From Rhodothermales bacterium (GTDB lineage Bacteria; Bacteroidota; Rhodothermia; Rhodothermales; VXPQ01), in NCBI GenBank assembly GCA_951812345.1, contig OX638295.1:1498759-1562758 (forward strand): 64,000 nucleotides of DNA, written 5' to 3'. Shown in pieces: positions 1 through 64,000 of this stretch. Made by a program: the position numbers and the translations under genes. The notes below the pieces were generated by a model. It was not told where the DNA came from and did no database searches. It was given only the letters and a program-made list of their open reading frames with translations. Numbering within the stretch: position 1 is the stretch's first letter; each line of letters begins with the position of its first letter.

Positions 1-1
1 G

Positions 2-2605
2 CTGTGGAAATCCGAAACAGGTATCGATCCGGATCACATCCTCTATGGGAATTCGAAAGACAATTTCTGGATGATGGGCGACGAGGGGCCGTGCGGACCC
101 TGCTCGGAAATCCATATCGACCTGCGCTCGGACGAGGCGCGCCGAGCCGTGCCCGGCAAAGAACTGGTCAATGCGGATCACCCGGAGGTCATGGAACTCT
201 GGAACCTGGTGTTCATCCAGTACAACGCGTTGCGTGGCGGGTCGCTTGAACCGCTTGCAGCCCAGCATGTGGATACAGGCCTGGGTCTGGAGAGGCTGGT
301 GGCGGTGCTGCAGGGGAAACGGTCGAATTATGATACGGACCTGTTTGCGCCGCTTCTTACCGGCGTAGCGGCGTTGTCGCCCCGCGATGAAATTGTATCC
401 TACGATGACATCGATATTGCCGATGAGACAGAGCGCGAGCGGCGCCGCGTAGCGATGCGCGTGGTAGCCGACCATGTACGCACGATCGCTTTTGCCATAG
501 CTGACGGGGTGTCTCCCGGTAATGTGGGACGTTCGTACGTGATTCGTCGTATTCTGCGCCGGGCCGTGCGATTCGGTTATCAGGCGTTAGGGATGAGGGA
601 GCCGTTCGTTTATCGGCTCATAGCCCCGCTCGTCGAAAAAATGGGCGATTCTTTCCCTGAGTTACGCACCCACCGGGAGCATATCGAGCGTGTCACGCGG
701 GCCGAAGAAGAGCACTTCCTGAGAACGCTCGGTACGGGCATCGACTTCTTCGAGTACATCGCGAACCATGTGAAAGCATTGGCCGATGCAATCAAGGAGG
801 CGGAACATGCGGTCCAGGAAGTGGCGGCCAAAGAAGGAGTATCTGTCCATACGGTAAACAGCAGGGCGAGGGCGGACTATTCCGGCGAGGGGTACGAGTG
901 GGTCAGGGAAACGAAATCGGCTGCGCAGGAAGTGCTCAGCGTACTGGGCTCCGATCGCAAGATGCTGGATATTCTGCAGAAGGCATTCGGAAAGAGACCG
1001 GGGTACGAGGCCTACAGGGTGTTCATCTTTGCGGCAATGGAAGGCCGTGTTCCCGGAGAGATCGTCTTTCTGTTACACGACACGTACGGGTTTCCTGTGG
1101 ACCTGACACAGCTCATGGCACGCGAGAAGGGCCTTGTGGTGCATGACGAGGATATTGCGCGCTATGAGGAACTCATGGAGATGCAGAAGGAACGCGCTCG
1201 TGCGGGTGCTTCCTTCAGGATGTCCGCGGACGCGGAGGGGGCGTGGCAGGTATTCGCGTCAGGGGAGGATTTCGTACCCGGGGATTCGTTGTTTGTCGGG
1301 TATACTTCGTACGAGGCAACGGATGTCCGCATTGCTGCGATGCGCGTTGTTTCGCCGGAGACGAACGGCAAGGGTGACGAAGAAAGAGCCCATCAGGCGC
1401 CTCCCGCACGGTATGAAATCGTACTTGATCGCACGCCTTTTTATGGAGAAAGTGGCGGGCAGGTAGGGGATACAGGCGTATTGGATGTGGGTGGGGAGCA
1501 GATCCGGGTACTGGATACGAAGAAACACCAGCACCGCATCGTGCACTGCGTCGACCAGTTGCCTGGCGACCCCGCTGCACCGGTACATGCTGCGGTGGAT
1601 ACGGATCGTCGACGCCGCATCGAAAAACACCACACGGCAACGCATTTGCTCCATGCGGCGCTGCGCGAGGCGCTGGGCGAGCATGTACAGCAAAGGGGTT
1701 CGCTTGTGGCTCCCGACCGGTTGCGCTTCGATTTTAGCCACTACGAGCGCGTGGCGCCGGAAATGCTGGAGACTGTGCAGGCGAGGATCAATGAGGTAAT
1801 TCAGCGTGATGTGCCGGCGCGTGTCGAATTCGATGTGCCGATCACGGAGGCGCAGGCGCGGGGCGCCATAGCGCTTTTCGGAGAGAAATACGAAGATCGC
1901 GTACGCGTCGTTACATTCGATCCGGCCTTGTCGGTTGAGTTGTGCGGCGGCACGCATGTCCGCGCCACGGGCGAATTGGGTATTTTTCGCTTTTTATCGG
2001 AGGGATCGGTTGCAGCAGGAATACGGCGTCTGGAGGCAGTAGTTGGCGAGGAGGCTCTGGATGTGATCGAACAGGAACGGAAAGAGTTGGCGGGTATCCG
2101 GGAGCAGCTTGGGCCCGCACAGCGTCCGGCCCTGGAGGAAGTCGCCCGGCTGGTGGCAGAGAACAAGCGTCTCCGGCGCGAAGTGGAGATGCACCAGGAG
2201 CAGGCGCTTGTTGGGCAACTGGAGGATTTTCTTGAGAAGGGGCGTGAGATCGAAGGGGTTCGTGTCATAACGGGCCGGGTCGAACCGGCGCCTATGGATA
2301 TGTTGCGCAACCTGGCGGAAACAATGCGGGAGCGGCTGGGCGAGTCTTCAGCGGCGGTGCTGGGGGCTCCGGATCCTGAGGGGGAAAAGGTATACCTTGC
2401 CGCAGTAGTATCCGACGATCTCATCCGGTCGGGTGTGTTGAAGGCAGGCGATCTGGTAGGGCGGCTTGCCCGCATCGTAGGCGGCGGCGGAGGGGGGCGT
2501 CCCGAGTTGGCTACCGCAGGGGGGCGCCGTCCGGAGAAGCTGGACGAGGCACTGGCTTCGACTGCCGAGGCGGTCCGCGCCTTTTTGGAAGATTCGGGGT
2601 CCTGA
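2..2605 (+). CDS. alaS: Alanine--tRNA ligase, 5'-truncated by window edge, with internal insertion
   Basis: This enzyme charges tRNA-Ala with alanine and hydrolyses mischarged Ser/Gly-tRNA-Ala. The reading frame is open from base 2, so the true start lies left of the window. The class II catalytic motif DNFWMMGDEGPCGPCSE is encoded at about 59-109. The editing-domain zinc motifs are HHTATH at 1628-1645 and CGGTH at 1943-1957. A C-terminal oligomerisation region with a glycine-rich GGGGGG run follows. Between the helical domain (ending near GIDFFEY) and the conserved segment HDTYGFP lie about 100 extra codons (roughly 751-1047), where most bacterial AlaRS proteins have a short linker. The insert is in frame and helix-rich. 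Identity is certain; the role of the insert is unknown. Confidence 0.97.
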   Translation: MWKSETGIDPDHILYGNSKDNFWMMGDEGPCGPCSEIHIDLRSDEARRAVPGKELVNADHPEVMELWNLVFIQYNALRGGSLEPLAAQHVDTGLGLERLVAVLQGKRSNYDTDLFAPLLTGVAALSPRDEIVSYDDIDIADETERERRRVAMRVVADHVRTIAFAIADGVSPGNVGRSYVIRRILRRAVRFGYQALGMREPFVYRLIAPLVEKMGDSFPELRTHREHIERVTRAEEEHFLRTLGTGIDFFEYIANHVKALADAIKEAEHAVQEVAAKEGVSVHTVNSRARADYSGEGYEWVRETKSAAQEVLSVLGSDRKMLDILQKAFGKRPGYEAYRVFIFAAMEGRVPGEIVFLLHDTYGFPVDLTQLMAREKGLVVHDEDIARYEELMEMQKERARAGASFRMSADAEGAWQVFASGEDFVPGDSLFVGYTSYEATDVRIAAMRVVSPETNGKGDEERAHQAPPARYEIVLDRTPFYGESGGQVGDTGVLDVGGEQIRVLDTKKHQHRIVHCVDQLPGDPAAPVHAAVDTDRRRRIEKHHTATHLLHAALREALGEHVQQRGSLVAPDRLRFDFSHYERVAPEMLETVQARINEVIQRDVPARVEFDVPITEAQARGAIALFGEKYEDRVRVVTFDPALSVELCGGTHVRATGELGIFRFLSEGSVAAGIRRLEAVVGEEALDVIEQERKELAGIREQLGPAQRPALEEVARLVAENKRLRREVEMHQEQALVGQLEDFLEKGREIEGVRVITGRVEPAPMDMLRNLAETMRERLGESSAAVLGAPDPEGEKVYLAAVVSDDLIRSGVLKAGDLVGRLARIVGGGGGGRPELATAGGRRPEKLDEALASTAEAVRAFLEDSGS

Positions 2606-2798
2606 CCGTATTTTCGTCTTTACGCCGGGTCTTGCGCAGCGCTCGCATTTCCATAGATGTTGAAAAACCTCGTGTCGGATGGAATGAATGCCTGCCTGTA
2701 GGGATCAAACAGTTGCGCACCGTTTATGCGTCCTATGCGTCGGCTACGTGTGAGCACGGCAAGAAAGGACTGTTCGGGACGAACCGTACGAATACGTT

Positions 2799-3374
2799 AT
2801 GCCGCATGCGGCGGGGCCTACGGATCAGGAATTGGTGGAGCGCGCTCGTGCTGGAGACGCACTCGCATTCGAGCAGATCATACACCGATATGAGGGACAA
2901 GTGGCCGCAACAGTGATCGGCATGATGGGAAGATGCCCTGAGGCAGATGATGTGGGGCAGGAGACGTTCATTCGTCTCCATACCTATCTCCACAAATACC
3001 GGGGAGATGCTGCGCTCGGTACGTACATCGTGCGGATTGCGATTAACCAGGCGCTCAAGGCGTTGAAACAACGCAAGCGGTGGAGGGAACGGTTTGTTCG
3101 GTACGACCGGGAAGCATTGGAGTCGATGGAGCCGGTTGCGAAAGGGAGCGATGCGGTCGATGCACGGGAGCGCGAGCGACTTGTGCATGCTGCTCTGGGG
3201 CAAATAAATCCGGAGCAGCGCGCTGTCGTGGTGCTGCGCATGCTCGAAGGGTATTCGACCCGGGAAACGGCTGCGATGCTGAATGTCCCGGAAGGCACGG
3301 TCATGTCCCGGTTATCGCGGGCGCTGGAGCGGCTTAAGGGCTTGCTTGGCCCACTGTTTCTGGAAAATACGTAA
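2799..3374 (+). CDS. ECF-type RNA polymerase sigma factor
   Basis: This 191-residue protein would direct RNA polymerase to a dedicated promoter set. Region 2 spans about residues 20-90 and contains the typical EADDVGQETFIRLH segment and the ARIAINQALK-like end (here VRIAINQALK). Region 4 spans about residues 130-185 with a helix-turn-helix including YSTRETAAMLNVPEGTVMSR. The length and two-domain layout fit the RpoE/SigW (ECF) group. It is followed after 16 bases by a single-pass membrane protein that looks like its anti-sigma factor. No clear ribosome-binding site precedes the ATG, so the start is provisional. The regulon cannot be read from this window. Confidence 0.92.
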   Translation: MPHAAGPTDQELVERARAGDALAFEQIIHRYEGQVAATVIGMMGRCPEADDVGQETFIRLHTYLHKYRGDAALGTYIVRIAINQALKALKQRKRWRERFVRYDREALESMEPVAKGSDAVDARERERLVHAALGQINPEQRAVVVLRMLEGYSTRETAAMLNVPEGTVMSRLSRALERLKGLLGPLFLENT

Positions 3375-3390
3375 ACATAGAGGCACGCAG

Positions 3391-3810
3391 ATGCTCACGG
3401 ATAACGAAAAATTATTGCGATATATCGAAGGCGACTTGTCCGCTGCGGATCGCCGCAACATGGACGAGCGCCTTGCAGAGGAGACTTCTCTGCGGGAAGC
3501 CCTTGAGACGCTTCGCGCGCTGCACGGCACGCTTCGGGCGACCCGGACCGAATCCTTTGGGCCGTATTTCAACGAACGGGTGATGCGGCGTTTGCAAGGC
3601 GTTGTTCAGGCGCCGGGTGAGTCGTTCCACAACGTGTTGCAATGGGTATTTTTCCGAACTGCGGCAGCGAGCCTGGTTGTGGCCGTAGCCTTCGGGGTTT
3701 ACAATGCAATCACATACCAGTCACTGGGCGCTGCCTCGTCCTTTGTGGAAGCGGTGTTCGGACTACCTTCCGTTTCGCTGATAGATGCGCTGTCCTACTC
3801 GACCATGTAA
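3391..3810 (+). CDS. Probable membrane anti-sigma factor (no zinc motif)
   Basis: This 139-residue protein starts at an ATG preceded by AGAGG at a suitable distance. The N-terminal half begins LTDNEKLLRYIEGDLS and is charged and helical, as in anti-sigma domains that read 'one domain of about 40 residues with an EGDLS-like turn'. A single hydrophobic segment follows at about residues 88-107 (RTAAASLVVAVAFGVYNAI). The His-x3-Cys-x2-Cys zinc ligands of classical ZAS anti-sigma factors are absent. The assignment rests mainly on its position directly after the ECF sigma gene and on topology, so it is an inference. Confidence 0.7.
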   Translation: MLTDNEKLLRYIEGDLSAADRRNMDERLAEETSLREALETLRALHGTLRATRTESFGPYFNERVMRRLQGVVQAPGESFHNVLQWVFFRTAAASLVVAVAFGVYNAITYQSLGAASSFVEAVFGLPSVSLIDALSYSTM

Positions 3811-3859
3811 TTGATACTCTATCAAAACCGCCCCTGATTCCAGACGCTACTGGAAAACC

Positions 3860-4348
3860 ATGACCGCTCGTACGAAATCGACATTATTGCTGCTGGGTAC
3901 GCTGTGTATCGGCATGTTGCTTGGCGTATTTGTCCATACGCTCATGGTGGAAAACCGTATCGAACGCCTCACCTCCTTGCGTTCCCAGGCAGGATTTGTG
4001 CGTTTTATGGACAAGATGATCGAACCGACGGACGACGCCCAGCGGGAGGCCATTCGGGATGTGCTGGAGGAGACGGCTGCGAAGCTGGATGTGCATCATG
4101 GGGAGAGCCGGGAGGCGGTCGAGGAGATCATGGAATCTTTTCGCGCCTCGCTGGATAGCCTCCTTGCGGAAGAGCAGATCAATGCGTTGAATGAGCGCAT
4201 GGAGCGGAAGCGGAAATACAGGGGAGACCGCGGGCGCAGGGATTCTTCTTCGATGGATCACGGGCGCAAGGATTCTTCCTCGATGGATCATGGGCGCAAG
4301 GGGGCGTATTCGGAGCGCTCCAAGGTAAGTTCTGATCGGTATAAATGA
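3860..4348 (+). CDS. Small anchored periplasmic protein, Spy/CpxP-like, with tandem-repeat tail
   Basis: This 162-residue protein has an N-terminal hydrophobic segment (TLLLLGTLCIGMLLGVFVHTL) that serves as a signal anchor. A charged alpha-helical region follows, containing FMDKMIEPTDDAQREAIRDV, a layout seen in Spy/CpxP and heavy-metal-sensor-like periplasmic proteins. The C-terminal tail is low complexity: a SSSMDHGRK unit repeats because of a 30-bp tandem DNA repeat. It lies 49 bases after the anti-sigma gene and probably belongs to the same transcription unit, which suggests an envelope-stress role. The family assignment is tentative. Confidence 0.6.
   Translation: MTARTKSTLLLLGTLCIGMLLGVFVHTLMVENRIERLTSLRSQAGFVRFMDKMIEPTDDAQREAIRDVLEETAAKLDVHHGESREAVEEIMESFRASLDSLLAEEQINALNERMERKRKYRGDRGRRDSSSMDHGRKDSSSMDHGRKGAYSERSKVSSDRYK
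4231..4300. repeat. 30-bp tandem repeat inside the Spy-like gene
   Basis: Two full 30-bp units and one third of a further unit follow head to tail (4231-4260, 4261-4290, 4291-4300). They differ at only a few positions. The unit length is a multiple of three, so copy-number change would keep the reading frame and only lengthen the Ser/Asp/His/Gly/Arg tail. Confidence 0.9.
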
Positions 4349-4518
4349 TCTCCAGGAAATCCGGGATCGCAGTGCGTTGCAAGAGGCGGGCGGGAGCACC
4401 GGTAACCGTATCGCATTTCGAACGTTGCCCCGAAAGGAACAGATGCCCCCATCGCTTGTTGATTGCTCCGCCTGAAATCAGGGTTGCCGGATCATCTTCC
4501 GGCCATGTATCGGGCAAC

Positions 4519-4605
4519 GGAGGGGTGCCGGAGCGGTCGAACGGGGCGGTCTCGAAAACCGTTGTGCCCTTAGGGGCACCGGGGGTTCGAATCCCTCCCC
4601 CTCCG
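4519..4605 (+). tRNA. tRNA-Ser (anticodon CGA)
   Basis: The acceptor stem GGAGGGG (4519-4525) pairs with CCCCTCC (4598-4604), followed by discriminator G at 4605. The anticodon loop CTCGAAA is closed by a five-pair stem and gives anticodon CGA, which reads UCG. A long variable arm (TGTGCCCTTAGGGGCAC) marks a class II tRNA, as expected for serine. The T arm is GGGGG-TTCGAAT-CCCTC. The 3' CCA is not encoded. It is the only tRNA I see in the window. Confidence 0.93.
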
Positions 4606-4768
4606 CAAGCGAATGGTTTCCGGATTGCACGGCGATATTTTAATTGCTGCTCCGGTATTTCATGAATTTTTATCGTATCCTTAGGGGGAATTTCCGCACT
4701 TCATCGTTGCGCAAAGGCGCAGTGTGCCTGTGCGTATCCCACTTTTTATTCATCAACGGTATCCGAAC

Positions 4769-5551
4769 ATGAGTCGTTCAAATTTTTTGCTGCCGATGCT
4801 TGCAGCTATTGTTTTTGCTTTCGGCACAGTTACAAGCGCCTCGGCGCAAACCGGTGTGGGCGCGGAAGCCCCCGACGGCGCCGATATGCTTTTTGACGGA
4901 ACGCGTGCATCGCTCGATGCAAACTGGGAATATTGGGAAGGGCCTTGTTTTGCCTCGTCAATGCCCATCAAGTGGAATGTCGTTCCGAATCATTTTGATG
5001 GGGGCGAGGGCACGGCCATGTCCAGTAAGGAGCCTTATTCAAGCACCTATGGACAGGCTGACATCGTCACGAAGAAGAAACCCCGTGATTTTCGGCTGCA
5101 TGTAGAGTTTCTGATCCCGCGCAGCAGGGGCAACAGTGGAGTTTACCTCGATAACCGGTATGAGATTCAGGTTGTTGAGGGCGAGGAAGGGCTGCATGGC
5201 ATGGCTTCTGTAATCAACGAGAAGGAAGCTCCGTACGAGTTGTTCAACGGCCTGCAGAAATGGAATGCATACGACATCCAGTTTCGCGGCGCCCGCTTCG
5301 ATGAGAACGGTGATCGTAGCGAGAAAGCGGTGGTCACCATGTACTTCAATGGCGAGAAGGTGCATGAGAACGTGCCCATCAACAAGGTGTGGGGCGGCCC
5401 TTGCTCCGCGCTCGATGGCGGCAACGATGGCGGCAACGGCATCACCAATGCACCGGGCGGCGTAAAACTCCAGGCGGAAGGACACGATGTCCGGTACCGG
5501 AATATCTGGTTGCAGGAGATGAGCTTCGACGAGCCGGACACGAATTTCTGA
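4769..5551 (+). CDS. Secreted DUF1080 (3-keto-disaccharide hydrolase-like) protein
   Basis: The 260-residue product starts with a signal peptide (MSRSNFLLPMLAAIVFAFG, cleavage likely after SASA). The rest is a single DUF1080 / LamG-like beta-sandwich domain. Supporting segments are GADMLFDGT near the start, SRGNSGVYLDNRYEIQV in the middle, EKVHENVPINK, and a C-terminal GHDVRYRNIWL. Members of this family occur as secreted sugar-binding or keto-glycoside hydrolases; the substrate here is unknown. The ATG at 4769 was chosen because it gives a clean signal peptide. It precedes folK by only a few bases, so the two may be co-transcribed. Confidence 0.85.
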   Translation: MSRSNFLLPMLAAIVFAFGTVTSASAQTGVGAEAPDGADMLFDGTRASLDANWEYWEGPCFASSMPIKWNVVPNHFDGGEGTAMSSKEPYSSTYGQADIVTKKKPRDFRLHVEFLIPRSRGNSGVYLDNRYEIQVVEGEEGLHGMASVINEKEAPYELFNGLQKWNAYDIQFRGARFDENGDRSEKAVVTMYFNGEKVHENVPINKVWGGPCSALDGGNDGGNGITNAPGGVKLQAEGHDVRYRNIWLQEMSFDEPDTNF

Positions 5552-5555
5552 GTCG

Positions 5556-6125
5556 TTGGCGCTGAAGGAACATCGGGCGTTTCTTGCTCTGGGATCGAAC
5601 CTCGGTGAACGGTTCGGTCATATCCGCTTTGCCGTAGAGCAATTACAAGGTGCGGAGGATGTGCAGGTGGCGGACGTATCTCCGGTCTACGAATCCGAAG
5701 CGCATGTATCGCCCGGCGGTGCGGGGCAGCCTCCCTATCTGAATCTCGTGGTGGCTGTTCGGACCCGTATGGATGCCCGGACATTGCTTGCGCTTGCGCT
5801 TCGGATCGAGCGGGAAAGAGGTCGGCGGCGCCCGGAAACGATCCGGAACGCTCCTGGCGCGGCCGATCCTTCGCTCAGACCGCATGCGTGGGCTCCCCGG
5901 ACGCTTGACATAGATTTGCTCGTATTCGACAGGCTGCGCTCGTCCGGAAACGGTCTTTCCGTACCTCATCCCAGGCTTGCTGTCCGGCGATTCGTGCTGC
6001 GTCCCTTGTGTGATGTGGCTCCCGATCTGTATGTGCCGGCGCCATTTGACGCTCGGGTTGGGCAGTTGCTTGCGAACTGTCCGGACAAGGGGCAACTTGT
6101 CCAGTTGCCGCTCGAGGTCCTTTAA
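5556..6125 (+). CDS. folK: 2-amino-4-hydroxy-6-hydroxymethyldihydropteridine diphosphokinase
   Basis: This enzyme transfers diphosphate from ATP to the pterin in folate synthesis. The 189-residue product has the family hallmarks FLALGSNLGER at the N-terminus, the catalytic WAPRTLDIDLLVFD motif near residues 112-125, and VPHPRLAVRRFVLRPL after it. The start is a TTG at 5556; a shorter form is possible. The spacer before WAPRTLDIDL is a little longer than usual (ETIRNAPGAADPSLRPH). The stop codon TAA (6123-6125) lies inside the repeat-end motif TTTAATCAGAGTATCCT. Confidence 0.93.
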   Translation: MALKEHRAFLALGSNLGERFGHIRFAVEQLQGAEDVQVADVSPVYESEAHVSPGGAGQPPYLNLVVAVRTRMDARTLLALALRIERERGRRRPETIRNAPGAADPSLRPHAWAPRTLDIDLLVFDRLRSSGNGLSVPHPRLAVRRFVLRPLCDVAPDLYVPAPFDARVGQLLANCPDKGQLVQLPLEVL

Positions 6126-6141
6126 TCAGAGTATCCTATAA
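6121..6141 (+). repeat. Solo end fragment of the dispersed repeat family
   Basis: The sequence TTTAATCAGAGTATCCTATAA matches the right end of the 260-bp repeat (compare 6590-6608 and 47591-47609). It supplies the stop codon of folK. Only the end motif is present here. Confidence 0.7.
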
Positions 6142-6157
6142 ACGCAACGTCTTGACC

Positions 6158-6349
6158 ATGCTCCTGAAAATCCTCGCTTTTTGTGTACTGGTGTACATGA
6201 TCTTCAGGATATTAAGGGTATTCTTGCGGGCGATTGCGCGCATCGCGATGCCGGCGCAGCAGGAAGAAGGGAAATGGACCGGCCCTCAGCCACAGGAAAC
6301 TTCCCGCAAGCACGAGAATGTGGAAGACGCAAACTACGAGGATATTTAA
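6158..6349 (+). CDS. Small membrane protein, DUF4834-like
   Basis: This protein of about 63 residues has one N-terminal transmembrane helix (LKILAFCVLVYMIFRILRVF), a basic stretch, then an acidic tail ending VEDANYEDI. This layout (one helix, polar linker, acidic C-terminus with a Tyr) resembles the DUF4834 family of small Bacteroidota membrane proteins. An upstream TTG at 6152 could be used instead of the ATG at 6158. The gene lies between two copies of the repeat-end motif, and its stop codon overlaps the second one. The function is unknown. Confidence 0.55.
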   Translation: MLLKILAFCVLVYMIFRILRVFLRAIARIAMPAQQEEGKWTGPQPQETSRKHENVEDANYEDI

Positions 6350-6608
6350 GGATACTTCGATCAAAACCGCTTTGATCAGCGCTTCACGCTCGTGCGTAAA
6401 AGACATTGTATTTGCATCATTGAAATTAGCAAAAAACACCGCAGATTCGGGGCATCGCGGGCGTGAAGCGCCCTTCGGGAGGCAGAGAGGGGCACGCTGG
6501 CTGCGTCATTCCTCATTATGTGGGGCCTGCCACATTGCTTCGTCATTTCTTGCCAGCGCACCCCTTTCAGCCTCTGAACTTCGCGGATTTAATCGGAGTA
6601 TCCTTTAA
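6346..6608 (+). repeat. Dispersed intergenic repeat, full copy A
   Basis: The 263-bp element begins TTAAGGATAC and ends GTATCCTTTAA, which are inverted copies of each other. The core holds a hairpin: CGCTGGC (6495-6501) pairs with GCCAGCG (6552-6558), and TGTGG (6519-6523) pairs with CCACA (6530-6534). It is closely similar along its whole length to the copy at 47350-47609 and, in reverse orientation, to those at 7574-7822 and 20218-20477. It fills the convergent gap between the DUF4834-like gene and the TonB-like gene. No open reading frame in it looks real. Confidence 0.92.
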
Positions 6609-6658
6609 GGATGCTTCGCCATATTCTCGAGGTAAAAACGAAGCTTGTTCTTGCGCCG

Positions 6659-7336
6659 TCAACTGTCGACGCCGAACGTAAACGTTAGCGTGGTGCGACT
6701 TTCGATCACCTTGCCGTCCTTGCGCGCCGGTCGGAACATCCACTGGGCAGCGGCGGCAAGGGCGGCCTCCTCAAGGCCGTGTCCGAGGACATCCACCGAC
6801 TCTTTGACCAGTCCGTCCTCGTCGAGCAGAAATCGTTCGGTTACCGTCGCTTCCTCAACTTGTCCTCTGACATTCACGAGTACCTGCACCACCAGTTTTG
6901 CACGTACTCGCCTCCGCTTGGCTTCCTGCGTATTCTCGGGATACACAAACCGTAGGCCACGCGGACCTGCCGTGATACCGGGGGTAGGCCGAGTCTCTTC
7001 CCCGATATCGGTTGCGGGGGTCTCGGATACGTCGAGAGGAAGCGAACTACTGGTAAGATCAAGCTCATCTTCTGCAGGATATTCATCGTCCGGAACCAAA
7101 ATCGGCACCAGCGGTGCGGGCGGGGCGGGTGCGGATGCTGCGTGTTGCGTAGGTTGGATCTCCTCAATGTTGATGCGTTCCCTTTCGTCTACACGATAGG
7201 CCGGGCGCAAATCGGACGAAGTCCCCTGTACGGGCCAAAAGCGAACAGCTAATGTGAGCACGACGAGTGTCGTTGCGAGGCACGCCAGAAAACGGGTGCG
7301 GTGGTTCGCGATATGGTACGGGTCGGAACGCGGCAT
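6659..7336 (-). CDS. TonB-like protein (energy transducer / TonB C-terminal domain)
   Basis: The 225-residue product starts MPRSDPYHIANHR and has one transmembrane helix (FLACLATTLVVLTLAVRFW). A Pro/Ala-rich and acidic periplasmic linker follows, then a C-terminal TonB-fold domain with KLVVQVLVNVRGQVEEA and AAAQWMFRPARKDGKVI. The fold couples inner-membrane energy to outer-membrane receptors, or acts as a periplasmic TonB-like adaptor. The frame stays open upstream to 7483, but that stretch contains a piece of the dispersed repeat (7403-7446). I therefore chose the internal ATG at 7336; the start is uncertain. No ExbB/ExbD lie nearby. Confidence 0.8.
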   Translation of the reverse strand: MPRSDPYHIANHRTRFLACLATTLVVLTLAVRFWPVQGTSSDLRPAYRVDERERINIEEIQPTQHAASAPAPPAPLVPILVPDDEYPAEDELDLTSSSLPLDVSETPATDIGEETRPTPGITAGPRGLRFVYPENTQEAKRRRVRAKLVVQVLVNVRGQVEEATVTERFLLDEDGLVKESVDVLGHGLEEAALAAAAQWMFRPARKDGKVIESRTTLTFTFGVDS

Positions 7337-7573
7337 CGACGGGCGCCGGTACAGAGTTTCTGTTTCAACCCGCCTTGCGCGCAAGGGTTCACCGTAGAAA
7401 TCGCCAGCGCTCCACTCTCTGCCTCCCGTAGGGCGCTTCATGTACGCGGCGACAGCGCGCTGACCAGGCTCACCGGAGCCCAATAATCTGCTTTTATCCC
7501 CTTGTGAGTAATTTTTATACCTTTTTAGAATAATTCCTCTCCTTTTAAGGGTGATTTTTACTCAAAAAGGCAT
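7337..7573. other. Divergent spacer with repeat fragment and AT-rich stretch
   Basis: This is the left part of the divergent gap between the TonB-like gene and carA. Bases 7403-7446 match the inner part of the dispersed repeat (CCTCCCGTAGGGCGCTTCATG). Bases about 7500-7573 are strikingly AT-rich compared with the surroundings, with several T and A runs and the inverted pair GAGTAA/TTACTC, so promoters for one or both flanking genes probably lie here. I cannot place them exactly. Confidence 0.5.
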
Positions 7574-7822
7574 AAGATATTCTGATTAAGTCCGCAAAGT
7601 TCAGAGGCTGAAAGGGGTGTGCTGGCAAGGTATGACGAAGCAATGTGGCCTGTCCTCCACATAATGAGGAATGACGCAGCCAGCGTACCCCTGGCAGCCT
7701 GCTTCACGTCCACACTGCCCCGAATCCGAAGCGTTTTCCGCTAATTTCAACGATGCAATTATGATATCCTTTATGCACGAACGTGCAGTGCTGAGCGAAG
7801 TGGTTTTGATCAAAGTATCCTG
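7574..7822 (-). repeat. Dispersed intergenic repeat, full copy B (reverse)
   Basis: This 249-bp copy runs opposite to copy A. It begins AAGATATTCTGATTAAG and ends TTTTGATCAAAGTATCCT. Shared blocks with the other copies include GCAAAGTTCAGAGGCTGA, the GCTGGCAAGG/TGACGCAGCCAGCG hairpin arms, and the block ending GAGCGAAGTGGTTTTGATC. It lies upstream of carA in the divergent gap. Confidence 0.9.
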
Positions 7823-7911
7823 ATACTTCAAAATGCCCGTGAAGGTGTTGAGACCGGGCGCAAGGATGCCTAACTTTAGAGGATGCATTTTTGATCGTTC
7901 CTAACCTCGCT

Positions 7912-9054
7912 ATGAAACAAGCGCCGATGAATGGCTCCCCGTGCAAGCTGGCCTTGGCGGACGGGATTGTCGTGAACGGATACGCCATTGGTCACCAGGG
8001 TGAAACGGGCGGCGAGCTCTGCTTCAATACGAGCATGACGGGGTATCAGGAAATCATGACGGATCCGTCCTATCATGGGCAGATCATGATGATGACCTAC
8101 CCGCACATCGGGAACTACGGGGCCATGGATATCGACATGGAGGCGGACGTGCCGATGGTGGCGGGGTTCGTAGTGCGCCGATTCGCCGAGCAATATTCCA
8201 ATCTGCAGGCGGACGAGTCGCTGGATCGTTTCATGAAGCGGCATCGACTGGTGGGAATCAGCGGCGTAGATACGCGCCGTCTCGTTCGGCATATCCGCGC
8301 GCAGGGGGTTATGAACGCCGTGGTTTCCTCCGTGGACCTTGACGACGAGCGGCTGATCGAGAAAGCGCGCAACTGGCCTTCCATGGATGGCCTTGAGCTG
8401 GCTTCACGGGTCACGCTGGATGCCGCTGCCGATTGGTGCGAGGGGGACGGTCCGCGTATCGCGGTATTCGACTATGGCGTCAAACGCAATATTCTTCGGT
8501 CGTTCGAGGCGCAGGGTTGCGCCGTTCGTCTCTTTCCCGCTTCCACGCCGCTTCAAGAAGTGCTTGGCTGGGAGCCGGACGGTCTCTTTTTTTCGAACGG
8601 CCCGGGGGACCCGCGCGCTATGCCCGATGCGATAGCCACGGTCCGGGAAGCATTCCGGACGGATATTCCGCTGTTCGGGATATGCCTCGGGCATCAGCTT
8701 ATGGCGCTTGCCTCCGGATGCGAGGTCTACAAGATGTTCGTTGGACACCGGGGGGCCAATCAGCCGGTGCAGAATCTCGATACCGGCCATGTGGAGGTTA
8801 CGACGCAAAATCACGGGTTTTCGGTCCAGGAAGATTCCATTCCGGAGAAGGAAGCCCATATTACGCACCGGAATTTGAACGACCGGACCGTAGAAGGACT
8901 GCGTTTCAGGAACCATGCGGCGTTTTCGGTGCAGTATCACCCTGAAGCGTCGCCGGGGCCGCACGACAGTCATTATTTGTTCGATCTGTTTTTGAAGGAA
9001 GTGCAAGAGCGCCGGGCTGTAACGGTGCGCACCACGGAGAAAGCGGCGGTATGA
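7912..9054 (+). CDS. carA: Carbamoyl-phosphate synthase small (glutaminase) subunit
   Basis: CarA hydrolyses glutamine and channels ammonia to CarB for arginine and pyrimidine synthesis. The 380-residue product has the N-terminal CPSase_sm domain (LALADG start, GYQEIMTDPSY, SGVDTRRLVRHIR). The class I amidotransferase domain contains the nucleophile elbow FGICLGHQL with Cys258 and the catalytic pair in VQYHPEASPGPHD. ATG 7912 is preferred; TTG 7891 and ATG 7927 are in frame. carB starts 44 bases downstream, so the two form an operon. Confidence 0.97.
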   Translation: MKQAPMNGSPCKLALADGIVVNGYAIGHQGETGGELCFNTSMTGYQEIMTDPSYHGQIMMMTYPHIGNYGAMDIDMEADVPMVAGFVVRRFAEQYSNLQADESLDRFMKRHRLVGISGVDTRRLVRHIRAQGVMNAVVSSVDLDDERLIEKARNWPSMDGLELASRVTLDAAADWCEGDGPRIAVFDYGVKRNILRSFEAQGCAVRLFPASTPLQEVLGWEPDGLFFSNGPGDPRAMPDAIATVREAFRTDIPLFGICLGHQLMALASGCEVYKMFVGHRGANQPVQNLDTGHVEVTTQNHGFSVQEDSIPEKEAHITHRNLNDRTVEGLRFRNHAAFSVQYHPEASPGPHDSHYLFDLFLKEVQERRAVTVRTTEKAAV

Positions 9055-9098
9055 ACAACAGCGCACACTGACAAGAAAAATCATTTCACCGGGGATCT

Positions 9099-11927
9099 AT
9101 GCCCAAACGAGAGGACATTCACCGGATTCTGCTGATCGGTAGCGGCCCCATCGTGATCGGTCAGGCATGCGAGTTCGATTATTCCGGTACGCAGGCTGCG
9201 CGAGCGCTCCGCAAGGAGGGATATGAGGTGGTGTTGGTCAATTCCAATCCGGCCACCATTATGACCGATCCGCTCACAGCGGACAAAATCTACCTGAAGG
9301 ATTTGATCCCGGCTTCGATCCGGGAGATTGTTGAGATAGAGAAGCCGGATGCGGTGTTGCCGACTATGGGAGGGCAGACCGCGCTGAATCTTGCCGGTAC
9401 GCTTCAGGACGAAGGGTTCTGGGAGGCGCATGGTATAGAAGTTATCGGGGTGGACATCGATGCGATACGCATCACGGAAGACCGGCAGGAGTTTCGCGAC
9501 CTGATGGAGCGCATAGGGATTGATCAGGCGCGCAGCCGCGTCGCGAAAAGCCTGCTGGAGGCGAAGGAGATCGCTCAGGAGATCGGAGAACTTCCCGTCG
9601 TGATCCGGCCGTCGTATACGCTGGGCGGATCCGGAGGCGGGATTGTATGGACGCACGAGGAATTCGATCGCAAGGTTATGCGGGGGCTGGAGATGTCTCC
9701 GGTTCACCAGGTACTGATTGAGGAATGTTTGTTCGGCTGGAAGGAATACGAGCTGGAGCTTCTTCGGGACGCCAACGACAACGTCATTATCGTGTGTCCC
9801 ATCGAGAATGTGGATCCGATGGGCGTGCATACCGGGGATTCCGTCACCGTGGCGCCGGCGCAGACGCTTACTGACAAGCAATATCAGTGGATGCGGGATG
9901 CGGCGATTCGCGCCATGCGCTCGATCGGCACCTTTGCAGGGGGGTGCAATATCCAGTTTGCATTCGACCCGGCCGGCCGGCGCATGATTGTCATAGAGAT
10001 CAATCCGCGCGTATCGCGCTCGTCCGCGCTGGCTTCGAAAGCCACGGGATACCCGATCGCGAAGGTGGCGGCAAGATTGGCGGCAGGGTATACGCTGGAT
10101 GAGTTGCCGAACGAGGTCACGGGCACGACAAGCGCTTGCTTCGAGCCGGCCATAGATTATGTGGTGACCAAGATTCCGCGCTTCAATTTCGACAAATTCG
10201 AGGGGGTGGACGAAGAACTCACTACCCAGATGAAGGCGGTGGGCGAAGTGATGGCCATCGGGCGGACGTTTTCCGAAAGCCTGCAAAAGGCCTGGCAGGG
10301 CCTGGAGATCGGCTACAATGGTCTTGGCGCCGACCGCGAGGATGCTTCTCCCTCGGAGGTGCGCGAGCGTCTGGCCAAACCCCTCTGGGATCGGACACTC
10401 CAGATTCGGAATGCCTTCAAACTGGGGGCGTCCGTAGATGAGATTGCGGATGTGTCGAAGGTCGATCCGTGGTTTCTGTACCAGATTCGGGACATTGTGC
10501 GGTTGGAGGAGGCGATCGCGGAGCGGACCTTGCAGGAGATGGACGCCGAGTTCATGAATCGGGTGAAGCAGTATGGCTTTTCCGACATTCAGATTGCATA
10601 CCTGCTGAATGGGGATGCGAACGATATGCAGGTTCGGGAGCACAGAAAAGCGCTCGGCGTGATCCCGTCGTTTCAGGTGGTGGATACCTGTGCAGGAGAA
10701 TTTCCCGCGGAGACGCCCTATTTCTATTCTTCGTACGAACAGGGCACGGAAAGCATGGTGTCCGACCGCAAGAAGGTTATCATTTTGGGGAGCGGGCCGA
10801 ACCGCATCGGTCAGGGCATCGAATTCGATTATTCCTGCGTGCATGGCGTAAACGCTGCGCGGGACAGCGGATACGAGGCCATTATGATCAATTGCAATCC
10901 GGAAACGGTCTCGACGGATTTCGACATTGCGGATAAGTTGTATTTCGAGCCGGTGTATTGGGAACGGGTGCTGGACATCATCGAGCACGAGCAGCCGGAG
11001 GGGGTCATCGTGCAGTTGGGTGGGCAGACCGCCCTGAAAATTGCGGAGAAGCTACACGAGCACGACATTCGGATTTTCGGTACGTCGTACGAAATGATGG
11101 ACCTGGCGGAGAGCCGGGGTAAGTTCTCGGAGGTTCTCAAGGAACTGGAGATACCGTTTCCGCCCTATGGCATGGCGGTGACCGTGCAGGAGGCTGTGGC
11201 TACCGCCGAGCGCATCGGGTATCCTATTCTGATTCGTCCGAGTTATGTACTGGGCGGACAGGGAATGCGCATTGCGATCAACAAGGAAGAGGTACAGCAC
11301 TACACGAAAAAAATCTGGACGCTGTTTCCGGACAATCATGTGCTGCTTGATCTGTTCCTGGAGAATGCCATCGAAATGGATGTAGATGCGGTGCGTGACG
11401 GGGATGAGACGTGGATTGCGGGGATCATGCAGCATATCGAGCCGGCAGGGGTGCATAGTGGAGATTCGACGGCGGTGCTCCCCCCGTTTTCTCTGTCGGA
11501 GGAGATTTTGCAGACCGTACGCGCGTATGTGCGCGACATTGCCGACCGGCTGGATATTATCGGGGTGATGAATGTGCAGTTTGCTATCAAGGACGGGATC
11601 GTTTATTGCATTGAGGCGAATCCGAGAGCATCGCGGACCGTGCCGTTTGTGGCAAAAGCGACGGGAATCCCTGTGTCGGATATCGCCACAAAGGTAATGC
11701 TGGGCCAGAAGCTTGCCGCTTTCCGAAAGGCGGGGCAACTCACTTCGAACCTCGAAGGGTTTGCGATCAAGGAACCCGTATTTTCGTGGGATAAATTTCC
11801 CGAGGTGCCGAAGGAACTGGGTCCTGAGATGAAATCTACGGGCGAAGCGATTGCGTTCGTGGACGCGCTGAGCGACGAGCACTTCCAGCGCCCGTACGAA
11901 ATGCGGAATCTGTATTTGAGTCGATAG
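9099..11927 (+). CDS. carB: Carbamoyl-phosphate synthase large subunit lacking the MGS-like domain
   Basis: CarB makes carbamoyl phosphate from bicarbonate, ammonia and two ATP. Both ATP-grasp halves are present: the first begins with [20 protein letters not shown], the second with [19 protein letters not shown] at about residue 560. The protein ends at residue 942 shortly after [15 protein letters not shown]. The usual enzyme has about 1,070 residues, so the C-terminal methylglyoxal-synthase-like domain, which binds UMP, IMP and ornithine in E. coli CarB, is missing. The next gene starts 8 bases after the stop and no separate MGS-like gene follows. Short CarB forms occur in some Bacteroidota-related lineages, as far as I recall. 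Confidence 0.97.
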
Positions 11928-11935
11928 GGGGTTGC

Positions 11936-12610
11936 GTGGTTGCGCGTGAAGGATACGTGATCACAGGTATCGCCCTCGCGGTTGGCGCGGGGCTTTCCGC
12001 CGGTATCGTCCTGTTTGTATCCGTATCGTGGGGTATACTGTGCCTGGTTGCTGCGGCGTGCGTCGTCGCAGGGGTTCTGCTTTTCTTTCGCGACCCTGCC
12101 CGCACGCCCCCGCCTGCTTCCGATCGACTGGTGCTGGCGCCGGCGGACGGCAGGGTGGTGGTCGTGGAGCATGCGGTTTCCGAGCCACTGTACCTGGGGG
12201 GCATGGCGCAAAAAGTGTCTATTTTCCTTTCCCTGTTCGATGTCCATGTAAACCGCATTCCGGTGGATGGGGTGGTCGAGCACGTGAAATATATCCCCGG
12301 CGAATATCTGGTTGCGTGGAACCCCAAAGCGAGCGAAAAAAACGAGCGTTCGGAGATCGGAGTGCGGCACCCGTCCGGGGCGCGAGTGCTTTTCAGGCAG
12401 ATTGCCGGTTCCGTGGCGCGCCGCATCGTGTATCATGTGGCGCGCGAAGACCAGGTCGAAGCAGGACAACGTTTCGGGATCATAAAGTTCGGATCGCGGA
12501 TGGATGTGTTCGTGCCCCAGGATGTGGCGCTGAAGGTATCCGTTGGGGATCGCGTGCGTGCGGGAGAAACGATTCTGGGACGATTCCCCACTCCGGGGCG
12601 TGAGCCATGA
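11936..12610 (+). CDS. psd: Phosphatidylserine decarboxylase, short form
   Basis: This enzyme converts phosphatidylserine to phosphatidylethanolamine. The 224-residue product has two N-terminal hydrophobic stretches, then LAPADGRVV, SIFLSLFDVHVNRIP and the C-terminal self-cleavage region IKFGSRMDVFVP, where the Ser of Gly-Ser would become the pyruvoyl group. The length and the GSR motif match the compact Psd type. It starts with GTG. The stop overlaps the start of pssA (ATGA), so the two steps of phosphatidylethanolamine synthesis are translationally coupled. Confidence 0.93.
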   Translation: MVAREGYVITGIALAVGAGLSAGIVLFVSVSWGILCLVAAACVVAGVLLFFRDPARTPPPASDRLVLAPADGRVVVVEHAVSEPLYLGGMAQKVSIFLSLFDVHVNRIPVDGVVEHVKYIPGEYLVAWNPKASEKNERSEIGVRHPSGARVLFRQIAGSVARRIVYHVAREDQVEAGQRFGIIKFGSRMDVFVPQDVALKVSVGDRVRAGETILGRFPTPGREP

Positions 12611-13377
12611 CGAACGGCGATTCCGACGAAAGGCGGAGGGCAGGGTCCCGTACCGCCGTACCCTCGTTTTTTACCCTGATGAATCTTCTCTCGGGGTACC
12701 TTGCCGTGGTGCAAACGATCGAGGGGCGCTTTGACTATGCCTGCTGGCTTATCGTGCTGGCGGGACTATTCGATGTGCTTGACGGTATGATGGCGCGCCT
12801 TACGGACAGTACGAGCCTTTTCGGCGTCGAACTGGATTCTCTCTCCGATATTGTGTCGTTCGGGGTGGCCCCATCCGTGCTGATCTATGTATTCGGGTTG
12901 CAGGAATATGGAGCGGTTGGTCTGATTGTTTCGGCCCTCCCGACGATATGCGGGGCCGTACGTCTTGCCCGGTTCAATGTGCGGTTCGATGGCGTGAAGC
13001 GGGATTATTTCATGGGATTGCCCACACCCGCGATGGCTGCGGTTATTGTGGCATTCATTCTGAATTTTGACGAGGCAGGTTGGTTTCACCGGTTCAGTCC
13101 GGGGGGATTGTCGATTTTCATTCCTTTGTCGATCGGTTTGTCGATCCTGATGATTTCCACGGTGAAGTTCGATGCGCTGCCAAGACCGACCCGCGCGTAC
13201 ATTCTCGGTCATCCGCGCAAGACCGCATTGTACGGAACAGGATTCCTGCTGATTATTTTCCTGCAACAGATCGGGTTGCTTGTGGTGCTGACCGGCTATT
13301 TGCTGATCAATGTTTTTCGGGCCGTGTATTCGCTTTTCCATGGAATCCCTGCGGAGAAGGACCCGGGAAGCACGTAA
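12607..13377 (+). CDS. pssA: CDP-diacylglycerol--serine O-phosphatidyltransferase
   Basis: PssA makes phosphatidylserine from CDP-diacylglycerol and serine in the membrane. The CDP-alcohol phosphotransferase motif is complete: FDVLDGMMARLTD followed by ELDSLSDIVSFG, which carries the D-G-x2-A-R-x8-G-x3-D-x3-D signature. The 256-residue product has about seven hydrophobic segments. It overlaps psd by four bases. In metabolic order it acts before Psd, although it is encoded after it. Confidence 0.95.
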   Translation: MTNGDSDERRRAGSRTAVPSFFTLMNLLSGYLAVVQTIEGRFDYACWLIVLAGLFDVLDGMMARLTDSTSLFGVELDSLSDIVSFGVAPSVLIYVFGLQEYGAVGLIVSALPTICGAVRLARFNVRFDGVKRDYFMGLPTPAMAAVIVAFILNFDEAGWFHRFSPGGLSIFIPLSIGLSILMISTVKFDALPRPTRAYILGHPRKTALYGTGFLLIIFLQQIGLLVVLTGYLLINVFRAVYSLFHGIPAEKDPGST

Positions 13378-13445
13378 CAGAAGCGTATGGCGTATCTTGC
13401 TGTACACCCAAGTGTTGTATCGTCCCTGTATCGTTTTGCGATTCC

Positions 13446-13694
13446 ATGTATAAAGCCAGCGTCCGCGTCACTTTGCGATCCTCTATTCTCGATCCTCAGG
13501 GGAAAACGACCCACCATGCCCTTGAAAACCTTGGTTTCGAACGGGTTGAACGGGTCCGGATCGGGAAATTCGTGGAGATGTGGATCGACGAACGTACGCA
13601 GGAAGACGCCGAGCGCATGGCAAGGGCGGCCTGCGAACAACTCCTTGCCAATCCGGTGATGGAGGATTTCGAAATTTCCGTCGAGGAAGGATAG
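13446..13694 (+). CDS. purS: Phosphoribosylformylglycinamidine synthase subunit PurS
   Basis: PurS is the small structural subunit of the three-part FGAM synthase (PurS/PurQ/PurL) in purine synthesis. The 82-residue product starts MYKASVRVTLRSSILDPQG and carries VERVRIGKFVEM and a C-terminal EDFEISVEEG, all typical of the family. It follows pssA by 68 bases. purQ and purL are not in the window, so it is detached from its usual partners. Confidence 0.93.
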   Translation: MYKASVRVTLRSSILDPQGKTTHHALENLGFERVERVRIGKFVEMWIDERTQEDAERMARAACEQLLANPVMEDFEISVEEG

Positions 13695-13741
13695 GCGTGG
13701 GGACCGCCTCGTTGAAGCCGGGGCGGTATACGCGGATATGT

Positions 13742-14338
13742 TCAGTCCTGCTTGTGCTGATGGTCGTGGCGGCCCTGGTGGAACACGACATGCAGCAACG
13801 ATCCGCCAACGAATGCCTGGTAAAGCTCTACGCCGCCGCCATGCCCGAAGAATTGGGTTCCTGCTGCGTATCCCGCCACTGTAGCGACAAGGATTACTGC
13901 GATGCCGAGTGAAGCCCGCCCGAAGCCGTGCCGGGGCCGCAATAGCCACCATATGGCAAGGCCCACCAGCACCCGGTGAAGAATGACAGCGGGCATGATA
14001 CCGGTTCCCTGGGGCACCAGTGCGGCCCCCTCCAGAAACGCGTGCAGCACCAGACCGGATAGGCCGACCAGCAACGCTACATTGTCGGTGTGTGACGCCA
14101 GCCAGGTCGAGAGACGCTCAACGAGGGTGGGCAGGCCGATGCCCAAGGCAAGTACCACAAGCACGAGTATGCCATGATCGGCCCAGGCGTGCGGAACTAC
14201 CTGCCAGATAACGAGCGCCGGGACGGCGATGTACATAAAGCCGTCGAAAAGGCGTGTAGCGCCAGGTCGATTATGCAGCCACCCGTATAGCAATGCGCCC
14301 GCAATCGGGGCTGCGAGCGATCCGGCGAGCTGGAACAT
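13742..14338 (-). CDS. ZIP-like metal permease
   Basis: This 198-residue membrane protein has about six hydrophobic segments. The segment GLVLHAFLEGAAL carries the His-x3-Glu-Gly motif of ZIP transporter metal-binding helices, and a further PAVILHRVLVGLAIW segment fits the neighbouring helix. The C-terminus is histidine-rich (FHQGRHDHQHKQD). It is somewhat shorter than typical ZIP proteins. It lies just downstream of a histidine-rich protein gene on the same strand and opposite a CDF exporter gene, which supports a zinc or similar metal role. Confidence 0.75.
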   Translation of the reverse strand: MFQLAGSLAAPIAGALLYGWLHNRPGATRLFDGFMYIAVPALVIWQVVPHAWADHGILVLVVLALGIGLPTLVERLSTWLASHTDNVALLVGLSGLVLHAFLEGAALVPQGTGIMPAVILHRVLVGLAIWWLLRPRHGFGRASLGIAVILVATVAGYAAGTQFFGHGGGVELYQAFVGGSLLHVVFHQGRHDHQHKQD

Positions 14339-14349
14339 AGCGACAGCCT

Positions 14350-14694
14350 TTATTCATGCTGGTGAAATATCGCGCCGCTCGCAGGACCCTGGTCCTGTAC
14401 GGTCCGATTCCGGTGTAGTAACGTGAAGGTATGCGTCATCCGTTGAGGCGGCAGCGCCTCTTGACGGAGACATCGCTTCGCCCACTCGCCTTCGGGCGCT
14501 TCCCCGTGGTCATCGCAGTGATCGCCGTGGGGATGGTGGAGGCGGCCATCGACAATATAATCTATGTGGTCTCCATGCTGCACCGCTTTATGACCGCAGT
14601 CCGGACCGTGCTTGTGGTCGCCCATATCTACGTGGGTGTGGCTGCACGCAGGCCCGTGCTCGTGGTCTCCGTGGGAATGATGATCTTCAGACAT
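14350..14694 (-). CDS. Small histidine-rich metal-binding protein
   Basis: This 114-residue protein contains 21 histidines, mostly in the first 65 residues. Two HGPxCxH motifs are visible (HGPACSH and HGPDCGH), followed by HGDHIDYIVDGRLHHPHG, a signature I recognise from small predicted zinc-binding proteins. The ATG at 14694 (MSEDHHSHGDH) was chosen because the upstream extension has no such character. It is 11 bases from the ZIP-like gene and likely co-transcribed with it, so it may act as a metal buffer or chaperone. No signal peptide is visible. Confidence 0.75.
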   Translation of the reverse strand: MSEDHHSHGDHEHGPACSHTHVDMGDHKHGPDCGHKAVQHGDHIDYIVDGRLHHPHGDHCDDHGEAPEGEWAKRCLRQEALPPQRMTHTFTLLHRNRTVQDQGPASGAIFHQHE

Positions 14695-15006
14695 CCTTGT
14701 TGTTGTTTTCCGTATGCAGGCCGGATGTTTTTCCTTTCTGCTGCGGGTGGACAGATAGTTTTGGGGTGGTATTTGTACGGTCGTTTGCTGTCGGATGTTA
14801 CACTCGCCATAGCCTTGGGAGTATACAGAAGCGCCTTTCTCCAATCAAGGCTTTTCAGATCGTTGCGTAGGGATTTTTATCGAAGGCGACATCCCTCGGA
14901 ACCGGTTTCTGAAAAGGATGCTGGTCGAAGTGATTTTCGATCAGAGTATCCTATATTGTTTCCGCAAATATTTTTGTGTCCAGATATATTCTCTCCGGTG
15001 TTGCAT
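14695..15006. other. Divergent promoter region of the metal locus
   Basis: The gap separates the leftward histidine-rich gene from the rightward CDF gene. It contains a 37-bp fragment of the dispersed repeat at 14919-14955 and an AT-rich stretch just before the CDF start (about 14950-15005). I see no clear Zur- or Fur-type palindrome. Confidence 0.5.
14919..14955 (-). repeat. End fragment of the dispersed repeat (copy G)
   Basis: The block GTCGAAGTGATTTTCGATCAGAGTATCCT matches the end block GATCGAAGTGGTTTTGATCAGAGTATCC of other copies. The rest of the element is missing. It sits upstream of the CDF gene. Confidence 0.7.
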
Positions 15007-16065
15007 ATGTTGCTGTCCGTTACATCCGGCCATGACCATAGCCACGACGACCACAGTCATAGCCACGACCACAGTCACAGCCACGGCCTGGGCGGGCATG
15101 AACACGATCTGCGCGGGGCGAGCAAGCGCAGCCTGAAGAGTGCGCTTATACTGATTACCGGCTATATGTTCGTAGAGGTCGTCGGGGGTGTTTTATCAGG
15201 CAGTCTGGCGCTTCTCGCGGATGCCGGTCACATGTTGACCGACGCGGCGTCTATAGGTCTGGCGCTGATCGCCCTGCACTTTTCGAATCGGGCTGCATCG
15301 GCGGAGAGAACCTTCGGGTATCGCCGTCTTGAAATCCTGGCGGCTCTGATAAACGCACTCACGCTCTGGCTGATTGCGGGGGGTGTAGTTCTCGAAGCCA
15401 TGCATCGGTTCAGGGAATTGCCGGATGTGGAAGGCGGACTTATGCTGAGCGTCGGTTCCATCGGCCTCCTCGTCAATATCGCAGCGGCCTGGATTCTCCA
15501 CAAGTCGGCCGAGCACAGCGTCAATGTCGAAGGCGCTTTTCAGCACGTCATAGCCGACTTGTTGGGATCGGTCGGCGTGGTCGTATCGGGTGTGCTCGTT
15601 TGGGCTTTCGGCTGGACCCTGGCGGATCCCATCCTGAGCGTGATCATCGCTGTGCTCATCCTGTCCAGCACCTGGCGCCTGCTCGGTAAAGTGATTCATT
15701 TGCTGTTGCAAGGAACCCCCGAACACATTGATGTCTATCGTCTTTGCAGCGAGATAGAAGATGTGGAAGGCGTTATCCTGGTCCACGATATCCATGTCTG
15801 GAGCCTGGCTCAGGACTACGATGTGTTTACCGCGCATATCCTGATCGATCCCGAGGTCAAGGATGCAGACCGTACTTCCTTATTGCGTCGTCTGCAGAGG
15901 ATCGTCTCTCATGACTTTGGCATTCATCACGTCACCATTCAGCTGGAAGATTCGGCGGACAGCTGTACCGAACACCATCACGTGGACCACCTGCACGCAC
16001 ACAGCAGGCCACAGAAAAATCTTACCTGGATGCAGAAGTTGAAGAAACGTATACGGCGACAGTGA
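15007..16065 (+). CDS. Cation diffusion facilitator (zinc/cobalt/cadmium exporter)
   Basis: This 352-residue protein belongs to the CzcD/ZitB type of CDF proton-metal antiporters. The cytoplasmic N-terminus is a His/Asp-rich stretch (residues about 8-33). The first transport helix pair carries SGSLALLADAGHMLTDAAS, including the His/Asp metal site, and the fifth-helix site is HVIADLLGSVGVV. A cytoplasmic C-terminal domain with VHDIHVWSL follows. The open frame extends upstream to 14431 but overlaps the opposite gene, so ATG 15007 is the likely start. It is divergent from the ZIP-like and histidine-rich genes. Confidence 0.95.
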   Translation: MLLSVTSGHDHSHDDHSHSHDHSHSHGLGGHEHDLRGASKRSLKSALILITGYMFVEVVGGVLSGSLALLADAGHMLTDAASIGLALIALHFSNRAASAERTFGYRRLEILAALINALTLWLIAGGVVLEAMHRFRELPDVEGGLMLSVGSIGLLVNIAAAWILHKSAEHSVNVEGAFQHVIADLLGSVGVVVSGVLVWAFGWTLADPILSVIIAVLILSSTWRLLGKVIHLLLQGTPEHIDVYRLCSEIEDVEGVILVHDIHVWSLAQDYDVFTAHILIDPEVKDADRTSLLRRLQRIVSHDFGIHHVTIQLEDSADSCTEHHHVDHLHAHSRPQKNLTWMQKLKKRIRRQ

Positions 16066-16076
16066 GAGGTACTGAT

Positions 16077-16535
16077 TTATGCTCCGATATCCCGCTGGCG
16101 TTTGTATTCTTTCATGGCGGTGACAGCCGCTTCATCGACGAGATTATTGAGCTCGTTGTCGGCGTGTCCTTTTACCTTGATCCATGTTATGCGATGGCGG
16201 GTGCTTTCCTGGAGCAACGCTTCCCACAAATCCTGGTTTTCCACAGGTTTTTTGCCCGATGTTTTCCAGCCGTTGCGTTGCCAGGCGTCGAGCCAGCGCT
16301 TGTTGAATGCATTCGCAAGATAGGTGCTGTCGGTGTGCAGTTGCACCTGACACGGCTTCTTCAGATGGCGGAGCGCCTCCAGGGCTGCCGTGAGTTCCAT
16401 CCGGTTGTTTGTCGTATATAATTCGCCGCCTGTCAGTTGTTTACGGTGGGATTTGTACATAAGCAGGGCCGCCCAGCCGCCGGGGCCGGGGTTGCCGCTA
16501 CAGGCGCCGTCTGTATAGATGGTTATGTTTTGCAC
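16077..16535 (-). CDS. rnhA: Ribonuclease HI
   Basis: RNase HI cleaves the RNA strand of RNA-DNA hybrids. The 152-residue product starts at GTG 16535 and runs ITIYTDGACSGNPGPGGWA, with the first catalytic Asp, then TTNNRMELTAALEAL (Glu), LHTDSTYLANAFNKRW (Asp), and VKGHADNELNNLVDEAA (His and last Asp). All four carboxylates and the histidine are present. A longer open frame to 16631 exists, but it adds an atypical N-terminus. The gene is convergent with the CDF gene and divergent from obgE. Confidence 0.94.
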   Translation of the reverse strand: MQNITIYTDGACSGNPGPGGWAALLMYKSHRKQLTGGELYTTNNRMELTAALEALRHLKKPCQVQLHTDSTYLANAFNKRWLDAWQRNGWKTSGKKPVENQDLWEALLQESTRHRITWIKVKGHADNELNNLVDEAAVTAMKEYKRQRDIGA

Positions 16536-16635
16536 GATCAGGTGTCTTGAAGAGGCGGCATCGACAGAACCGCAGCCGCATTGATCCGGTACGAAAGCGT
16601 CGGCAGGCGAAGTATACGTATACGTACGCACAAGT

Positions 16636-17655
16636 ATGAAATTCGTCGATTACGTAACAATTACCGTACGCAGTGGACGGGGTGGGGCGGGCGCCGTTGC
16701 ATTCCGGAGAGAGAAATACGAACCCAACGGCGGCCCGTCAGGGGGGGACGGCGGGAACGGCGGTTCGGTGATCATTGAGGGAGACAGCAACCTGTACACC
16801 CTCCTGGACTTCCGTTACAACCGGCACCATTTCGCAGAAAACGGCGAGACGGGCGCCGGCAACAACCGGACCGGACGTTCCGGTCAGAATATTGTTCTTC
16901 GCGTACCGCTCGGCACCGTAGCCAGACAGCGTGACACCGGTGAAATCATTGGCGAGGTGTGCGTGCAGGGTGAGTGCCTGATCCTCGCGGCAGGTGGGCG
17001 GGGTGGTAAAGGTAATGCATTTTTCAAGTCGCCGACGAATCAGACGCCGCGCCATGCTCAGCCGGGTGAGGCGGGAGATGAGCGGGAAATCACGCTTGAG
17101 CTTAGTTTGCTGGCCGATGTCGGGATCGTGGGATTTCCGAATGCGGGCAAGAGCATGCTTGTTTCTGTGTTGTCGGCAGCGAAGCCGAAAGTAGCCGATT
17201 ATCCCTTCACGACGCTTGAACCTTCGTTGGGCGTTGTGCAGGTAGAGGAGTACCAGTCGTTCGTTATCGCCGATATACCAGGGATTATCGAGGGAGCCCA
17301 CGAAGGCAAGGGACTGGGTATCCAGTTTTTACGTCATATTGCTCGCAATGCGGTGCTGCTTTTTCTCATCCCTGTCGATTCGAAGGATCTGGCAGGGGAA
17401 TACAATGTTTTGCTGAAGGAAGTGGCGGCCTACGATTCCGTATTGCTCGACAAACCACGGGTCGTGGCCTTGTCGAAAACCGATTTGTTGCCCTCCGAGG
17501 AGCGGATGCTTTTGCCGGATATCGTACAAGAAGATTTTCCCGAAGGATTTGCACCGATGGCGATCAGTTCGGTGGCGGGCTTCGGGCTGGACGAATTGAA
17601 ACGGCGGCTTTGGGAGGCCGTTCGGCAGAGCAGGGGGGATCAGCATTCCGAATGA
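16636..17655 (+). CDS. obgE: GTPase ObgE/CgtA
   Basis: Obg is a ribosome-assembly and stress-associated GTPase. The 339-residue product has the glycine-rich Obg domain (GGPSGGDGGNGGSVI). Its G domain has P-loop GFPNAGKS, switch II DIPGIIEGAHEGKG and NKxD-variant SKTD. The C-terminal OCT domain of some Firmicutes homologues is absent. The stop overlaps the ATG of dprA by four bases. Confidence 0.97.
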   Translation: MKFVDYVTITVRSGRGGAGAVAFRREKYEPNGGPSGGDGGNGGSVIIEGDSNLYTLLDFRYNRHHFAENGETGAGNNRTGRSGQNIVLRVPLGTVARQRDTGEIIGEVCVQGECLILAAGGRGGKGNAFFKSPTNQTPRHAQPGEAGDEREITLELSLLADVGIVGFPNAGKSMLVSVLSAAKPKVADYPFTTLEPSLGVVQVEEYQSFVIADIPGIIEGAHEGKGLGIQFLRHIARNAVLLFLIPVDSKDLAGEYNVLLKEVAAYDSVLLDKPRVVALSKTDLLPSEERMLLPDIVQEDFPEGFAPMAISSVAGFGLDELKRRLWEAVRQSRGDQHSE

Positions 17656-18833
17656 CGGAAAAATCGAGGAGGCGCCGGGCGTTGTCAGCGAGCAGTTCTT
17701 CTGTGCCCGGCATGCCGGATGACACAGAACGACGAGCGCTCGTTGCGCTTTCGCTGGTTCCGGGAGTCGGATCGAGGCGCATGAGGGCGCTTATGTCGAG
17801 CATGGGTTCCGCCGAAGCCGTACTTGGCGCTTCGGCGGCGTCACTGGCTTCTGTTTCCGGCATTGGCCCGGATATTGCAATGCAGATCGTAGCCGCCGAT
17901 TCCCGGGAGGCTGTCGAGAAGCAGTTTTCCTGGGCTGAAAAAGTCGGCGCCGAGATGGTGACGCTCGGGGATCCGAAGTACCCGTTCCTGTTACGCCAGA
18001 TACACGACCCGCCCGTGTTTTTGTGGATGCGGGGCAGGTTGCCGGTCGGCAATGCCCCGGCGCGCGCGCTGGCTGTCGTGGGCACGCGGCGGATGTCGCC
18101 GTATGGCTTGCGTGTTACGGGAGAGTTGACGGAGGCGCTTGTCCGGGAGGGATTTTTGATTGTCAGCGGCCTGGCGTACGGTATTGATGCGGCGGCGCAC
18201 CGGGCGGCCCTGGACGCAGGCGGCTGCACGATCGCTGTACTTGGGTCAGGCATTGATCGGATTTATCCGGCGCAGCACAGTCGCCTTGCCGAAGAGTTGA
18301 TTGCTGAAGGCGCGTTGCTGTCCGAATATGCGATGGGTGCGATACCGGAAGGGGCGCATTTTCCACGCCGGAATCGAATTGTGAGCGGACTCGCTTTGGG
18401 TACTTTGATTGTCGAGGCATACGAGGAGGGGGGCGCGCTTATTACGGCCCGGCTGGCGGTTGAGCAGAACCGGGAAGCGTTTGCGGTGCCGGGCAGCGTA
18501 CATAGCCCGGCCAGCGCGGGCGTGAACCGGCTGATCCAGAAAGGGGAAGCCAAGCTTGTCCAGTGCGTCGAGGATATCCTTGAAGAGCTGGATATGGCGT
18601 CGAAAGCGATGTCCGTTCCCGTGAAGGACATTCCTGTACTTTCTCCGGAAGAAACAACCTTGTGCCAGGCCCTGTCCACTACTGCCGAGCCTTTGCATAT
18701 CAATACGCTGTGTTTGTCCGCCGGTATGGACCCGGCAACGGCCCTCGTGCATTTGCTGGACCTTGAACTGAAAGGGATCGTGAAGCAGCTGGCGGGCAAG
18801 CAGTTTTTTCTGGTTGCACCGGTGGGATCGTAA
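17652..18833 (+). CDS. dprA: DNA-processing protein DprA
   Basis: DprA protects incoming single-stranded DNA and loads RecA during natural transformation. The 393-residue product has an N-terminal helix-hairpin-helix-like region (SLVPGVGSRRMRALM) and a Rossmann-like core with AVVGTRRMSPYG, VSGLAYGIDAAAHRAAL and FPRRNRIVSGLALGTLIVEA. A C-terminal winged-helix DML1-like domain (about residues 325-393) completes it. The ATGA overlap with obgE supports the 17652 start; another in-frame ATG follows 60 bases later. No com genes are present in the window. Confidence 0.94.
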   Translation: MTEKSRRRRALSASSSSVPGMPDDTERRALVALSLVPGVGSRRMRALMSSMGSAEAVLGASAASLASVSGIGPDIAMQIVAADSREAVEKQFSWAEKVGAEMVTLGDPKYPFLLRQIHDPPVFLWMRGRLPVGNAPARALAVVGTRRMSPYGLRVTGELTEALVREGFLIVSGLAYGIDAAAHRAALDAGGCTIAVLGSGIDRIYPAQHSRLAEELIAEGALLSEYAMGAIPEGAHFPRRNRIVSGLALGTLIVEAYEEGGALITARLAVEQNREAFAVPGSVHSPASAGVNRLIQKGEAKLVQCVEDILEELDMASKAMSVPVKDIPVLSPEETTLCQALSTTAEPLHINTLCLSAGMDPATALVHLLDLELKGIVKQLAGKQFFLVAPVGS

Positions 18834-18950
18834 GGAGGATGTACGGATTATTCCGATATTTCATAGTCAGCTACTAAAGAAACAGGTATGTCGATGGGTA
18901 TTTCGGGGTTTACTCGACGTATCAAAGAACCGGATAGTGGATGAGAAAAC

Positions 18951-20111
18951 ATGGCGAAAGGGAAATCCGAAGAATTTGCCAATCTGACAACCGGAAGAAC
19001 GTTGCCCGAAGAACGGGTCGAACAGATCGTAACGCTCCAGGTGCCTGCCGGATATACGGAGTCTCTCCGGATTGACCGGTACCTTGCCCGGTTTCTGCCG
19101 AATGTTTCCCGTACCAAGGTGGGTAAGGGCATCGAAGAGGGACTGGTGAAGGTCAACGGCACGCCCGTCGGCAAGCCGTCTCACATCGTACAGGCCGGCG
19201 ATACGATCGTGTGCACGATATTGCGTCCTCCGCCCATCGAGGCGCAGCCCGAGCCTATCCTTCTGAATATCGTATACGAAGACGATGCGGTGATCGTGGT
19301 GGACAAGCCCGCCGGCATGGTCGTACACCCTGCGTACGGGCATCGCACGGGTACGCTGGTGAATGCCTTGCTGCACCATGTCGGCGCCGGTCCGATAGGC
19401 GTAGACGCCGGTCCGGAAGGTGACGAGTTGCAGAACGACGACCTGCAGGATGTCGGGCTTTCTGTCCTGCATGCGCTCCCGGACCGGGACGACGATCCGG
19501 CCATTCGTCCGGGTATCGTACATCGGCTTGATAAGGACACGTCCGGCCTGGTGGTTGTAGCGAAAGACGATGCGTCTCATCGCCATTTGGCCCGTCAATT
19601 CGCGGAACACACGATTGTGCGGCGGTATCTCGCCGTGCTATGGGGCATTCCGGATCCGGCCAGCGGGCGTATAGAAGGAGATATCGGGCGCGATCCGCGT
19701 GATCGGAAGCGAATGACCGTCGTGCCTTCGGGTACCGGAAAACATGCGGTGACGCATTATGAAACGCTGGAGCGTTGGGGCCATACCGTATTGGCTGCTT
19801 TTCGTCTGGAGACGGGCCGAACCCACCAGATTCGCGTACATGCGCAGCATATAAGGCATCCCGTGTTTTGCGACGAGACGTATGGGGGACGGGCGTTGCG
19901 GTTCGGTCCGGTCTCGGCAAGCCGTAAGGCGTTTGCGCACAATCTTTTTACCCGGCTTGACCGGCAGGCGCTTCATGCGGAAACGCTGGCGTTCGTTCAC
20001 CCCCGGACAGAGCAGAAGGTGTCGTTTCAAACCGATGTTCCGGAAGACATGCAGTATGTGATCGAGCGCTTGCGCCGTGCCGGCGGAGCGGAGCCTGCAG
20101 CCGGTTCCTGA
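18951..20111 (+). CDS. rluD: RluA/RluD-family 23S rRNA pseudouridine synthase
   Basis: This enzyme isomerises uridines in ribosomal RNA. The 386-residue product has an N-terminal S4 RNA-binding domain (RIDRYLARFLPNVSRTKV), then the catalytic domain with VVDKPAGMVVHPAYGH and the catalytic Asp in GIVHRLDKDTSGL. The segment LETGRTHQIRVHAQH is also diagnostic. An acidic insertion (about residues 145-180) separates the two blocks. Assignment to RluD rather than a paralogue is by overall layout and is less certain. Copy C of the dispersed repeat follows it. Confidence 0.9.
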   Translation: MAKGKSEEFANLTTGRTLPEERVEQIVTLQVPAGYTESLRIDRYLARFLPNVSRTKVGKGIEEGLVKVNGTPVGKPSHIVQAGDTIVCTILRPPPIEAQPEPILLNIVYEDDAVIVVDKPAGMVVHPAYGHRTGTLVNALLHHVGAGPIGVDAGPEGDELQNDDLQDVGLSVLHALPDRDDDPAIRPGIVHRLDKDTSGLVVVAKDDASHRHLARQFAEHTIVRRYLAVLWGIPDPASGRIEGDIGRDPRDRKRMTVVPSGTGKHAVTHYETLERWGHTVLAAFRLETGRTHQIRVHAQHIRHPVFCDETYGGRALRFGPVSASRKAFAHNLFTRLDRQALHAETLAFVHPRTEQKVSFQTDVPEDMQYVIERLRRAGGAEPAAGS

Positions 20112-20169
20112 AGCCCGGGTTGCCGCATGGGGAATCCGCACCCTGGCGAACAAGGCGGAATGCAAAACG

Positions 20170-20477
20170 TTAAGGATACTCTGATTACGTCCGCTTGCTC
20201 GCATGACTTGCGTTTTGTAAAGGATACTCTGATTAATTCTGCAAAGTTCAGAGGCTTCGAGAAGCGCGCTGGCAAGGAATGACGAAGCAATGTGGCAGGC
20301 CCCACATAATGAGGAATGACACAGCCAGCGCGCTTCTCGAAGCCTACCGAAGGGCGCTTCATGTACGCCATGCACCGAATCACAGCGTTTTTCGCTGATT
20401 TCAACGACATCGTCATGATGTCCTGTGCGCACAAACATGAAGCGCTGATCGAAGTAGAATTAATCAGAGTATCCTAA
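20170..20477 (-). repeat. Dispersed intergenic repeat, composite copy C
   Basis: A 260-bp full copy (about 20218-20477, starting AAGGATACTCTGATTAATTC and ending TTAATCAGAGTATCCTAA) is preceded by a second left end at 20170-20217 that starts TTAAGGATACTCTGATTACG. The left end is thus duplicated in tandem. The core hairpin arms (GCGCTGGCAAGGAATGACG and its partner) are present. It fills most of the rluD-hisS gap and ends 27 bases before the hisS start. Confidence 0.92.
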
Positions 20478-20504
20478 ACACTTCATATTCTCTGCGCATT
20501 TTCT

Positions 20505-21845
20505 GTGGCGAAGATCTGGCGGAACATACGTGGTACGTTCGATATCCTGCCCTGGCCATCCGTGGCGGATGGGACTGCTGTGCCCGGCAGTTCGGCCTGG
20601 CAGTATGTGGAGGACGTTATCCGCAGGACCATGGCCCGCTTTCATTTCGAGGAGATCCGTACGCCTGTTCTTGAAGAGGAGGGGTTGATCGTCCGGGGGA
20701 TCGGCGAAGGATCGGATATCGTCACAAAGGAAATGTTTGTGGTAGAGCGGGGGAACGACCGGTATGTGCTGCGTCCCGAAGTGACGGCGCCGGTGATGCG
20801 CGCCTGGCTTCAACACCACCTCGAACAGCGTGGCGGGGTGCAGAGGCTATACTACATCGGTCCGTGTTTTCGGGCGGAACGCCCCCAGAAGGGGAGGTAT
20901 CGGCAATTTCACCAGTTCGGATGCGAAACCATCGGAGCGGATGATCCCCGGGCCGATGCGGAAGTCATTGCGCTCATGCTGGCTGTTTACGACGCCTTTG
21001 GTATAACGGGAAGCAGGCTTCGCATCAATACGCTGGGCCTTCCGGAGGAGCGGAAACAGTATGTAGAGGCGCTCCGCGCCTGGTTGACTCCACACAAGGA
21101 CACCCTTTCAGAGAGCGGGCGGCAGCGGCTGGAAAAGAATCCGCTTCGCATCCTCGATACGAAAGACGAGCGGGAACAGGCGTTGCTCCGGGATGCCCCC
21201 TTACTGATCGATTTTACGGGCGAGCAAACCCGGGAACGGTACGAAAGCGTAAAACAGTGTCTGGGCGATGCAGGGATCGACTTCATTGAGGATTTTTTGC
21301 TGGTCCGCGGGCTGGATTATTACATGCATACGGCATTCGAGCTTGAGAGTCCGGACCTTGGTGCGCAGAGCGCATTGGCGGGCGGCGGTCGATACGATCT
21401 GCTGGCGTCTGCATTGGGGTCGAATTGTCCTGCGCCGGGCGTGGGTTTTGCCGCCGGGATCGAACGGTTGCTTCTGGCGCTCGATGCGCAAGATGCGACT
21501 ATTCCGGAGGCTCTTCCTCCGGACGTTTTTCTGGTGGCGCTCGGCGACGATGCGCAGCGATGGGCGTTTCGGGAGGCCCAGCGTTTGCGGCGACAGGGGA
21601 TATCGGCGAGTTTCGATCTGAAGGGTCGTTCCATGAAGGCGCAAATGCGCGAGGCTCACCGGCAGCGGGCGCCTTTTACGCTGATCGCAGGGCAGACCGA
21701 ACTGGAGGCCGGAGTTGTTCAACTGAAAAACATGGACTCGGGCGAACAGGTGCAACTTTCCGCCGACAAGGTGCCTGAGCACATATCGAAATGCTTACGG
21801 GATGCTCGCGGGAGCGAGGATTCTGCCCCTGTATCTTCCCGATAA
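20505..21845 (+). CDS. hisS: Histidine--tRNA ligase
   Basis: HisRS charges tRNA-His. The 446-residue class II enzyme has motif 1-2 segments (PVLEEEGLIVRG, RPEVTAPVMRAW, FRAERPQKGRYRQFHQFG) and the histidine A-box LVRGLDYYMHTAFEL. Motif 3 is near GVGFAAGIERLL, and an anticodon-binding domain closes the C-terminus. It starts at GTG 20505. The dispersed repeat ends just upstream, so the promoter either lies in the 27-bp spacer or is embedded in the repeat. lgt follows after 12 bases. Confidence 0.96.
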   Translation: MAKIWRNIRGTFDILPWPSVADGTAVPGSSAWQYVEDVIRRTMARFHFEEIRTPVLEEEGLIVRGIGEGSDIVTKEMFVVERGNDRYVLRPEVTAPVMRAWLQHHLEQRGGVQRLYYIGPCFRAERPQKGRYRQFHQFGCETIGADDPRADAEVIALMLAVYDAFGITGSRLRINTLGLPEERKQYVEALRAWLTPHKDTLSESGRQRLEKNPLRILDTKDEREQALLRDAPLLIDFTGEQTRERYESVKQCLGDAGIDFIEDFLLVRGLDYYMHTAFELESPDLGAQSALAGGGRYDLLASALGSNCPAPGVGFAAGIERLLLALDAQDATIPEALPPDVFLVALGDDAQRWAFREAQRLRRQGISASFDLKGRSMKAQMREAHRQRAPFTLIAGQTELEAGVVQLKNMDSGEQVQLSADKVPEHISKCLRDARGSEDSAPVSSR

Positions 21846-21857
21846 ACGCTGCAAACG

Positions 21858-22814
21858 ATGTATCCGCGACTGAGTGACATATTTCAGGATGTTTTCGGCT
21901 TCAGTTTGCCGTTTCCTGTTTATTCGTTTGGCGCCATGGTGGCGGTGGCGGTGATCACAGGTATGTGGCTGGCGCAGCGCGAGTTGGATCGCATGCACGG
22001 CGTTGGGCGCATCTGCAGCGTGCGCGTGGGCGTGAAAGGGGGCGGTAAAAAAGGGCGTGCTGCGGTGCGGGAAACGGTTCCGTCCGCGCTGATGGGCACC
22101 GTAACCGTGCTGGTGGTAGTGTGCGGCATTGCCGGGGCCAAGGTTTTTCACATTCTGGAAAACCTCAATGCGTTCTTTGCCGATCCTCTCGGTATGCTTT
22201 TCTCTTCCGGCGGTTTGACCTTCTACGGGGGACTGATTGTGGCCGGCGCTGCCGTTACGCTCTATGTGCGCAGGAAAGGGGTGTCGGGAGCAGCCTTTGC
22301 CGATGCGCTGGCGCCGTCTCTTATGCTTGCGTACGGCATCGGGCGGATCGGTTGTCACCTTGCCGGGGATGGCGATTGGGGCATTCCAGCGGATATTCTC
22401 GCCAAACCGGGGTGGATTCCAACCTGGTTATGGGCGGAGACCTATCCGAATAATATCCTTGGCGTCACATTGCCGGAATCGGGGGTGTACCCGACGTCCA
22501 TCTACGAATTCCTGATGGCGACGGCGTTGTTCGGGGCGCTGTGGGCGCTTCGGAAACATCCGTACCGCAATGGGTGGCTCTTTTCGTGGTACCTTGTTTT
22601 CAACGGGGTCGAACGGTTTCTCATCGAGCAAATACGGGTCAATAACACGTTCGACGTGCTCGGCGTGACCGTTACGCAGGCCGAAGTTATTTCTCTTGTA
22701 GCGCTTTTGCTCGGATTGGTCGGGCTGGCGTATACGTGGAAACGCCGGCCGGAGCAAGCGTTGCCCGATCTCTCTTCCACTACTCCGGGGGTTCAAGCGG
22801 CCGCCGGCCGCTGA
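21858..22814 (+). CDS. lgt: Prolipoprotein diacylglyceryl transferase
   Basis: Lgt adds diacylglycerol to the lipobox cysteine of prolipoproteins in the inner membrane. The 318-residue product has seven hydrophobic segments and the family blocks GGLTFYGGLIVAG, YGIGRIGCHLAGDGDWG (a divergent form of the GRIGNF-x-GE signature), YPTSIYEF and NGVERFLIEQIRVNN. The first loop is unusually basic and glycine-rich (GVKGGGKKGRAAV). It lies 12 bases after hisS and 6 bases before the next gene. Confidence 0.95.
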   Translation: MYPRLSDIFQDVFGFSLPFPVYSFGAMVAVAVITGMWLAQRELDRMHGVGRICSVRVGVKGGGKKGRAAVRETVPSALMGTVTVLVVVCGIAGAKVFHILENLNAFFADPLGMLFSSGGLTFYGGLIVAGAAVTLYVRRKGVSGAAFADALAPSLMLAYGIGRIGCHLAGDGDWGIPADILAKPGWIPTWLWAETYPNNILGVTLPESGVYPTSIYEFLMATALFGALWALRKHPYRNGWLFSWYLVFNGVERFLIEQIRVNNTFDVLGVTVTQAEVISLVALLLGLVGLAYTWKRRPEQALPDLSSTTPGVQAAAGR

Positions 22815-22820
22815 GGCGCC

Positions 22821-23603
22821 ATGTCTTCCGACCGGAACGAAGATTCCCTGCTTGTTTTGGGGCGGCGCCCCGTCCGCGAGGCGCTCGAACGTACTCCCGA
22901 CCGGATCGAGAAAGTGTTGCTTCAGCGTCAGGGCGGGGGCGAATTGACGGAGATACGCAGGATTGCTGCCCAGGCCGGCGTGCAGGTGCAGTTTGTCCCG
23001 GTGGGGCGGCTGAGGCAGTTGGCGCGTGGCATTTCGCATCAGGGAGCGGCGGCGATTATGGCGCCGGTGGCGTATGTAGCCCTGGATGATTTGCTGGCGT
23101 CCGTGGCGCCTACTCTTGAGGAGGTAAAACAGCGCAAGCCCCGGTTGCTTGTGCTCGACGGGATGCAGGACCCGTTCAATTTCGGAGCGGTGCTGCGCAG
23201 TGCGGCGGCTTCGGGCGTGCTTGGTATTATTGTGCCCCGGAGCGGGATGGCTCCGCTGAATGCGGCGGCTATGAAGGCAAGCGCTGGTGCAGCCGGGCGT
23301 GTCCCCATTGCACGCACCGCAAGCGTTGTCGATGCAATCCACCAGCTCAAGGAGCGAGGGTACTGGGTGGCAGGAGCCGATGTCGGAGGAGATGTAAGTG
23401 TATGGGCAATGACATGGGATTGTCCCATGGCGGTCGTTATCGGGAACGAGGCAAAGGGTATTCGTCCGGCGGTTCTTGCAACATGTGATTACCGGGTGCG
23501 CATTCCGATGACCGGTCCGGTGGAATCGCTGAATGCATCGGTGGCAGCGGGTATTCTCCTTTTTGCCGCAGCGCGGACAGATCCTTCTTCTCTGGGTGTG
23601 TGA
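22821..23603 (+). CDS. rlmB: TrmH/RlmB-family RNA 2'-O-methyltransferase
   Basis: This SPOUT enzyme methylates a ribose 2'-OH in rRNA (RlmB type) or tRNA. The 260-residue product has the N-terminal substrate-binding domain (VLGRRPVREALE) and the knotted SAM-binding domain with LDGMQDPFNFGAVLRSAAA, VVIGNEAKGIRP and IPMTGPVESLNASVAAGILLF, split here by normal loops. These are the three SpoU signatures. RlmB is favoured by length and the N-terminal domain, but the target cannot be proven from sequence alone. Confidence 0.88.
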   Translation: MSSDRNEDSLLVLGRRPVREALERTPDRIEKVLLQRQGGGELTEIRRIAAQAGVQVQFVPVGRLRQLARGISHQGAAAIMAPVAYVALDDLLASVAPTLEEVKQRKPRLLVLDGMQDPFNFGAVLRSAAASGVLGIIVPRSGMAPLNAAAMKASAGAAGRVPIARTASVVDAIHQLKERGYWVAGADVGGDVSVWAMTWDCPMAVVIGNEAKGIRPAVLATCDYRVRIPMTGPVESLNASVAAGILLFAAARTDPSSLGV

Positions 23604-23680
23604 AGGTTTTTTATTCCAGATCAAAATAGGGGACTTGTCCGGAATGTCCTTTCGTAATCACTGGAGGCGGTTGATGCCTT

Positions 23681-24955
23681 TCAGGGACAGGGATGAAGGT
23701 CGCGCAGATAGCGCGGCGCTCCGTACGTTGCCGCCGGTTCGTTTTGTCTGATGCGCAGGAAAAGACGCCTCGCTGCGCTACGCAGGCGGAGGGGGTATGT
23801 CATCTCGGCGAAATGCAGTCCTTCGGTCAGTGCCTCGCCGAGAATCCTGGGGGGTATGTTCTCCCCGGGGGCTTGTTCCAGGTCTGTTTCGGCTTGCGCT
23901 TCTTCCTCGGTTTCCGGCTCATTCTCATGGGCATATGCATGGAGCATACCCAGTGCATCAAGCCCCGCTATTCGAATGATTTCGTTGCGGGAAGGTGTGA
24001 TCAGGGCCGAACGGGCCACTTGTAATGCGTTGGGCGCAAGCATTTTGGCGAGCGCCCGAACGGCCTCTGCTTGCACGGATGGGTCTGTATCGGTTTGTGC
24101 GGCGCGCAATGCCAGCGCGATCAATGCGGGGCTGGATAACGTTTGGTTGAGCGATGCGAATACGACGTTTCGAACTTCCGGTGAGGCATCTTCATAGGCA
24201 GCGTCGAGCGCCCGGTCGGCGGCTCCGCCGGAGGCAAGGTGCGCCGTGGCTTGCACGATGGCCGCCCGCACCCGTACGTTCGTTTCTTCGCCAAATGAGG
24301 TGCGCAGCCCGATAATCAGTGCGGGATCCGGAGGAAGGGAACGTAACGCTTGCGCAGCGGCGAGCCGTGCGGCCGGCAAGGATGCATGGCGCAACTGGGC
24401 GACCCAACCCGCGGCCGACTGGCTGGTTCGGTATTCCATGAATCGGTGTGCTTCCGGGTAGACTGCAACGAAGCGTGGCCGATATGGGAAGGGTAAGGCA
24501 AACTCTTCAATCCGCCCGTTCAGTGTTACCTCGAAACGTTCCGTCGTTCCGAGGGTGCCGGCCTCGAGAGTGAGGACAATCGGATAGACCGCCGGGCTAC
24601 GTTCGTTTTCCTGGATTTCTTCGATGCGTACGTGTAACATCTGGCCGTCGCTTTCGTACCGGAAGGAAAACAGGGGGCGATATAGCCAGGCGTTTGCGAT
24701 TCCGACAACGTCTATGCCTGTCGTTGCGCGGACGGTTTGCCTCCAGATGCTTTGTACATACCGCATCGTGTCCGATTCGGCATAGGAAACGACTATGCAC
24801 TCGGTACGTTGTTGCGCCTGCATTGCGTGGGTCGTTTCCGGCCCTGTTCCCCAGATCGACAGCAGGAGCCACGCCGGGAATATCCAGCGCGCGGGCAAGG
24901 CGGCCCAGGTGCGAATCATGCCGGGAAGAGGCGTTGATACGTTCGGACGCCGCAT
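23681..24955 (-). CDS. Secreted HEAT-repeat protein resembling the C-terminal half of M1 aminopeptidases
   Basis: This 424-residue protein has a signal peptide (about residues 13-45, ending near THAMQAQ). The first folded part (about residues 55-165, AWLYRPLFSFRYE and LNGRIEEFALPFPYRPRFV) looks like the beta-sandwich that follows the catalytic domain in M1 aminopeptidases. HEAT-like helices follow (LPAARLAAAQALRSLP, PSVQAEAVRALAKML), as in Bacteroidota-type M1 enzymes. No HExxH motif is present in it or in the upstream gene, so it is non-catalytic. The start at 24955 gives the signal peptide and is 4 bases from the upstream stop. The M1 relation is my inference from sequence pattern. Confidence 0.7.
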   Translation of the reverse strand: MRRPNVSTPLPGMIRTWAALPARWIFPAWLLLSIWGTGPETTHAMQAQQRTECIVVSYAESDTMRYVQSIWRQTVRATTGIDVVGIANAWLYRPLFSFRYESDGQMLHVRIEEIQENERSPAVYPIVLTLEAGTLGTTERFEVTLNGRIEEFALPFPYRPRFVAVYPEAHRFMEYRTSQSAAGWVAQLRHASLPAARLAAAQALRSLPPDPALIIGLRTSFGEETNVRVRAAIVQATAHLASGGAADRALDAAYEDASPEVRNVVFASLNQTLSSPALIALALRAAQTDTDPSVQAEAVRALAKMLAPNALQVARSALITPSRNEIIRIAGLDALGMLHAYAHENEPETEEEAQAETDLEQAPGENIPPRILGEALTEGLHFAEMTYPLRLRSAARRLFLRIRQNEPAATYGAPRYLRDLHPCP

Positions 24956-24959
24956 GGTT

Positions 24960-26072
24960 TCATAATTCCTGCATCTCCTCCGGCGCAGAAGATGTAGACG
25001 CGCGTAGCGGGGGTATCTTCGATCCCTGGAGGAAAACGCATAGCCCCCCCGCGGAAACGTGCAACACCAACTGGGCGGCATGACAGAGCACGGCGTAGGT
25101 TGCGGCGGCTTCATGGCTGAAGGCAAAAAGATAGACGAGCGCCTGGATGGTAATATAATGATAAGAGCCTGTCCCTCCGGGTAAGGGAACGAGGATGCCC
25201 ACCGTGCCGAGTATCATGACGATCCATCCGTCAAGCAAGGACAGGGTGTAGATTCCCGCCGTATTCAGCATAAGGAAGGGGATGTAGGCCATCAGCAGGT
25301 AAAGAAACCACATAATAACCGTGCTCCATACGATCCGTTGTTTTCGGGGTGCGCGAAGGATCGTGGCCATTCCTTCCCGAAATGCTCCGAAGGCTGCCGC
25401 AAGGCGCGGTTTCAGGGAATGTTCTTCGCTGGATGCGCCGGTTTTTCGGGGACTTTCGGGCCTCTTTGCAAGGAATTTGTAGAGCAGAAAAACGGCCAGT
25501 GCGATGGCAGCGACGATCAGAACCACAGCCGGCAACGAAACCCGGTCAAGTTGTGCGGTAACCGGCTCGATCAGGAGGTCGCCCAGTATGGCTGCACGAC
25601 CTGTCAACAGGAGAAAGACACTGCCCAGGCCTATGCCGAGCACGATTACGTCGAGAATGCGTTCCGTTACGACCGTGCCCAGCAAACTGCTGAAGCGCAG
25701 GCGGCTATGCGCGGAAAGATTGGCCGCCCGCGCCACTTCGCCCAGCCTCGGCACCGCAAAGTTGACCATATAGCCGATGATTACCGAGTAAAAGATCGGC
25801 TTTATTCCCGGGAGTCCGGGGGTGTCGGCATCCGTTTTTGCGTTAACGGGCTGTGCGCCGGCGATCTCCGGGAGCGCTTCGATGAGGAGCTGCCATCGCC
25901 AGGCCCGCACCAGGCTACTGAGCAACATGACGGCGACGAGAACTGGGATCCATGCATAATTGGCCGTGCGAAGAGCATTCGCCATGGCGTCTATATCGAC
26001 TCCTCGCAACGCCAGATACAGCAGCAGCGCCGCGAGTACAAGGCTTGCTGTATATACGAGGCGATTACGCAT
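24960..26072 (-). CDS. Lysylphosphatidylglycerol synthase TM-region / flippase-like (UPF0104) protein
   Basis: This 370-residue integral membrane protein has about eight helices. Family features are the N-terminal RNRLVYTASLVLAALLLYLA helix, the GYMVNFAVPRLGEVARA motif and the late segment GILVPLPGGTGSYHYITIQA. Members of this family (also called AglD/MprF transmembrane type) are thought to move lipids or lipid-linked groups across the membrane. The substrate is unknown. The C-terminus after residue 345 is polar. It is followed closely by the HEAT-repeat gene. Confidence 0.85.
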   Translation of the reverse strand: MRNRLVYTASLVLAALLLYLALRGVDIDAMANALRTANYAWIPVLVAVMLLSSLVRAWRWQLLIEALPEIAGAQPVNAKTDADTPGLPGIKPIFYSVIIGYMVNFAVPRLGEVARAANLSAHSRLRFSSLLGTVVTERILDVIVLGIGLGSVFLLLTGRAAILGDLLIEPVTAQLDRVSLPAVVLIVAAIALAVFLLYKFLAKRPESPRKTGASSEEHSLKPRLAAAFGAFREGMATILRAPRKQRIVWSTVIMWFLYLLMAYIPFLMLNTAGIYTLSLLDGWIVMILGTVGILVPLPGGTGSYHYITIQALVYLFAFSHEAAATYAVLCHAAQLVLHVSAGGLCVFLQGSKIPPLRASTSSAPEEMQEL

Positions 26073-26132
26073 GGGACCTGTTGTGCAAGGGATCGGCCAT
26101 ACTGCAATGCAGCTTTTTCGAGGGGTATTCCG

Positions 26133-27302
26133 TCAAGTCCCGGTTTGCATCGCGGCAGCAAGTGCTTCGATCAGCGCTTGTATGTCCCGCTCGTCGTTAT
26201 AGACATGGGGCGAGATGCGGATGGCGTTTCCCCGCACCGACACGGAAATGCCGCGTTGGCCGAGAATATCGCGCAGGCGATCAGGATCCATGGTATTGCC
26301 GTCCCTGGCCCGCAGCCCGAACAGATGGTGTACGCGTCCTTCCGGAGATTCGAGTCGGAATCCGAGTTCCTCCGCGCAGTTTGCAAGCAGCCGGGTCAGG
26401 TTCCGGCAGTACTCCTGAATGGCTGCAGGCGTCAGGTTAAGCACGATTTCCAGTGCCGTTGCCAGCATGGGAACAAGCACAAAATTGCTGCGCTCGCCCA
26501 TGTCGAATCGGATGGCGCCCGGATGGTATCCATCTCGGTAATCGATGATCTTGCCGAATTCCTCGCTTTTTTCCCGGCATATCCAGTTTTCCTCGAGAGG
26601 CCGTCCGTTATGCCAGCGCTCGGAATAGTAGGCAAGGCCGAGCGAGTATGGACCGAGCAGCCATTTGTATCCGGCGCAGATCACTGCGTCGGGGCGGATA
26701 CGTTCGATATCGAAGGGGAGAGCGCCCACCGACTGCGTTCCGTCCACGACAAGAGCCGCTCCTGCGTCACGGGTCCGGCGGGAAATGGCTTCGAGGTCAA
26801 AAATCGTACCGTCGATCCAGTGTATGTTGGGGATGGCTACGATCGCTGTCCTTGCGTCGATCGCCTCCAGGATGCGCTCATTCCATCGGGTCGCTCGGTC
26901 CCCGGGGCCCTCTCCAGGGCCGACGGTTTCCAGCGAGGCGCCTGCTTCTGCCGCCATTCGGCGCCAGACATACACATTGCTTGGAAACTGTTCGTCCAGC
27001 ACCACGATCCGGTCGCCTTGCTCGACAGGTAGATTAGCGGCGATGGCAGCCAGGCCATACGAGGCAGAGGGAACGATAGCCACGGAGTTGGCCGGGGCGT
27101 GAATTAATTCTCCAAACAATGCCCGGAGCCGGTTGCTTTCCTCGAAAAAATCCACATGTTCTACCCCGGAGGGGTCGCGCCGCTGCCGGATCCCGGCTAT
27201 GCCGGCCTCCTCCACCTTCTGGGCCGTGGGGGCCATGAAGGCGCAATTCAGATAATGGGTGTGACTCGGTAGCGAAAAGAGGTGTTTTTGACAGGCGAGC
27301 AT
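26133..27302 (-). CDS. Class V aminotransferase (cysteine-desulfurase-like fold)
   Basis: This 389-residue PLP enzyme has fold-type I class V features: an N-terminal YLNCAFMAPTAQKV, VDGTQSVGALPFDIERIRPD with the PLP-binding Asp region, and the Schiff-base lysine in AGYKWLLGP. The C-terminal small domain has GISVSVRGNAIRISPHVYN, typical for this class. It could be a desulfurase, a kynureninase-like enzyme or an unassigned aminotransferase; no Cys-containing loop for a desulfurase is visible near the expected position. It lies downstream of hisF on the same strand. Confidence 0.87.
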   Translation of the reverse strand: MLACQKHLFSLPSHTHYLNCAFMAPTAQKVEEAGIAGIRQRRDPSGVEHVDFFEESNRLRALFGELIHAPANSVAIVPSASYGLAAIAANLPVEQGDRIVVLDEQFPSNVYVWRRMAAEAGASLETVGPGEGPGDRATRWNERILEAIDARTAIVAIPNIHWIDGTIFDLEAISRRTRDAGAALVVDGTQSVGALPFDIERIRPDAVICAGYKWLLGPYSLGLAYYSERWHNGRPLEENWICREKSEEFGKIIDYRDGYHPGAIRFDMGERSNFVLVPMLATALEIVLNLTPAAIQEYCRNLTRLLANCAEELGFRLESPEGRVHHLFGLRARDGNTMDPDRLRDILGQRGISVSVRGNAIRISPHVYNDERDIQALIEALAAAMQTGT

Positions 27303-27375
27303 CAGTCGTTTCGCGAATGCGATGGTTATGAAACTGTTTTGCGCCGGAGGGTGGGGATAATGGAACGTTTCTGTG

Positions 27376-28152
27376 TTATGTCCTTTCTTTCAGGCGTACG
27401 ACTACGCCCTGATCGCGCAGGAAACGTTTGGCTTCTGTGATGGAATATTCCCTGAAATGGAAAATCGAGGCCGCCAGTACGGCATCGGCACGTCCCTGAA
27501 CAAGTGCGTCGTGTAAATGCTCCAGCGTGCCGGCGCCCCCTGAAGCGATGACCGGAACCGATACGCTTTCAGCAATGGCCCGGAGCAACTCCGTGTCATA
27601 GCCGTCCTTTGTGCCGTCGCAGTCCATGGACGTGACGAGCAGTTCGCCCGCCCCGCATTGCTCGGCCTCGACCGCCCACTCGATAGCGTCCAGATCGACC
27701 GGATTGCGTCCGCCGTGCGTATATACGCCCCATTGTCTCTCGCCCGTCCGTTTGGCGTCGATCGCCACGACAATACATTGCGTCCCGAACGCTTCGGCCC
27801 CTCGTGAGATCAAACCCGGGTCGCGGATGGCTGCAGAGTTGACGGATATCTTGTCGGCGCCTGCGTGAAGCATGGCTCGCATGTTTTCGACCGTCCGGAG
27901 TCCGCCACCGACTGTCAGGGGGATAAATACCTGATCGGCGGTGCGGCGCACCACATCATGCATGATCCCCCGGTTTTCGTGCGTGGCCGTGATGTCCAGA
28001 AAAACGAGTTCGTCGGCCCCTGCTGCGTCGTAAAATCGCGCCTGTTCGACCGGATCGCCGGCATCCACGATATCCACGAATCGCACGCCTTTTACGACAC
28101 GACCCTCGTCGACATCCAGACAGGGAATGATACGTCGGGCGAGCGCCATCAT
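27376..28152 (-). CDS. hisF: Imidazole glycerol phosphate synthase subunit HisF
   Basis: HisF is the cyclase subunit that forms imidazole glycerol phosphate and AICAR in histidine synthesis. The 258-residue (beta/alpha)8 protein has [16 protein letters not shown] with the catalytic Asp, [27 protein letters not shown] with the second catalytic Asp, and [15 protein letters not shown]. Two ATGs are adjacent (28152 and 28149), and the first overlaps the hisA stop. It works with HisH, encoded two genes upstream. Confidence 0.97.
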
Positions 28153-28949
28153 GGATTGAGATTTTTGTCGGGTCGGGAGGCCATGTTTGCCGTCGAGAAC
28201 CGATCGAGATCGACATCCTGCTTATAGTTCCAGCACCAGAATTGCTGGCAGGGGAAGCGATTTTCGTAGAGCGCCCGACCGATGACGATCGAATCCACCC
28301 TGTGCGAGGCAAGCTCCTTGAGGCGGACCAGATCCGCATAGCCGCCCACACCGCCCGAGGCCGTTATGCGCGCATGACGGAGTTTTTCGCCGAGCGCCCG
28401 GTAGGCGCCGAGGTTGGGGCCTTGCAATGTCCCGTCCCGTCCGATATCCGTATATACGATACGCCGCACCCCGCGATTTTCCATGTCTTGCGCCATGGCG
28501 ACGGCGTCGAGTCCACTGCCTTCGAGCCATCCCTCAATGCGGACTTCCCCGTTGCGAGCGTCAATTCCCACGGCGACACGGCTGCATGAATAGTTCGCCA
28601 CGGCTTCGGAAACGAGGTCGGGATGCCGCACTGCGGCAGTGCCCAGAATCACCCGATAAACTCCCAAACCGATGGCTTCTTCAATATCCTCCATGGTACG
28701 GATGCCGCCGCCGAGTTGCACCGGGATATCCAGTTCCTTGCATATGGTGCGGATCACCTCTCGATTTGGCGAACGATCCCCGCGGGCAGCATCCAGATCG
28801 ACCACATGCAGCGTACGTGCGTTCTGAACGCGCCACAACTTGGCCATCTTAACGGGGTCTTCAAAATACACCGTTTCTTTGTCATACGAGCCCTGGTATA
28901 GCCGTACGCATTTTCCGCCGCGAAGGTCTATGGCCGGAATGACGAGCAT
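28149..28949 (-). CDS. hisA: ProFAR isomerase HisA
   Basis: HisA isomerises ProFAR to PRFAR before the HisH/HisF step. The 266-residue protein starts [20 protein letters not shown], then shows [26 protein letters not shown] and [14 protein letters not shown], which includes the second catalytic Asp. A C-terminal extension with [10 protein letters not shown] is present; similar tails occur in Bacteroidota HisA. The longer open frame upstream to 29042 runs through the terminator and is rejected. The stop overlaps the hisF start. Confidence 0.96.
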
Positions 28950-28991
28950 GACGGAGGGTTTTTGAATGACCTTGCGCGGGGCGCTTGTCGC

Positions 28992-29028
28992 AAAAACGAC
29001 GGGCGGAAAGCCGTCAGCTTCCGCCCGT
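28992..29028 (-). terminator. Intrinsic terminator between hisH and hisA
   Basis: On the minus strand ACGGGCGGAA (29028-29019) pairs perfectly with TTCCGCCCGT (29008-28999). A 10-nt loop separates the arms, and a CG step followed by five T residues (28996-28992) comes after them. This is a ten-pair GC-rich stem with a T tract, a standard rho-independent terminator or attenuator in the 134-bp hisH-hisA gap. Confidence 0.78.
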
Positions 29029-29083
29029 TCGCTATGCTGCACGGGTCTGTGCGCAAGTTCGCGCTCGAACTTTAAGCCGAGCG

Positions 29084-29725
29084 CTATACCGATTCTGCAA
29101 AATTCTGCAGGATACGCAGGCCGTTTGCCTGGCTTTTCTCGGGGTGAAACTGGACCCCGTATACATTGTTTCGCTGTACAATCGCCGGAAAGGCAACCCC
29201 ATGCCGGCAGCTTGCCAGCATGTCGGATGAGGTGGTCGGCGCTGCCGCGTAGGAATGCACGAAATAAAAATACGGTTGGTCAGGGAGTCCGCGTAAAAGC
29301 GGATCTTCCCGTTGTCGTTCCACCGTGTTCCAGCCCATGTGCGGGATTTTCAATGGACCTTCCTCAGATTGCCTGTGCAGATCGGTCTTGCATGCGGTCG
29401 TGAAGTGCAATACGTGGCCTGGTAAGACCCCGAGTCCCTTGTGCTGCCCCATCTCTTCACTTGATCCGAAGAGGAGTTGCATGCCCACACATACGCCGAG
29501 GAAGGGTTTGCCTTCCTTGATCGCGTCAAAGATCGGTTCTTCCAGCTTTCTCCGGCGTATTTCGTCGATACAAGCTCCGAAGGCGCCCACGCCGGGCAAG
29601 ACGACCTTATCGGCGGTGCGAATATCTTCCGGACGATCCGACCGGACGACATCGGCTCCCACGGCTTCGAACGCTTTCTCGATAGAGCGCAGGTTGCCGA
29701 TACCGTAATCGACAATCGCAATCAT
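29084..29725 (-). CDS. hisH: Imidazole glycerol phosphate synthase glutaminase subunit HisH
   Basis: HisH supplies ammonia from glutamine to HisF. The 213-residue class I amidotransferase starts MIAIVDYGIGNLRSIEKAFE. It has KVVLPGVGAFGACI, the nucleophile LGVCVGMQLLF and the His/Glu pair in GVQFHPEKSQANG. It is 13 bases downstream of proC and is separated from hisA by an intrinsic terminator. Confidence 0.97.
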   Translation of the reverse strand: MIAIVDYGIGNLRSIEKAFEAVGADVVRSDRPEDIRTADKVVLPGVGAFGACIDEIRRRKLEEPIFDAIKEGKPFLGVCVGMQLLFGSSEEMGQHKGLGVLPGHVLHFTTACKTDLHRQSEEGPLKIPHMGWNTVERQREDPLLRGLPDQPYFYFVHSYAAAPTTSSDMLASCRHGVAFPAIVQRNNVYGVQFHPEKSQANGLRILQNFAESV

Positions 29726-29738
29726 GATGGGTATCCCA

Positions 29739-30557
29739 TTATTTCCCGCTCAATTCCGCGGAACGCTCGGCAGCCGTAGCCACCGCATTGATCAGCATGG
29801 TGCGTATGCCGTGCGCCTCGAGCTCTGCAACAGCCGCAATGGCTGTCCCGCCCGGCGTCGTGACCTCGTCGCGCAGAATGGCCGGGTGTTTTCCCGTATC
29901 CCGGACCAGTTTGGCCGCGCCGTATACTGTCTGCGATGCCAGCCGAAATGCAGTGGGGCGGGGCAGTCCCTGCTTGACCCCTGCATCGGTGAGCGACTCA
30001 ATGAACATATATACGTAAGCAGGACCGCTGCCCGACAATCCCGTTATGGCGTCCATCATGTATTCGGGAACGACTTCGACCGTCCCGACCGCTTGAAAGA
30101 TATGTTTGGCGAGATCCAGATGCTTCGATTCGGCGAACTGCCCGCCCGTAATAGCCGAGGCCCCCTCGTCAACGATAGCGGGGGTGTTGGGCATGGTGCG
30201 GACCACAGGGATTTTTTGGCCGAACGCTTCTTCGAGGGCATTCGTGGTAATGCCGGCGAGGACGGAAATAACCAGCGTTTCCGGGTGGACATTATCCTTT
30301 ATTTCCTCGATGACTCCTGCGAAGTTATGTGGCTTTACGGCAAGAATGACCATAGTAGCCCCTTGTACGGCGGCGGGGTTGTCGCTGGTCGTAGAGATAC
30401 CAGGGAAGTCCTTTTGCAGCGTTTTTAGCGCCGCTTCGGTGCGGCGCGTCGCGCGCAGTTGAGCCGGTTCGAATTCGTGGCCTTCAATCAGACCGCCGAT
30501 AAGGGCGCGGCCGATGTTCCCGGCGCCAATGACCGTGACGGTTTCGTTCTGAAGCAT
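29739..30557 (-). CDS. proC: Pyrroline-5-carboxylate reductase
   Basis: ProC makes proline from pyrroline-5-carboxylate using NAD(P)H. The 272-residue protein has the Rossmann start VTVIGAGNIGRALIGGLIEG and ILAVKPHNFAGVI in the middle. The C-terminal signature region contains GLSGSGPAYVYMFIESL and LRDEVTTPGGTAIAA. Its place between hisB and hisH is not required by pathway logic. Confidence 0.97.
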   Translation of the reverse strand: MLQNETVTVIGAGNIGRALIGGLIEGHEFEPAQLRATRRTEAALKTLQKDFPGISTTSDNPAAVQGATMVILAVKPHNFAGVIEEIKDNVHPETLVISVLAGITTNALEEAFGQKIPVVRTMPNTPAIVDEGASAITGGQFAESKHLDLAKHIFQAVGTVEVVPEYMMDAITGLSGSGPAYVYMFIESLTDAGVKQGLPRPTAFRLASQTVYGAAKLVRDTGKHPAILRDEVTTPGGTAIAAVAELEAHGIRTMLINAVATAAERSAELSGK

Positions 30558-30642
30558 GTGCGGAAGCGTCGATTAAAGCGTGATAGCGTTGCGCTGGAGC
30601 AGGTAACGGGATACGGACTGTTCCGGAGGCGGTCCGCCGGGG

Positions 30643-31251
30643 TTAGAGAGACCCCTTGGTGGATGGCATCCTGTCGAAAGACGGATCCCTGCGGACAGCG
30701 TCCCGCAGGGCGCGGGCAACTGCCTTGAAGATAGCTTCTATCTTATGGTGCGCATTTTTTCCGTAGAGCGCTTCGATATGCAGGTTGCACCGGGCATGTT
30801 CGGCGAACGCGTGCCAGAAGTGCTCGACCATCTCGACGGAAAGGTCCCCTACCCGGTCGCGATCGAAATCTGCCCGGTAATGCAGATAAAAGCGCCCGGA
30901 CAAATCGACGGTGGCTCGGGCAAGTGCGTCGTCCATCGGTACATACGCGTGCCCGAAGCGGCGAATGAAGGTTTTGTCGCCCAGTGCGTCCCGAAAAGCG
31001 TCCCCCAACGAGATGGCCACATCCTCGACGGTGTGGTGTTCGTCCACATGCAGATCTCCGTCGCAGAAGGCCTGCAATCCAAATCCTCCGTGTTTTGCGA
31101 ACAGATCGAGCATGTGGTCCAGAAAACCGATGCCCGTTTCGTTCTTGTACGTTTCCGCCCGATCGAGCCGTAACTCGATGCGTACGCTGGTCTCCGAAGT
31201 TTTGCGGATAACGGAGGCGCTGCGTGCGTCGAAATCGCCGGATGAGGACAT
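30643..31251 (-). CDS. hisB: Imidazoleglycerol-phosphate dehydratase (monofunctional)
   Basis: HisB removes water from imidazole glycerol phosphate using two Mn ions. The 202-residue protein has TGIGFLDHMLDLFAKHGGF, the metal-binding HVDEHHTVEDVAISLG, and the second metal motif NAHHKIEAIFKAVARAL. It lacks the N-terminal histidinol-phosphatase domain of the E. coli fusion. ATG 31251 (MSSSGDFDAR) and ATG 31281 are both possible starts; the much longer open frame upstream overlaps the divergent gene and is unlikely. It heads the leftward his cluster. Confidence 0.95.
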   Translation of the reverse strand: MSSSGDFDARSASVIRKTSETSVRIELRLDRAETYKNETGIGFLDHMLDLFAKHGGFGLQAFCDGDLHVDEHHTVEDVAISLGDAFRDALGDKTFIRRFGHAYVPMDDALARATVDLSGRFYLHYRADFDRDRVGDLSVEMVEHFWHAFAEHARCNLHIEALYGKNAHHKIEAIFKAVARALRDAVRRDPSFDRMPSTKGSL

Positions 31252-31371
31252 GGCGATGGGTGGGATTGAGGTTCTGAACATCAGGTTCGGGTCGGCGTAC
31301 TGTATGCTATACCTGCGAAATTGTTCGCTTGCGCGAAGTTTTCCCTGTTGCTTTTCTGCTTGATACCGGCC

Positions 31372-32385
31372 ATGGCTACATCCTGGTTCTTTTCCCGGCG
31401 GTTTGGCAGGCGCATACCGACATGGACGCCCGCTTACCCGTTCATCCGCATTACATTGGGGTTGCCGGCAGCGCTCGTTGCGCTGATAACGATGATCCCG
31501 GCACAGGCGCAGACGACTCCCGATCTCGCGACGTACACGATAACGTTCCAGGGCAACTGGACCACCGCAAGCACACCCGGCGGAGTTGTGGGCGGGGCGC
31601 ACTTTACCACGCTGGTCGGCGCAGTGCACAATGACATGGTGACGTTCTGGGAGTCCGGTGGTACGGCTACAGAAGGCGTCGAGGATGTCGCGGAATGGGG
31701 CTTTGTACAAAAATTCAAATCCGAAGTCGCGAAGGCGGGTACGAACGCCTCTCTCGTCGAGCAAGGGATCGGAAGCAGCCCTACCGTTACAGCCACATTC
31801 GATATTGAAGTCGCAAGCGACCGCCCGCTGTTTACCCTGCTGTCGATGATCGGCCCCAGCCCGGACTGGTTCGTCGGCGTTTCCGGGTTGTCTTTGCTCG
31901 ACGATCAGGGCCAATGGCTGTCGGAGCGTGCGGTCGATCTGTTTCCCTACGATGCCGGGACCGAGAACGGAGACGGGTTCTCGCTAAGTAATCCCGCGAC
32001 CAATCCTCAAGGAACGATCATGAGTATCAAGGGAACGGGCAAGTTCTCCGACGAACCCATGGCGATGCTTGCGTTCGAGCTCCAGGGCACCAGTATAAAC
32101 ACAGAGATTCGGGAGCTGCCTGTGGAGGTGACCCTCTCGGCCAACTATCCGAACCCTTTCAATCCGGAGACGACGATACGTTATGGATTGCCAAAGGCGG
32201 GGCAAGTACGTCTTGCGGTGTATAATCTGCTGGGGCATGAAGTAGCGATACTGGTCGACCGAGCGAAGCCTGCGGGCAATTATGCAGTGCGTTTCGGAGG
32301 GGGCGACTTGCCAAGCGGTGTATATGTGTATCGCTTGCAGGCGGGAGACGAGACTATTGTGCGTACGATGATGCTCGTGAAGTGA
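31372..32385 (+). CDS. Secreted spondin-domain protein with T9SS type A sorting domain
   Basis: This 337-residue protein starts with a long signal peptide (hydrophobic GLPAALVALITMIPAQAQ). The spondin-type domain runs from about residue 50 to 220 (YTITFQGNWT, GGAHFTTLVGAVHN, DWFVGVSGLSLLD). The last 85 or so residues are a T9SS sorting domain: ANYPNPFNPETTIRYGLP, VYNLLGHEVAILVD, LPSGVYVYRLQAG and a C-terminal VRTMMLVK. It would be exported by the type IX system and released or anchored at the cell surface. A TTG at 31321 is an alternative upstream start. It is divergent from hisB. Confidence 0.9.
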   Translation: MATSWFFSRRFGRRIPTWTPAYPFIRITLGLPAALVALITMIPAQAQTTPDLATYTITFQGNWTTASTPGGVVGGAHFTTLVGAVHNDMVTFWESGGTATEGVEDVAEWGFVQKFKSEVAKAGTNASLVEQGIGSSPTVTATFDIEVASDRPLFTLLSMIGPSPDWFVGVSGLSLLDDQGQWLSERAVDLFPYDAGTENGDGFSLSNPATNPQGTIMSIKGTGKFSDEPMAMLAFELQGTSINTEIRELPVEVTLSANYPNPFNPETTIRYGLPKAGQVRLAVYNLLGHEVAILVDRAKPAGNYAVRFGGGDLPSGVYVYRLQAGDETIVRTMMLVK

Positions 32386-32466
32386 GCCGATGGCCTCCGA
32401 ACATCGTACAGGGGCTGTCGTACTGTATGCCGTTCGTTCAGAATTGCCCTGTATGGTATCGTTTCC

Positions 32467-34218
32467 ATGCCCCCGCGTGATTTCGACCGCATTCTTGTTA
32501 CTTCTGCACTCCCGTACGCCAACGGGCCTCTTCACCTGGGTCATCTGGCGGGAGCGTATCTGCCTGCCGATCTCTATTCGCGCTACCAGCGCATGAAGGG
32601 GCGGGATGTGATCTACGTATGCGGCTCCGACGAATTCGGGGTGGCGATCATGATGCGGGCCCACCGGGAAGGCATTACCCCGCAGGATATCGTGGACGAA
32701 TACCACCCGATGATTCGCGACAGTTTCGAGCGTTTCGGGATGAGTTTCGACTACTACGGACGAACGACCTCCGACGTACATCGAAAAACCAGTCAGGATT
32801 TTTTTCGCCACCTGGCCAAAAAGGGCCTTTTCCGGTTAAAGACCGAAAAGCAACTCTACGACCCGGAAGCAGAGATTTTTCTGGCCGATCGATTCGTGAC
32901 AGGCACATGCCCGTCGTGCGGGTACGAAGGCGCCTACGGCGATCAGTGCGAGCAATGCGGCGTGTCCCTCAGTCCGGCGGAACTCGGCAACCCCCGGAGC
33001 ACCCTGACCGATGCGGTTCCGGAACTGCGTGAAACCACACATTGGCACCTGCCTCTGGGTGATTTGCAGCCGAAGCTCGAAGCGTGGATTGCGACGCATC
33101 CGGAGTGGAAGCCCAATGTGCTCGGCCAGATACGGAGCTGGTTTCAGGATGGATTGCGGGACCGGGCCATTACGCGCGATGTGCCCTGGGGCGTGCCGGT
33201 GCCGGAGGATGTGGCGGAGGCGGCCGGCGTGGATGCACGCGGCAAGGTGATTTACGTATGGTTCGATGCTCCCATCGGATATATCTCGGCCACGAAGGAA
33301 TGGGCGGCTGCAAAAGGGGAGCCTGAAGCGTGGAAGCGGTACTGGCAGGATGAAGGGACGAAGTTGTTACACTTCGTCGGCAAGGACAACATTGTGTTCC
33401 ATTGCCTTATGTTTCCGGCCATGTTGATGGAGCATGGGGAGTTTGTTCTCGAGGATAACGTGCCGGCCAATGAATTTCTTAACCTCGAAGGGGAGAAATT
33501 GTCCACCAGCCGCGGCTGGGCTGTGTGGCTACACGAATACCTCGAGGAATTCCCGCCTGACTTGCTGCGATACGCTATGGCGACCACGCTCCCTGAAACG
33601 AAGGACGCCGATTTCAGTTGGGCTGATTTTCAGGCGCGCGTCAATGGAGAATTGGCCGACGTGTTGGGGAATTTCTTTCATCGGGCGATGACGTTCGCCG
33701 TAAGATACATGGATGGAAAAGTGTCTCCTCTGCAAGATGCTTCGCAAGAAGATCGGGAGGTACTGGATGCGCTTGCGGAATTTCCGGCAAGGATAGGGGA
33801 GCGGTACGAAGCCTTTCGCAATCGCGAGGCCGTTTTCGAGACGATGCAACTGGCTCGAATGGGCAACAAGTATTTCAACGACAGAGAGCCCTGGCGCACC
33901 GCGAAGACCGATTTCCGCGCTTGCGCCAACACGGTGCATGTGTCCTTGCAGCTTTGCGCGGCGCTTTCCGTGTTACTGGACCCGGTGTTGCCGCACAGCG
34001 CGGCGCGGTTGCGGTCCATGCTTCGACTGCAAGGAGTGCGTTCGAGCGATGCAGGCGGAAACAGGGGGCCGATCGGCTGGGATGAGGCTGCCGGATCCTT
34101 ACTTGAAGCCGGGCACGAACTGGGTGAGCCCAAAATTCTTTTTCGCAAGGTCGAGGATGCACAGATTGCGGCGCAGCTGGAGAAACTTCGCAGCAGAGCG
34201 GCGGAATCGGAGGGGTAA
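32467..34218 (+). CDS. metG: Methionine--tRNA ligase (short form)
   Basis: MetRS charges initiator and elongator tRNA-Met. The 583-residue class I enzyme has the HIGH-type motif LHLGHLAG, the zinc knuckle CPSCGYEGAYGDQCEQCG with four cysteines, and the KMSKS-type motif EKLSTSRGW. A helical anticodon-binding domain follows. The C-terminal Trbp111-like tRNA-binding/dimerisation domain found in many bacterial MetRS proteins is missing. The next gene is convergent. Confidence 0.96.
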   Translation: MPPRDFDRILVTSALPYANGPLHLGHLAGAYLPADLYSRYQRMKGRDVIYVCGSDEFGVAIMMRAHREGITPQDIVDEYHPMIRDSFERFGMSFDYYGRTTSDVHRKTSQDFFRHLAKKGLFRLKTEKQLYDPEAEIFLADRFVTGTCPSCGYEGAYGDQCEQCGVSLSPAELGNPRSTLTDAVPELRETTHWHLPLGDLQPKLEAWIATHPEWKPNVLGQIRSWFQDGLRDRAITRDVPWGVPVPEDVAEAAGVDARGKVIYVWFDAPIGYISATKEWAAAKGEPEAWKRYWQDEGTKLLHFVGKDNIVFHCLMFPAMLMEHGEFVLEDNVPANEFLNLEGEKLSTSRGWAVWLHEYLEEFPPDLLRYAMATTLPETKDADFSWADFQARVNGELADVLGNFFHRAMTFAVRYMDGKVSPLQDASQEDREVLDALAEFPARIGERYEAFRNREAVFETMQLARMGNKYFNDREPWRTAKTDFRACANTVHVSLQLCAALSVLLDPVLPHSAARLRSMLRLQGVRSSDAGGNRGPIGWDEAAGSLLEAGHELGEPKILFRKVEDAQIAAQLEKLRSRAAESEG

Positions 34219-34469
34219 GGCCCCCCGTAGCCGGGTGCATCATGCGATCCTGGTCCAAATCATGGGACTTATATACGAAAGCGCCAGAGCCGAAGCGGGA
34301 TGAGGCGGGACCGTGGGGAGCAGAACGCAGGGCAAGGAAACCGTTATGGGAGCAAGGGAGCGGGGCGGAAAGGTCTTTGCCCGTATGCCTGGATGGGAGC
34401 CAGGCGAGATGTGGGCTGTATTTCGTAGACGATACAGTCAGTCCGGTAAGCCGTATGCCCAGGCGAGAA

Positions 34470-35552
34470 TCATAAGGCAGGAGTCCCTTGTTCCTGTTTG
34501 ACATGCACTGTACGGGTGGGAAAGGCGAACTGTATCCCTTCTTCTTCGAAGCGACGGAATAATGCGAGATTGATTGTCTGCTGAATATCCATGAAGGTTC
34601 TGTAGTCAGGCGTTCGCATGTAATACACTATCTCGAAATCGAGCGTGGAATCGCCGAACCGTGCAAAGTGCGCCCGATCGAACCGGGTATACTCCTGCAT
34701 CTCGACGATTTCCTGCACCATGTCGGGGATGCGTTCGAGTTTATCCGCAGGCGTATCGTAGGCCACCCCCAGCGAAAAGAGGATGCGCCGCTCCTGCATC
34801 CGCTTGTAGTTTCGTATCCGGCTGCCAAGCAAATCGCCGTTGGCGATCACGATCTGCTCCCCGGACAAACTGCGCAGGCGCGTCGTTTTCAGCCCCACTT
34901 TCTCGACGGTCCCCAGCGTATCTCCCACGATCAGAAAATCGCCCACCTCGAATGGTTTGTCGAGCACGATCGTGAGGGAGCCGAACAAATCCCCAAGGAT
35001 ATTCTGCATGGCGAGCGCCACGGCGATACCACCTATCCCGAGCCCGGCGATAAGCGCTGTGACGTCAATGCCGAAGTTGTCCAGCGCAACAAGAAGAAGC
35101 GCCGTATAAAGCAGCAGACGGGCAAGAAAGCCGATCGCCTGCATGGACGTGACTGCACCGGCATCTTCCTCGAGTTTCCGCTCCTTGTACAGCCGGACCC
35201 AGTCCGAAATGGCGGCATTCCCCCAGAAAACGACCTGCACGAGCAGAAACACAAAGGCGATCCGCGATATATAGCTCGTTACCTGTTCGGATAAGGGTAC
35301 CGCACCCACCGCTATGTACAGGGAGAGCGCAACGAGGAAATACAGCTTCGTACGCTCCAGCAGCGTCGCAAAAATGTCGTCTATGATGGTCGCTGTGCGC
35401 GTCGCCAGCCGGTGAAAACGCCGGAGGAGGATGCGGTGGGCGAAAACCAGAGCAACAGTGATCGCTACCCAGGCAACACCCAGCATGAACCAGGCTTCAA
35501 GCGACGAACCCAGCCAGGTCATTTCTTGCAAATTATTCAGAAAATTTCCCAT
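34470..35552 (-). CDS. MscS-family mechanosensitive channel
   Basis: This 360-residue membrane protein has four N-terminal hydrophobic segments. The pore helix region contains IAGLGIGGIAVALAMQNILG and is followed by the beta domain (FEVGDFLIVGDTLGTVEKVG) and a cytoplasmic alpha/beta vestibule. This order is diagnostic of MscS/YnaI-type channels, which release solutes at hypo-osmotic shock. It is convergent with metG and 9 bases from the upstream gene's stop. Confidence 0.94.
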   Translation of the reverse strand: MGNFLNNLQEMTWLGSSLEAWFMLGVAWVAITVALVFAHRILLRRFHRLATRTATIIDDIFATLLERTKLYFLVALSLYIAVGAVPLSEQVTSYISRIAFVFLLVQVVFWGNAAISDWVRLYKERKLEEDAGAVTSMQAIGFLARLLLYTALLLVALDNFGIDVTALIAGLGIGGIAVALAMQNILGDLFGSLTIVLDKPFEVGDFLIVGDTLGTVEKVGLKTTRLRSLSGEQIVIANGDLLGSRIRNYKRMQERRILFSLGVAYDTPADKLERIPDMVQEIVEMQEYTRFDRAHFARFGDSTLDFEIVYYMRTPDYRTFMDIQQTINLALFRRFEEEGIQFAFPTRTVHVKQEQGTPAL

Positions 35553-35561
35553 ACCTATCTC

Positions 35562-37520
35562 TTATGCGTTCGATTCGGGATCGGGAGAGGCTGTCTCGTT
35601 TTCTGTCACAGCAGATATTCCCTGATCGAGTATACGACCTGCGATCGCTATAAAATCTTTCTCTGTGATGATACCGATCAGATGCCCGTCACGAATCACC
35701 GGCAGCGATCCTATTTTCAGGTCCCGCATCTTGTGAATGGCTTCTATCGCGAGCGTATCCGGAGAGACCGTAACCAGATCCCGGATCATCACATCCTTCA
35801 CCGGTAGATTTTGCCCGCCCCCTCGCTTTTCCGCCATCAGGCGAAGCAAATTCCGGTGGCTCACAAGTCCCACCAGACGGTGCTCGTTATCTTCGACCAG
35901 CACATGCCGAATGTGCTTCCAGTCCATCAGGCATGCCACCAGCTCGACCAGTTCCTCTTCATTGACCGTCACGAGGTCGGTGCTCATGTATTCCTCCACG
36001 CGCGCTCTGTCGAAACGGCGTTCCGGAATAGCTTCCTGCGGCTCGGCTTCCGGCCACGTATGCACGGGGGCGCCCTCTTTCTGGCGATTTACGGTGGCTG
36101 CCACCACAGCGCTCAGCCGCTCTGCTCGCGTGGCATTCGGCCGCATCGTAAGCAAAGAATGGAGTTGCCAGTGGGCGCCGGTCCGGCGGGACGTTACGCG
36201 TTCCTGAATAATATCCAGGTAACGAGTAATGTCTTCGGGGACAATACCTGCTTCGCGTAAGCCCTCTCGGGCGAGCGGAAGGAGTTCGTCACAAATCAAT
36301 TCACATGCGGAAACGCGCCGTCCGTCGAGCCACACGAACTGCGCTGCCAGTCCGAGGCGGGCCGCCGCCACGAAATTTCCCATAGCGTCGTCAAAATCCA
36401 TGACGCGCCGGATATCCGGACATGCATTGGACAGCCCCATGGTCAACCCGAACCAGAATGCGGCGTTCGCCATCTCATCGATCACGGTCGGGCCGGAAGG
36501 CAGGATGCGGTTTTCAATTCGCAGCGTCGGGTTACCGTCCGTTACGCCATAGCAGGCCCGGTTCCACCGGTATACGGTACCATTGTACAGTTGAAGAGCC
36601 TGGAGCTTCGGAGCGCGGCCTCCCTCCAGCGCTTCCATAGGATCTTCTATCTCGGATTTCGAGAGCAGAATCCGGAACCGCGAAATGTCTTCCTGGAAAA
36701 TTTCAAGGACCGACCGGTCTAACCATTTCGTTCCGAAATGCACGCGTGGGCTCATCTCCCGGATGTACAGATTGGAACTGCGCGTATCTACGGCCTGCTG
36801 GAACAAGGCGATGCGCGTTTCCTGCCAGAGACGCTTTCCGAACAAGGTGGGCGAATTGACAGCAGCGGCGAGCACCGGGCCGGCCACGGCTTGCGCAATA
36901 TTGTACATCCCGGCGAATTCATCGGGATGTACCTGCAAATGCGTCTGAAAACTTGTGTTGCACCCCTCCAGCGTGATGCTATCGTGCTTGACGTAGAGTT
37001 CGTCCGTACCCCGTATCTGCAGTTCCGCAGGACCGCCGCGCAACCGGGCGATCGCCTCGTTCAGCGCATGATAACGCGGGGCCGGCATCATATGCGCAAG
37101 GTCCAAATCGGACAATGTGATCGTGGGAAGGATGCCTGCCAGGACAACATGCGCCCCGGTTTCCTCGACTACCTTACGTACACTTTCCACCGCTTCTTCG
37201 ACAGAACGCTCCATACGTCGCAGGCAATCGCCCCGGAACACGACCGGATCCAGATTCAGTTCGAGATTGAACTTCATCAACTCCGAGACTACCCGGTCGT
37301 CATCGACCGCCCGTTCCAGTATCTGTTCGGCGACCGGAGCCGGACGCCAACGATCATCCACCAGAAACATCTCCTGCTCCACCCCGATTCGGCGCACGCC
37401 CGACTCGAACTTGTTCTCTTCCAGTAAATACTCCAGTGCGCGAACATCCTCAATGAGCCGATACGTAAACCGGCGTAAAGAGGCCTCGTCCATCTCGGGC
37501 GTCAGATTCAGTTCTCCCAT
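35562..37520 (-). CDS. Glutamate-cysteine-ligase-like protein fused to two CBS domains
   Basis: This 652-residue protein begins with a GCS2-type domain (about residues 40-480), with RRIGVEQEMFLVDD, ELNLDPVVFRG, TSFQTHLQVHPDEF and GTKWLDRSVLEIF visible. The last 130 residues form a CBS pair: VEEYMSTDLVTVNEEELVEL with HVLVEDNEHRLVGLVSHRNL, then VKDVMIRDLVTVSPDT with SLPVIRDGHLIGIITEKDF. GCS2 proteins join glutamate or another carboxylate to an amine; CBS pairs usually bind adenine nucleotides. An ATP/ADP-sensing ligase is therefore plausible, but the substrate is unknown. Confidence 0.87.
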   Translation of the reverse strand: MGELNLTPEMDEASLRRFTYRLIEDVRALEYLLEENKFESGVRRIGVEQEMFLVDDRWRPAPVAEQILERAVDDDRVVSELMKFNLELNLDPVVFRGDCLRRMERSVEEAVESVRKVVEETGAHVVLAGILPTITLSDLDLAHMMPAPRYHALNEAIARLRGGPAELQIRGTDELYVKHDSITLEGCNTSFQTHLQVHPDEFAGMYNIAQAVAGPVLAAAVNSPTLFGKRLWQETRIALFQQAVDTRSSNLYIREMSPRVHFGTKWLDRSVLEIFQEDISRFRILLSKSEIEDPMEALEGGRAPKLQALQLYNGTVYRWNRACYGVTDGNPTLRIENRILPSGPTVIDEMANAAFWFGLTMGLSNACPDIRRVMDFDDAMGNFVAAARLGLAAQFVWLDGRRVSACELICDELLPLAREGLREAGIVPEDITRYLDIIQERVTSRRTGAHWQLHSLLTMRPNATRAERLSAVVAATVNRQKEGAPVHTWPEAEPQEAIPERRFDRARVEEYMSTDLVTVNEEELVELVACLMDWKHIRHVLVEDNEHRLVGLVSHRNLLRLMAEKRGGGQNLPVKDVMIRDLVTVSPDTLAIEAIHKMRDLKIGSLPVIRDGHLIGIITEKDFIAIAGRILDQGISAVTENETASPDPESNA

Positions 37521-37835
37521 TGGAACACTGAGATTGGCTTCGAATCATGTCTGAGGTGGCGCCTTGCGGCGGCGCGGCTTAGCTCCCGGCTCACTTCGCA
37601 ACATAACCCCCTCAAAATATAGCATACGGTGAAATCCATTCGGGCGCATATGGTTTCTTTGCGCTGTTTGCCGAGGACGGAAGCGGATATACCCGGAACG
37701 CGGTGAATACCAGCCCATCTCCCACCGCATAAACCCTTCACTCATAGAAACATGCGACCGGCATTCCCGTTTTTTCACAGGTTTATCTAACATCCGCCGG
37801 CTGCTCAGATGCGCTGCGCCCCGGATACCATTACA
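37521..37835. other. Divergent spacer without a recognised gene
   Basis: This stretch separates the leftward ligase-like gene from the repeat and lipoprotein gene on the right. Short open frames on the minus strand (to 37793) have an arginine-rich composition with no family features, so I do not call them. Promoter regions for both directions must lie here, but I cannot fix them. Confidence 0.5.
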
Positions 37836-37970
37836 CCCCTCTCAGCCTCCCGAAGGGCGCTTCACGCACGGAACGTGAAGCGCTGATCGAAGTGAACTTG
37901 ATCAGAGTATTCATATCCTTTATGCGCGAAAGTAAAGTGCTGAACGAAGTGGTTTTGATCAGAGTATCCA
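37836..37970 (-). repeat. Dispersed repeat, partial copy D with tandemly duplicated end
   Basis: The copy starts inside the core block (CTCAGCCTCCCGAAGGGCGC) and then holds the right-end block twice in a row. The first version (about 37868-37912) is GAACGTGAAGCGCTGATCGAAG to GATCAGAGTATTC. The second (about 37920-37969) is ATGCGCGAAAGTAAAGTGC to GATCAGAGTATCC. The second block overlaps the N-terminal codons of the TPR lipoprotein gene. Confidence 0.85.
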
Positions 37971-39214
37971 TACCTGTTATTTTCCCGGCTATCCTGATGG
38001 GCATGGCCGCAAGCGGATGCGCCCCGGTGGCAACAACCGCTGGGAATCAGGAAATCGTTTCGGATAACCTGTCCCCCTCCCCTGACCCTGCGGAGGAGGA
38101 AATGCGATCTGTCCGGGCCCAACAACTTTTTGTACGCGGCATGACTCGGGCGCAGACTGGTGACCAGGGCGCTGCACTCGATCTGTATGCCCAAGCGCTC
38201 CGTATGGCGCCGGAATCCCCCGCCATTCTTGCTGCATCGGCTGAGTTGTACGAGGCCGTTGGTGACTACGTTACGGCGCACTATCACCTGAACAAGGCGT
38301 ATACACTGGCCCCGGGAAACATACATTACGCCTTGCAACTGGCCAGTCTCTATACAGAAATGGGTGAGCGGGGTAAAGCTGCTCTTTTATACACCGACGT
38401 ACTGGAAAAGGCCCCGCACCATCTCGATGCGCGCTACGATCTGGCCCGTATCTATATGATAGAAGGCAAGATGGCGAAAGCGGTGGCGGCGTACGAACGC
38501 ATCCTCGAGGAAAACGGCGGGGATCGTGCCGTTCGACGACAGCTCCTGCATCTCTACAACCGGCTGGACGACATACCAAATGCGGAGCGCATACTGGCCG
38601 ATATGCTGGAAGACGAACCGCATAATGCCGACTTACGCCGCATCATGGCCGAAATACGCCTGAGGCAGGGGCGGCATGAAGAGGCCGCTGAAAATTTCCT
38701 GCATATCCTGGAGAAGAATCCGCACGATGTGCAATTGTGGGTATACGCTGCAAATGCACTCCGTGAGGCCGGAAGCTTCGTGTGGGCTGGGAATATGGCG
38801 GGCAAGGGGCTCGCGATTTTCCCGAACGCGCTTGATCTCCACAAGATCGCCGGGCATGCAGCAATGGATGCTTCCCGTAATGCCGAAGCGGTTCATCATT
38901 TTGAACAGGCGTTGCAGATCGCAACAGAGAAAGGTTACGGAAATGAAGCAGAAATCGGCAACCTCCGTTCAATGCTCGGTTCGCTGTACGCACGCATGGG
39001 TGATACCCAACGGGCCCGACACTCATACGAAGAGGCGCTCCGATACATTGGGGAGGCAGCAAAGCGTCCGGACGCCTCCGCAAAGGTGCTTGAAAACCTT
39101 GGGGATGTGTATGAAGCGTTGGGGCACAAACAATCTGCAACAGATGCGTGGCGACGGGCGCTGGAGATAGATCCGAACCGCCTGGAGCTACAAAAAAAAC
39201 TCGACCGAAAATAA
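37922..39214 (+). CDS. TPR-repeat lipoprotein
   Basis: The product of about 430 residues has a lipoprotein-type signal (FPAILMGMAASGC, lipid-attachment Cys near residue 33) and then about ten tetratricopeptide repeats, for example LFVRGMTRAQTGDQGAALDL and VYEALGHKQSATDAWRRALE. It probably acts as a scaffold at the outer membrane. The start is uncertain. Both candidates, ATG 37922 and TTG 37955, lie within the right-end block of repeat copy D, so the repeat has been incorporated into the gene start. The EnvC-like gene follows after 13 bases. Confidence 0.87.
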   Translation: MRESKVLNEVVLIRVSIPVIFPAILMGMAASGCAPVATTAGNQEIVSDNLSPSPDPAEEEMRSVRAQQLFVRGMTRAQTGDQGAALDLYAQALRMAPESPAILAASAELYEAVGDYVTAHYHLNKAYTLAPGNIHYALQLASLYTEMGERGKAALLYTDVLEKAPHHLDARYDLARIYMIEGKMAKAVAAYERILEENGGDRAVRRQLLHLYNRLDDIPNAERILADMLEDEPHNADLRRIMAEIRLRQGRHEEAAENFLHILEKNPHDVQLWVYAANALREAGSFVWAGNMAGKGLAIFPNALDLHKIAGHAAMDASRNAEAVHHFEQALQIATEKGYGNEAEIGNLRSMLGSLYARMGDTQRARHSYEEALRYIGEAAKRPDASAKVLENLGDVYEALGHKQSATDAWRRALEIDPNRLELQKKLDRK

Positions 39215-39227
39215 TTTCTCGCTTGCT

Positions 39228-40475
39228 ATGTACCGTATCATCTCTATACTCCTCTTAATGGTTGCCCTGTACATCGTCCTGCCCGCCGAGGCCCGGCAGG
39301 CGGTGTCCCGGGAAGTATTGGTTGCAACCGGACAGGAAAATGATGCAGCGGATCGCGAGCGGCAAGCCACCCGGCAGCGCCTCGCCGACCTAAAGGCCCA
39401 GATCGCCGAAGACAAGCAACATCTTTCCGAAACCACCCAGGCAGAACAGGCAAGCCTCAAAACGCTCGAGCAACTTGACCGGCAAATCGCATTGCGTAAG
39501 GAACTCATACGCAACTACGGACGGCGTATGAACCAGATTTCCAGTGAGATGGGCACCTTGCGAACCACACTTTCCTCCCTGGAAAACGAACTTGAAATAC
39601 TAAGAAACCAGTACCGAAGTCGAGCAGCGCATGCCTACAAGCACGGTCGCATGCATGATCTGGCACTCATTGCATCCTCGAAATCCATCAACCAGATGTT
39701 GGTTCGGGTGCGTTATCTGCATCGTTTTGCCCAACAGCGGCGTGACCGGCTTGCAGAAATTCAAACCACGCAAGAAGAAACGGAAGAACGCAACGAGCAA
39801 CTGAAGAATATTCTGGACGACAACGAGAGGCTGCTGGACGAAGAGCGCAGCGAACAGCAGAACCTCGAGCGCCTGCACCAAAGCCGGACGCGCGTGATTA
39901 CCGACCTGCGGGCTAAGCGCTCGACCATCGAACAATCTCTTGAGACGAAGCGTGCTGCCGCCAGGGATCTCGAGAATCGCATCCGGGAACTCATAGCAGC
40001 CACCGACCGCAATCGGCTGCGTGCGCGGGAAGATTTCGCCACGGCTGAAGAATACGCTGCCCTGTCCGGTTCCTTTCTCGAAAACCGGGGACAACTTCCC
40101 TGGCCCGTGAAAGGTGTCCTGCGCGAACCTTTCGGCGATACCGTAAACCCTGTCTACGGAACGAGAACGCGCAATCCCGGCATTATTATCGAAACACCGT
40201 CCTCCGCAGAAGTACGGGCCATATTCGACGGCCGCATTATCGATATTTCGGTGCTCCCGGAATACGGACGGTACGTCGTAATCGAGCACGGCGTATACAA
40301 AAGCGTCTATTCCAATTTTTCGGACACGTTCATTGCAGAGGGCGATCTCGTGCAAACCGGGCAGCCCATAGGCCAGGCTGGCACACCGAACGAGCCCAAG
40401 GGCACGGCGCTCTTTTTCGCGCTCTTCAAGGAAGGTTCTCCCATCGATCCTTCTCCCTGGCTGGTGGCTCGCTGA
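39228..40475 (+). CDS. EnvC-like murein hydrolase activator (degenerate M23/LytM)
   Basis: This 415-residue protein has a signal peptide (IISILLLMVALYIVLPAEA), a long coiled coil (about residues 40-270, rich in Gln, Arg, Glu and Leu) and a C-terminal LytM domain. In that domain the zinc ligands are lost: NPGIIIETP replaces the H-x3-D region, SVYSNFSD replaces the HxH motif, and FFALFKEG replaces HFE. This pattern matches EnvC-type proteins, which activate cell-wall amidases during division rather than cut the wall. It is downstream of the TPR lipoprotein. Confidence 0.9.
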   Translation: MYRIISILLLMVALYIVLPAEARQAVSREVLVATGQENDAADRERQATRQRLADLKAQIAEDKQHLSETTQAEQASLKTLEQLDRQIALRKELIRNYGRRMNQISSEMGTLRTTLSSLENELEILRNQYRSRAAHAYKHGRMHDLALIASSKSINQMLVRVRYLHRFAQQRRDRLAEIQTTQEETEERNEQLKNILDDNERLLDEERSEQQNLERLHQSRTRVITDLRAKRSTIEQSLETKRAAARDLENRIRELIAATDRNRLRAREDFATAEEYAALSGSFLENRGQLPWPVKGVLREPFGDTVNPVYGTRTRNPGIIIETPSSAEVRAIFDGRIIDISVLPEYGRYVVIEHGVYKSVYSNFSDTFIAEGDLVQTGQPIGQAGTPNEPKGTALFFALFKEGSPIDPSPWLVAR

Positions 40476-40494
40476 TGCGTGAACTTCGTTGGTG

Positions 40495-40508
40495 TGCATG
40501 TTCATGCA
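40495..40508. promoter_or_regulatory. Perfect inverted repeat upstream of lpdA
   Basis: TGCATG-TT-CATGCA is a six-base perfect inverted repeat with a 2-base spacer, 107 bases upstream of lpdA and just after the EnvC-like gene. It has the size of a dimeric regulator site, but the factor is unknown and chance occurrence cannot be excluded. Confidence 0.25.
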
Positions 40509-40615
40509 TACTTGGCGAGTTAATGCCCTGAATAGCCTGTGTCAAGCGAACTTTTTGCCCTGCATATTCATTTACTTTCACGTTTTCTGTTTCAACCGAA
40601 TAACCTGTATCTGCC

Positions 40616-42028
40616 GTGAAATACGATGTCGTCGTTATCGGGTCGGGGCCAGGCGGCTATGAGACCGCCATCCGCGGATCCCAGCTCGGACTCAAGGTCG
40701 CTATTGTTGAAAAGGACAAGTTGGGCGGCGTGTGCCTGAACATCGGCTGCATACCGACCAAGGCACTGCTCAAGAGTGCGGAAGTCATGGAAGAAACGCG
40801 CCATTTGTCCGATTACGGCCTGCGACTGGACGGCAGTATTGCGCCGGATTTTGCCAAAATCGTCGAGCGAAGCCGCGGTGTGGCCGGCAAGATGAACAAG
40901 GGCGTCGGTTTCCTGATGAAAAAGAACAAGATTGACGTGCTCTACGGCAGAGCGCGCCTTGCAGGAAGCGGTAAGCTGTCCATTGAGCCGTCTGTCAACA
41001 TGGACGGGGATCGTATCGGCAAGGCAGGAACCGTCGAGGCCGACCATATCATTATCGCCACGGGGGCGCGGGCACGAGAAATCCCTCCCCTTCCCGTAGA
41101 TGGTGAAAAAATCATCACGTATCGGGAGGCCATGCTTCAAAAGAAGCCACCAAAGCGGCTGGTTGTTTGTGGTGCTGGTGCGATCGGTGTGGAATTTGCC
41201 TATTTCTACAATCAGATGGGCACCGAGGTTACCATCGTCGAACTACTTGATCGCCTTGTACCGGTGGAAGACATCGAAATTTCCAAGGCGCTCCAGCGAG
41301 CGTTCGGCAAACAGGGTATCCGGTGCCTGGTGTCCGCGGAGGTGCAATCTGTCGACACGAGTGGAAAATCCCTCACCGTGCACATCAAAACCGGTAAGGG
41401 AGCAGAGACGATTGCATGTGATCAGGTACTTTCCGCAGTAGGCGTACGCGGCAATATCGAAGACCTTGGATTGGAAAAAGCAGGTGTCAAAACCGAGCCC
41501 GGGCGTATCGTTGTGGACGAGTACTATCGTACGAACGTCCCCGGTGTGTATGCTATCGGCGATGTCGCGGGCGGTCCCTGGCTGGCTCACAAGGCCAGTC
41601 ACGAAGGGGTCCTCTGTGTAGAACGGATCGCAGGGGAATCTGTCCATCCGATGAATTATGACAATATCCCGGGCTGCACGTACTGTCAGCCGCAAATTGC
41701 ATCGGTAGGCTACACCGAGGAAAAAGCCATAGAAGCGGGTTTCGATGTCCAGGTTGGCAAGTTTCCATTTTCAGCATCAGGCAAAGCCGCCGCACTCGGT
41801 GATACGGAAGGGTTCGTTAAAGTCGTCTATGATGCGAAGTATGGAGAATGGCTTGGATGCCACATCATAGGACGCGACGCTACCGAACTGATAGCGGAGG
41901 CCGTTACGGCCCGCGCCCTGGAAACGACGGCTCATGAGATCGCCGAAGCCATGCATCCGCATCCCACGCTCTCCGAATCTCTCATGGAAGCTACCCGTGC
42001 CGCATTGGGCAAGGCAATTAATATTTGA
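40616..42028 (+). CDS. lpdA: Dihydrolipoyl dehydrogenase
   Basis: Lpd is the E3 component that reoxidises dihydrolipoamide in 2-oxoacid dehydrogenases and the glycine cleavage system. The 470-residue product starts at GTG. It has FAD-binding VVIGSGPGGYETAI, the redox disulfide GGVCLNIGCIPTKALLKS, NAD-binding VCGAGAIGVEFAYF, and the C-terminal catalytic His/Glu in AMHPHPTLSESLMEA. The E1/E2 partners are not in the window. Confidence 0.96.
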   Translation: MKYDVVVIGSGPGGYETAIRGSQLGLKVAIVEKDKLGGVCLNIGCIPTKALLKSAEVMEETRHLSDYGLRLDGSIAPDFAKIVERSRGVAGKMNKGVGFLMKKNKIDVLYGRARLAGSGKLSIEPSVNMDGDRIGKAGTVEADHIIIATGARAREIPPLPVDGEKIITYREAMLQKKPPKRLVVCGAGAIGVEFAYFYNQMGTEVTIVELLDRLVPVEDIEISKALQRAFGKQGIRCLVSAEVQSVDTSGKSLTVHIKTGKGAETIACDQVLSAVGVRGNIEDLGLEKAGVKTEPGRIVVDEYYRTNVPGVYAIGDVAGGPWLAHKASHEGVLCVERIAGESVHPMNYDNIPGCTYCQPQIASVGYTEEKAIEAGFDVQVGKFPFSASGKAAALGDTEGFVKVVYDAKYGEWLGCHIIGRDATELIAEAVTARALETTAHEIAEAMHPHPTLSESLMEATRAALGKAINI

Positions 42029-42130
42029 AGGATACTCCTTCCAACGCCTTCCACCCGACCACTCGAGAGGAATGGCACGCCTGGCTTCCCGAAGACCTTG
42101 CCATTTACAAAAAATACCTACCGAATACCC

Positions 42131-43435
42131 ATGCGCTGCTTCCATATGCTCGCTGCCTGGTGCATTGCCCTGCTGCTTCCTGTGGCCGCCCAATCTCAGT
42201 TCGATGAGACGGAAACCGCCTTGATGCGTCACATTGATGCGCATCAGGCAGAGGCGATCAGCCTGCTTGAAAGAACGGTCAACGTCAACAGCGGTTCGTC
42301 GAATGTCGAAGGCGTACGCCAGGTGGGTGAAATGTTCAAGACGGAATTCGACGCACTCGGTTTCGAAACGAAATGGGGCGTCGGTGGGGGAGCACACTGC
42401 GCCGGGCACCTGATTGCAAGGAACGCAGGAAATGCCGGGACGCACCTGCTGCTTATAGGGCACCTCGACACGGTGTTCGAGCCGGACAGTCCTTTTCAGA
42501 AGTACGAAAAAATAGACGATGTAACGGTCCGCGGCCCAGGCGTCACGGATATGAAGGGCGGCAATGTTATCATTGTGCTGGCCATGAAAGCATTCGAGGC
42601 CGCAGGTGTGCTGGACGACCTGAACGTCACAGTCATCCTGATCGGGGACGAGGAAAAAACCTGCCGTCCGATCGAGAAAGCCCGCGCCGAACTCGTGGCT
42701 GCCGGCAAAGAAGCTGACGTGGCGCTTGGCTTCGAAAATGGAGACGACGATCCAGGCACAGCAGTCGTCTCGCGGCGGGGATGGATCCAATGGACAATTC
42801 GCGCGAAGGGAACCCCGGCGCATTCGTCCCTGATCTTCCGGGAGGATATAGGCGCCGGCGCCGCATATGAAGTGGCGCGTATTCTTTCAGCCTTCTACGA
42901 GGAGTTGCAACACGAGGAATATCTTACGTTCAACCCTGGAATCGTTTTGGCCGGAACCGAGGCGGATTACGCATGGGATCTGGATGCCGGGACCGCGTCG
43001 GGCAAGCTGAACATTGTGGCCGGGAATGCCGTGGCGGTCGGGGATCTGCGTGTGCTTTCCCCCGAACAGGGAATACGGGTACAGGCTGCCATGCAACGTA
43101 TTGTAGGGTCCTCGTTGCCCCGCACATCGGCCGAGATAACATTCGAGGAATCCTACCCCCCGATGGCCCCAACCGAAGGAAACAAGCGGTTACTGGGCTT
43201 ATACGATCAGGTCAGTCGCGATCTCGACCTGGGTCCGGTGGAGGCCGTGAATCCGCGGAATGCCGGCGCGGCTGACATATCGTTCGTTGCCGGGCATGTG
43301 GATATGGCGCTCGACGGATTGGGCTTATTGGGAGGGGGCCGGCATACGACCAAAGAGGTGGCCGATTTACGTTCGCTTCCGACGCAAACGAAGCGTGCAG
43401 CGTTGCTGATGTATCGCCTGATGCAAGGGGAATAG
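42131..43435 (+). CDS. Secreted M20 zinc peptidase (glutamate carboxypeptidase-like)
   Basis: This 434-residue protein has a signal peptide (MRCFHMLAAWCIALLLPVAA). The M20 catalytic part shows LIGHLDTVFE with the first zinc His and catalytic Asp, GPGVTDMKGGNVIIVLAM with the bridging Asp, and LIGDEEKTC with the general-base Glu region. The dimerisation domain contains VSRRGWIQWTIRAKGTPAHS. It resembles periplasmic glutamate carboxypeptidases (CPG2 type). The ATG at 42131 was chosen for the signal peptide. It follows lpdA. Confidence 0.92.
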   Translation: MRCFHMLAAWCIALLLPVAAQSQFDETETALMRHIDAHQAEAISLLERTVNVNSGSSNVEGVRQVGEMFKTEFDALGFETKWGVGGGAHCAGHLIARNAGNAGTHLLLIGHLDTVFEPDSPFQKYEKIDDVTVRGPGVTDMKGGNVIIVLAMKAFEAAGVLDDLNVTVILIGDEEKTCRPIEKARAELVAAGKEADVALGFENGDDDPGTAVVSRRGWIQWTIRAKGTPAHSSLIFREDIGAGAAYEVARILSAFYEELQHEEYLTFNPGIVLAGTEADYAWDLDAGTASGKLNIVAGNAVAVGDLRVLSPEQGIRVQAAMQRIVGSSLPRTSAEITFEESYPPMAPTEGNKRLLGLYDQVSRDLDLGPVEAVNPRNAGAADISFVAGHVDMALDGLGLLGGGRHTTKEVADLRSLPTQTKRAALLMYRLMQGE

Positions 43436-43588
43436 GATGCACTAACCCTCTTGTTGTCTTATCTGTGCCCGGTTCCCCCTTCAGATCCTGTATCCCGGGC
43501 GATCCGGTGGACGGTCTGTACTGAACTGGCGCATGGCATGGTGGTGTTGAAATAATTGTGGTGAAAAAGAAAGGCCTCTTTAACAAAC

Positions 43589-43616
43589 CCTCTTTGTGCA
43601 GGGACAGAGGTTTTTT
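43589..43616 (+). terminator. Possible intrinsic terminator after the M20 peptidase
   Basis: CCTCT (43589-43593) pairs with AGAGG (43606-43610) around a 12-nt loop and is followed by six T residues (43611-43616). The stem is short, so this is a weak call. The site lies between convergent genes. Confidence 0.4.
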
Positions 43617-43631
43617 GGGCTATTCTCTACC

Positions 43632-44084
43632 TCAAGCCAAATACGCCACAGGGTCCGTTTGCCTGTTTTCCCAGTCCCGAAAGGCCATCAGATCGCTGTG
43701 GAGAGATTGAATCACCGTATGGATAACGGCTGCATCGTCCACGAAGCCGATGCCTATGAGCATGTCCGGAACAAGGTCTATCGGGTTAATGAAGTACAGA
43801 ATGGCTGCCACTACATAGGTTACCGTGCGCCAGGGTACGCGCCGGTATTCTCTGAAAGCCCATGCCCTTGCAAGGCGCACCAGCGTACGCAGATCCTGCG
43901 CGGCGCGCGCCGGCATCCCTCTACTGCGTTCGAGTTTTGCGTACGCATGCTTCGATAGGCGTATCACGCGGGTTTTCCGCCGCACGATCCGGCGGGCCGC
44001 AAGGCGAGCCAGTTCCAGAGCACGTTGCGGCATGGAATACGAAGCAATTTCTCGAGAGATGCCTGAAGTGGTGGGCGGGGGCAT
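43632..44084 (-). CDS. DUF1232 (YkvA-family) membrane protein
   Basis: The product of up to 150 residues carries the DUF1232 signature: VPWRTVTYVVAAILYFINPID followed by LVPDMLIGIGFVDDAAV (one membrane hairpin with the conserved P-x-D-L-x-P-D). The N-terminal half is strongly basic. A second start at 44033 (MPQRALELAR) would give 133 residues and is equally possible. The function of this widespread family is unknown. Confidence 0.85.
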   Translation of the reverse strand: MPPPTTSGISREIASYSMPQRALELARLAARRIVRRKTRVIRLSKHAYAKLERSRGMPARAAQDLRTLVRLARAWAFREYRRVPWRTVTYVVAAILYFINPIDLVPDMLIGIGFVDDAAVIHTVIQSLHSDLMAFRDWENRQTDPVAYLA

Positions 44085-44112
44085 GGGGGAATGGTTTCAA
44101 CAGCGCGCCGTG

Positions 44113-45459
44113 TTACATCAATGCTTTGCTCGGCAGATTCTGATCTTCCGGAACATCACTGTTCGCGGTATAGGGAGGAACGACCCCGAGGACTTGCGGC
44201 ATCATTTCATCGCGCACGATGACAAATCGGTCCATTAGTTCGGAAGCGACCGCACTGGCGGGGGGGAGGGTGTCGGTATACGGATCGATTTGGGTACCTT
44301 GTTTCCAATATCGGTAACAAACGTGCGGTCCCGTGGCCAGACCCGTGCTTCCCACATAACCGATCACATCTCCCTGTTTCACTCGTGTGCCCGGGCGTAT
44401 GCCTGAAGCAATACGAGACATATGCAGATAGCCGGTCGTATACACCGAATTGTGCCGGATCTTGACGTAGTTGCCATTATAGCGCTTGAATTGCGCTTCA
44501 AGGACTACGCCGTCCCCTACCGAATAGATCGGCGTGCCAGGCGCGGCGGCGTAATCCGTACCCAGATGCGCCTTGTACCTTTTCTGGACCGGGTGAAATC
44601 TTCTCCGCGAATAGTGTGAGCTGATGCGGTCGTATCGTATTGGCGCCTTGAGAAGTTCCCTGCGGAGGCTATTCCCGTTTTCGTCGAAAAAATCGGGGCG
44701 CTCCCCTTCTTCGAACCGAAAACCGAAATAGTCGGTTTTCCGGTGCCCGAACCGGGCCGCTATGATTCGCTCGACACGGAACGGTTCTCCGTCCACATCG
44801 AGCACTTCGTAGATCACGTTGAAGTCATCCCCCTCGAGAATGCGAAAGAAATCCACCTGCCATGCAAACACTTCCGCAAGGGCAAGGGCAAGCGGCGGCA
44901 CAAGATTTGGAGGTACCTGTTTGGTTTCCAGTGTCCGGTAGAGGGAGCTTTCGATGCGTCCGGACAATTGCCGGCGCTTTATTTTTCCTTCCCGTTTTCC
45001 GGCGTAGACCGTGCCGGATTCGGAATCGGCGGCAAGATCGAATACTACGTAATTGAGCTTGTCCTGCTCGTACACTACGTAGCGCGCCTGGTAGGTCCCG
45101 GCAAGAGAGTCGCTGTATACGCGAAGAGGTTTCCCGGCCTGGATGCGCCGTACGTCGAAGATGTCTCGTGCCGAAGAGGCGATCGTAAGGACCTTTTCGT
45201 ACGGGATGTTGTGCCCGGTCAGAATTTCTCCGAACGTTTCGTTCCGGCGTACGCTACGATCGATGACGTCATAGCCGTCGGATACGAGGCCGTATTTATC
45301 GGGCTTTGTTTCAAGCGGTGGCGGCGATGTTTCCTGTGCAAGGGATACCGCCTCGGGTGATTCGAGGGCGGAGTCCTCGCTTCTGACGAGGAGAAGCGTT
45401 GCGGCAAGCAAAAAGACGCCGAGAGCCGCTGCGATTCCGGGATGCTTTATACTACGCAT
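44113..45459 (-). CDS. Membrane-anchored M23 metallopeptidase (catalytic)
   Basis: This 448-residue protein has an N-terminal anchor (GIAAALGVFLLAATLLLV). A LysM/OapA-like region follows (NETFGEILTGHNIPYEKVL), then a beta-rich linker domain (about residues 110-285) and the C-terminal peptidase. The zinc ligands are intact: KAHLGTDYAAAPGT (H-x3-D), TGYLHMSRI (HxH region) and GPHVCYRYW. It probably cleaves peptidoglycan cross-links, like MepM/ShyA. It is a catalytic counterpart to the degenerate EnvC-like protein at 39.2-40.5 kb. ATG 45459 was chosen over 45480. Confidence 0.92.
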   Translation of the reverse strand: MRSIKHPGIAAALGVFLLAATLLLVRSEDSALESPEAVSLAQETSPPPLETKPDKYGLVSDGYDVIDRSVRRNETFGEILTGHNIPYEKVLTIASSARDIFDVRRIQAGKPLRVYSDSLAGTYQARYVVYEQDKLNYVVFDLAADSESGTVYAGKREGKIKRRQLSGRIESSLYRTLETKQVPPNLVPPLALALAEVFAWQVDFFRILEGDDFNVIYEVLDVDGEPFRVERIIAARFGHRKTDYFGFRFEEGERPDFFDENGNSLRRELLKAPIRYDRISSHYSRRRFHPVQKRYKAHLGTDYAAAPGTPIYSVGDGVVLEAQFKRYNGNYVKIRHNSVYTTGYLHMSRIASGIRPGTRVKQGDVIGYVGSTGLATGPHVCYRYWKQGTQIDPYTDTLPPASAVASELMDRFVIVRDEMMPQVLGVVPPYTANSDVPEDQNLPSKALM

Positions 45460-45645
45460 GTCTGTATATGACCGAAACATGCCGAATCCGATGCCGGGCT
45501 ATACATCTTGCGGGGCCGAGTGAGCGGGTGGGAGGCCGTATGCCGGATGTACTGTTCGGAACTACCGAATATCGACGGAATCCCGAGAAGCAGCGTATTT
45601 GATCAACGTACGGCATTTACCGCGATTTTGCAACCGGAAGCAGCA

Positions 45646-46200
45646 TTATTTCGGTTTCCATACGTGTTCCTTTGCTCCTGCGGCGCTATTCGCCCAGCGC
45701 GCCAGCACGAACAAGTAATCGGACAGCCGGTTCAGGTATGCCAAAGCAGCTTCATTGAGCGATTCGCATGCTGCGGCTGCAACGACTCGTCGCTCGGCCC
45801 GGCGGCAGGTCGTTCGTGCAACATGGAGTATGGATGCGATCGGTATGCCTCCGGGAAGAATGAAATTTTTCAGAGGCGCCAACTCTTCTTCCAGGCAGTC
45901 GATTTCCTTTTCGAGCCGCTCTATATGTGCGGCTGCAAGGCGCGGTACAGCGGCTTTGCTGTCCAGCGGCGTAGCAAGGTCGCTTCCGGCTACGAAAAGA
46001 TCGTCCTGCAGGGCTGCAAGGAGACTGTCGAGACGCCCGGCGGCCGGGTGTTCCGAGGCGAAAGCCCGCGCCATGCCGAGCAGCGCATTCGTTTCGTCGA
46101 CGGCGCCATAGGCTTCGATGCGTGCATGTGCCTTGGATACCCGGTTACCGCCGAAGAGGCCGGTATCCCCGCGGTCTCCCGTGCGCGTATATATTTTCAT
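45646..46200 (-). CDS. Cob(I)alamin adenosyltransferase, PduO type
   Basis: This enzyme adenosylates cob(I)alamin from ATP to form coenzyme B12. The 184-residue protein begins MKIYTRTGDRGDTGLFGGNR, the ATP-binding signature. VDETNALLGMARAFA, VARTTCRRAERRVV and LNRLSDYLFVLARWAN follow, which are the conserved helix-bundle motifs of PduO/MMAB. The longer upstream open frame is rejected because this ATG starts the conserved domain. No B12-dependent mutase is encoded nearby. Confidence 0.95.
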   Translation of the reverse strand: MKIYTRTGDRGDTGLFGGNRVSKAHARIEAYGAVDETNALLGMARAFASEHPAAGRLDSLLAALQDDLFVAGSDLATPLDSKAAVPRLAAAHIERLEKEIDCLEEELAPLKNFILPGGIPIASILHVARTTCRRAERRVVAAAACESLNEAALAYLNRLSDYLFVLARWANSAAGAKEHVWKPK

Positions 46201-46346
46201 GGGGCGAGCATTCTTGCTGCGAATGGGTATATGTACGGAATATGCAAGAAATCGGGACCCTTGGGAGCATGCCGTCGTGCAAGCGATGGTTGATCGTTTT
46301 TGTCGATCGCTCCGCCGATGCGATCCGATGCCTTTTGCGCAAGGTA

Positions 46347-46838
46347 ATGTTTTCCCGAAAATGCTTTGCCGGTTTTTGCATTGCGATGCTTGCGGGCATG
46401 TTTCTGTCCGCCGGGTGCGATACGCAAGAGGAGCAGGACGATTTTGCGGAGCAGGCAAGTCGTTCTCCGGAGAACATTACACGCGTCGATGCGTCTGGAA
46501 AAATTTTATCCGAAGACAAAGACGATTGGCGGACGGCGCCCGTCTATGTCGGGGAGATCCGGGTAGACCCGGCTATGCCGAATCCTGCGCCGATCGGGGA
46601 TTTTATCACGATCCGCGTCACGGTGACTGTGTTTGATGCCGTGTATTCCCCGCTTCGTTTGAAAAACCTGAACGACAACTACTTGCAAACCCTTTCCGAA
46701 ATCGAACAGGCCAGCGATCCGGGGGCCTATCTGTTTCATGTGCCGGTTTCCCTGATCGGACCGGTCGGCTTGCATCGTCTGCTCGTTTTCGATGGGATTG
46801 GAGAGATCGTTTCGTACGGCGATGTACTTGTGCAATAA
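46347..46838 (+). CDS. Lipoprotein of unknown function
   Basis: This 163-residue protein has a lipoprotein signal peptide (FAGFCIAMLAGMFLSAGC, lipidated Cys near residue 22). It is followed by an acidic linker and a beta-rich domain with the segments YVGEIRVDPAMPNPAPIGDF and LHRLLVFDGIGEIVSYG. A good ribosome-binding site (AAGG) precedes ATG 46347. I do not recognise the family; the repeated beta-strand pattern suggests an immunoglobulin-like fold. It precedes the HNH gene by 10 bases. Confidence 0.7.
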   Translation: MFSRKCFAGFCIAMLAGMFLSAGCDTQEEQDDFAEQASRSPENITRVDASGKILSEDKDDWRTAPVYVGEIRVDPAMPNPAPIGDFITIRVTVTVFDAVYSPLRLKNLNDNYLQTLSEIEQASDPGAYLFHVPVSLIGPVGLHRLLVFDGIGEIVSYGDVLVQ

Positions 46839-46848
46839 TAATCCTGCC

Positions 46849-47349
46849 ATGAATGGCCACGTACTCGTACTGAACAACGACTACCGCGCATTGACGACAT
46901 GCAGCGTCGAGCGCGCGGTGGTGCTGGTTTTCCTGCAAAAAGCCGAACTCGTCGAGTCCATACCGGATCGCTACGTCCGGTCGCCGACGACCCGGCACCC
47001 CTTTCCCAGTATTGTACGGCTCAGGACATACGTACGCGTTCCGTACAAGCGGGTCATGATTACGAGAAAAAACATTCTCCGGCGGGATCGATTCCGGTGC
47101 CAGTATTGCGGGTGCCGCGAGAAATTGACCGTGGATCATGTGACGCCGCGGTCAAAAAATGGACGGGATACCTGGGAAAATCTTGTCACGGCCTGCACCC
47201 CGTGCAACAACAAGAAGGGGGATCGTACGCCCGAAGAGGCCGCCATGCCGCTGGATCGCAAGCCGTACCGGCCCAGTCACGTGATGTTCATCCGCGATTA
47301 TATCGGGATATTGCACGAGGCATGGAAGCCATATCTTTTTCTCAAGTAG
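46849..47349 (+). CDS. HNH endonuclease-family protein
   Basis: This 166-residue protein matches the small HNH family common in Bacteroidota and cyanobacteria, with N-terminal VLVLNNDYRALTTCSVERAV. The nuclease motif is complete: FRCQYCGCREKLTVDHVTPR (two Cys, then D-H), NGRDTWENLVTAC, and TPCNNKKGDRTPEEA with the second zinc Cys pair. It could be a structure-specific nuclease, but the biological role is not established. Its stop is immediately followed by repeat copy E. Confidence 0.9.
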   Translation: MNGHVLVLNNDYRALTTCSVERAVVLVFLQKAELVESIPDRYVRSPTTRHPFPSIVRLRTYVRVPYKRVMITRKNILRRDRFRCQYCGCREKLTVDHVTPRSKNGRDTWENLVTACTPCNNKKGDRTPEEAAMPLDRKPYRPSHVMFIRDYIGILHEAWKPYLFLK

Positions 47350-47609
47350 TTAAGGATACTCTGACCAAAACCGCTTCGCTCAGCGCTTCACGTTCGCAAC
47401 GCCCCGAATTCGCATATTTCCCGCTGATTCCGATGATAAAATCATGATATCCTGTACTTGCGAACGTGAAGCGCCCTTCGGGAGGCAGAGAGAGGCACGC
47501 TGGCCGTGTCATTCCTCATTATGTGGGGCCTGCCACATTGCTTCGTCATTCCTTGCCAGCGCACCCCTTTCAGCCTCTGAATCTTTGCGGATTTAATCAG
47601 AGTATCCTT
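47350..47609 (+). repeat. Dispersed intergenic repeat, full copy E
   Basis: The 260-bp element starts TTAAGGATACTCTGACC and ends TTAATCAGAGTATCCTT, an inverted pair. It is nearly identical to copy A from the block GTGAAGCGCCCTTCGGGAGG to the right end. The first base follows the HNH stop codon directly, and the copy ends 41 bases before the DUF3592-like gene. Confidence 0.93.
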
Positions 47610-47650
47610 GGCCGAACGCTTTTCGGCACCGTTTTCCAAACCGTCTTTTT

Positions 47651-48121
47651 ATGCGTCTTCGCGCTTCCCTGCTCGTGGCTCGCCTGTTATGGGTGTTTCC
47701 CGGTCTGCTTTTTTTACTGGCGGTCAATCAGGCGGCGGTGACGATGAATCTCCGCGAAACGGTGCGGACAGGCGCTGTGGTTAAAGCAGAAGTGGTGGCG
47801 CTCTCCACCACCGATCGGGCCGATATCACCATGGCGTCGGTTCATCTCCGGGTACCGGGAGCGGACGGCTCGTATACCGAGCATGTGTTGCCGCTTCCCA
47901 TTACGTTTGTGCGTTCGCTCGAGGGAAGCGATTCGCTGGACGTGTTTTTGTCCGGAGACCCATCGCAAGAAGTGGTGATTGCAGCGATCGGTCGCGCCCA
48001 GTGGCGCCTTGCCGGTATAAACGGCGGAATGGCCCTCTTTGGATGCATCCTGCTTTCCTGGGGCGTGTACGCCTGGAACAGGTATCTGCAAAAGAAGGGG
48101 GATCCGGCAGATGTCGCTGCG

Positions 48122-48133
<12 letters not shown>
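47651..48133 (+). CDS. DUF3592-like membrane protein
   Basis: This 160-residue protein has two transmembrane helices (ARLLWVFPGLLFLLAVNQA near the N-terminus and INGGMALFGCILLSWGVYAW near the C-terminus). Between them is a beta-rich extracytoplasmic domain. This two-helix layout with a small domain between is typical of DUF3592. The function is unknown. Its last 12 bases overlap the end of the convergent msrP gene. Confidence 0.65.
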
Positions 48134-51303
<3,170 letters not shown>

Positions 51304-51999
51304 TTATCCTGTACGGGCTTCCTGTTTTCCATACGGATACCGGCTTGCAAGGGTATTCGGGTCCGCTCCAATCACGTACCGGACCCACAGGAAGCCGTTG
51401 CGGAGTTGTTGCAGAAAAGGTCCGCGTTCCCGGAAGCGGCGCGCCGAGGAGGTGACGCATTTCTTTAGAAAGACGAAGCCGCCGCGTTCGTGGAGTTTAC
51501 GTACGAATTCGATGTCCTCGAAAATGGGAAGATCCGGATAGCCGCCCAATTCCTCGAATACGGAACGTCGAACGAAGCAGCCCCGGTCTCCGAAACAGAT
51601 CCGTGGTGCATGCAAGTGTGTGAACCAACTGTAAAAACGAAGAAGAGGGGTATTGCGGTCGAATCGGAGCCGAAAGGCGCCTCCTGCCAGTGCGGGATCG
51701 GATAGTGTGCTTCGCACCTTTTCGAGGCCGTCGGGGGGCAGGAGTGTGTCGGCATGCAGGAAAAGCAGGATATCTCCTCTGGCTTGCGCAGCTCCCGCAT
51801 TCATTTGCCTGGATCGTCCGCGCGGCGCCTGGACGACTCGTCCGTACCGGCTGGCAATAGCTGCCGTTTCGTCGAAGGAGCCGCCGTCCGCGACAACGAT
51901 TTCGTGTTCGGGTGTCTGCCGGCGTACGGACCGCAACGTGTTTTCGATGCCCGCAGCTTCGTTCAATGCGGGAATGATCACGGAGATGAGCGGTTTCAC
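51304..51999 (-). CDS. Family 2 glycosyltransferase (TIGR04283-type)
   Basis: This 231-residue protein starts VKPLISVIIPALNEAAGIEN (GTG start) and shows IVVADGGSFDETAAIA, GRSRQMNAGAAQARGDILLF with the HAD in place of DxD (FLHADTLLPP), and FGDRGCFVRRSVFEELGG. This set fits the TIGR04283 type of glycosyltransferase 2 proteins. The open frame extends upstream into repeat copy F; the GTG at 51999 lies 4 bases from the repeat boundary and best matches the family start. The substrate is unknown. Confidence 0.85.
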   Translation of the reverse strand: MKPLISVIIPALNEAAGIENTLRSVRRQTPEHEIVVADGGSFDETAAIASRYGRVVQAPRGRSRQMNAGAAQARGDILLFLHADTLLPPDGLEKVRSTLSDPALAGGAFRLRFDRNTPLLRFYSWFTHLHAPRICFGDRGCFVRRSVFEELGGYPDLPIFEDIEFVRKLHERGGFVFLKKCVTSSARRFRERGPFLQQLRNGFLWVRYVIGADPNTLASRYPYGKQEARTG

Positions 52000-52001
52000 T
52001 T

Positions 52002-52165
52002 CAGGGATACTCTGATTAAGTCCGCAAAGCCTTCCGCAGGGCGCGTCACGTCCGTGACGCCGTGAATTCGCAGTGCTTTTTGCTGATTTCAACGATGAAA
52101 CCATGATGTTCTGTACGCAAGAACGTGATGCACTGAGCGAAGCGGTTTTGATCAGAATATCCCTT
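52002..52165 (-). repeat. Dispersed repeat, internally deleted copy F
   Basis: This 164-bp copy begins AGGGATACTCTGATTAAG and ends GATCAGAATATCCCTT, so both ends are present. The core hairpin and the adjoining blocks are missing: GTCCGCAAAG is followed directly by CCTTCCGCAGGGCGCG. The block TGCTGATTTCAACGATGA matches copies B and C. It lies between the amidinotransferase-like gene and the glycosyltransferase gene, touching both ends. Confidence 0.88.
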
Positions 52166-53051
52166 ACCACATGGTTAACTTCATGCAATACACCGCGGCG
52201 CCGGCCTTCAGAAATTCTCCGACGTCGATTTCAACCGGCACGAACCCTGCATCCCGCAGTCTTTGCGTGGTTTGCGGACACCCTTTCTGGAGCAGCACAT
52301 GCCGTCCGTCCGGGCAATGTGCATTACACGACAGCCGTTCTCGGGCCTCGGCTTCCGGGACTTCAACGATACGTTCGAAGAGCCGGCGGATCATGGATAT
52401 ATCTTCGGAACGCAGTGCGGCCGGGCAGATGAGCGCCGTGCGTTCGTCCAGCACGCAGAGGCACGTATCAAGATGGTAGAAGGCTTCGTCGTCGAGCCGC
52501 ATCGGAATAACGGGTACGTCCAGCATGGCCGAAATGGCGTCATGGGTAGCCCGGTCGGTGCGTTGGCCGTATCCTCCCCAAATCAGACGTCGTCCGGGAT
52601 GCCAGATGGCGTCTGCGCCTCCCTCGAAGGTAAGCCCCTCGGGGAGATGGCGTACGTCAACCCCCAGTTCGCGGAAAAACCGCTCGTAGTGTATGCTTTC
52701 GCCGTATCGGGACGGTGTGGCCATACGACTCATAATGATCCCCGGCGATTTCCCGTCCGGGAACAGGAACGCCGCTGCGGCATTGGCCGCAAAGACCATG
52801 TCGTACAGCCCCTCTACACCTTCTGCGCTGTGCACTTCCATGCCAAGCGCCCGGTAGGTATCCTGCAGCGTTTCCCATTGACGCTGCGCCCGGACACGGT
52901 CCACGTTTCCCACATGACCGGCCATATGCGGGTTGATCACGTATTGCACATCGTAGTGCGCCGGCGTGGCCATGACAACACATCCCTGCAGGGGCATCGC
53001 CGGGCAATCGCTGACAGCGAAGTCTATCTGATCGACGGATTCGTAAACCAT
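52164..53051 (-). CDS. Amidinotransferase-family protein (arginine deiminase / DDAH-like)
   Basis: This 295-residue protein has the penta-beta/alpha propeller segments VMATPAHYDVQYVINPHM at the start, LTFEGGADAIWHPGRRLIWG (acidic substrate-binding loop), FYHLDTCLCVLDE with the catalytic His region, and the C-terminal nucleophile Cys in AGAAVYCMKL. This set is typical of dimethylarginine dimethylaminohydrolase-like and arginine deiminase-like enzymes. The substrate (arginine derivative or other guanidine) is not defined. Its stop lies at the end of repeat copy F. Confidence 0.87.
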   Translation of the reverse strand: MVYESVDQIDFAVSDCPAMPLQGCVVMATPAHYDVQYVINPHMAGHVGNVDRVRAQRQWETLQDTYRALGMEVHSAEGVEGLYDMVFAANAAAAFLFPDGKSPGIIMSRMATPSRYGESIHYERFFRELGVDVRHLPEGLTFEGGADAIWHPGRRLIWGGYGQRTDRATHDAISAMLDVPVIPMRLDDEAFYHLDTCLCVLDERTALICPAALRSEDISMIRRLFERIVEVPEAEARERLSCNAHCPDGRHVLLQKGCPQTTQRLRDAGFVPVEIDVGEFLKAGAAVYCMKLTMW

Positions 53052-53199
53052 AGATTGTATTCGCGCGGGTTAATCAAATAGGGCACAGCGCAAGACAGGG
53101 GGATGTCGCCATCGCCTGCCGGGGCCCGCCAAGGCAACCGGGCGCCGTGAGAGTATCCTGATATCTTGCAATGAACGAAGAACTCCGGGCGCCGGTGAA

Positions 53200-54390
53200 C
53201 TATCTGTCGCTCAGCGCCGCAATACCGGGCAGGGTCTTGCCTTCCAGAAACTCCAGCATGGCGCCGCCGCCCGTCGAGACATGGCTCACAAGTTCCTCGT
53301 ATCCCGCCTGGGAGACGGCCGCCACCGAATCGCCTCCGCCTACCACCGTAAGGGCGCCGTCTGCAGTGGCATCAGCAAGTGCCTTGGCCATAGCGAATGT
53401 CCCTGTGGCGAAATTCGACATTTCGAATACGCCCATCGGGCCATTCCACACGATGGTGCGTGCTTCTCCAATAGCACGAGCGTATTCCCCGATCGTTTCC
53501 GGGCCGATATCGAGCCCCATTTCACCTTCTGGAATGGCGCCGGAAACGATACGTCGAGGAGCCTCGTTGTTGAACGCGCTTGCTGTCACATGGTCAACCG
53601 GCAACCTGATTTTGCCACAGGCCTGCTCGTACAGTGCTTTTGCATCGTCGAGCCGATCTGCTTCCACTCTCGAAGCTCCTGTTTCGTGTCCCAGTGCTTT
53701 CAGAAAGGTGTAGCTCATGGCGCCGCCTATGAGCAGCGCATCGACCCGATCGAGCAAGTTTTCGATGATACCGATCTTGTCAGATACCTTTGCGCCGCCC
53801 AGTGCAGCTACATACGGCGGCTCCGGATTGTCGAGCAATCTTGACAGGTACTCGATCTCTTTATCGAGGAGTAACCCCATGCCCGCTTCCTCAACCCGGT
53901 GCGCTACACCTTCCGTCGAAGCATGGGCGCGATGGCAGGTCCCGAATGCATCGTTCACATACAGGTCTGCGACAGCGGCCAGTTCCCCGGCAAGATCAGG
54001 ATCGTTCTTCGTTTCTCCCGCATGGAATCGGGTGTTTTCGAGTACGAGCACTTCCCCTTCGTTCAGCATGTCGATGGCCTGCCGGGTTTCCGGGCCCGTC
54101 GGCCCCGCGGCATGGTTCACGAAATGCACGGGTGCATCCAGCAGTTCCTTCAGGCGGTCCGCGACAGGGCGTAGCGTAAACGCAGGATCCGGCACCCCCT
54201 TCGGGCGGCCAAGATGGCTCATCAGGATAGCCTTTCCACCGCCTGCAAGGATGGCGCGTATCGTAGGCAATGCGGCCCGAATACGTGTATCGTCTCCGAT
54301 GGCGCCATCTGCGATCGGTACGTTTAAATCAACGCGCACCAGCACGCGCTGTCCACGCACCTCCATGTTTTCGATGGTCCGTTTGCGCAT
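53200..54390 (-). CDS. pgk: Phosphoglycerate kinase
   Basis: Pgk makes ATP from 1,3-bisphosphoglycerate. The 396-residue protein starts MRKRTIENMEVRGQRVLVRV and includes VDLNVPIADG, ILMSHLGRPKGVP, VLENTRFHAGE, DAFGTCHRAHAST, ALGGAKVSDKIGI and the C-terminal GGGDSVAAVSQAG nucleotide loop. All conserved blocks are present. The upstream open frame (to 54519) overlaps gap and is rejected. It is 16 bases downstream of gap. Confidence 0.97.
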   Translation of the reverse strand: MRKRTIENMEVRGQRVLVRVDLNVPIADGAIGDDTRIRAALPTIRAILAGGGKAILMSHLGRPKGVPDPAFTLRPVADRLKELLDAPVHFVNHAAGPTGPETRQAIDMLNEGEVLVLENTRFHAGETKNDPDLAGELAAVADLYVNDAFGTCHRAHASTEGVAHRVEEAGMGLLLDKEIEYLSRLLDNPEPPYVAALGGAKVSDKIGIIENLLDRVDALLIGGAMSYTFLKALGHETGASRVEADRLDDAKALYEQACGKIRLPVDHVTASAFNNEAPRRIVSGAIPEGEMGLDIGPETIGEYARAIGEARTIVWNGPMGVFEMSNFATGTFAMAKALADATADGALTVVGGGDSVAAVSQAGYEELVSHVSTGGGAMLEFLEGKTLPGIAALSDR

Positions 54391-54406
54391 GCGTCTGTAT
54401 GTCCGG

Positions 54407-55719
<1,313 letters not shown>

Positions 55720-56424
55720 ATGCCAACCCCGAAACCTCCCCGAAGTATTTCCAGAAAACATGAGTTGCGTGAGGACAAGGTTGTCACGTTCTATGCACGT
55801 GCGTGGCGATTTGTGGACGCCAACAGAAGGATGGTCTACGGCGGGGCCGCTGCACTTGGGGTGCTTGCCGTTGTTATTGTCGGGTATGTTTTCTATCAGG
55901 GGCAGCAGGCCTCCGAAGCAGAGGTTCTTCTGGCCGCAGTCCTGCCTTTGTACGAGGAAGCATCGTACCAGCAGGCGCTGGATGGATCGCTGGAACACCT
56001 GGGGTTGCTGGAAATCGCCGATAAGTACGGCAGCACACCCGCAGGAAATCTTGCGCATTTCTATGCAGCGGATGCACTCTTCAATATGGGTGAATACGAT
56101 CGGGCGCTTTCGTATTTCGAGGATTTCGACAAGGGGCCGGACTTTATCGGCGCGGGCGCCATTGCGGGCGAGGCGGCGGCATGGGAACAGCGCGAGGAAT
56201 ATGCCCGTGCCGGTGATTTGTACCGGCGCGCTGCACGTCACTTCGAGAGTGAACTGACGACACCGGAATATCTCCTGCATGCCGGTCAACTCTACGAGCG
56301 GGCAGGGCGGTACGAAGATGCTCTCGAACAGTACGAAGCGGTCGAGGCGGAATATCCCGAATCCAGCCAGGCCTCGAATATCCGGGTATACATTGCGCGC
56401 GCAACGGCGAAGCAGTCATCCTGA
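55720..56424 (+). CDS. Membrane-anchored TPR protein (YfgM/TPR_21-like)
   Basis: This 234-residue protein has a cytoplasmic basic N-terminus and one membrane helix (VYGGAAALGVLAVVIVGYVF at about residues 37-56). Tetratricopeptide-like repeats follow, such as LAHFYAADALFNMGEYDRAL and LLHAGQLYERAGRYEDALEQ. This matches the YfgM/TPR_21 pattern of Bacteroidota proteins with an N-terminal anchor. Its partner is unknown. The NtrC-type gene starts 8 bases after it. Confidence 0.8.
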   Translation: MPTPKPPRSISRKHELREDKVVTFYARAWRFVDANRRMVYGGAAALGVLAVVIVGYVFYQGQQASEAEVLLAAVLPLYEEASYQQALDGSLEHLGLLEIADKYGSTPAGNLAHFYAADALFNMGEYDRALSYFEDFDKGPDFIGAGAIAGEAAAWEQREEYARAGDLYRRAARHFESELTTPEYLLHAGQLYERAGRYEDALEQYEAVEAEYPESSQASNIRVYIARATAKQSS

Positions 56425-56432
56425 CCGATCGC

Positions 56433-57818
56433 ATGCCTCCTGTCATTCTTGTTGTCGACGATGAACCGAGTATTCGACGTACGCTGCGCGAGATATTCGA
56501 GTACGAAGGGTTCGACGTAGAAGAAGCAGTCGACGGAGAAGAGGCCCTTGCCCGTCTGCGCGCCGAGCGTTACGATGTTGTCATGCTCGACGTCAACATG
56601 CCGAAACAGGATGGCATGGAAGTGCTCGCTGTGGCGCGCGAAGAAATGCCCGAGACACCCATCGTTATGCTCTCCGGGCACGGCGCCATCGAGACGGCCG
56701 TGAGGGCAACCAAGCTGGGCGCGTACGATTTTATCGAAAAGCCGCCCGATCTGAATCGCTTGCTTGTTTCCGTCCGGAACGCCATGGACCGTGGGGTTCT
56801 GGCGACAGCGAATCGCCGGATGAAGGAGGCCATACATGCCTACGAGGGCGAACTCACCCCTATTCTCGGCGATAGCTCTGCCATTGGCGCGGTCCGCGAT
56901 ACGATCGAACGCGTTGCGCCTTCGGAAGCGCGCGTGCTCATTACGGGCGACCCTGGCACAGGAAAGGAACTCGTTGCAAAGTGGATTCGCCACCTGTCGC
57001 CCAGAAAGGATGGGCCGATGGTAGACGTGAACTGCGCCGCGATCCCCGACGAGTTGATAGAAAGCGAACTCTTCGGCCATGAGAAAGGGGCTTTTACCGG
57101 CGCCGTGAAGCAACGTATCGGCAAGTTCGAGCAAGCCGACGGGGGTACGTTGTTCCTTGATGAAATCGGGGACATGAGTTTGTCTGCCCAGGCCAAGGTG
57201 CTCCGGGTGCTTCAGGAAAACAATATCCAGCGGGTAGGCGGGGACCGGGTCATTCCGGTGGATGTGCGCATTATCTGCGCTACGAACAAGGACCTTGCTG
57301 CGTGCATCCGGGAGGAAACCTTTCGGGAGGACCTGTACTACCGGCTCAGTGTGATCCCTATACGCCTTCCGCCCCTGCGGGAACGCCTCGAAGATGTTCC
57401 CGTCATCGCTGCCCGTTTTTGCGAAGATCTGGCCCGGCGCAACGGCCGACCCGGCAAACATTTTACGGCATCGGCCCTGAAGCACCTCGTGGGGCAGGAA
57501 TGGAGAGGGAATGTACGCGAATTGCAAAATGTAGTAGAACGTCTCATCGTGCTTACGACCGACGACGAAATTCGCGTAGAGGATATCGACCGCTATGCGT
57601 TTCCCCGAGAAACGTCCCCGGACCCCCTGACAGATCTGCTTGCAAAGACGGAAGACTGGAGCGATTTTCGCGATACAGCGGAAAAAATGTTTCTTGAACG
57701 GAAACTGAGTGATTTCGACTGGAACATTAGTCGCACCGCAGAAGCCATTGGGATGCAACGATCTCATTTGTACAGTAAGATGAACAAATACGGGATCGAA
57801 CGCGAAGAGGGGGCATAG
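56433..57818 (+). CDS. NtrC-family sigma-54-dependent response regulator
   Basis: This 461-residue protein has a receiver domain ([13 protein letters not shown]; phospho-acceptor Asp in [17 protein letters not shown] near the end). The AAA+ domain has a Walker A variant [14 protein letters not shown] and [10 protein letters not shown], which contains the sigma-54 contact GAFTGA. A C-terminal Fis-type helix-turn-helix follows ([20 protein letters not shown]). It activates sigma-54 promoters when phosphorylated. No histidine kinase is encoded in the window, so its partner is remote. Confidence 0.96.
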
Positions 57819-57819
57819 T

Positions 57820-58563
57820 TTGAGTGTTGCGGATCATACCTTGGAGTCGATGGAGGATGCTTCCCGGGATGCGCCGCTTTTGAGCGTGCGGGCACTTAGA
57901 AAGAGCTACCCTTCCGGGGGCGGCCGGTCTCTGCAGGTGCTCCGCGGCGTGGATTTCGAGGCTCGTTCCGGCGAAGTGGTGGCCATCACAGGGGAAAGCG
58001 GGACCGGGAAAAGCACTCTGCTGCATCTTCTTGGGGCACTGGACCGTCCCGACAGCGGTTCGGTGTATTGCCGGGGGAAGGAGGTGTTCAGCGCGTCAGA
58101 CGAGGAATTGGCCGCATTCCGCAACCGGGAGATCGGGTTCGTTTTTCAATTTCACCACCTCCTGCCGGAGTTTACGGCGCTCGAAAACGTGGCCATGCCA
58201 GCGCTCATTCGCCACCAGCGTCTTTCGGAGGTGCGCGACCGCGCGATGATGCTTCTCCGGATGCTGCATCTGGACGAGCGGGCAGCGCATCGCCCCGGCG
58301 AGTTGTCCGGGGGGGAACAGCAGCGTGTCGCCGTGGCCCGCGCACTCATGAACCAACCGGGTCTGGTATTGGCTGATGAGCCATCGGGGAATCTCGATGC
58401 CAAAAATGCGGCGCATCTGCATGAGGAAATGATCCGTCTTAGCCGCGATTTGGGGTGTACGTTCGTGCTCGCCACGCATAATCTTGCGCTGGCGGCGAGC
58501 GCCGATCGGGTACTACGACTGGAGGAGGGTGTGCTTTGTCGGGAAAAGTTGGATAGCGCCTGA
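57820..58563 (+). CDS. lolD: ABC transporter ATP-binding protein (LolD-like)
   Basis: This 247-residue ATPase has Walker [11 protein letters not shown]-loop [18 protein letters not shown], signature [15 protein letters not shown] and Walker [13 protein letters not shown]. The [19 protein letters not shown] segment is typical of LolD/MacB-type exporters. A TTG at 57820 follows a good ribosome-binding site (AGAGGGGG, 6 bases upstream); ATG 57850 is an alternative. The permease (LolC/E) is not adjacent. Assignment to lipoprotein release is likely but not proven. Confidence 0.85.
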
Positions 58564-58681
58564 CCACTTCCTGCATTGTAGCGGCGTCCGCTGTTTCCGT
58601 TTTGGAGAACGCGCGAGGCATTACGGCGTTACATTTCTTTTATGGTTTCTACCGTTACGGTCACTATTCCTCCTGTGTATT

Positions 58682-59677
58682 ATGGTGGACATTCCGGTAC
58701 TGGACAGGGAGGCCGGTTTTATCGACGCGCCCGTCGATCCCATGCTTAATCTGTTTGAGGAAATCGAACGGATGAAGCAGGAAAAGAATGCGGTGCTTTT
58801 GGCGCATTATTACCAGGAGCCGGACATCCAGGACATTGCCGATTATATCGGCGACTCGCTGGGGCTTGCCCGGAAGGCCGCCGAAACGGACGCGGACATC
58901 ATCGTATTCGCCGGGGTGCATTTCATGGCGGAAACGGCAAAGATTCTGAATCCCGGACGGAAAGTATTGCTGCCGGACCTGAATGCCGGGTGTTCCCTCG
59001 CGGACTCGTGCCCGGCGCCCGAGTTGGCTGCGTTCAAAAAGCGCCACCCCGGCCACCTTGTCGTCTCCTATATTAACTGTACGGCAGGTGTAAAGGCCCT
59101 CAGCGATATTATTTGCACCTCGTCGAACGCCGCACATATCGTGTCCTCCATTCCGGAGGATCAGCCGATTATTTTTGCGCCGGATCGCAACCTTGGACGG
59201 CACCTTGTGCGCGAAACCGGGCGCGATATGGTGCTGTGGGAAGGGGCGTGTATCGTACACGAAACATTCAGCGAACGCAAACTGCTGCGCCTGAAAGTGC
59301 GTTACCCGGAGGCGCTGGTTCTGGCGCATCCCGAGTGCGAGGAGCCGGTCTTGCGGCATGCGGATCATATCGGTTCCACCACGTCCATTCGCCGTTATGC
59401 CCGGGAAAGCGCGCATGACGCCTTTATCGTGGCGACGGAAGAAGGCATTCTGCACCAGATGCGCAAGGATAGTCCCGAAAAGACCTTCATTCCGGCGCCG
59501 CCGGAAAGTGGATGCGAGTGCAGCCGGTGTCCTCACATGCGCCTCAATACCATTGAGAAAGTGTATCTCTGCTTGCGATTCGAGGAGCCCGAAATACATA
59601 TGGAGGAGACGGTGCGGCGGGCGGCGCTCCGTCCCATCGAGCGTATGCTGGAACTGAGCAAGGGAGTGGGCGCATGA
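58682..59677 (+). CDS. nadA: Quinolinate synthase
   Basis: NadA condenses iminoaspartate with dihydroxyacetone phosphate to form quinolinate for NAD synthesis, using a 4Fe-4S cluster. The 331-residue protein has [50 protein letters not shown] (first cluster Cys), [13 protein letters not shown] and the C-terminal [17 protein letters not shown] region with the last cluster Cys. ATG 58682 starts the conserved part. nadB is not adjacent. Confidence 0.96.
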
Positions 59678-59741
59678 CGGCTGTACAATGCCCCGGGTGT
59701 TTCGCCTCCGGCAGGTCGAACGCACACGATCGGTAGGGCGG

Positions 59742-60596
59742 ATGGCGCGCATCGGTTCCTACGAATTGCATACGATCGAGACAGGTCGATTCGGCCTGGA
59801 CGGCGGCGCCATGTTCGGTGTCGTGCCGCGTGCGTTGTGGGCGCGCCACATTCAGCCGGACGATAAAAATCGGATCCCTCTTGCCCTGCGTTGCCTGCTC
59901 CTGGAAGGGGACGGGCGCGTTATTCTCATCGACAACGGCATCGGCGCCAAGGTCGATGAGAAGTTCGCAAGCATCTATGCCATTGATTATGCCCATACCG
60001 AGTTGCACAGGTCGCTTGATCAGGCGGGTTTTTGTGCAGCGGATGTGACGGATGTCGTGTATACCCACCTGCATTTCGATCATTGCGGCGGTGGTACCGC
60101 GATGGATCGGCACGGCCCGGTCCCGGTTTTCGAGAATGCGCGGTATCACGTGCAGCGCGCGCACTGGGAATGGGCGCGCCGCCCGAACGCACGCGAAGCT
60201 GCGTCATTTATGAAAGAAAATATGGAACCGCTCGAGCGGGCCGGGCAATTGCATCTGGTAGACGGGCCAGGCACGCTTTTTCCCGGGGTCGAGGCGATCA
60301 TTGTGCATGGCCATACGGAGGCGCAGCAACTGGTGAAAATATCCGACGAAGAACGTACGCTCGTTTTCGTGTCGGATCTTTTGCCTACAACGGCCCATTT
60401 GAGGGGAGCCTGGACTGCGTCGTACGATGTGCGCCCGCTTGTGACTCTGGAAGAAAAGGCGCGTTTTCTCGAAGATGCTGTCGACGGAGGATGGCACTTC
60501 TTTTTCGAGCACGACCCGGTGACGGTGGTGGGTACGCCCGTGCGTACGCCGAGAGGCATTGCCGTTGCAGAGGAGCGCCCCCTCGAGGAATTGTAG
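59742..60596 (+). CDS. MBL-fold metallo-hydrolase
   Basis: This 284-residue protein has the metal-binding motif YTHLHFDHCGG (HxHxDH), the later ligand His in AIIVHGHTEAQQ and the Asp in LVFVSDLLPTTAHL. It also has ILIDNGIGAKVDEKF near the N-terminus, as in lactonase-like and Zn-phosphodiesterase-like members. The substrate cannot be inferred. The ATG at 59742 follows a possible site (AGGGCGG). It lies 64 bases downstream of nadA. Confidence 0.92.
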   Translation: MARIGSYELHTIETGRFGLDGGAMFGVVPRALWARHIQPDDKNRIPLALRCLLLEGDGRVILIDNGIGAKVDEKFASIYAIDYAHTELHRSLDQAGFCAADVTDVVYTHLHFDHCGGGTAMDRHGPVPVFENARYHVQRAHWEWARRPNAREAASFMKENMEPLERAGQLHLVDGPGTLFPGVEAIIVHGHTEAQQLVKISDEERTLVFVSDLLPTTAHLRGAWTASYDVRPLVTLEEKARFLEDAVDGGWHFFFEHDPVTVVGTPVRTPRGIAVAEERPLEEL

Positions 60597-60948
60597 GATC
60601 GGCGTATCCTGTAATTGTTTCGTCGAAACTTCACTGGTTGGCGCGCCGCAGGCGGAACCTTGCCGGGCGGGTTTCGTTTTACGTGGATAAAGGGGCATTT
60701 TGGGCCGTCGAATTGGCCGTACGAAGGGGTATCGATTCGTGTAATCGGATGATACCCGATGGTATTCGGTATAATCGGCATAAAACGCCTCCCTCTGTAT
60801 CGCTTCCTTCTTCTTTTCGCCTATCGACCTGCGACTGTTACGAAACCGGGCGGCCTGCTCCGTCCTCGTTCCCTTACCTGTTTTCCTATTTCGTAACAGC
60901 ATGCTTTTCTTCGCCGCGTAAGCGATCCGGCGGGAAAGGCGCGATATC
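60597..60948. other. Spacer upstream of porU with one hairpin
   Basis: This 352-base gap precedes the PorU gene. Bases 60727-60757 form a hairpin: GGGTATCGATT (60727-60737) pairs with AATCG (60743-60747) and ATACCC (60752-60757), with a 5-base loop and a 4-base bulge. No T run follows, so it is not a typical terminator. I see no gene, and the promoter of porU probably lies here. Confidence 0.4.
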
Positions 60949-63900
60949 ATGCGTGTCCGGTTTGCGTTCCTTGCGGTTTTCCTGTGCGTCGTTCGGGCGA
61001 ATGTGTCCGTAGCGCAGGATGTGGATATCCGTACGGTGGAATCTTCTTCGGAGGGCGTGGTGGTGGAGTTTACGGTGGATTGGCCGGCTTCCATGCAGTC
61101 CGTTGCCGATTCGGCGGCGATCGAAACATTTACGATATCTGCTGCCCGCGCGTTGTCTTTTGGCGTACCGGTCGTTTCGGAAACGCTCGAACTGCCGTCG
61201 GGGGATGCTCCCGGTGTTTCACTGGTCGCAACTGCCTACGACGAACTGGATCTTCCTGTCGGGGATACGCTGGTCGTGCAGGAAACGAACGGTCCCGTAG
61301 TATGGCTGGACGGGTTGGGTACGAGCCTGGGGCGGCGCCTCATCAATCTGGGTGTGCGGTTGCTTGTCTACGAGAATGGGGTTGTCCGTCGCTATCGACA
61401 AGTGCGTGCTTCCGTACGCTACGCAAGCGGAGCCGGCAAACAGGGCGTATCTTCCCGTCTCGTCGCATCCCGCCGTAACGACAACCCGCACCTCGCTGTT
61501 GAGGAGAGTGTGCTGGCCGACGGCGTGGTCTACAAGGTTCCTGTTCACACGACGGGCTTGTATCGCATCGACAGGGATTTTCTGGCCGCTCTGCCTGATT
61601 TTCCTTCTCCGGACGCCATCGATCCGGACCGCGTCGCTGTTTACGGAAACGGAGGCGCCCCCGTACCGGGGCCCAATGCGGCGCCCCGGCTCGCGGACCT
61701 GGTCGAGCAACCCGCATACCGCTCGGGCGGCGGCGACGGCAGTTTCGATGCGGGGGATGCGGTGGTTTTCTACGGAAAAGGCCCGTCCGGCTGGACATAC
61801 GGGGAAGAAGGGTGGGAGCATTACGTACATCCCTTTTCCAATGAGAATTATTATTTCGTCAAGATACTGGACGAAGATGCTGCGTTGCCCGTACCCGAGC
61901 CTTTCCCTGCATATACGGGCCTCGAAACGCGCTACGAGGCGGAGGGGCGGCATATGGTGGATTTCGACGAGTACATGTGGAGCAAGGAAAACGGAAGCGG
62001 ACACACATGGGTCATGACCCCGATCCGGGCAGGGGATTCGCGGGTCCTGGTCGAAAATGTGATGTTGCCGGGACTTGTGCAGGGAGTTGTTCGCTACCAG
62101 GCGCGGGTGGCTATCCGTTCCAATCCCGCCGCCACGGTACGCTTCGAAACGGACGGGGCGTTGGCGGCTTCTCTTCGGGCTGCGAGAAGCCTCCCGTTGA
62201 ATACCGGGGAGTTTCCTATCGCTGTACCCGGAGTCGCCGAGTTCGAACGCAACATGGGCGCTAATGAACTCGTGCATCTTTCGCTGAGTCTGGAGGGGGA
62301 CGCTACGAACGATGCACAGGCTGCGGTGGACTGGGTACGGGTGTTTTATCCGAAGCGGCTGCGGGCGACCGGCGACTCGCTCCATTTCAGTACGCCGGGA
62401 GGCGAAACGGGGGCGTTCGAATTCGCCCTCGAAGGATTTGCCGCGGAACCGCTGGTGTGGGATGTGACGGAGCCTGGTCATGTACGCAATCTTGCCGTGC
62501 GGCAGGTCGGGAACGCCTGGCGCGTTCAAGTACAAGTGACCGACGCATCCGCCCCGCGCGAACTGGCGGCGTTTCGTCTGTCGACGGCCCGGCCGCTTGG
62601 CGCAGAAGGCGCGCAACGCGTCGCTTCGCAGAATCTGCACGGCCTCGCCGCGTATCCGGATTTCGTGATTATAACGCCCGATGAATTTCGTGCCGCTGCA
62701 GACGAACTGGCAGAGCACCGCCGCAAGGACGGCCTGGATGTGCTGGTGACGGATATTCGCAAGATATACAATGAGTTTTCCGGGGGGCTTGTGGACGTGC
62801 GCGGCCTGCGCGATTACCTGCGTTTTCTGTACGACCGGGGCAACGAAGCAGGCAAGCCGCTCCGGTATGCCTTGTTCTTTGGAGACGGACACTTCAATTA
62901 TCGGCGCCTGGGCACTGATAACGAGTCTATCCTTGAAAACTGGATTCCGCCCTACGAAACGGAAGAATCGTTCAATCCGATCGAATCCTACACCAGCGAC
63001 GATTACTTCGGCTTGCTGGACGCGGACGAGGGGATATGGGCCTGGACTGGCAGGTCGGAGGTTGTGGGCCGGGAACGCGTCGATATAGGCATTGGGCGGT
63101 TTCCTGTGCAGACCCCGGAAGAAGCCGCCGCCATGGTGGCCAAAATCAAACATTACGAAAATCCCGCCACCTACGGTTCCTGGCGCAAGCAATATCTGCT
63201 GGTGGCCGACGATGGGTACAACGAAATCCGGGCCGTGAAAGAAACGTGGCCGGATCTGCATACGCAGAATACCGATGTGGTGGCCGAACTGCTTGCGCAG
63301 GAGTATCCGCAGATCGATCTGCAAAAGGTGTACGGTATTTCTTACGAACGGAAATTCTCCAACGGCTGGCGTCTGCCTGACGTCGAACGGGACATTCTGT
63401 CCATTCTGGACGACGGCGTACTGGTCATGAATTACAGCGGGCACGGGGGAGAATACGGGCTTGCCCAGGAAAGAATTTTCACCCTCGAGGACGGACAGGA
63501 ACTGCGCAATTACGACCGCCTGCCGCTGTTTATTACCGCCACCTGTTCGTACGGGTGGTGGGATCTGTCCGGGGAGCAAAGCGCTGCGGAAGTGCTCCTG
63601 CTCAACGAGAACGGCGGCGCTATTGCGCTGATGACGACGGTGCGCCTGGTTTACACGAGTCATAATCTCACCCAGTTGAATGTGGGTTTGAACCGGGCGT
63701 TGAACAGGGAATTGTTCAAACCTGCACAGGACGGAAACCCCCGCCGGCTGGGCGACATTCTGGTGAGTACGAAGAATACCCAGGCGGGTTTGCAGGGCAA
63801 CAACCGCAAGTTCAATCTGCTCGGCGATCCGACCTTGCGCCTCGGGTATCCTTCGCGCGAGGCGGTGGTCGAGCAGGTGAACGGAACGCCTGTTGAGGAC

Positions 63901-64000
63901 ACCCCCGCGCTCCGGGCGCTGGACGAAGTAACCATCGAAGGGAGTATTCGCACGACTGGAGGGGCGGTGGATTCAGGCTTCGAAGGGCAGGCGCACGTTG
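60949..64000 (+). CDS. porU: PorU-type C25 gingipain-like signal peptidase of the T9SS (3' truncated)
   Basis: PorU removes the C-terminal sorting domain of T9SS cargo and attaches the protein to the cell surface. The frame runs from ATG 60949 to the window edge (1,017 codons shown). A signal peptide (MRVRFAFLAVFLCVVRANVS) is followed by a long beta-rich region. The C25 peptidase domain is near the right edge, with the catalytic His in LVMNYSGHGGEYGLAQER (His 832) and the catalytic Cys in LFITATCSYGWW (Cys 866). The C-terminus is outside the window. PorU usually travels with porV and other por genes, which may lie to the right. Confidence 0.92.
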   Translation, partial: MRVRFAFLAVFLCVVRANVSVAQDVDIRTVESSSEGVVVEFTVDWPASMQSVADSAAIETFTISAARALSFGVPVVSETLELPSGDAPGVSLVATAYDELDLPVGDTLVVQETNGPVVWLDGLGTSLGRRLINLGVRLLVYENGVVRRYRQVRASVRYASGAGKQGVSSRLVASRRNDNPHLAVEESVLADGVVYKVPVHTTGLYRIDRDFLAALPDFPSPDAIDPDRVAVYGNGGAPVPGPNAAPRLADLVEQPAYRSGGGDGSFDAGDAVVFYGKGPSGWTYGEEGWEHYVHPFSNENYYFVKILDEDAALPVPEPFPAYTGLETRYEAEGRHMVDFDEYMWSKENGSGHTWVMTPIRAGDSRVLVENVMLPGLVQGVVRYQARVAIRSNPAATVRFETDGALAASLRAARSLPLNTGEFPIAVPGVAEFERNMGANELVHLSLSLEGDATNDAQAAVDWVRVFYPKRLRATGDSLHFSTPGGETGAFEFALEGFAAEPLVWDVTEPGHVRNLAVRQVGNAWRVQVQVTDASAPRELAAFRLSTARPLGAEGAQRVASQNLHGLAAYPDFVIITPDEFRAAADELAEHRRKDGLDVLVTDIRKIYNEFSGGLVDVRGLRDYLRFLYDRGNEAGKPLRYALFFGDGHFNYRRLGTDNESILENWIPPYETEESFNPIESYTSDDYFGLLDADEGIWAWTGRSEVVGRERVDIGIGRFPVQTPEEAAAMVAKIKHYENPATYGSWRKQYLLVADDGYNEIRAVKETWPDLHTQNTDVVAELLAQEYPQIDLQKVYGISYERKFSNGWRLPDVERDILSILDDGVLVMNYSGHGGEYGLAQERIFTLEDGQELRNYDRLPLFITATCSYGWWDLSGEQSAAEVLLLNENGGAIALMTTVRLVYTSHNLTQLNVGLNRALNRELFKPAQDGNPRRLGDILVSTKNTQAGLQGNNRKFNLLGDPTLRLGYPSREAVVEQVNGTPVEDTPALRALDEVTIEGSIRTTGGAVDSGFEGQAHV

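Follow-up and report, generated by a model that had tools for sequence, protein, structure and literature searches.

Within the window, a 64,000-nt stretch of contig OX638295.1 from Rhodothermales bacterium GCA_951812345.1 (positions 1,498,759 to 1,562,758 of the forward strand), a TPR-repeat lipoprotein gene on the plus strand (37955..39214, 419 aa when read from TTG; identified by Pfam TPR families and by orthologues that are 66-83% identical) very probably begins inside a repeat. The repeat, at 37836-37969, is a shortened copy of a genus-wide miniature inverted-repeat element of ~254 bp, with the right end present twice. Aligned to an nhmmer profile of 30 copies from the genome, it corresponds to consensus positions 112-146, then 213-253, then 198-254, all on the plus strand. 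The initial segment (37836..37870; nhmmer, repeat families I13 and D3) starts at consensus 112, the left part 1-111 being absent, and is followed by a first right-end block (37871..37912) terminating in GATCAGAGTATTC at 37900-37912 and by a second one (37913..37969) terminating in GATCAGAGTATCC at 37957-37969. Both blocks are delimited by nhmmer and the repeat families, and the second also by translation. An earlier note on this DNA had read the final bases of the second block as L-I-R-V-S, which is what TTGATCAGAGTATCC (37955-37969) encodes, and had located ATG 37922 and TTG 37955 within that block, where they are found, both in frame with the lipoprotein upon translation. Among the three frames that exit the right end of the element, the LIRVS frame alone is open and contains start codons.

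The same note had described the right-end block as repeated twice in a row, in tandem. Two blocks are indeed present, with ends at 37900-37912 and 37957-37969, but they are identical at only 34/44 positions. The nearest relative of the first block in the genome is a copy at ~G000:1,733,988 (G000 coordinates refer to this genome) that spans the same internal junction, and the nearest relatives of the second block are found elsewhere and are not those of the first. Because of this limited identity and these differing relatives, the doublet probably represents two element ends set side by side and not a tandem duplication of recent date. Nor is this locus alone in having a doublet, as ~9 further end pairs with a spacing of 23-52 bp are found in ~1.2 Mb of two genomes. 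No target duplication is seen at the 37836-37969 copy, since its left end is missing, and with neither feature in place the copy could have arisen by recombination. Immediately to the left of the insertion, native gene sequence includes a GGATAC at 37823-37828 that resembles the left terminus of the element and has counterparts in L002, L003 and L004; this site may have guided a recombination that yielded a copy without a left end.

An abundant, mobile and probably IS5-derived element family

The 13-base end GATCAGAGTATCC, allowing at most one mismatch, occurs 157 times per strand in the 2.82-Mb genome, its reversed control 0 and 1 times on the two strands, and the same end pattern is carried by 5/5 available same-genus genomes (the relatives with names are the Rhodothermales bacterium MAGs OX638293.1 and JANQSQ010000572.1). 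Alignment of 30 full copies defines an element of ~253-256 bp with ends GGATACTCTGAT/ATCAGAGTATCC and terminal inverted repeats GGATACTCTGATTAAGTCCGC, beside which a short form exists. The window features the 253-bp family reference at 20222..20474 (plus strand; repeat search, alignment, nhmmer), full-length copies at 6350..6603 (minus strand; nhmmer, A:205108-205361) and 47354..47607 (minus strand; nhmmer, A:246112-246365), a near full-length copy at 7576..7820 (plus strand; nhmmer, A:206334-206578) and a 158-bp short-form copy at 52005..52162 (plus strand; nhmmer, A:250763-250920), in which the left end is fused to consensus 120-254.

Comparison of 400 kb of this genome with the partly syntenic part of G005 revealed numerous lineage-specific insertions whose flanks are contiguous in the other genome. 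A clear 4-bp target duplication, TGAA, is present at G000:1459414 when judged against the empty site, and several copies have matching 4-bp flanks (TTAA, TTTA, TAAA, TATA, CATT), many other sites being imperfect. Lineage-specific insertions with empty sites, together with some 4-bp target duplications, thus indicate a mobile family. One old insertion, at G000:1572442-1572695 and common to G005, runs exactly up to the ATG of a conserved gene and therefore supplies the immediate upstream region of that gene. A literature search turned up nothing on such repeats from Rhodothermales.

Three decayed DDE_Tnp_1/transpos_IS5_4 pieces in the same genome (L133, G000:1585043; L137, G000:1185381; L140, G000:1211798) each lie ~180-205 nt before an exact downstream GATCAGAGTATCC end, and one of them also has GGATACTCTGATT on its left. 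The match to NCBIfam transpos_IS5_4 has an E-value of 1.9e-33, with NCBIfam scores below the curated cut-off. Target duplications of 4 bp are known for the IS5 group. Judged from these matches, the three pieces are likely remnants of an autonomous partner, and since the ends of the repeat recur beside these decayed IS5-family transposases, it is probably a MITE derived from IS5. What links it to IS5-family insertion sequences and their derived MITEs is that GATCAGAGTATCC ends lie near transpos_IS5_4 pieces and that some target duplications are 4 bp. It differs from them in that remnants and miniature element have in common only the last ~13-18 bases and in that the genomes searched yielded no intact partner, a scan of ~1.2 Mb showing no obvious transposase flanked by facing ends.

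Displacement of the native start codon

Five same-genus genomes have an orthologue of the TPR lipoprotein, 66-83% identical to it. All of these orthologues are free of the repeat, and 5/5 have in common a single start ATG in the alignment, with the sequence MHCAPDTVTSFLSVILPAILIGMAASGC or MRRVRALVASLLTVALAAIPMGMAASGC (MHCAPDTV.. or MRRVRAL..). In the window, the stretch ATAGAAACATGCGACC...TTTTTTCA (37744..37781, plus strand) is closely matched ahead of the gene in each relative's sequence and, by these six-genome alignments, is the native 5' region retained upstream of the insertion. The ATG that aligns with the orthologous start, hence the ancestral one, is found at 37809..37811 on the plus strand, with native sequence still in place ahead of it and ~8-9 native codons after it before the element is reached. 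From this ATG to the lipobox cysteine codon (AASG-C; 38018..38020, plus strand, by translation) the distance is 209 nt, as compared to 81 nt in the orthologues, and the net insertion of 128 bp places ATG 37809 out of frame with the lipoprotein. Translation of the original reading frame leaves a remnant of 25 codons (MRCAPDTITPLSASRRALHARNVKR; 37809..37886, plus strand) that ends at TGA 37884-37886, inside the repeat.

Candidate starts within the element

In-frame start codons inside the element are GTG 37892, TTG 37898, ATG 37922, GTG 37937, GTG 37949 and TTG 37955. Three of these, all on the plus strand, agree with the PROSITE PS51257 rule, under which the lipobox cysteine lies at residue 15-35 and a K or R occurs within the first seven residues: ATG 37922..37924 (cysteine at residue 33), GTG 37949..37951 (residue 24) and TTG 37955..37957 (MIRVSIPVIFPAILMGMAASGC, residue 22). 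The rule is itself imperfect, as the orthologues in G001, G004 and G005 fail it for having no early K/R. The first in-frame ATGs past the repeat, 37997 and 38003, leave the cysteine at residue 8 and 6, respectively, and do not pass. Post-repeat ATGs too short for a signal peptide and a displaced native ATG together imply that repeat-derived codons are very probably translated.

These results bear on the central proposal of the earlier note, namely that the repeat supplies translated sequence. Its suggested comparison with orthologues lacking the repeat favours that proposal, the five orthologues sharing one start that corresponds to the displaced ATG 37809, and the finding that it had named as contrary, a functional signal peptide when translation begins at an ATG past 37990, is not borne out at 37997 or 38003. 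As only starts within the repeat give lipoprotein signals, the sequence data suggest that the repeat very probably encodes the new N-terminus of the lipoprotein. Missing Shine-Dalgarno motifs at the new starts are no objection, since such motifs are no commoner before starts (11.4%) than in shuffles (11.2%) in a rough gene set from this genome. RNA folding over the start stretch is not unusual (z -1.29).

Selection on the lipoprotein gene

The 400 downstream codons of the TPR lipoprotein contain zero stops and zero frameshifts, and dN/dS is 0.17 relative to G005, the nearest relative, and 0.14-0.25 for other pairs. Polarised nonsynonymous to synonymous changes number 24:51 on the branch leading to this genome and 8:16 on that leading to G005. 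There is thus no sign of relaxed selection in these substitution counts, which cover all of the branch back to the divergence from G005 and not the time since insertion alone, leaving room for a very recent inactivation. A separate observation is that window positions 38018-39214 have accumulated ~3x more codon changes in this lineage than in G005, synonymous as well as nonsynonymous (by comparison with G005, G001 and G004), an excess not seen in the other two genes tested.

Further displaced starts

We surveyed 800 kb of the genome (~28%), with 68 element clusters, plus one 400-kb stretch of G005, and found two more displaced starts in the 800 kb, both in the L-I-R-V-S frame. One belongs to an NlpC/P60 lipoprotein (Pfam PF00877; L123, G000:1266303-1266818, minus strand) with an upstream element at 1266819-1266947. 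Its native ATG is retained but out of frame: the frame MRNSPKNRRFC... runs into the element and stops at a TGA that overlaps an element ATG (ATGA), after which MICKHDVLSEAVLIRVS-LTGVMLFLLVSGC reads into the gene. The G005 orthologue reads MRNPPKNRRFCLLTGLALFLLVSGC, and the signal-peptide front of the NlpC/P60 lipoprotein appears, from this comparison, to be derived from the element. The other is a putative exported or outer-membrane protein (L127, G000:~1325527-1326429, minus strand; element 1326430-1326682), whose start codon, conserved in G005, G004 and G001, has been lost, the site now reading TTG TAT TAG at the insertion, and whose LIRVS frame is open through the entire 253-bp element. Both genes have normal dN/dS (0.23 for NlpC/P60 and 0.19 for L127). 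As all three cases were found via open frames, a search that gene-killing insertions would escape, they give no rate of tolerated insertions.

A Tat-signal asparaginase-like gene at G000:1681527 was considered as a fourth case and rejected, the native start position being kept (MSISRRTF in the orthologues, with GTG there). A truncated element, G000:1681446-1681527, ends 3 nt before this GTG, where the orthologues use ATG, and the whole 5' leader of the gene has therefore been replaced. Several further frames leading out of elements, among them mutL, hpt-like, rplU-like and gltD-like ones (named from sequence alone), have their native start directly after the element and were discarded as displacements.

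Discussion

Five empty-site orthologues, a frame-displaced ATG, starts in the repeat that pass PS51257, a preserved gene and two recurrences lead us to a model, to which we assign a probability of about 80%, where an IS5-derived miniature element was placed in the TPR lipoprotein gene after approximately codon 9, with its right end toward the gene, and where translation now begins inside the right-end block. Initiation would take place at TTG 37955, ATG 37922 or GTG 37949. The repeat would then contribute the initial 5 to 16 residues, with V-L-I-R-V-S or I-R-V-S at their end, and these would make up the basic, hydrophobic front of a signal peptide that retains the native hydrophobic core and lipobox (VIFPAILMGMAASGC). 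In this model a start codon and an open frame are donated by the element by chance. More speculatively, ribosomes might continue to bind at the old ATG, stop at TGA 37884 within the element and reinitiate a short way downstream.

It is unlikely, although the native start codon is unusable and a lineage-specific insertion may be young, that the insertion simply inactivated the gene, in which case the open frame would be a leftover, the protein would not be made or exported, and the repeat would be untranslated DNA before a young pseudogene. Against such inactivation, the 400 codons have remained free of stops and frameshifts, with a ratio of changes that matches that of the G005 branch; the element provides precisely what the displaced gene needs, a start and a basic residue; and the same architecture is encountered again in the NlpC/P60 lipoprotein, where the frame is also intact.

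Two other arrangements would keep the gene active with a start outside the repeat. The two in-frame ATGs 37997 and 38003 could serve as starts downstream of the repeat, with the protein remaining cytoplasmic or following another route, but they align within the signal peptide of the orthologues, all of which retain both signal peptide and lipobox, and a cysteine at residue 8 or 6 leaves no signal peptide at all; we regard this as very improbable. Retention of the original ATG and of the region upstream would also allow for a start still at 37809, with ribosomal frameshifting inside the repeat producing a lipoprotein with a long N-terminal extension. This would require a shift before TGA 37884 in a stretch of unexceptional RNA fold and would result in ~70 residues before the lipobox cysteine, many charged ones among them preceding the hydrophobic core. 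Extensions of this length and charge ahead of the core are unfit for signal peptides of the lipoprotein class, and we give frameshifting hardly any credence. Initiation within the right-end block remains our preferred reading.

A broader proposal, which we advance only tentatively and consider doubtful as it stands, is that element ends are portable translation-start cassettes at which ribosomes from displaced ATGs reinitiate, such that genes hit early, and lipoprotein genes especially, would be repeatedly rescued. It supposes an outgoing frame (...LIRVS) that is open from either end with built-in starts, combined with reinitiation. Stop and start are close together in both lipoprotein genes: they overlap as ATGA in the NlpC gene, and in the TPR gene only a few nt separate the TGA from GTG 37892.

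Miniature elements that contribute to proteins are known from other bacteria. In Yersinia YPO1552, RU-2/YPAL makes up the N-terminus together with a portion of the predicted signal peptide (Delihas 2007, PMC2759123; PMC2229807), and RU elements are also found in enterobacterial genes (PMC2759123; review PMC2229807). The likeness to our case lies in the role, both being N-terminal and signal-peptide donors whose frame exits the element into the gene. The organisms and phylum are different, and the fusion there was inferred from an annotated protein, whereas five empty-site orthologues here show the old start, its displacement and its present stop. Rickettsia palindromic elements (RPEs) fuse in frame to host genes and are translated within host proteins (summarised in PMC10969869), and are similar in being palindromic mobile repeats whose frame is part of host proteins. 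They differ in inserting in frame with a conserved encoded peptide and thereby modifying the protein, whereas the element in the window, with a net +128, shifts the frame and supplies a new start, its sole recurring encoded peptide being the end-encoded LIRVS. Finally, the Correia/NEMIS elements of Neisseria, another host group, are comparable in that they too are miniature, present in many copies and mostly intergenic, bear terminal inverted repeats and have become fused to reading frames (PMC2229807); we claim no sequence relation. MITE-encoded N-termini are thus already established through the Rickettsia RPEs and the Yersinia RU-2/YPAL, and what is new here is an element from another phylum together with five empty-site relatives.

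Overall, comparison with the five empty-site relatives gives a before-and-after view of a conserved gene whose start codon and signal-peptide front were replaced by a mobile repeat while the gene itself shows no visible loss. This suggests that miniature elements have a simple way of altering protein starts and secretion, and start-site prediction that ignores such elements will err in element-rich genomes.
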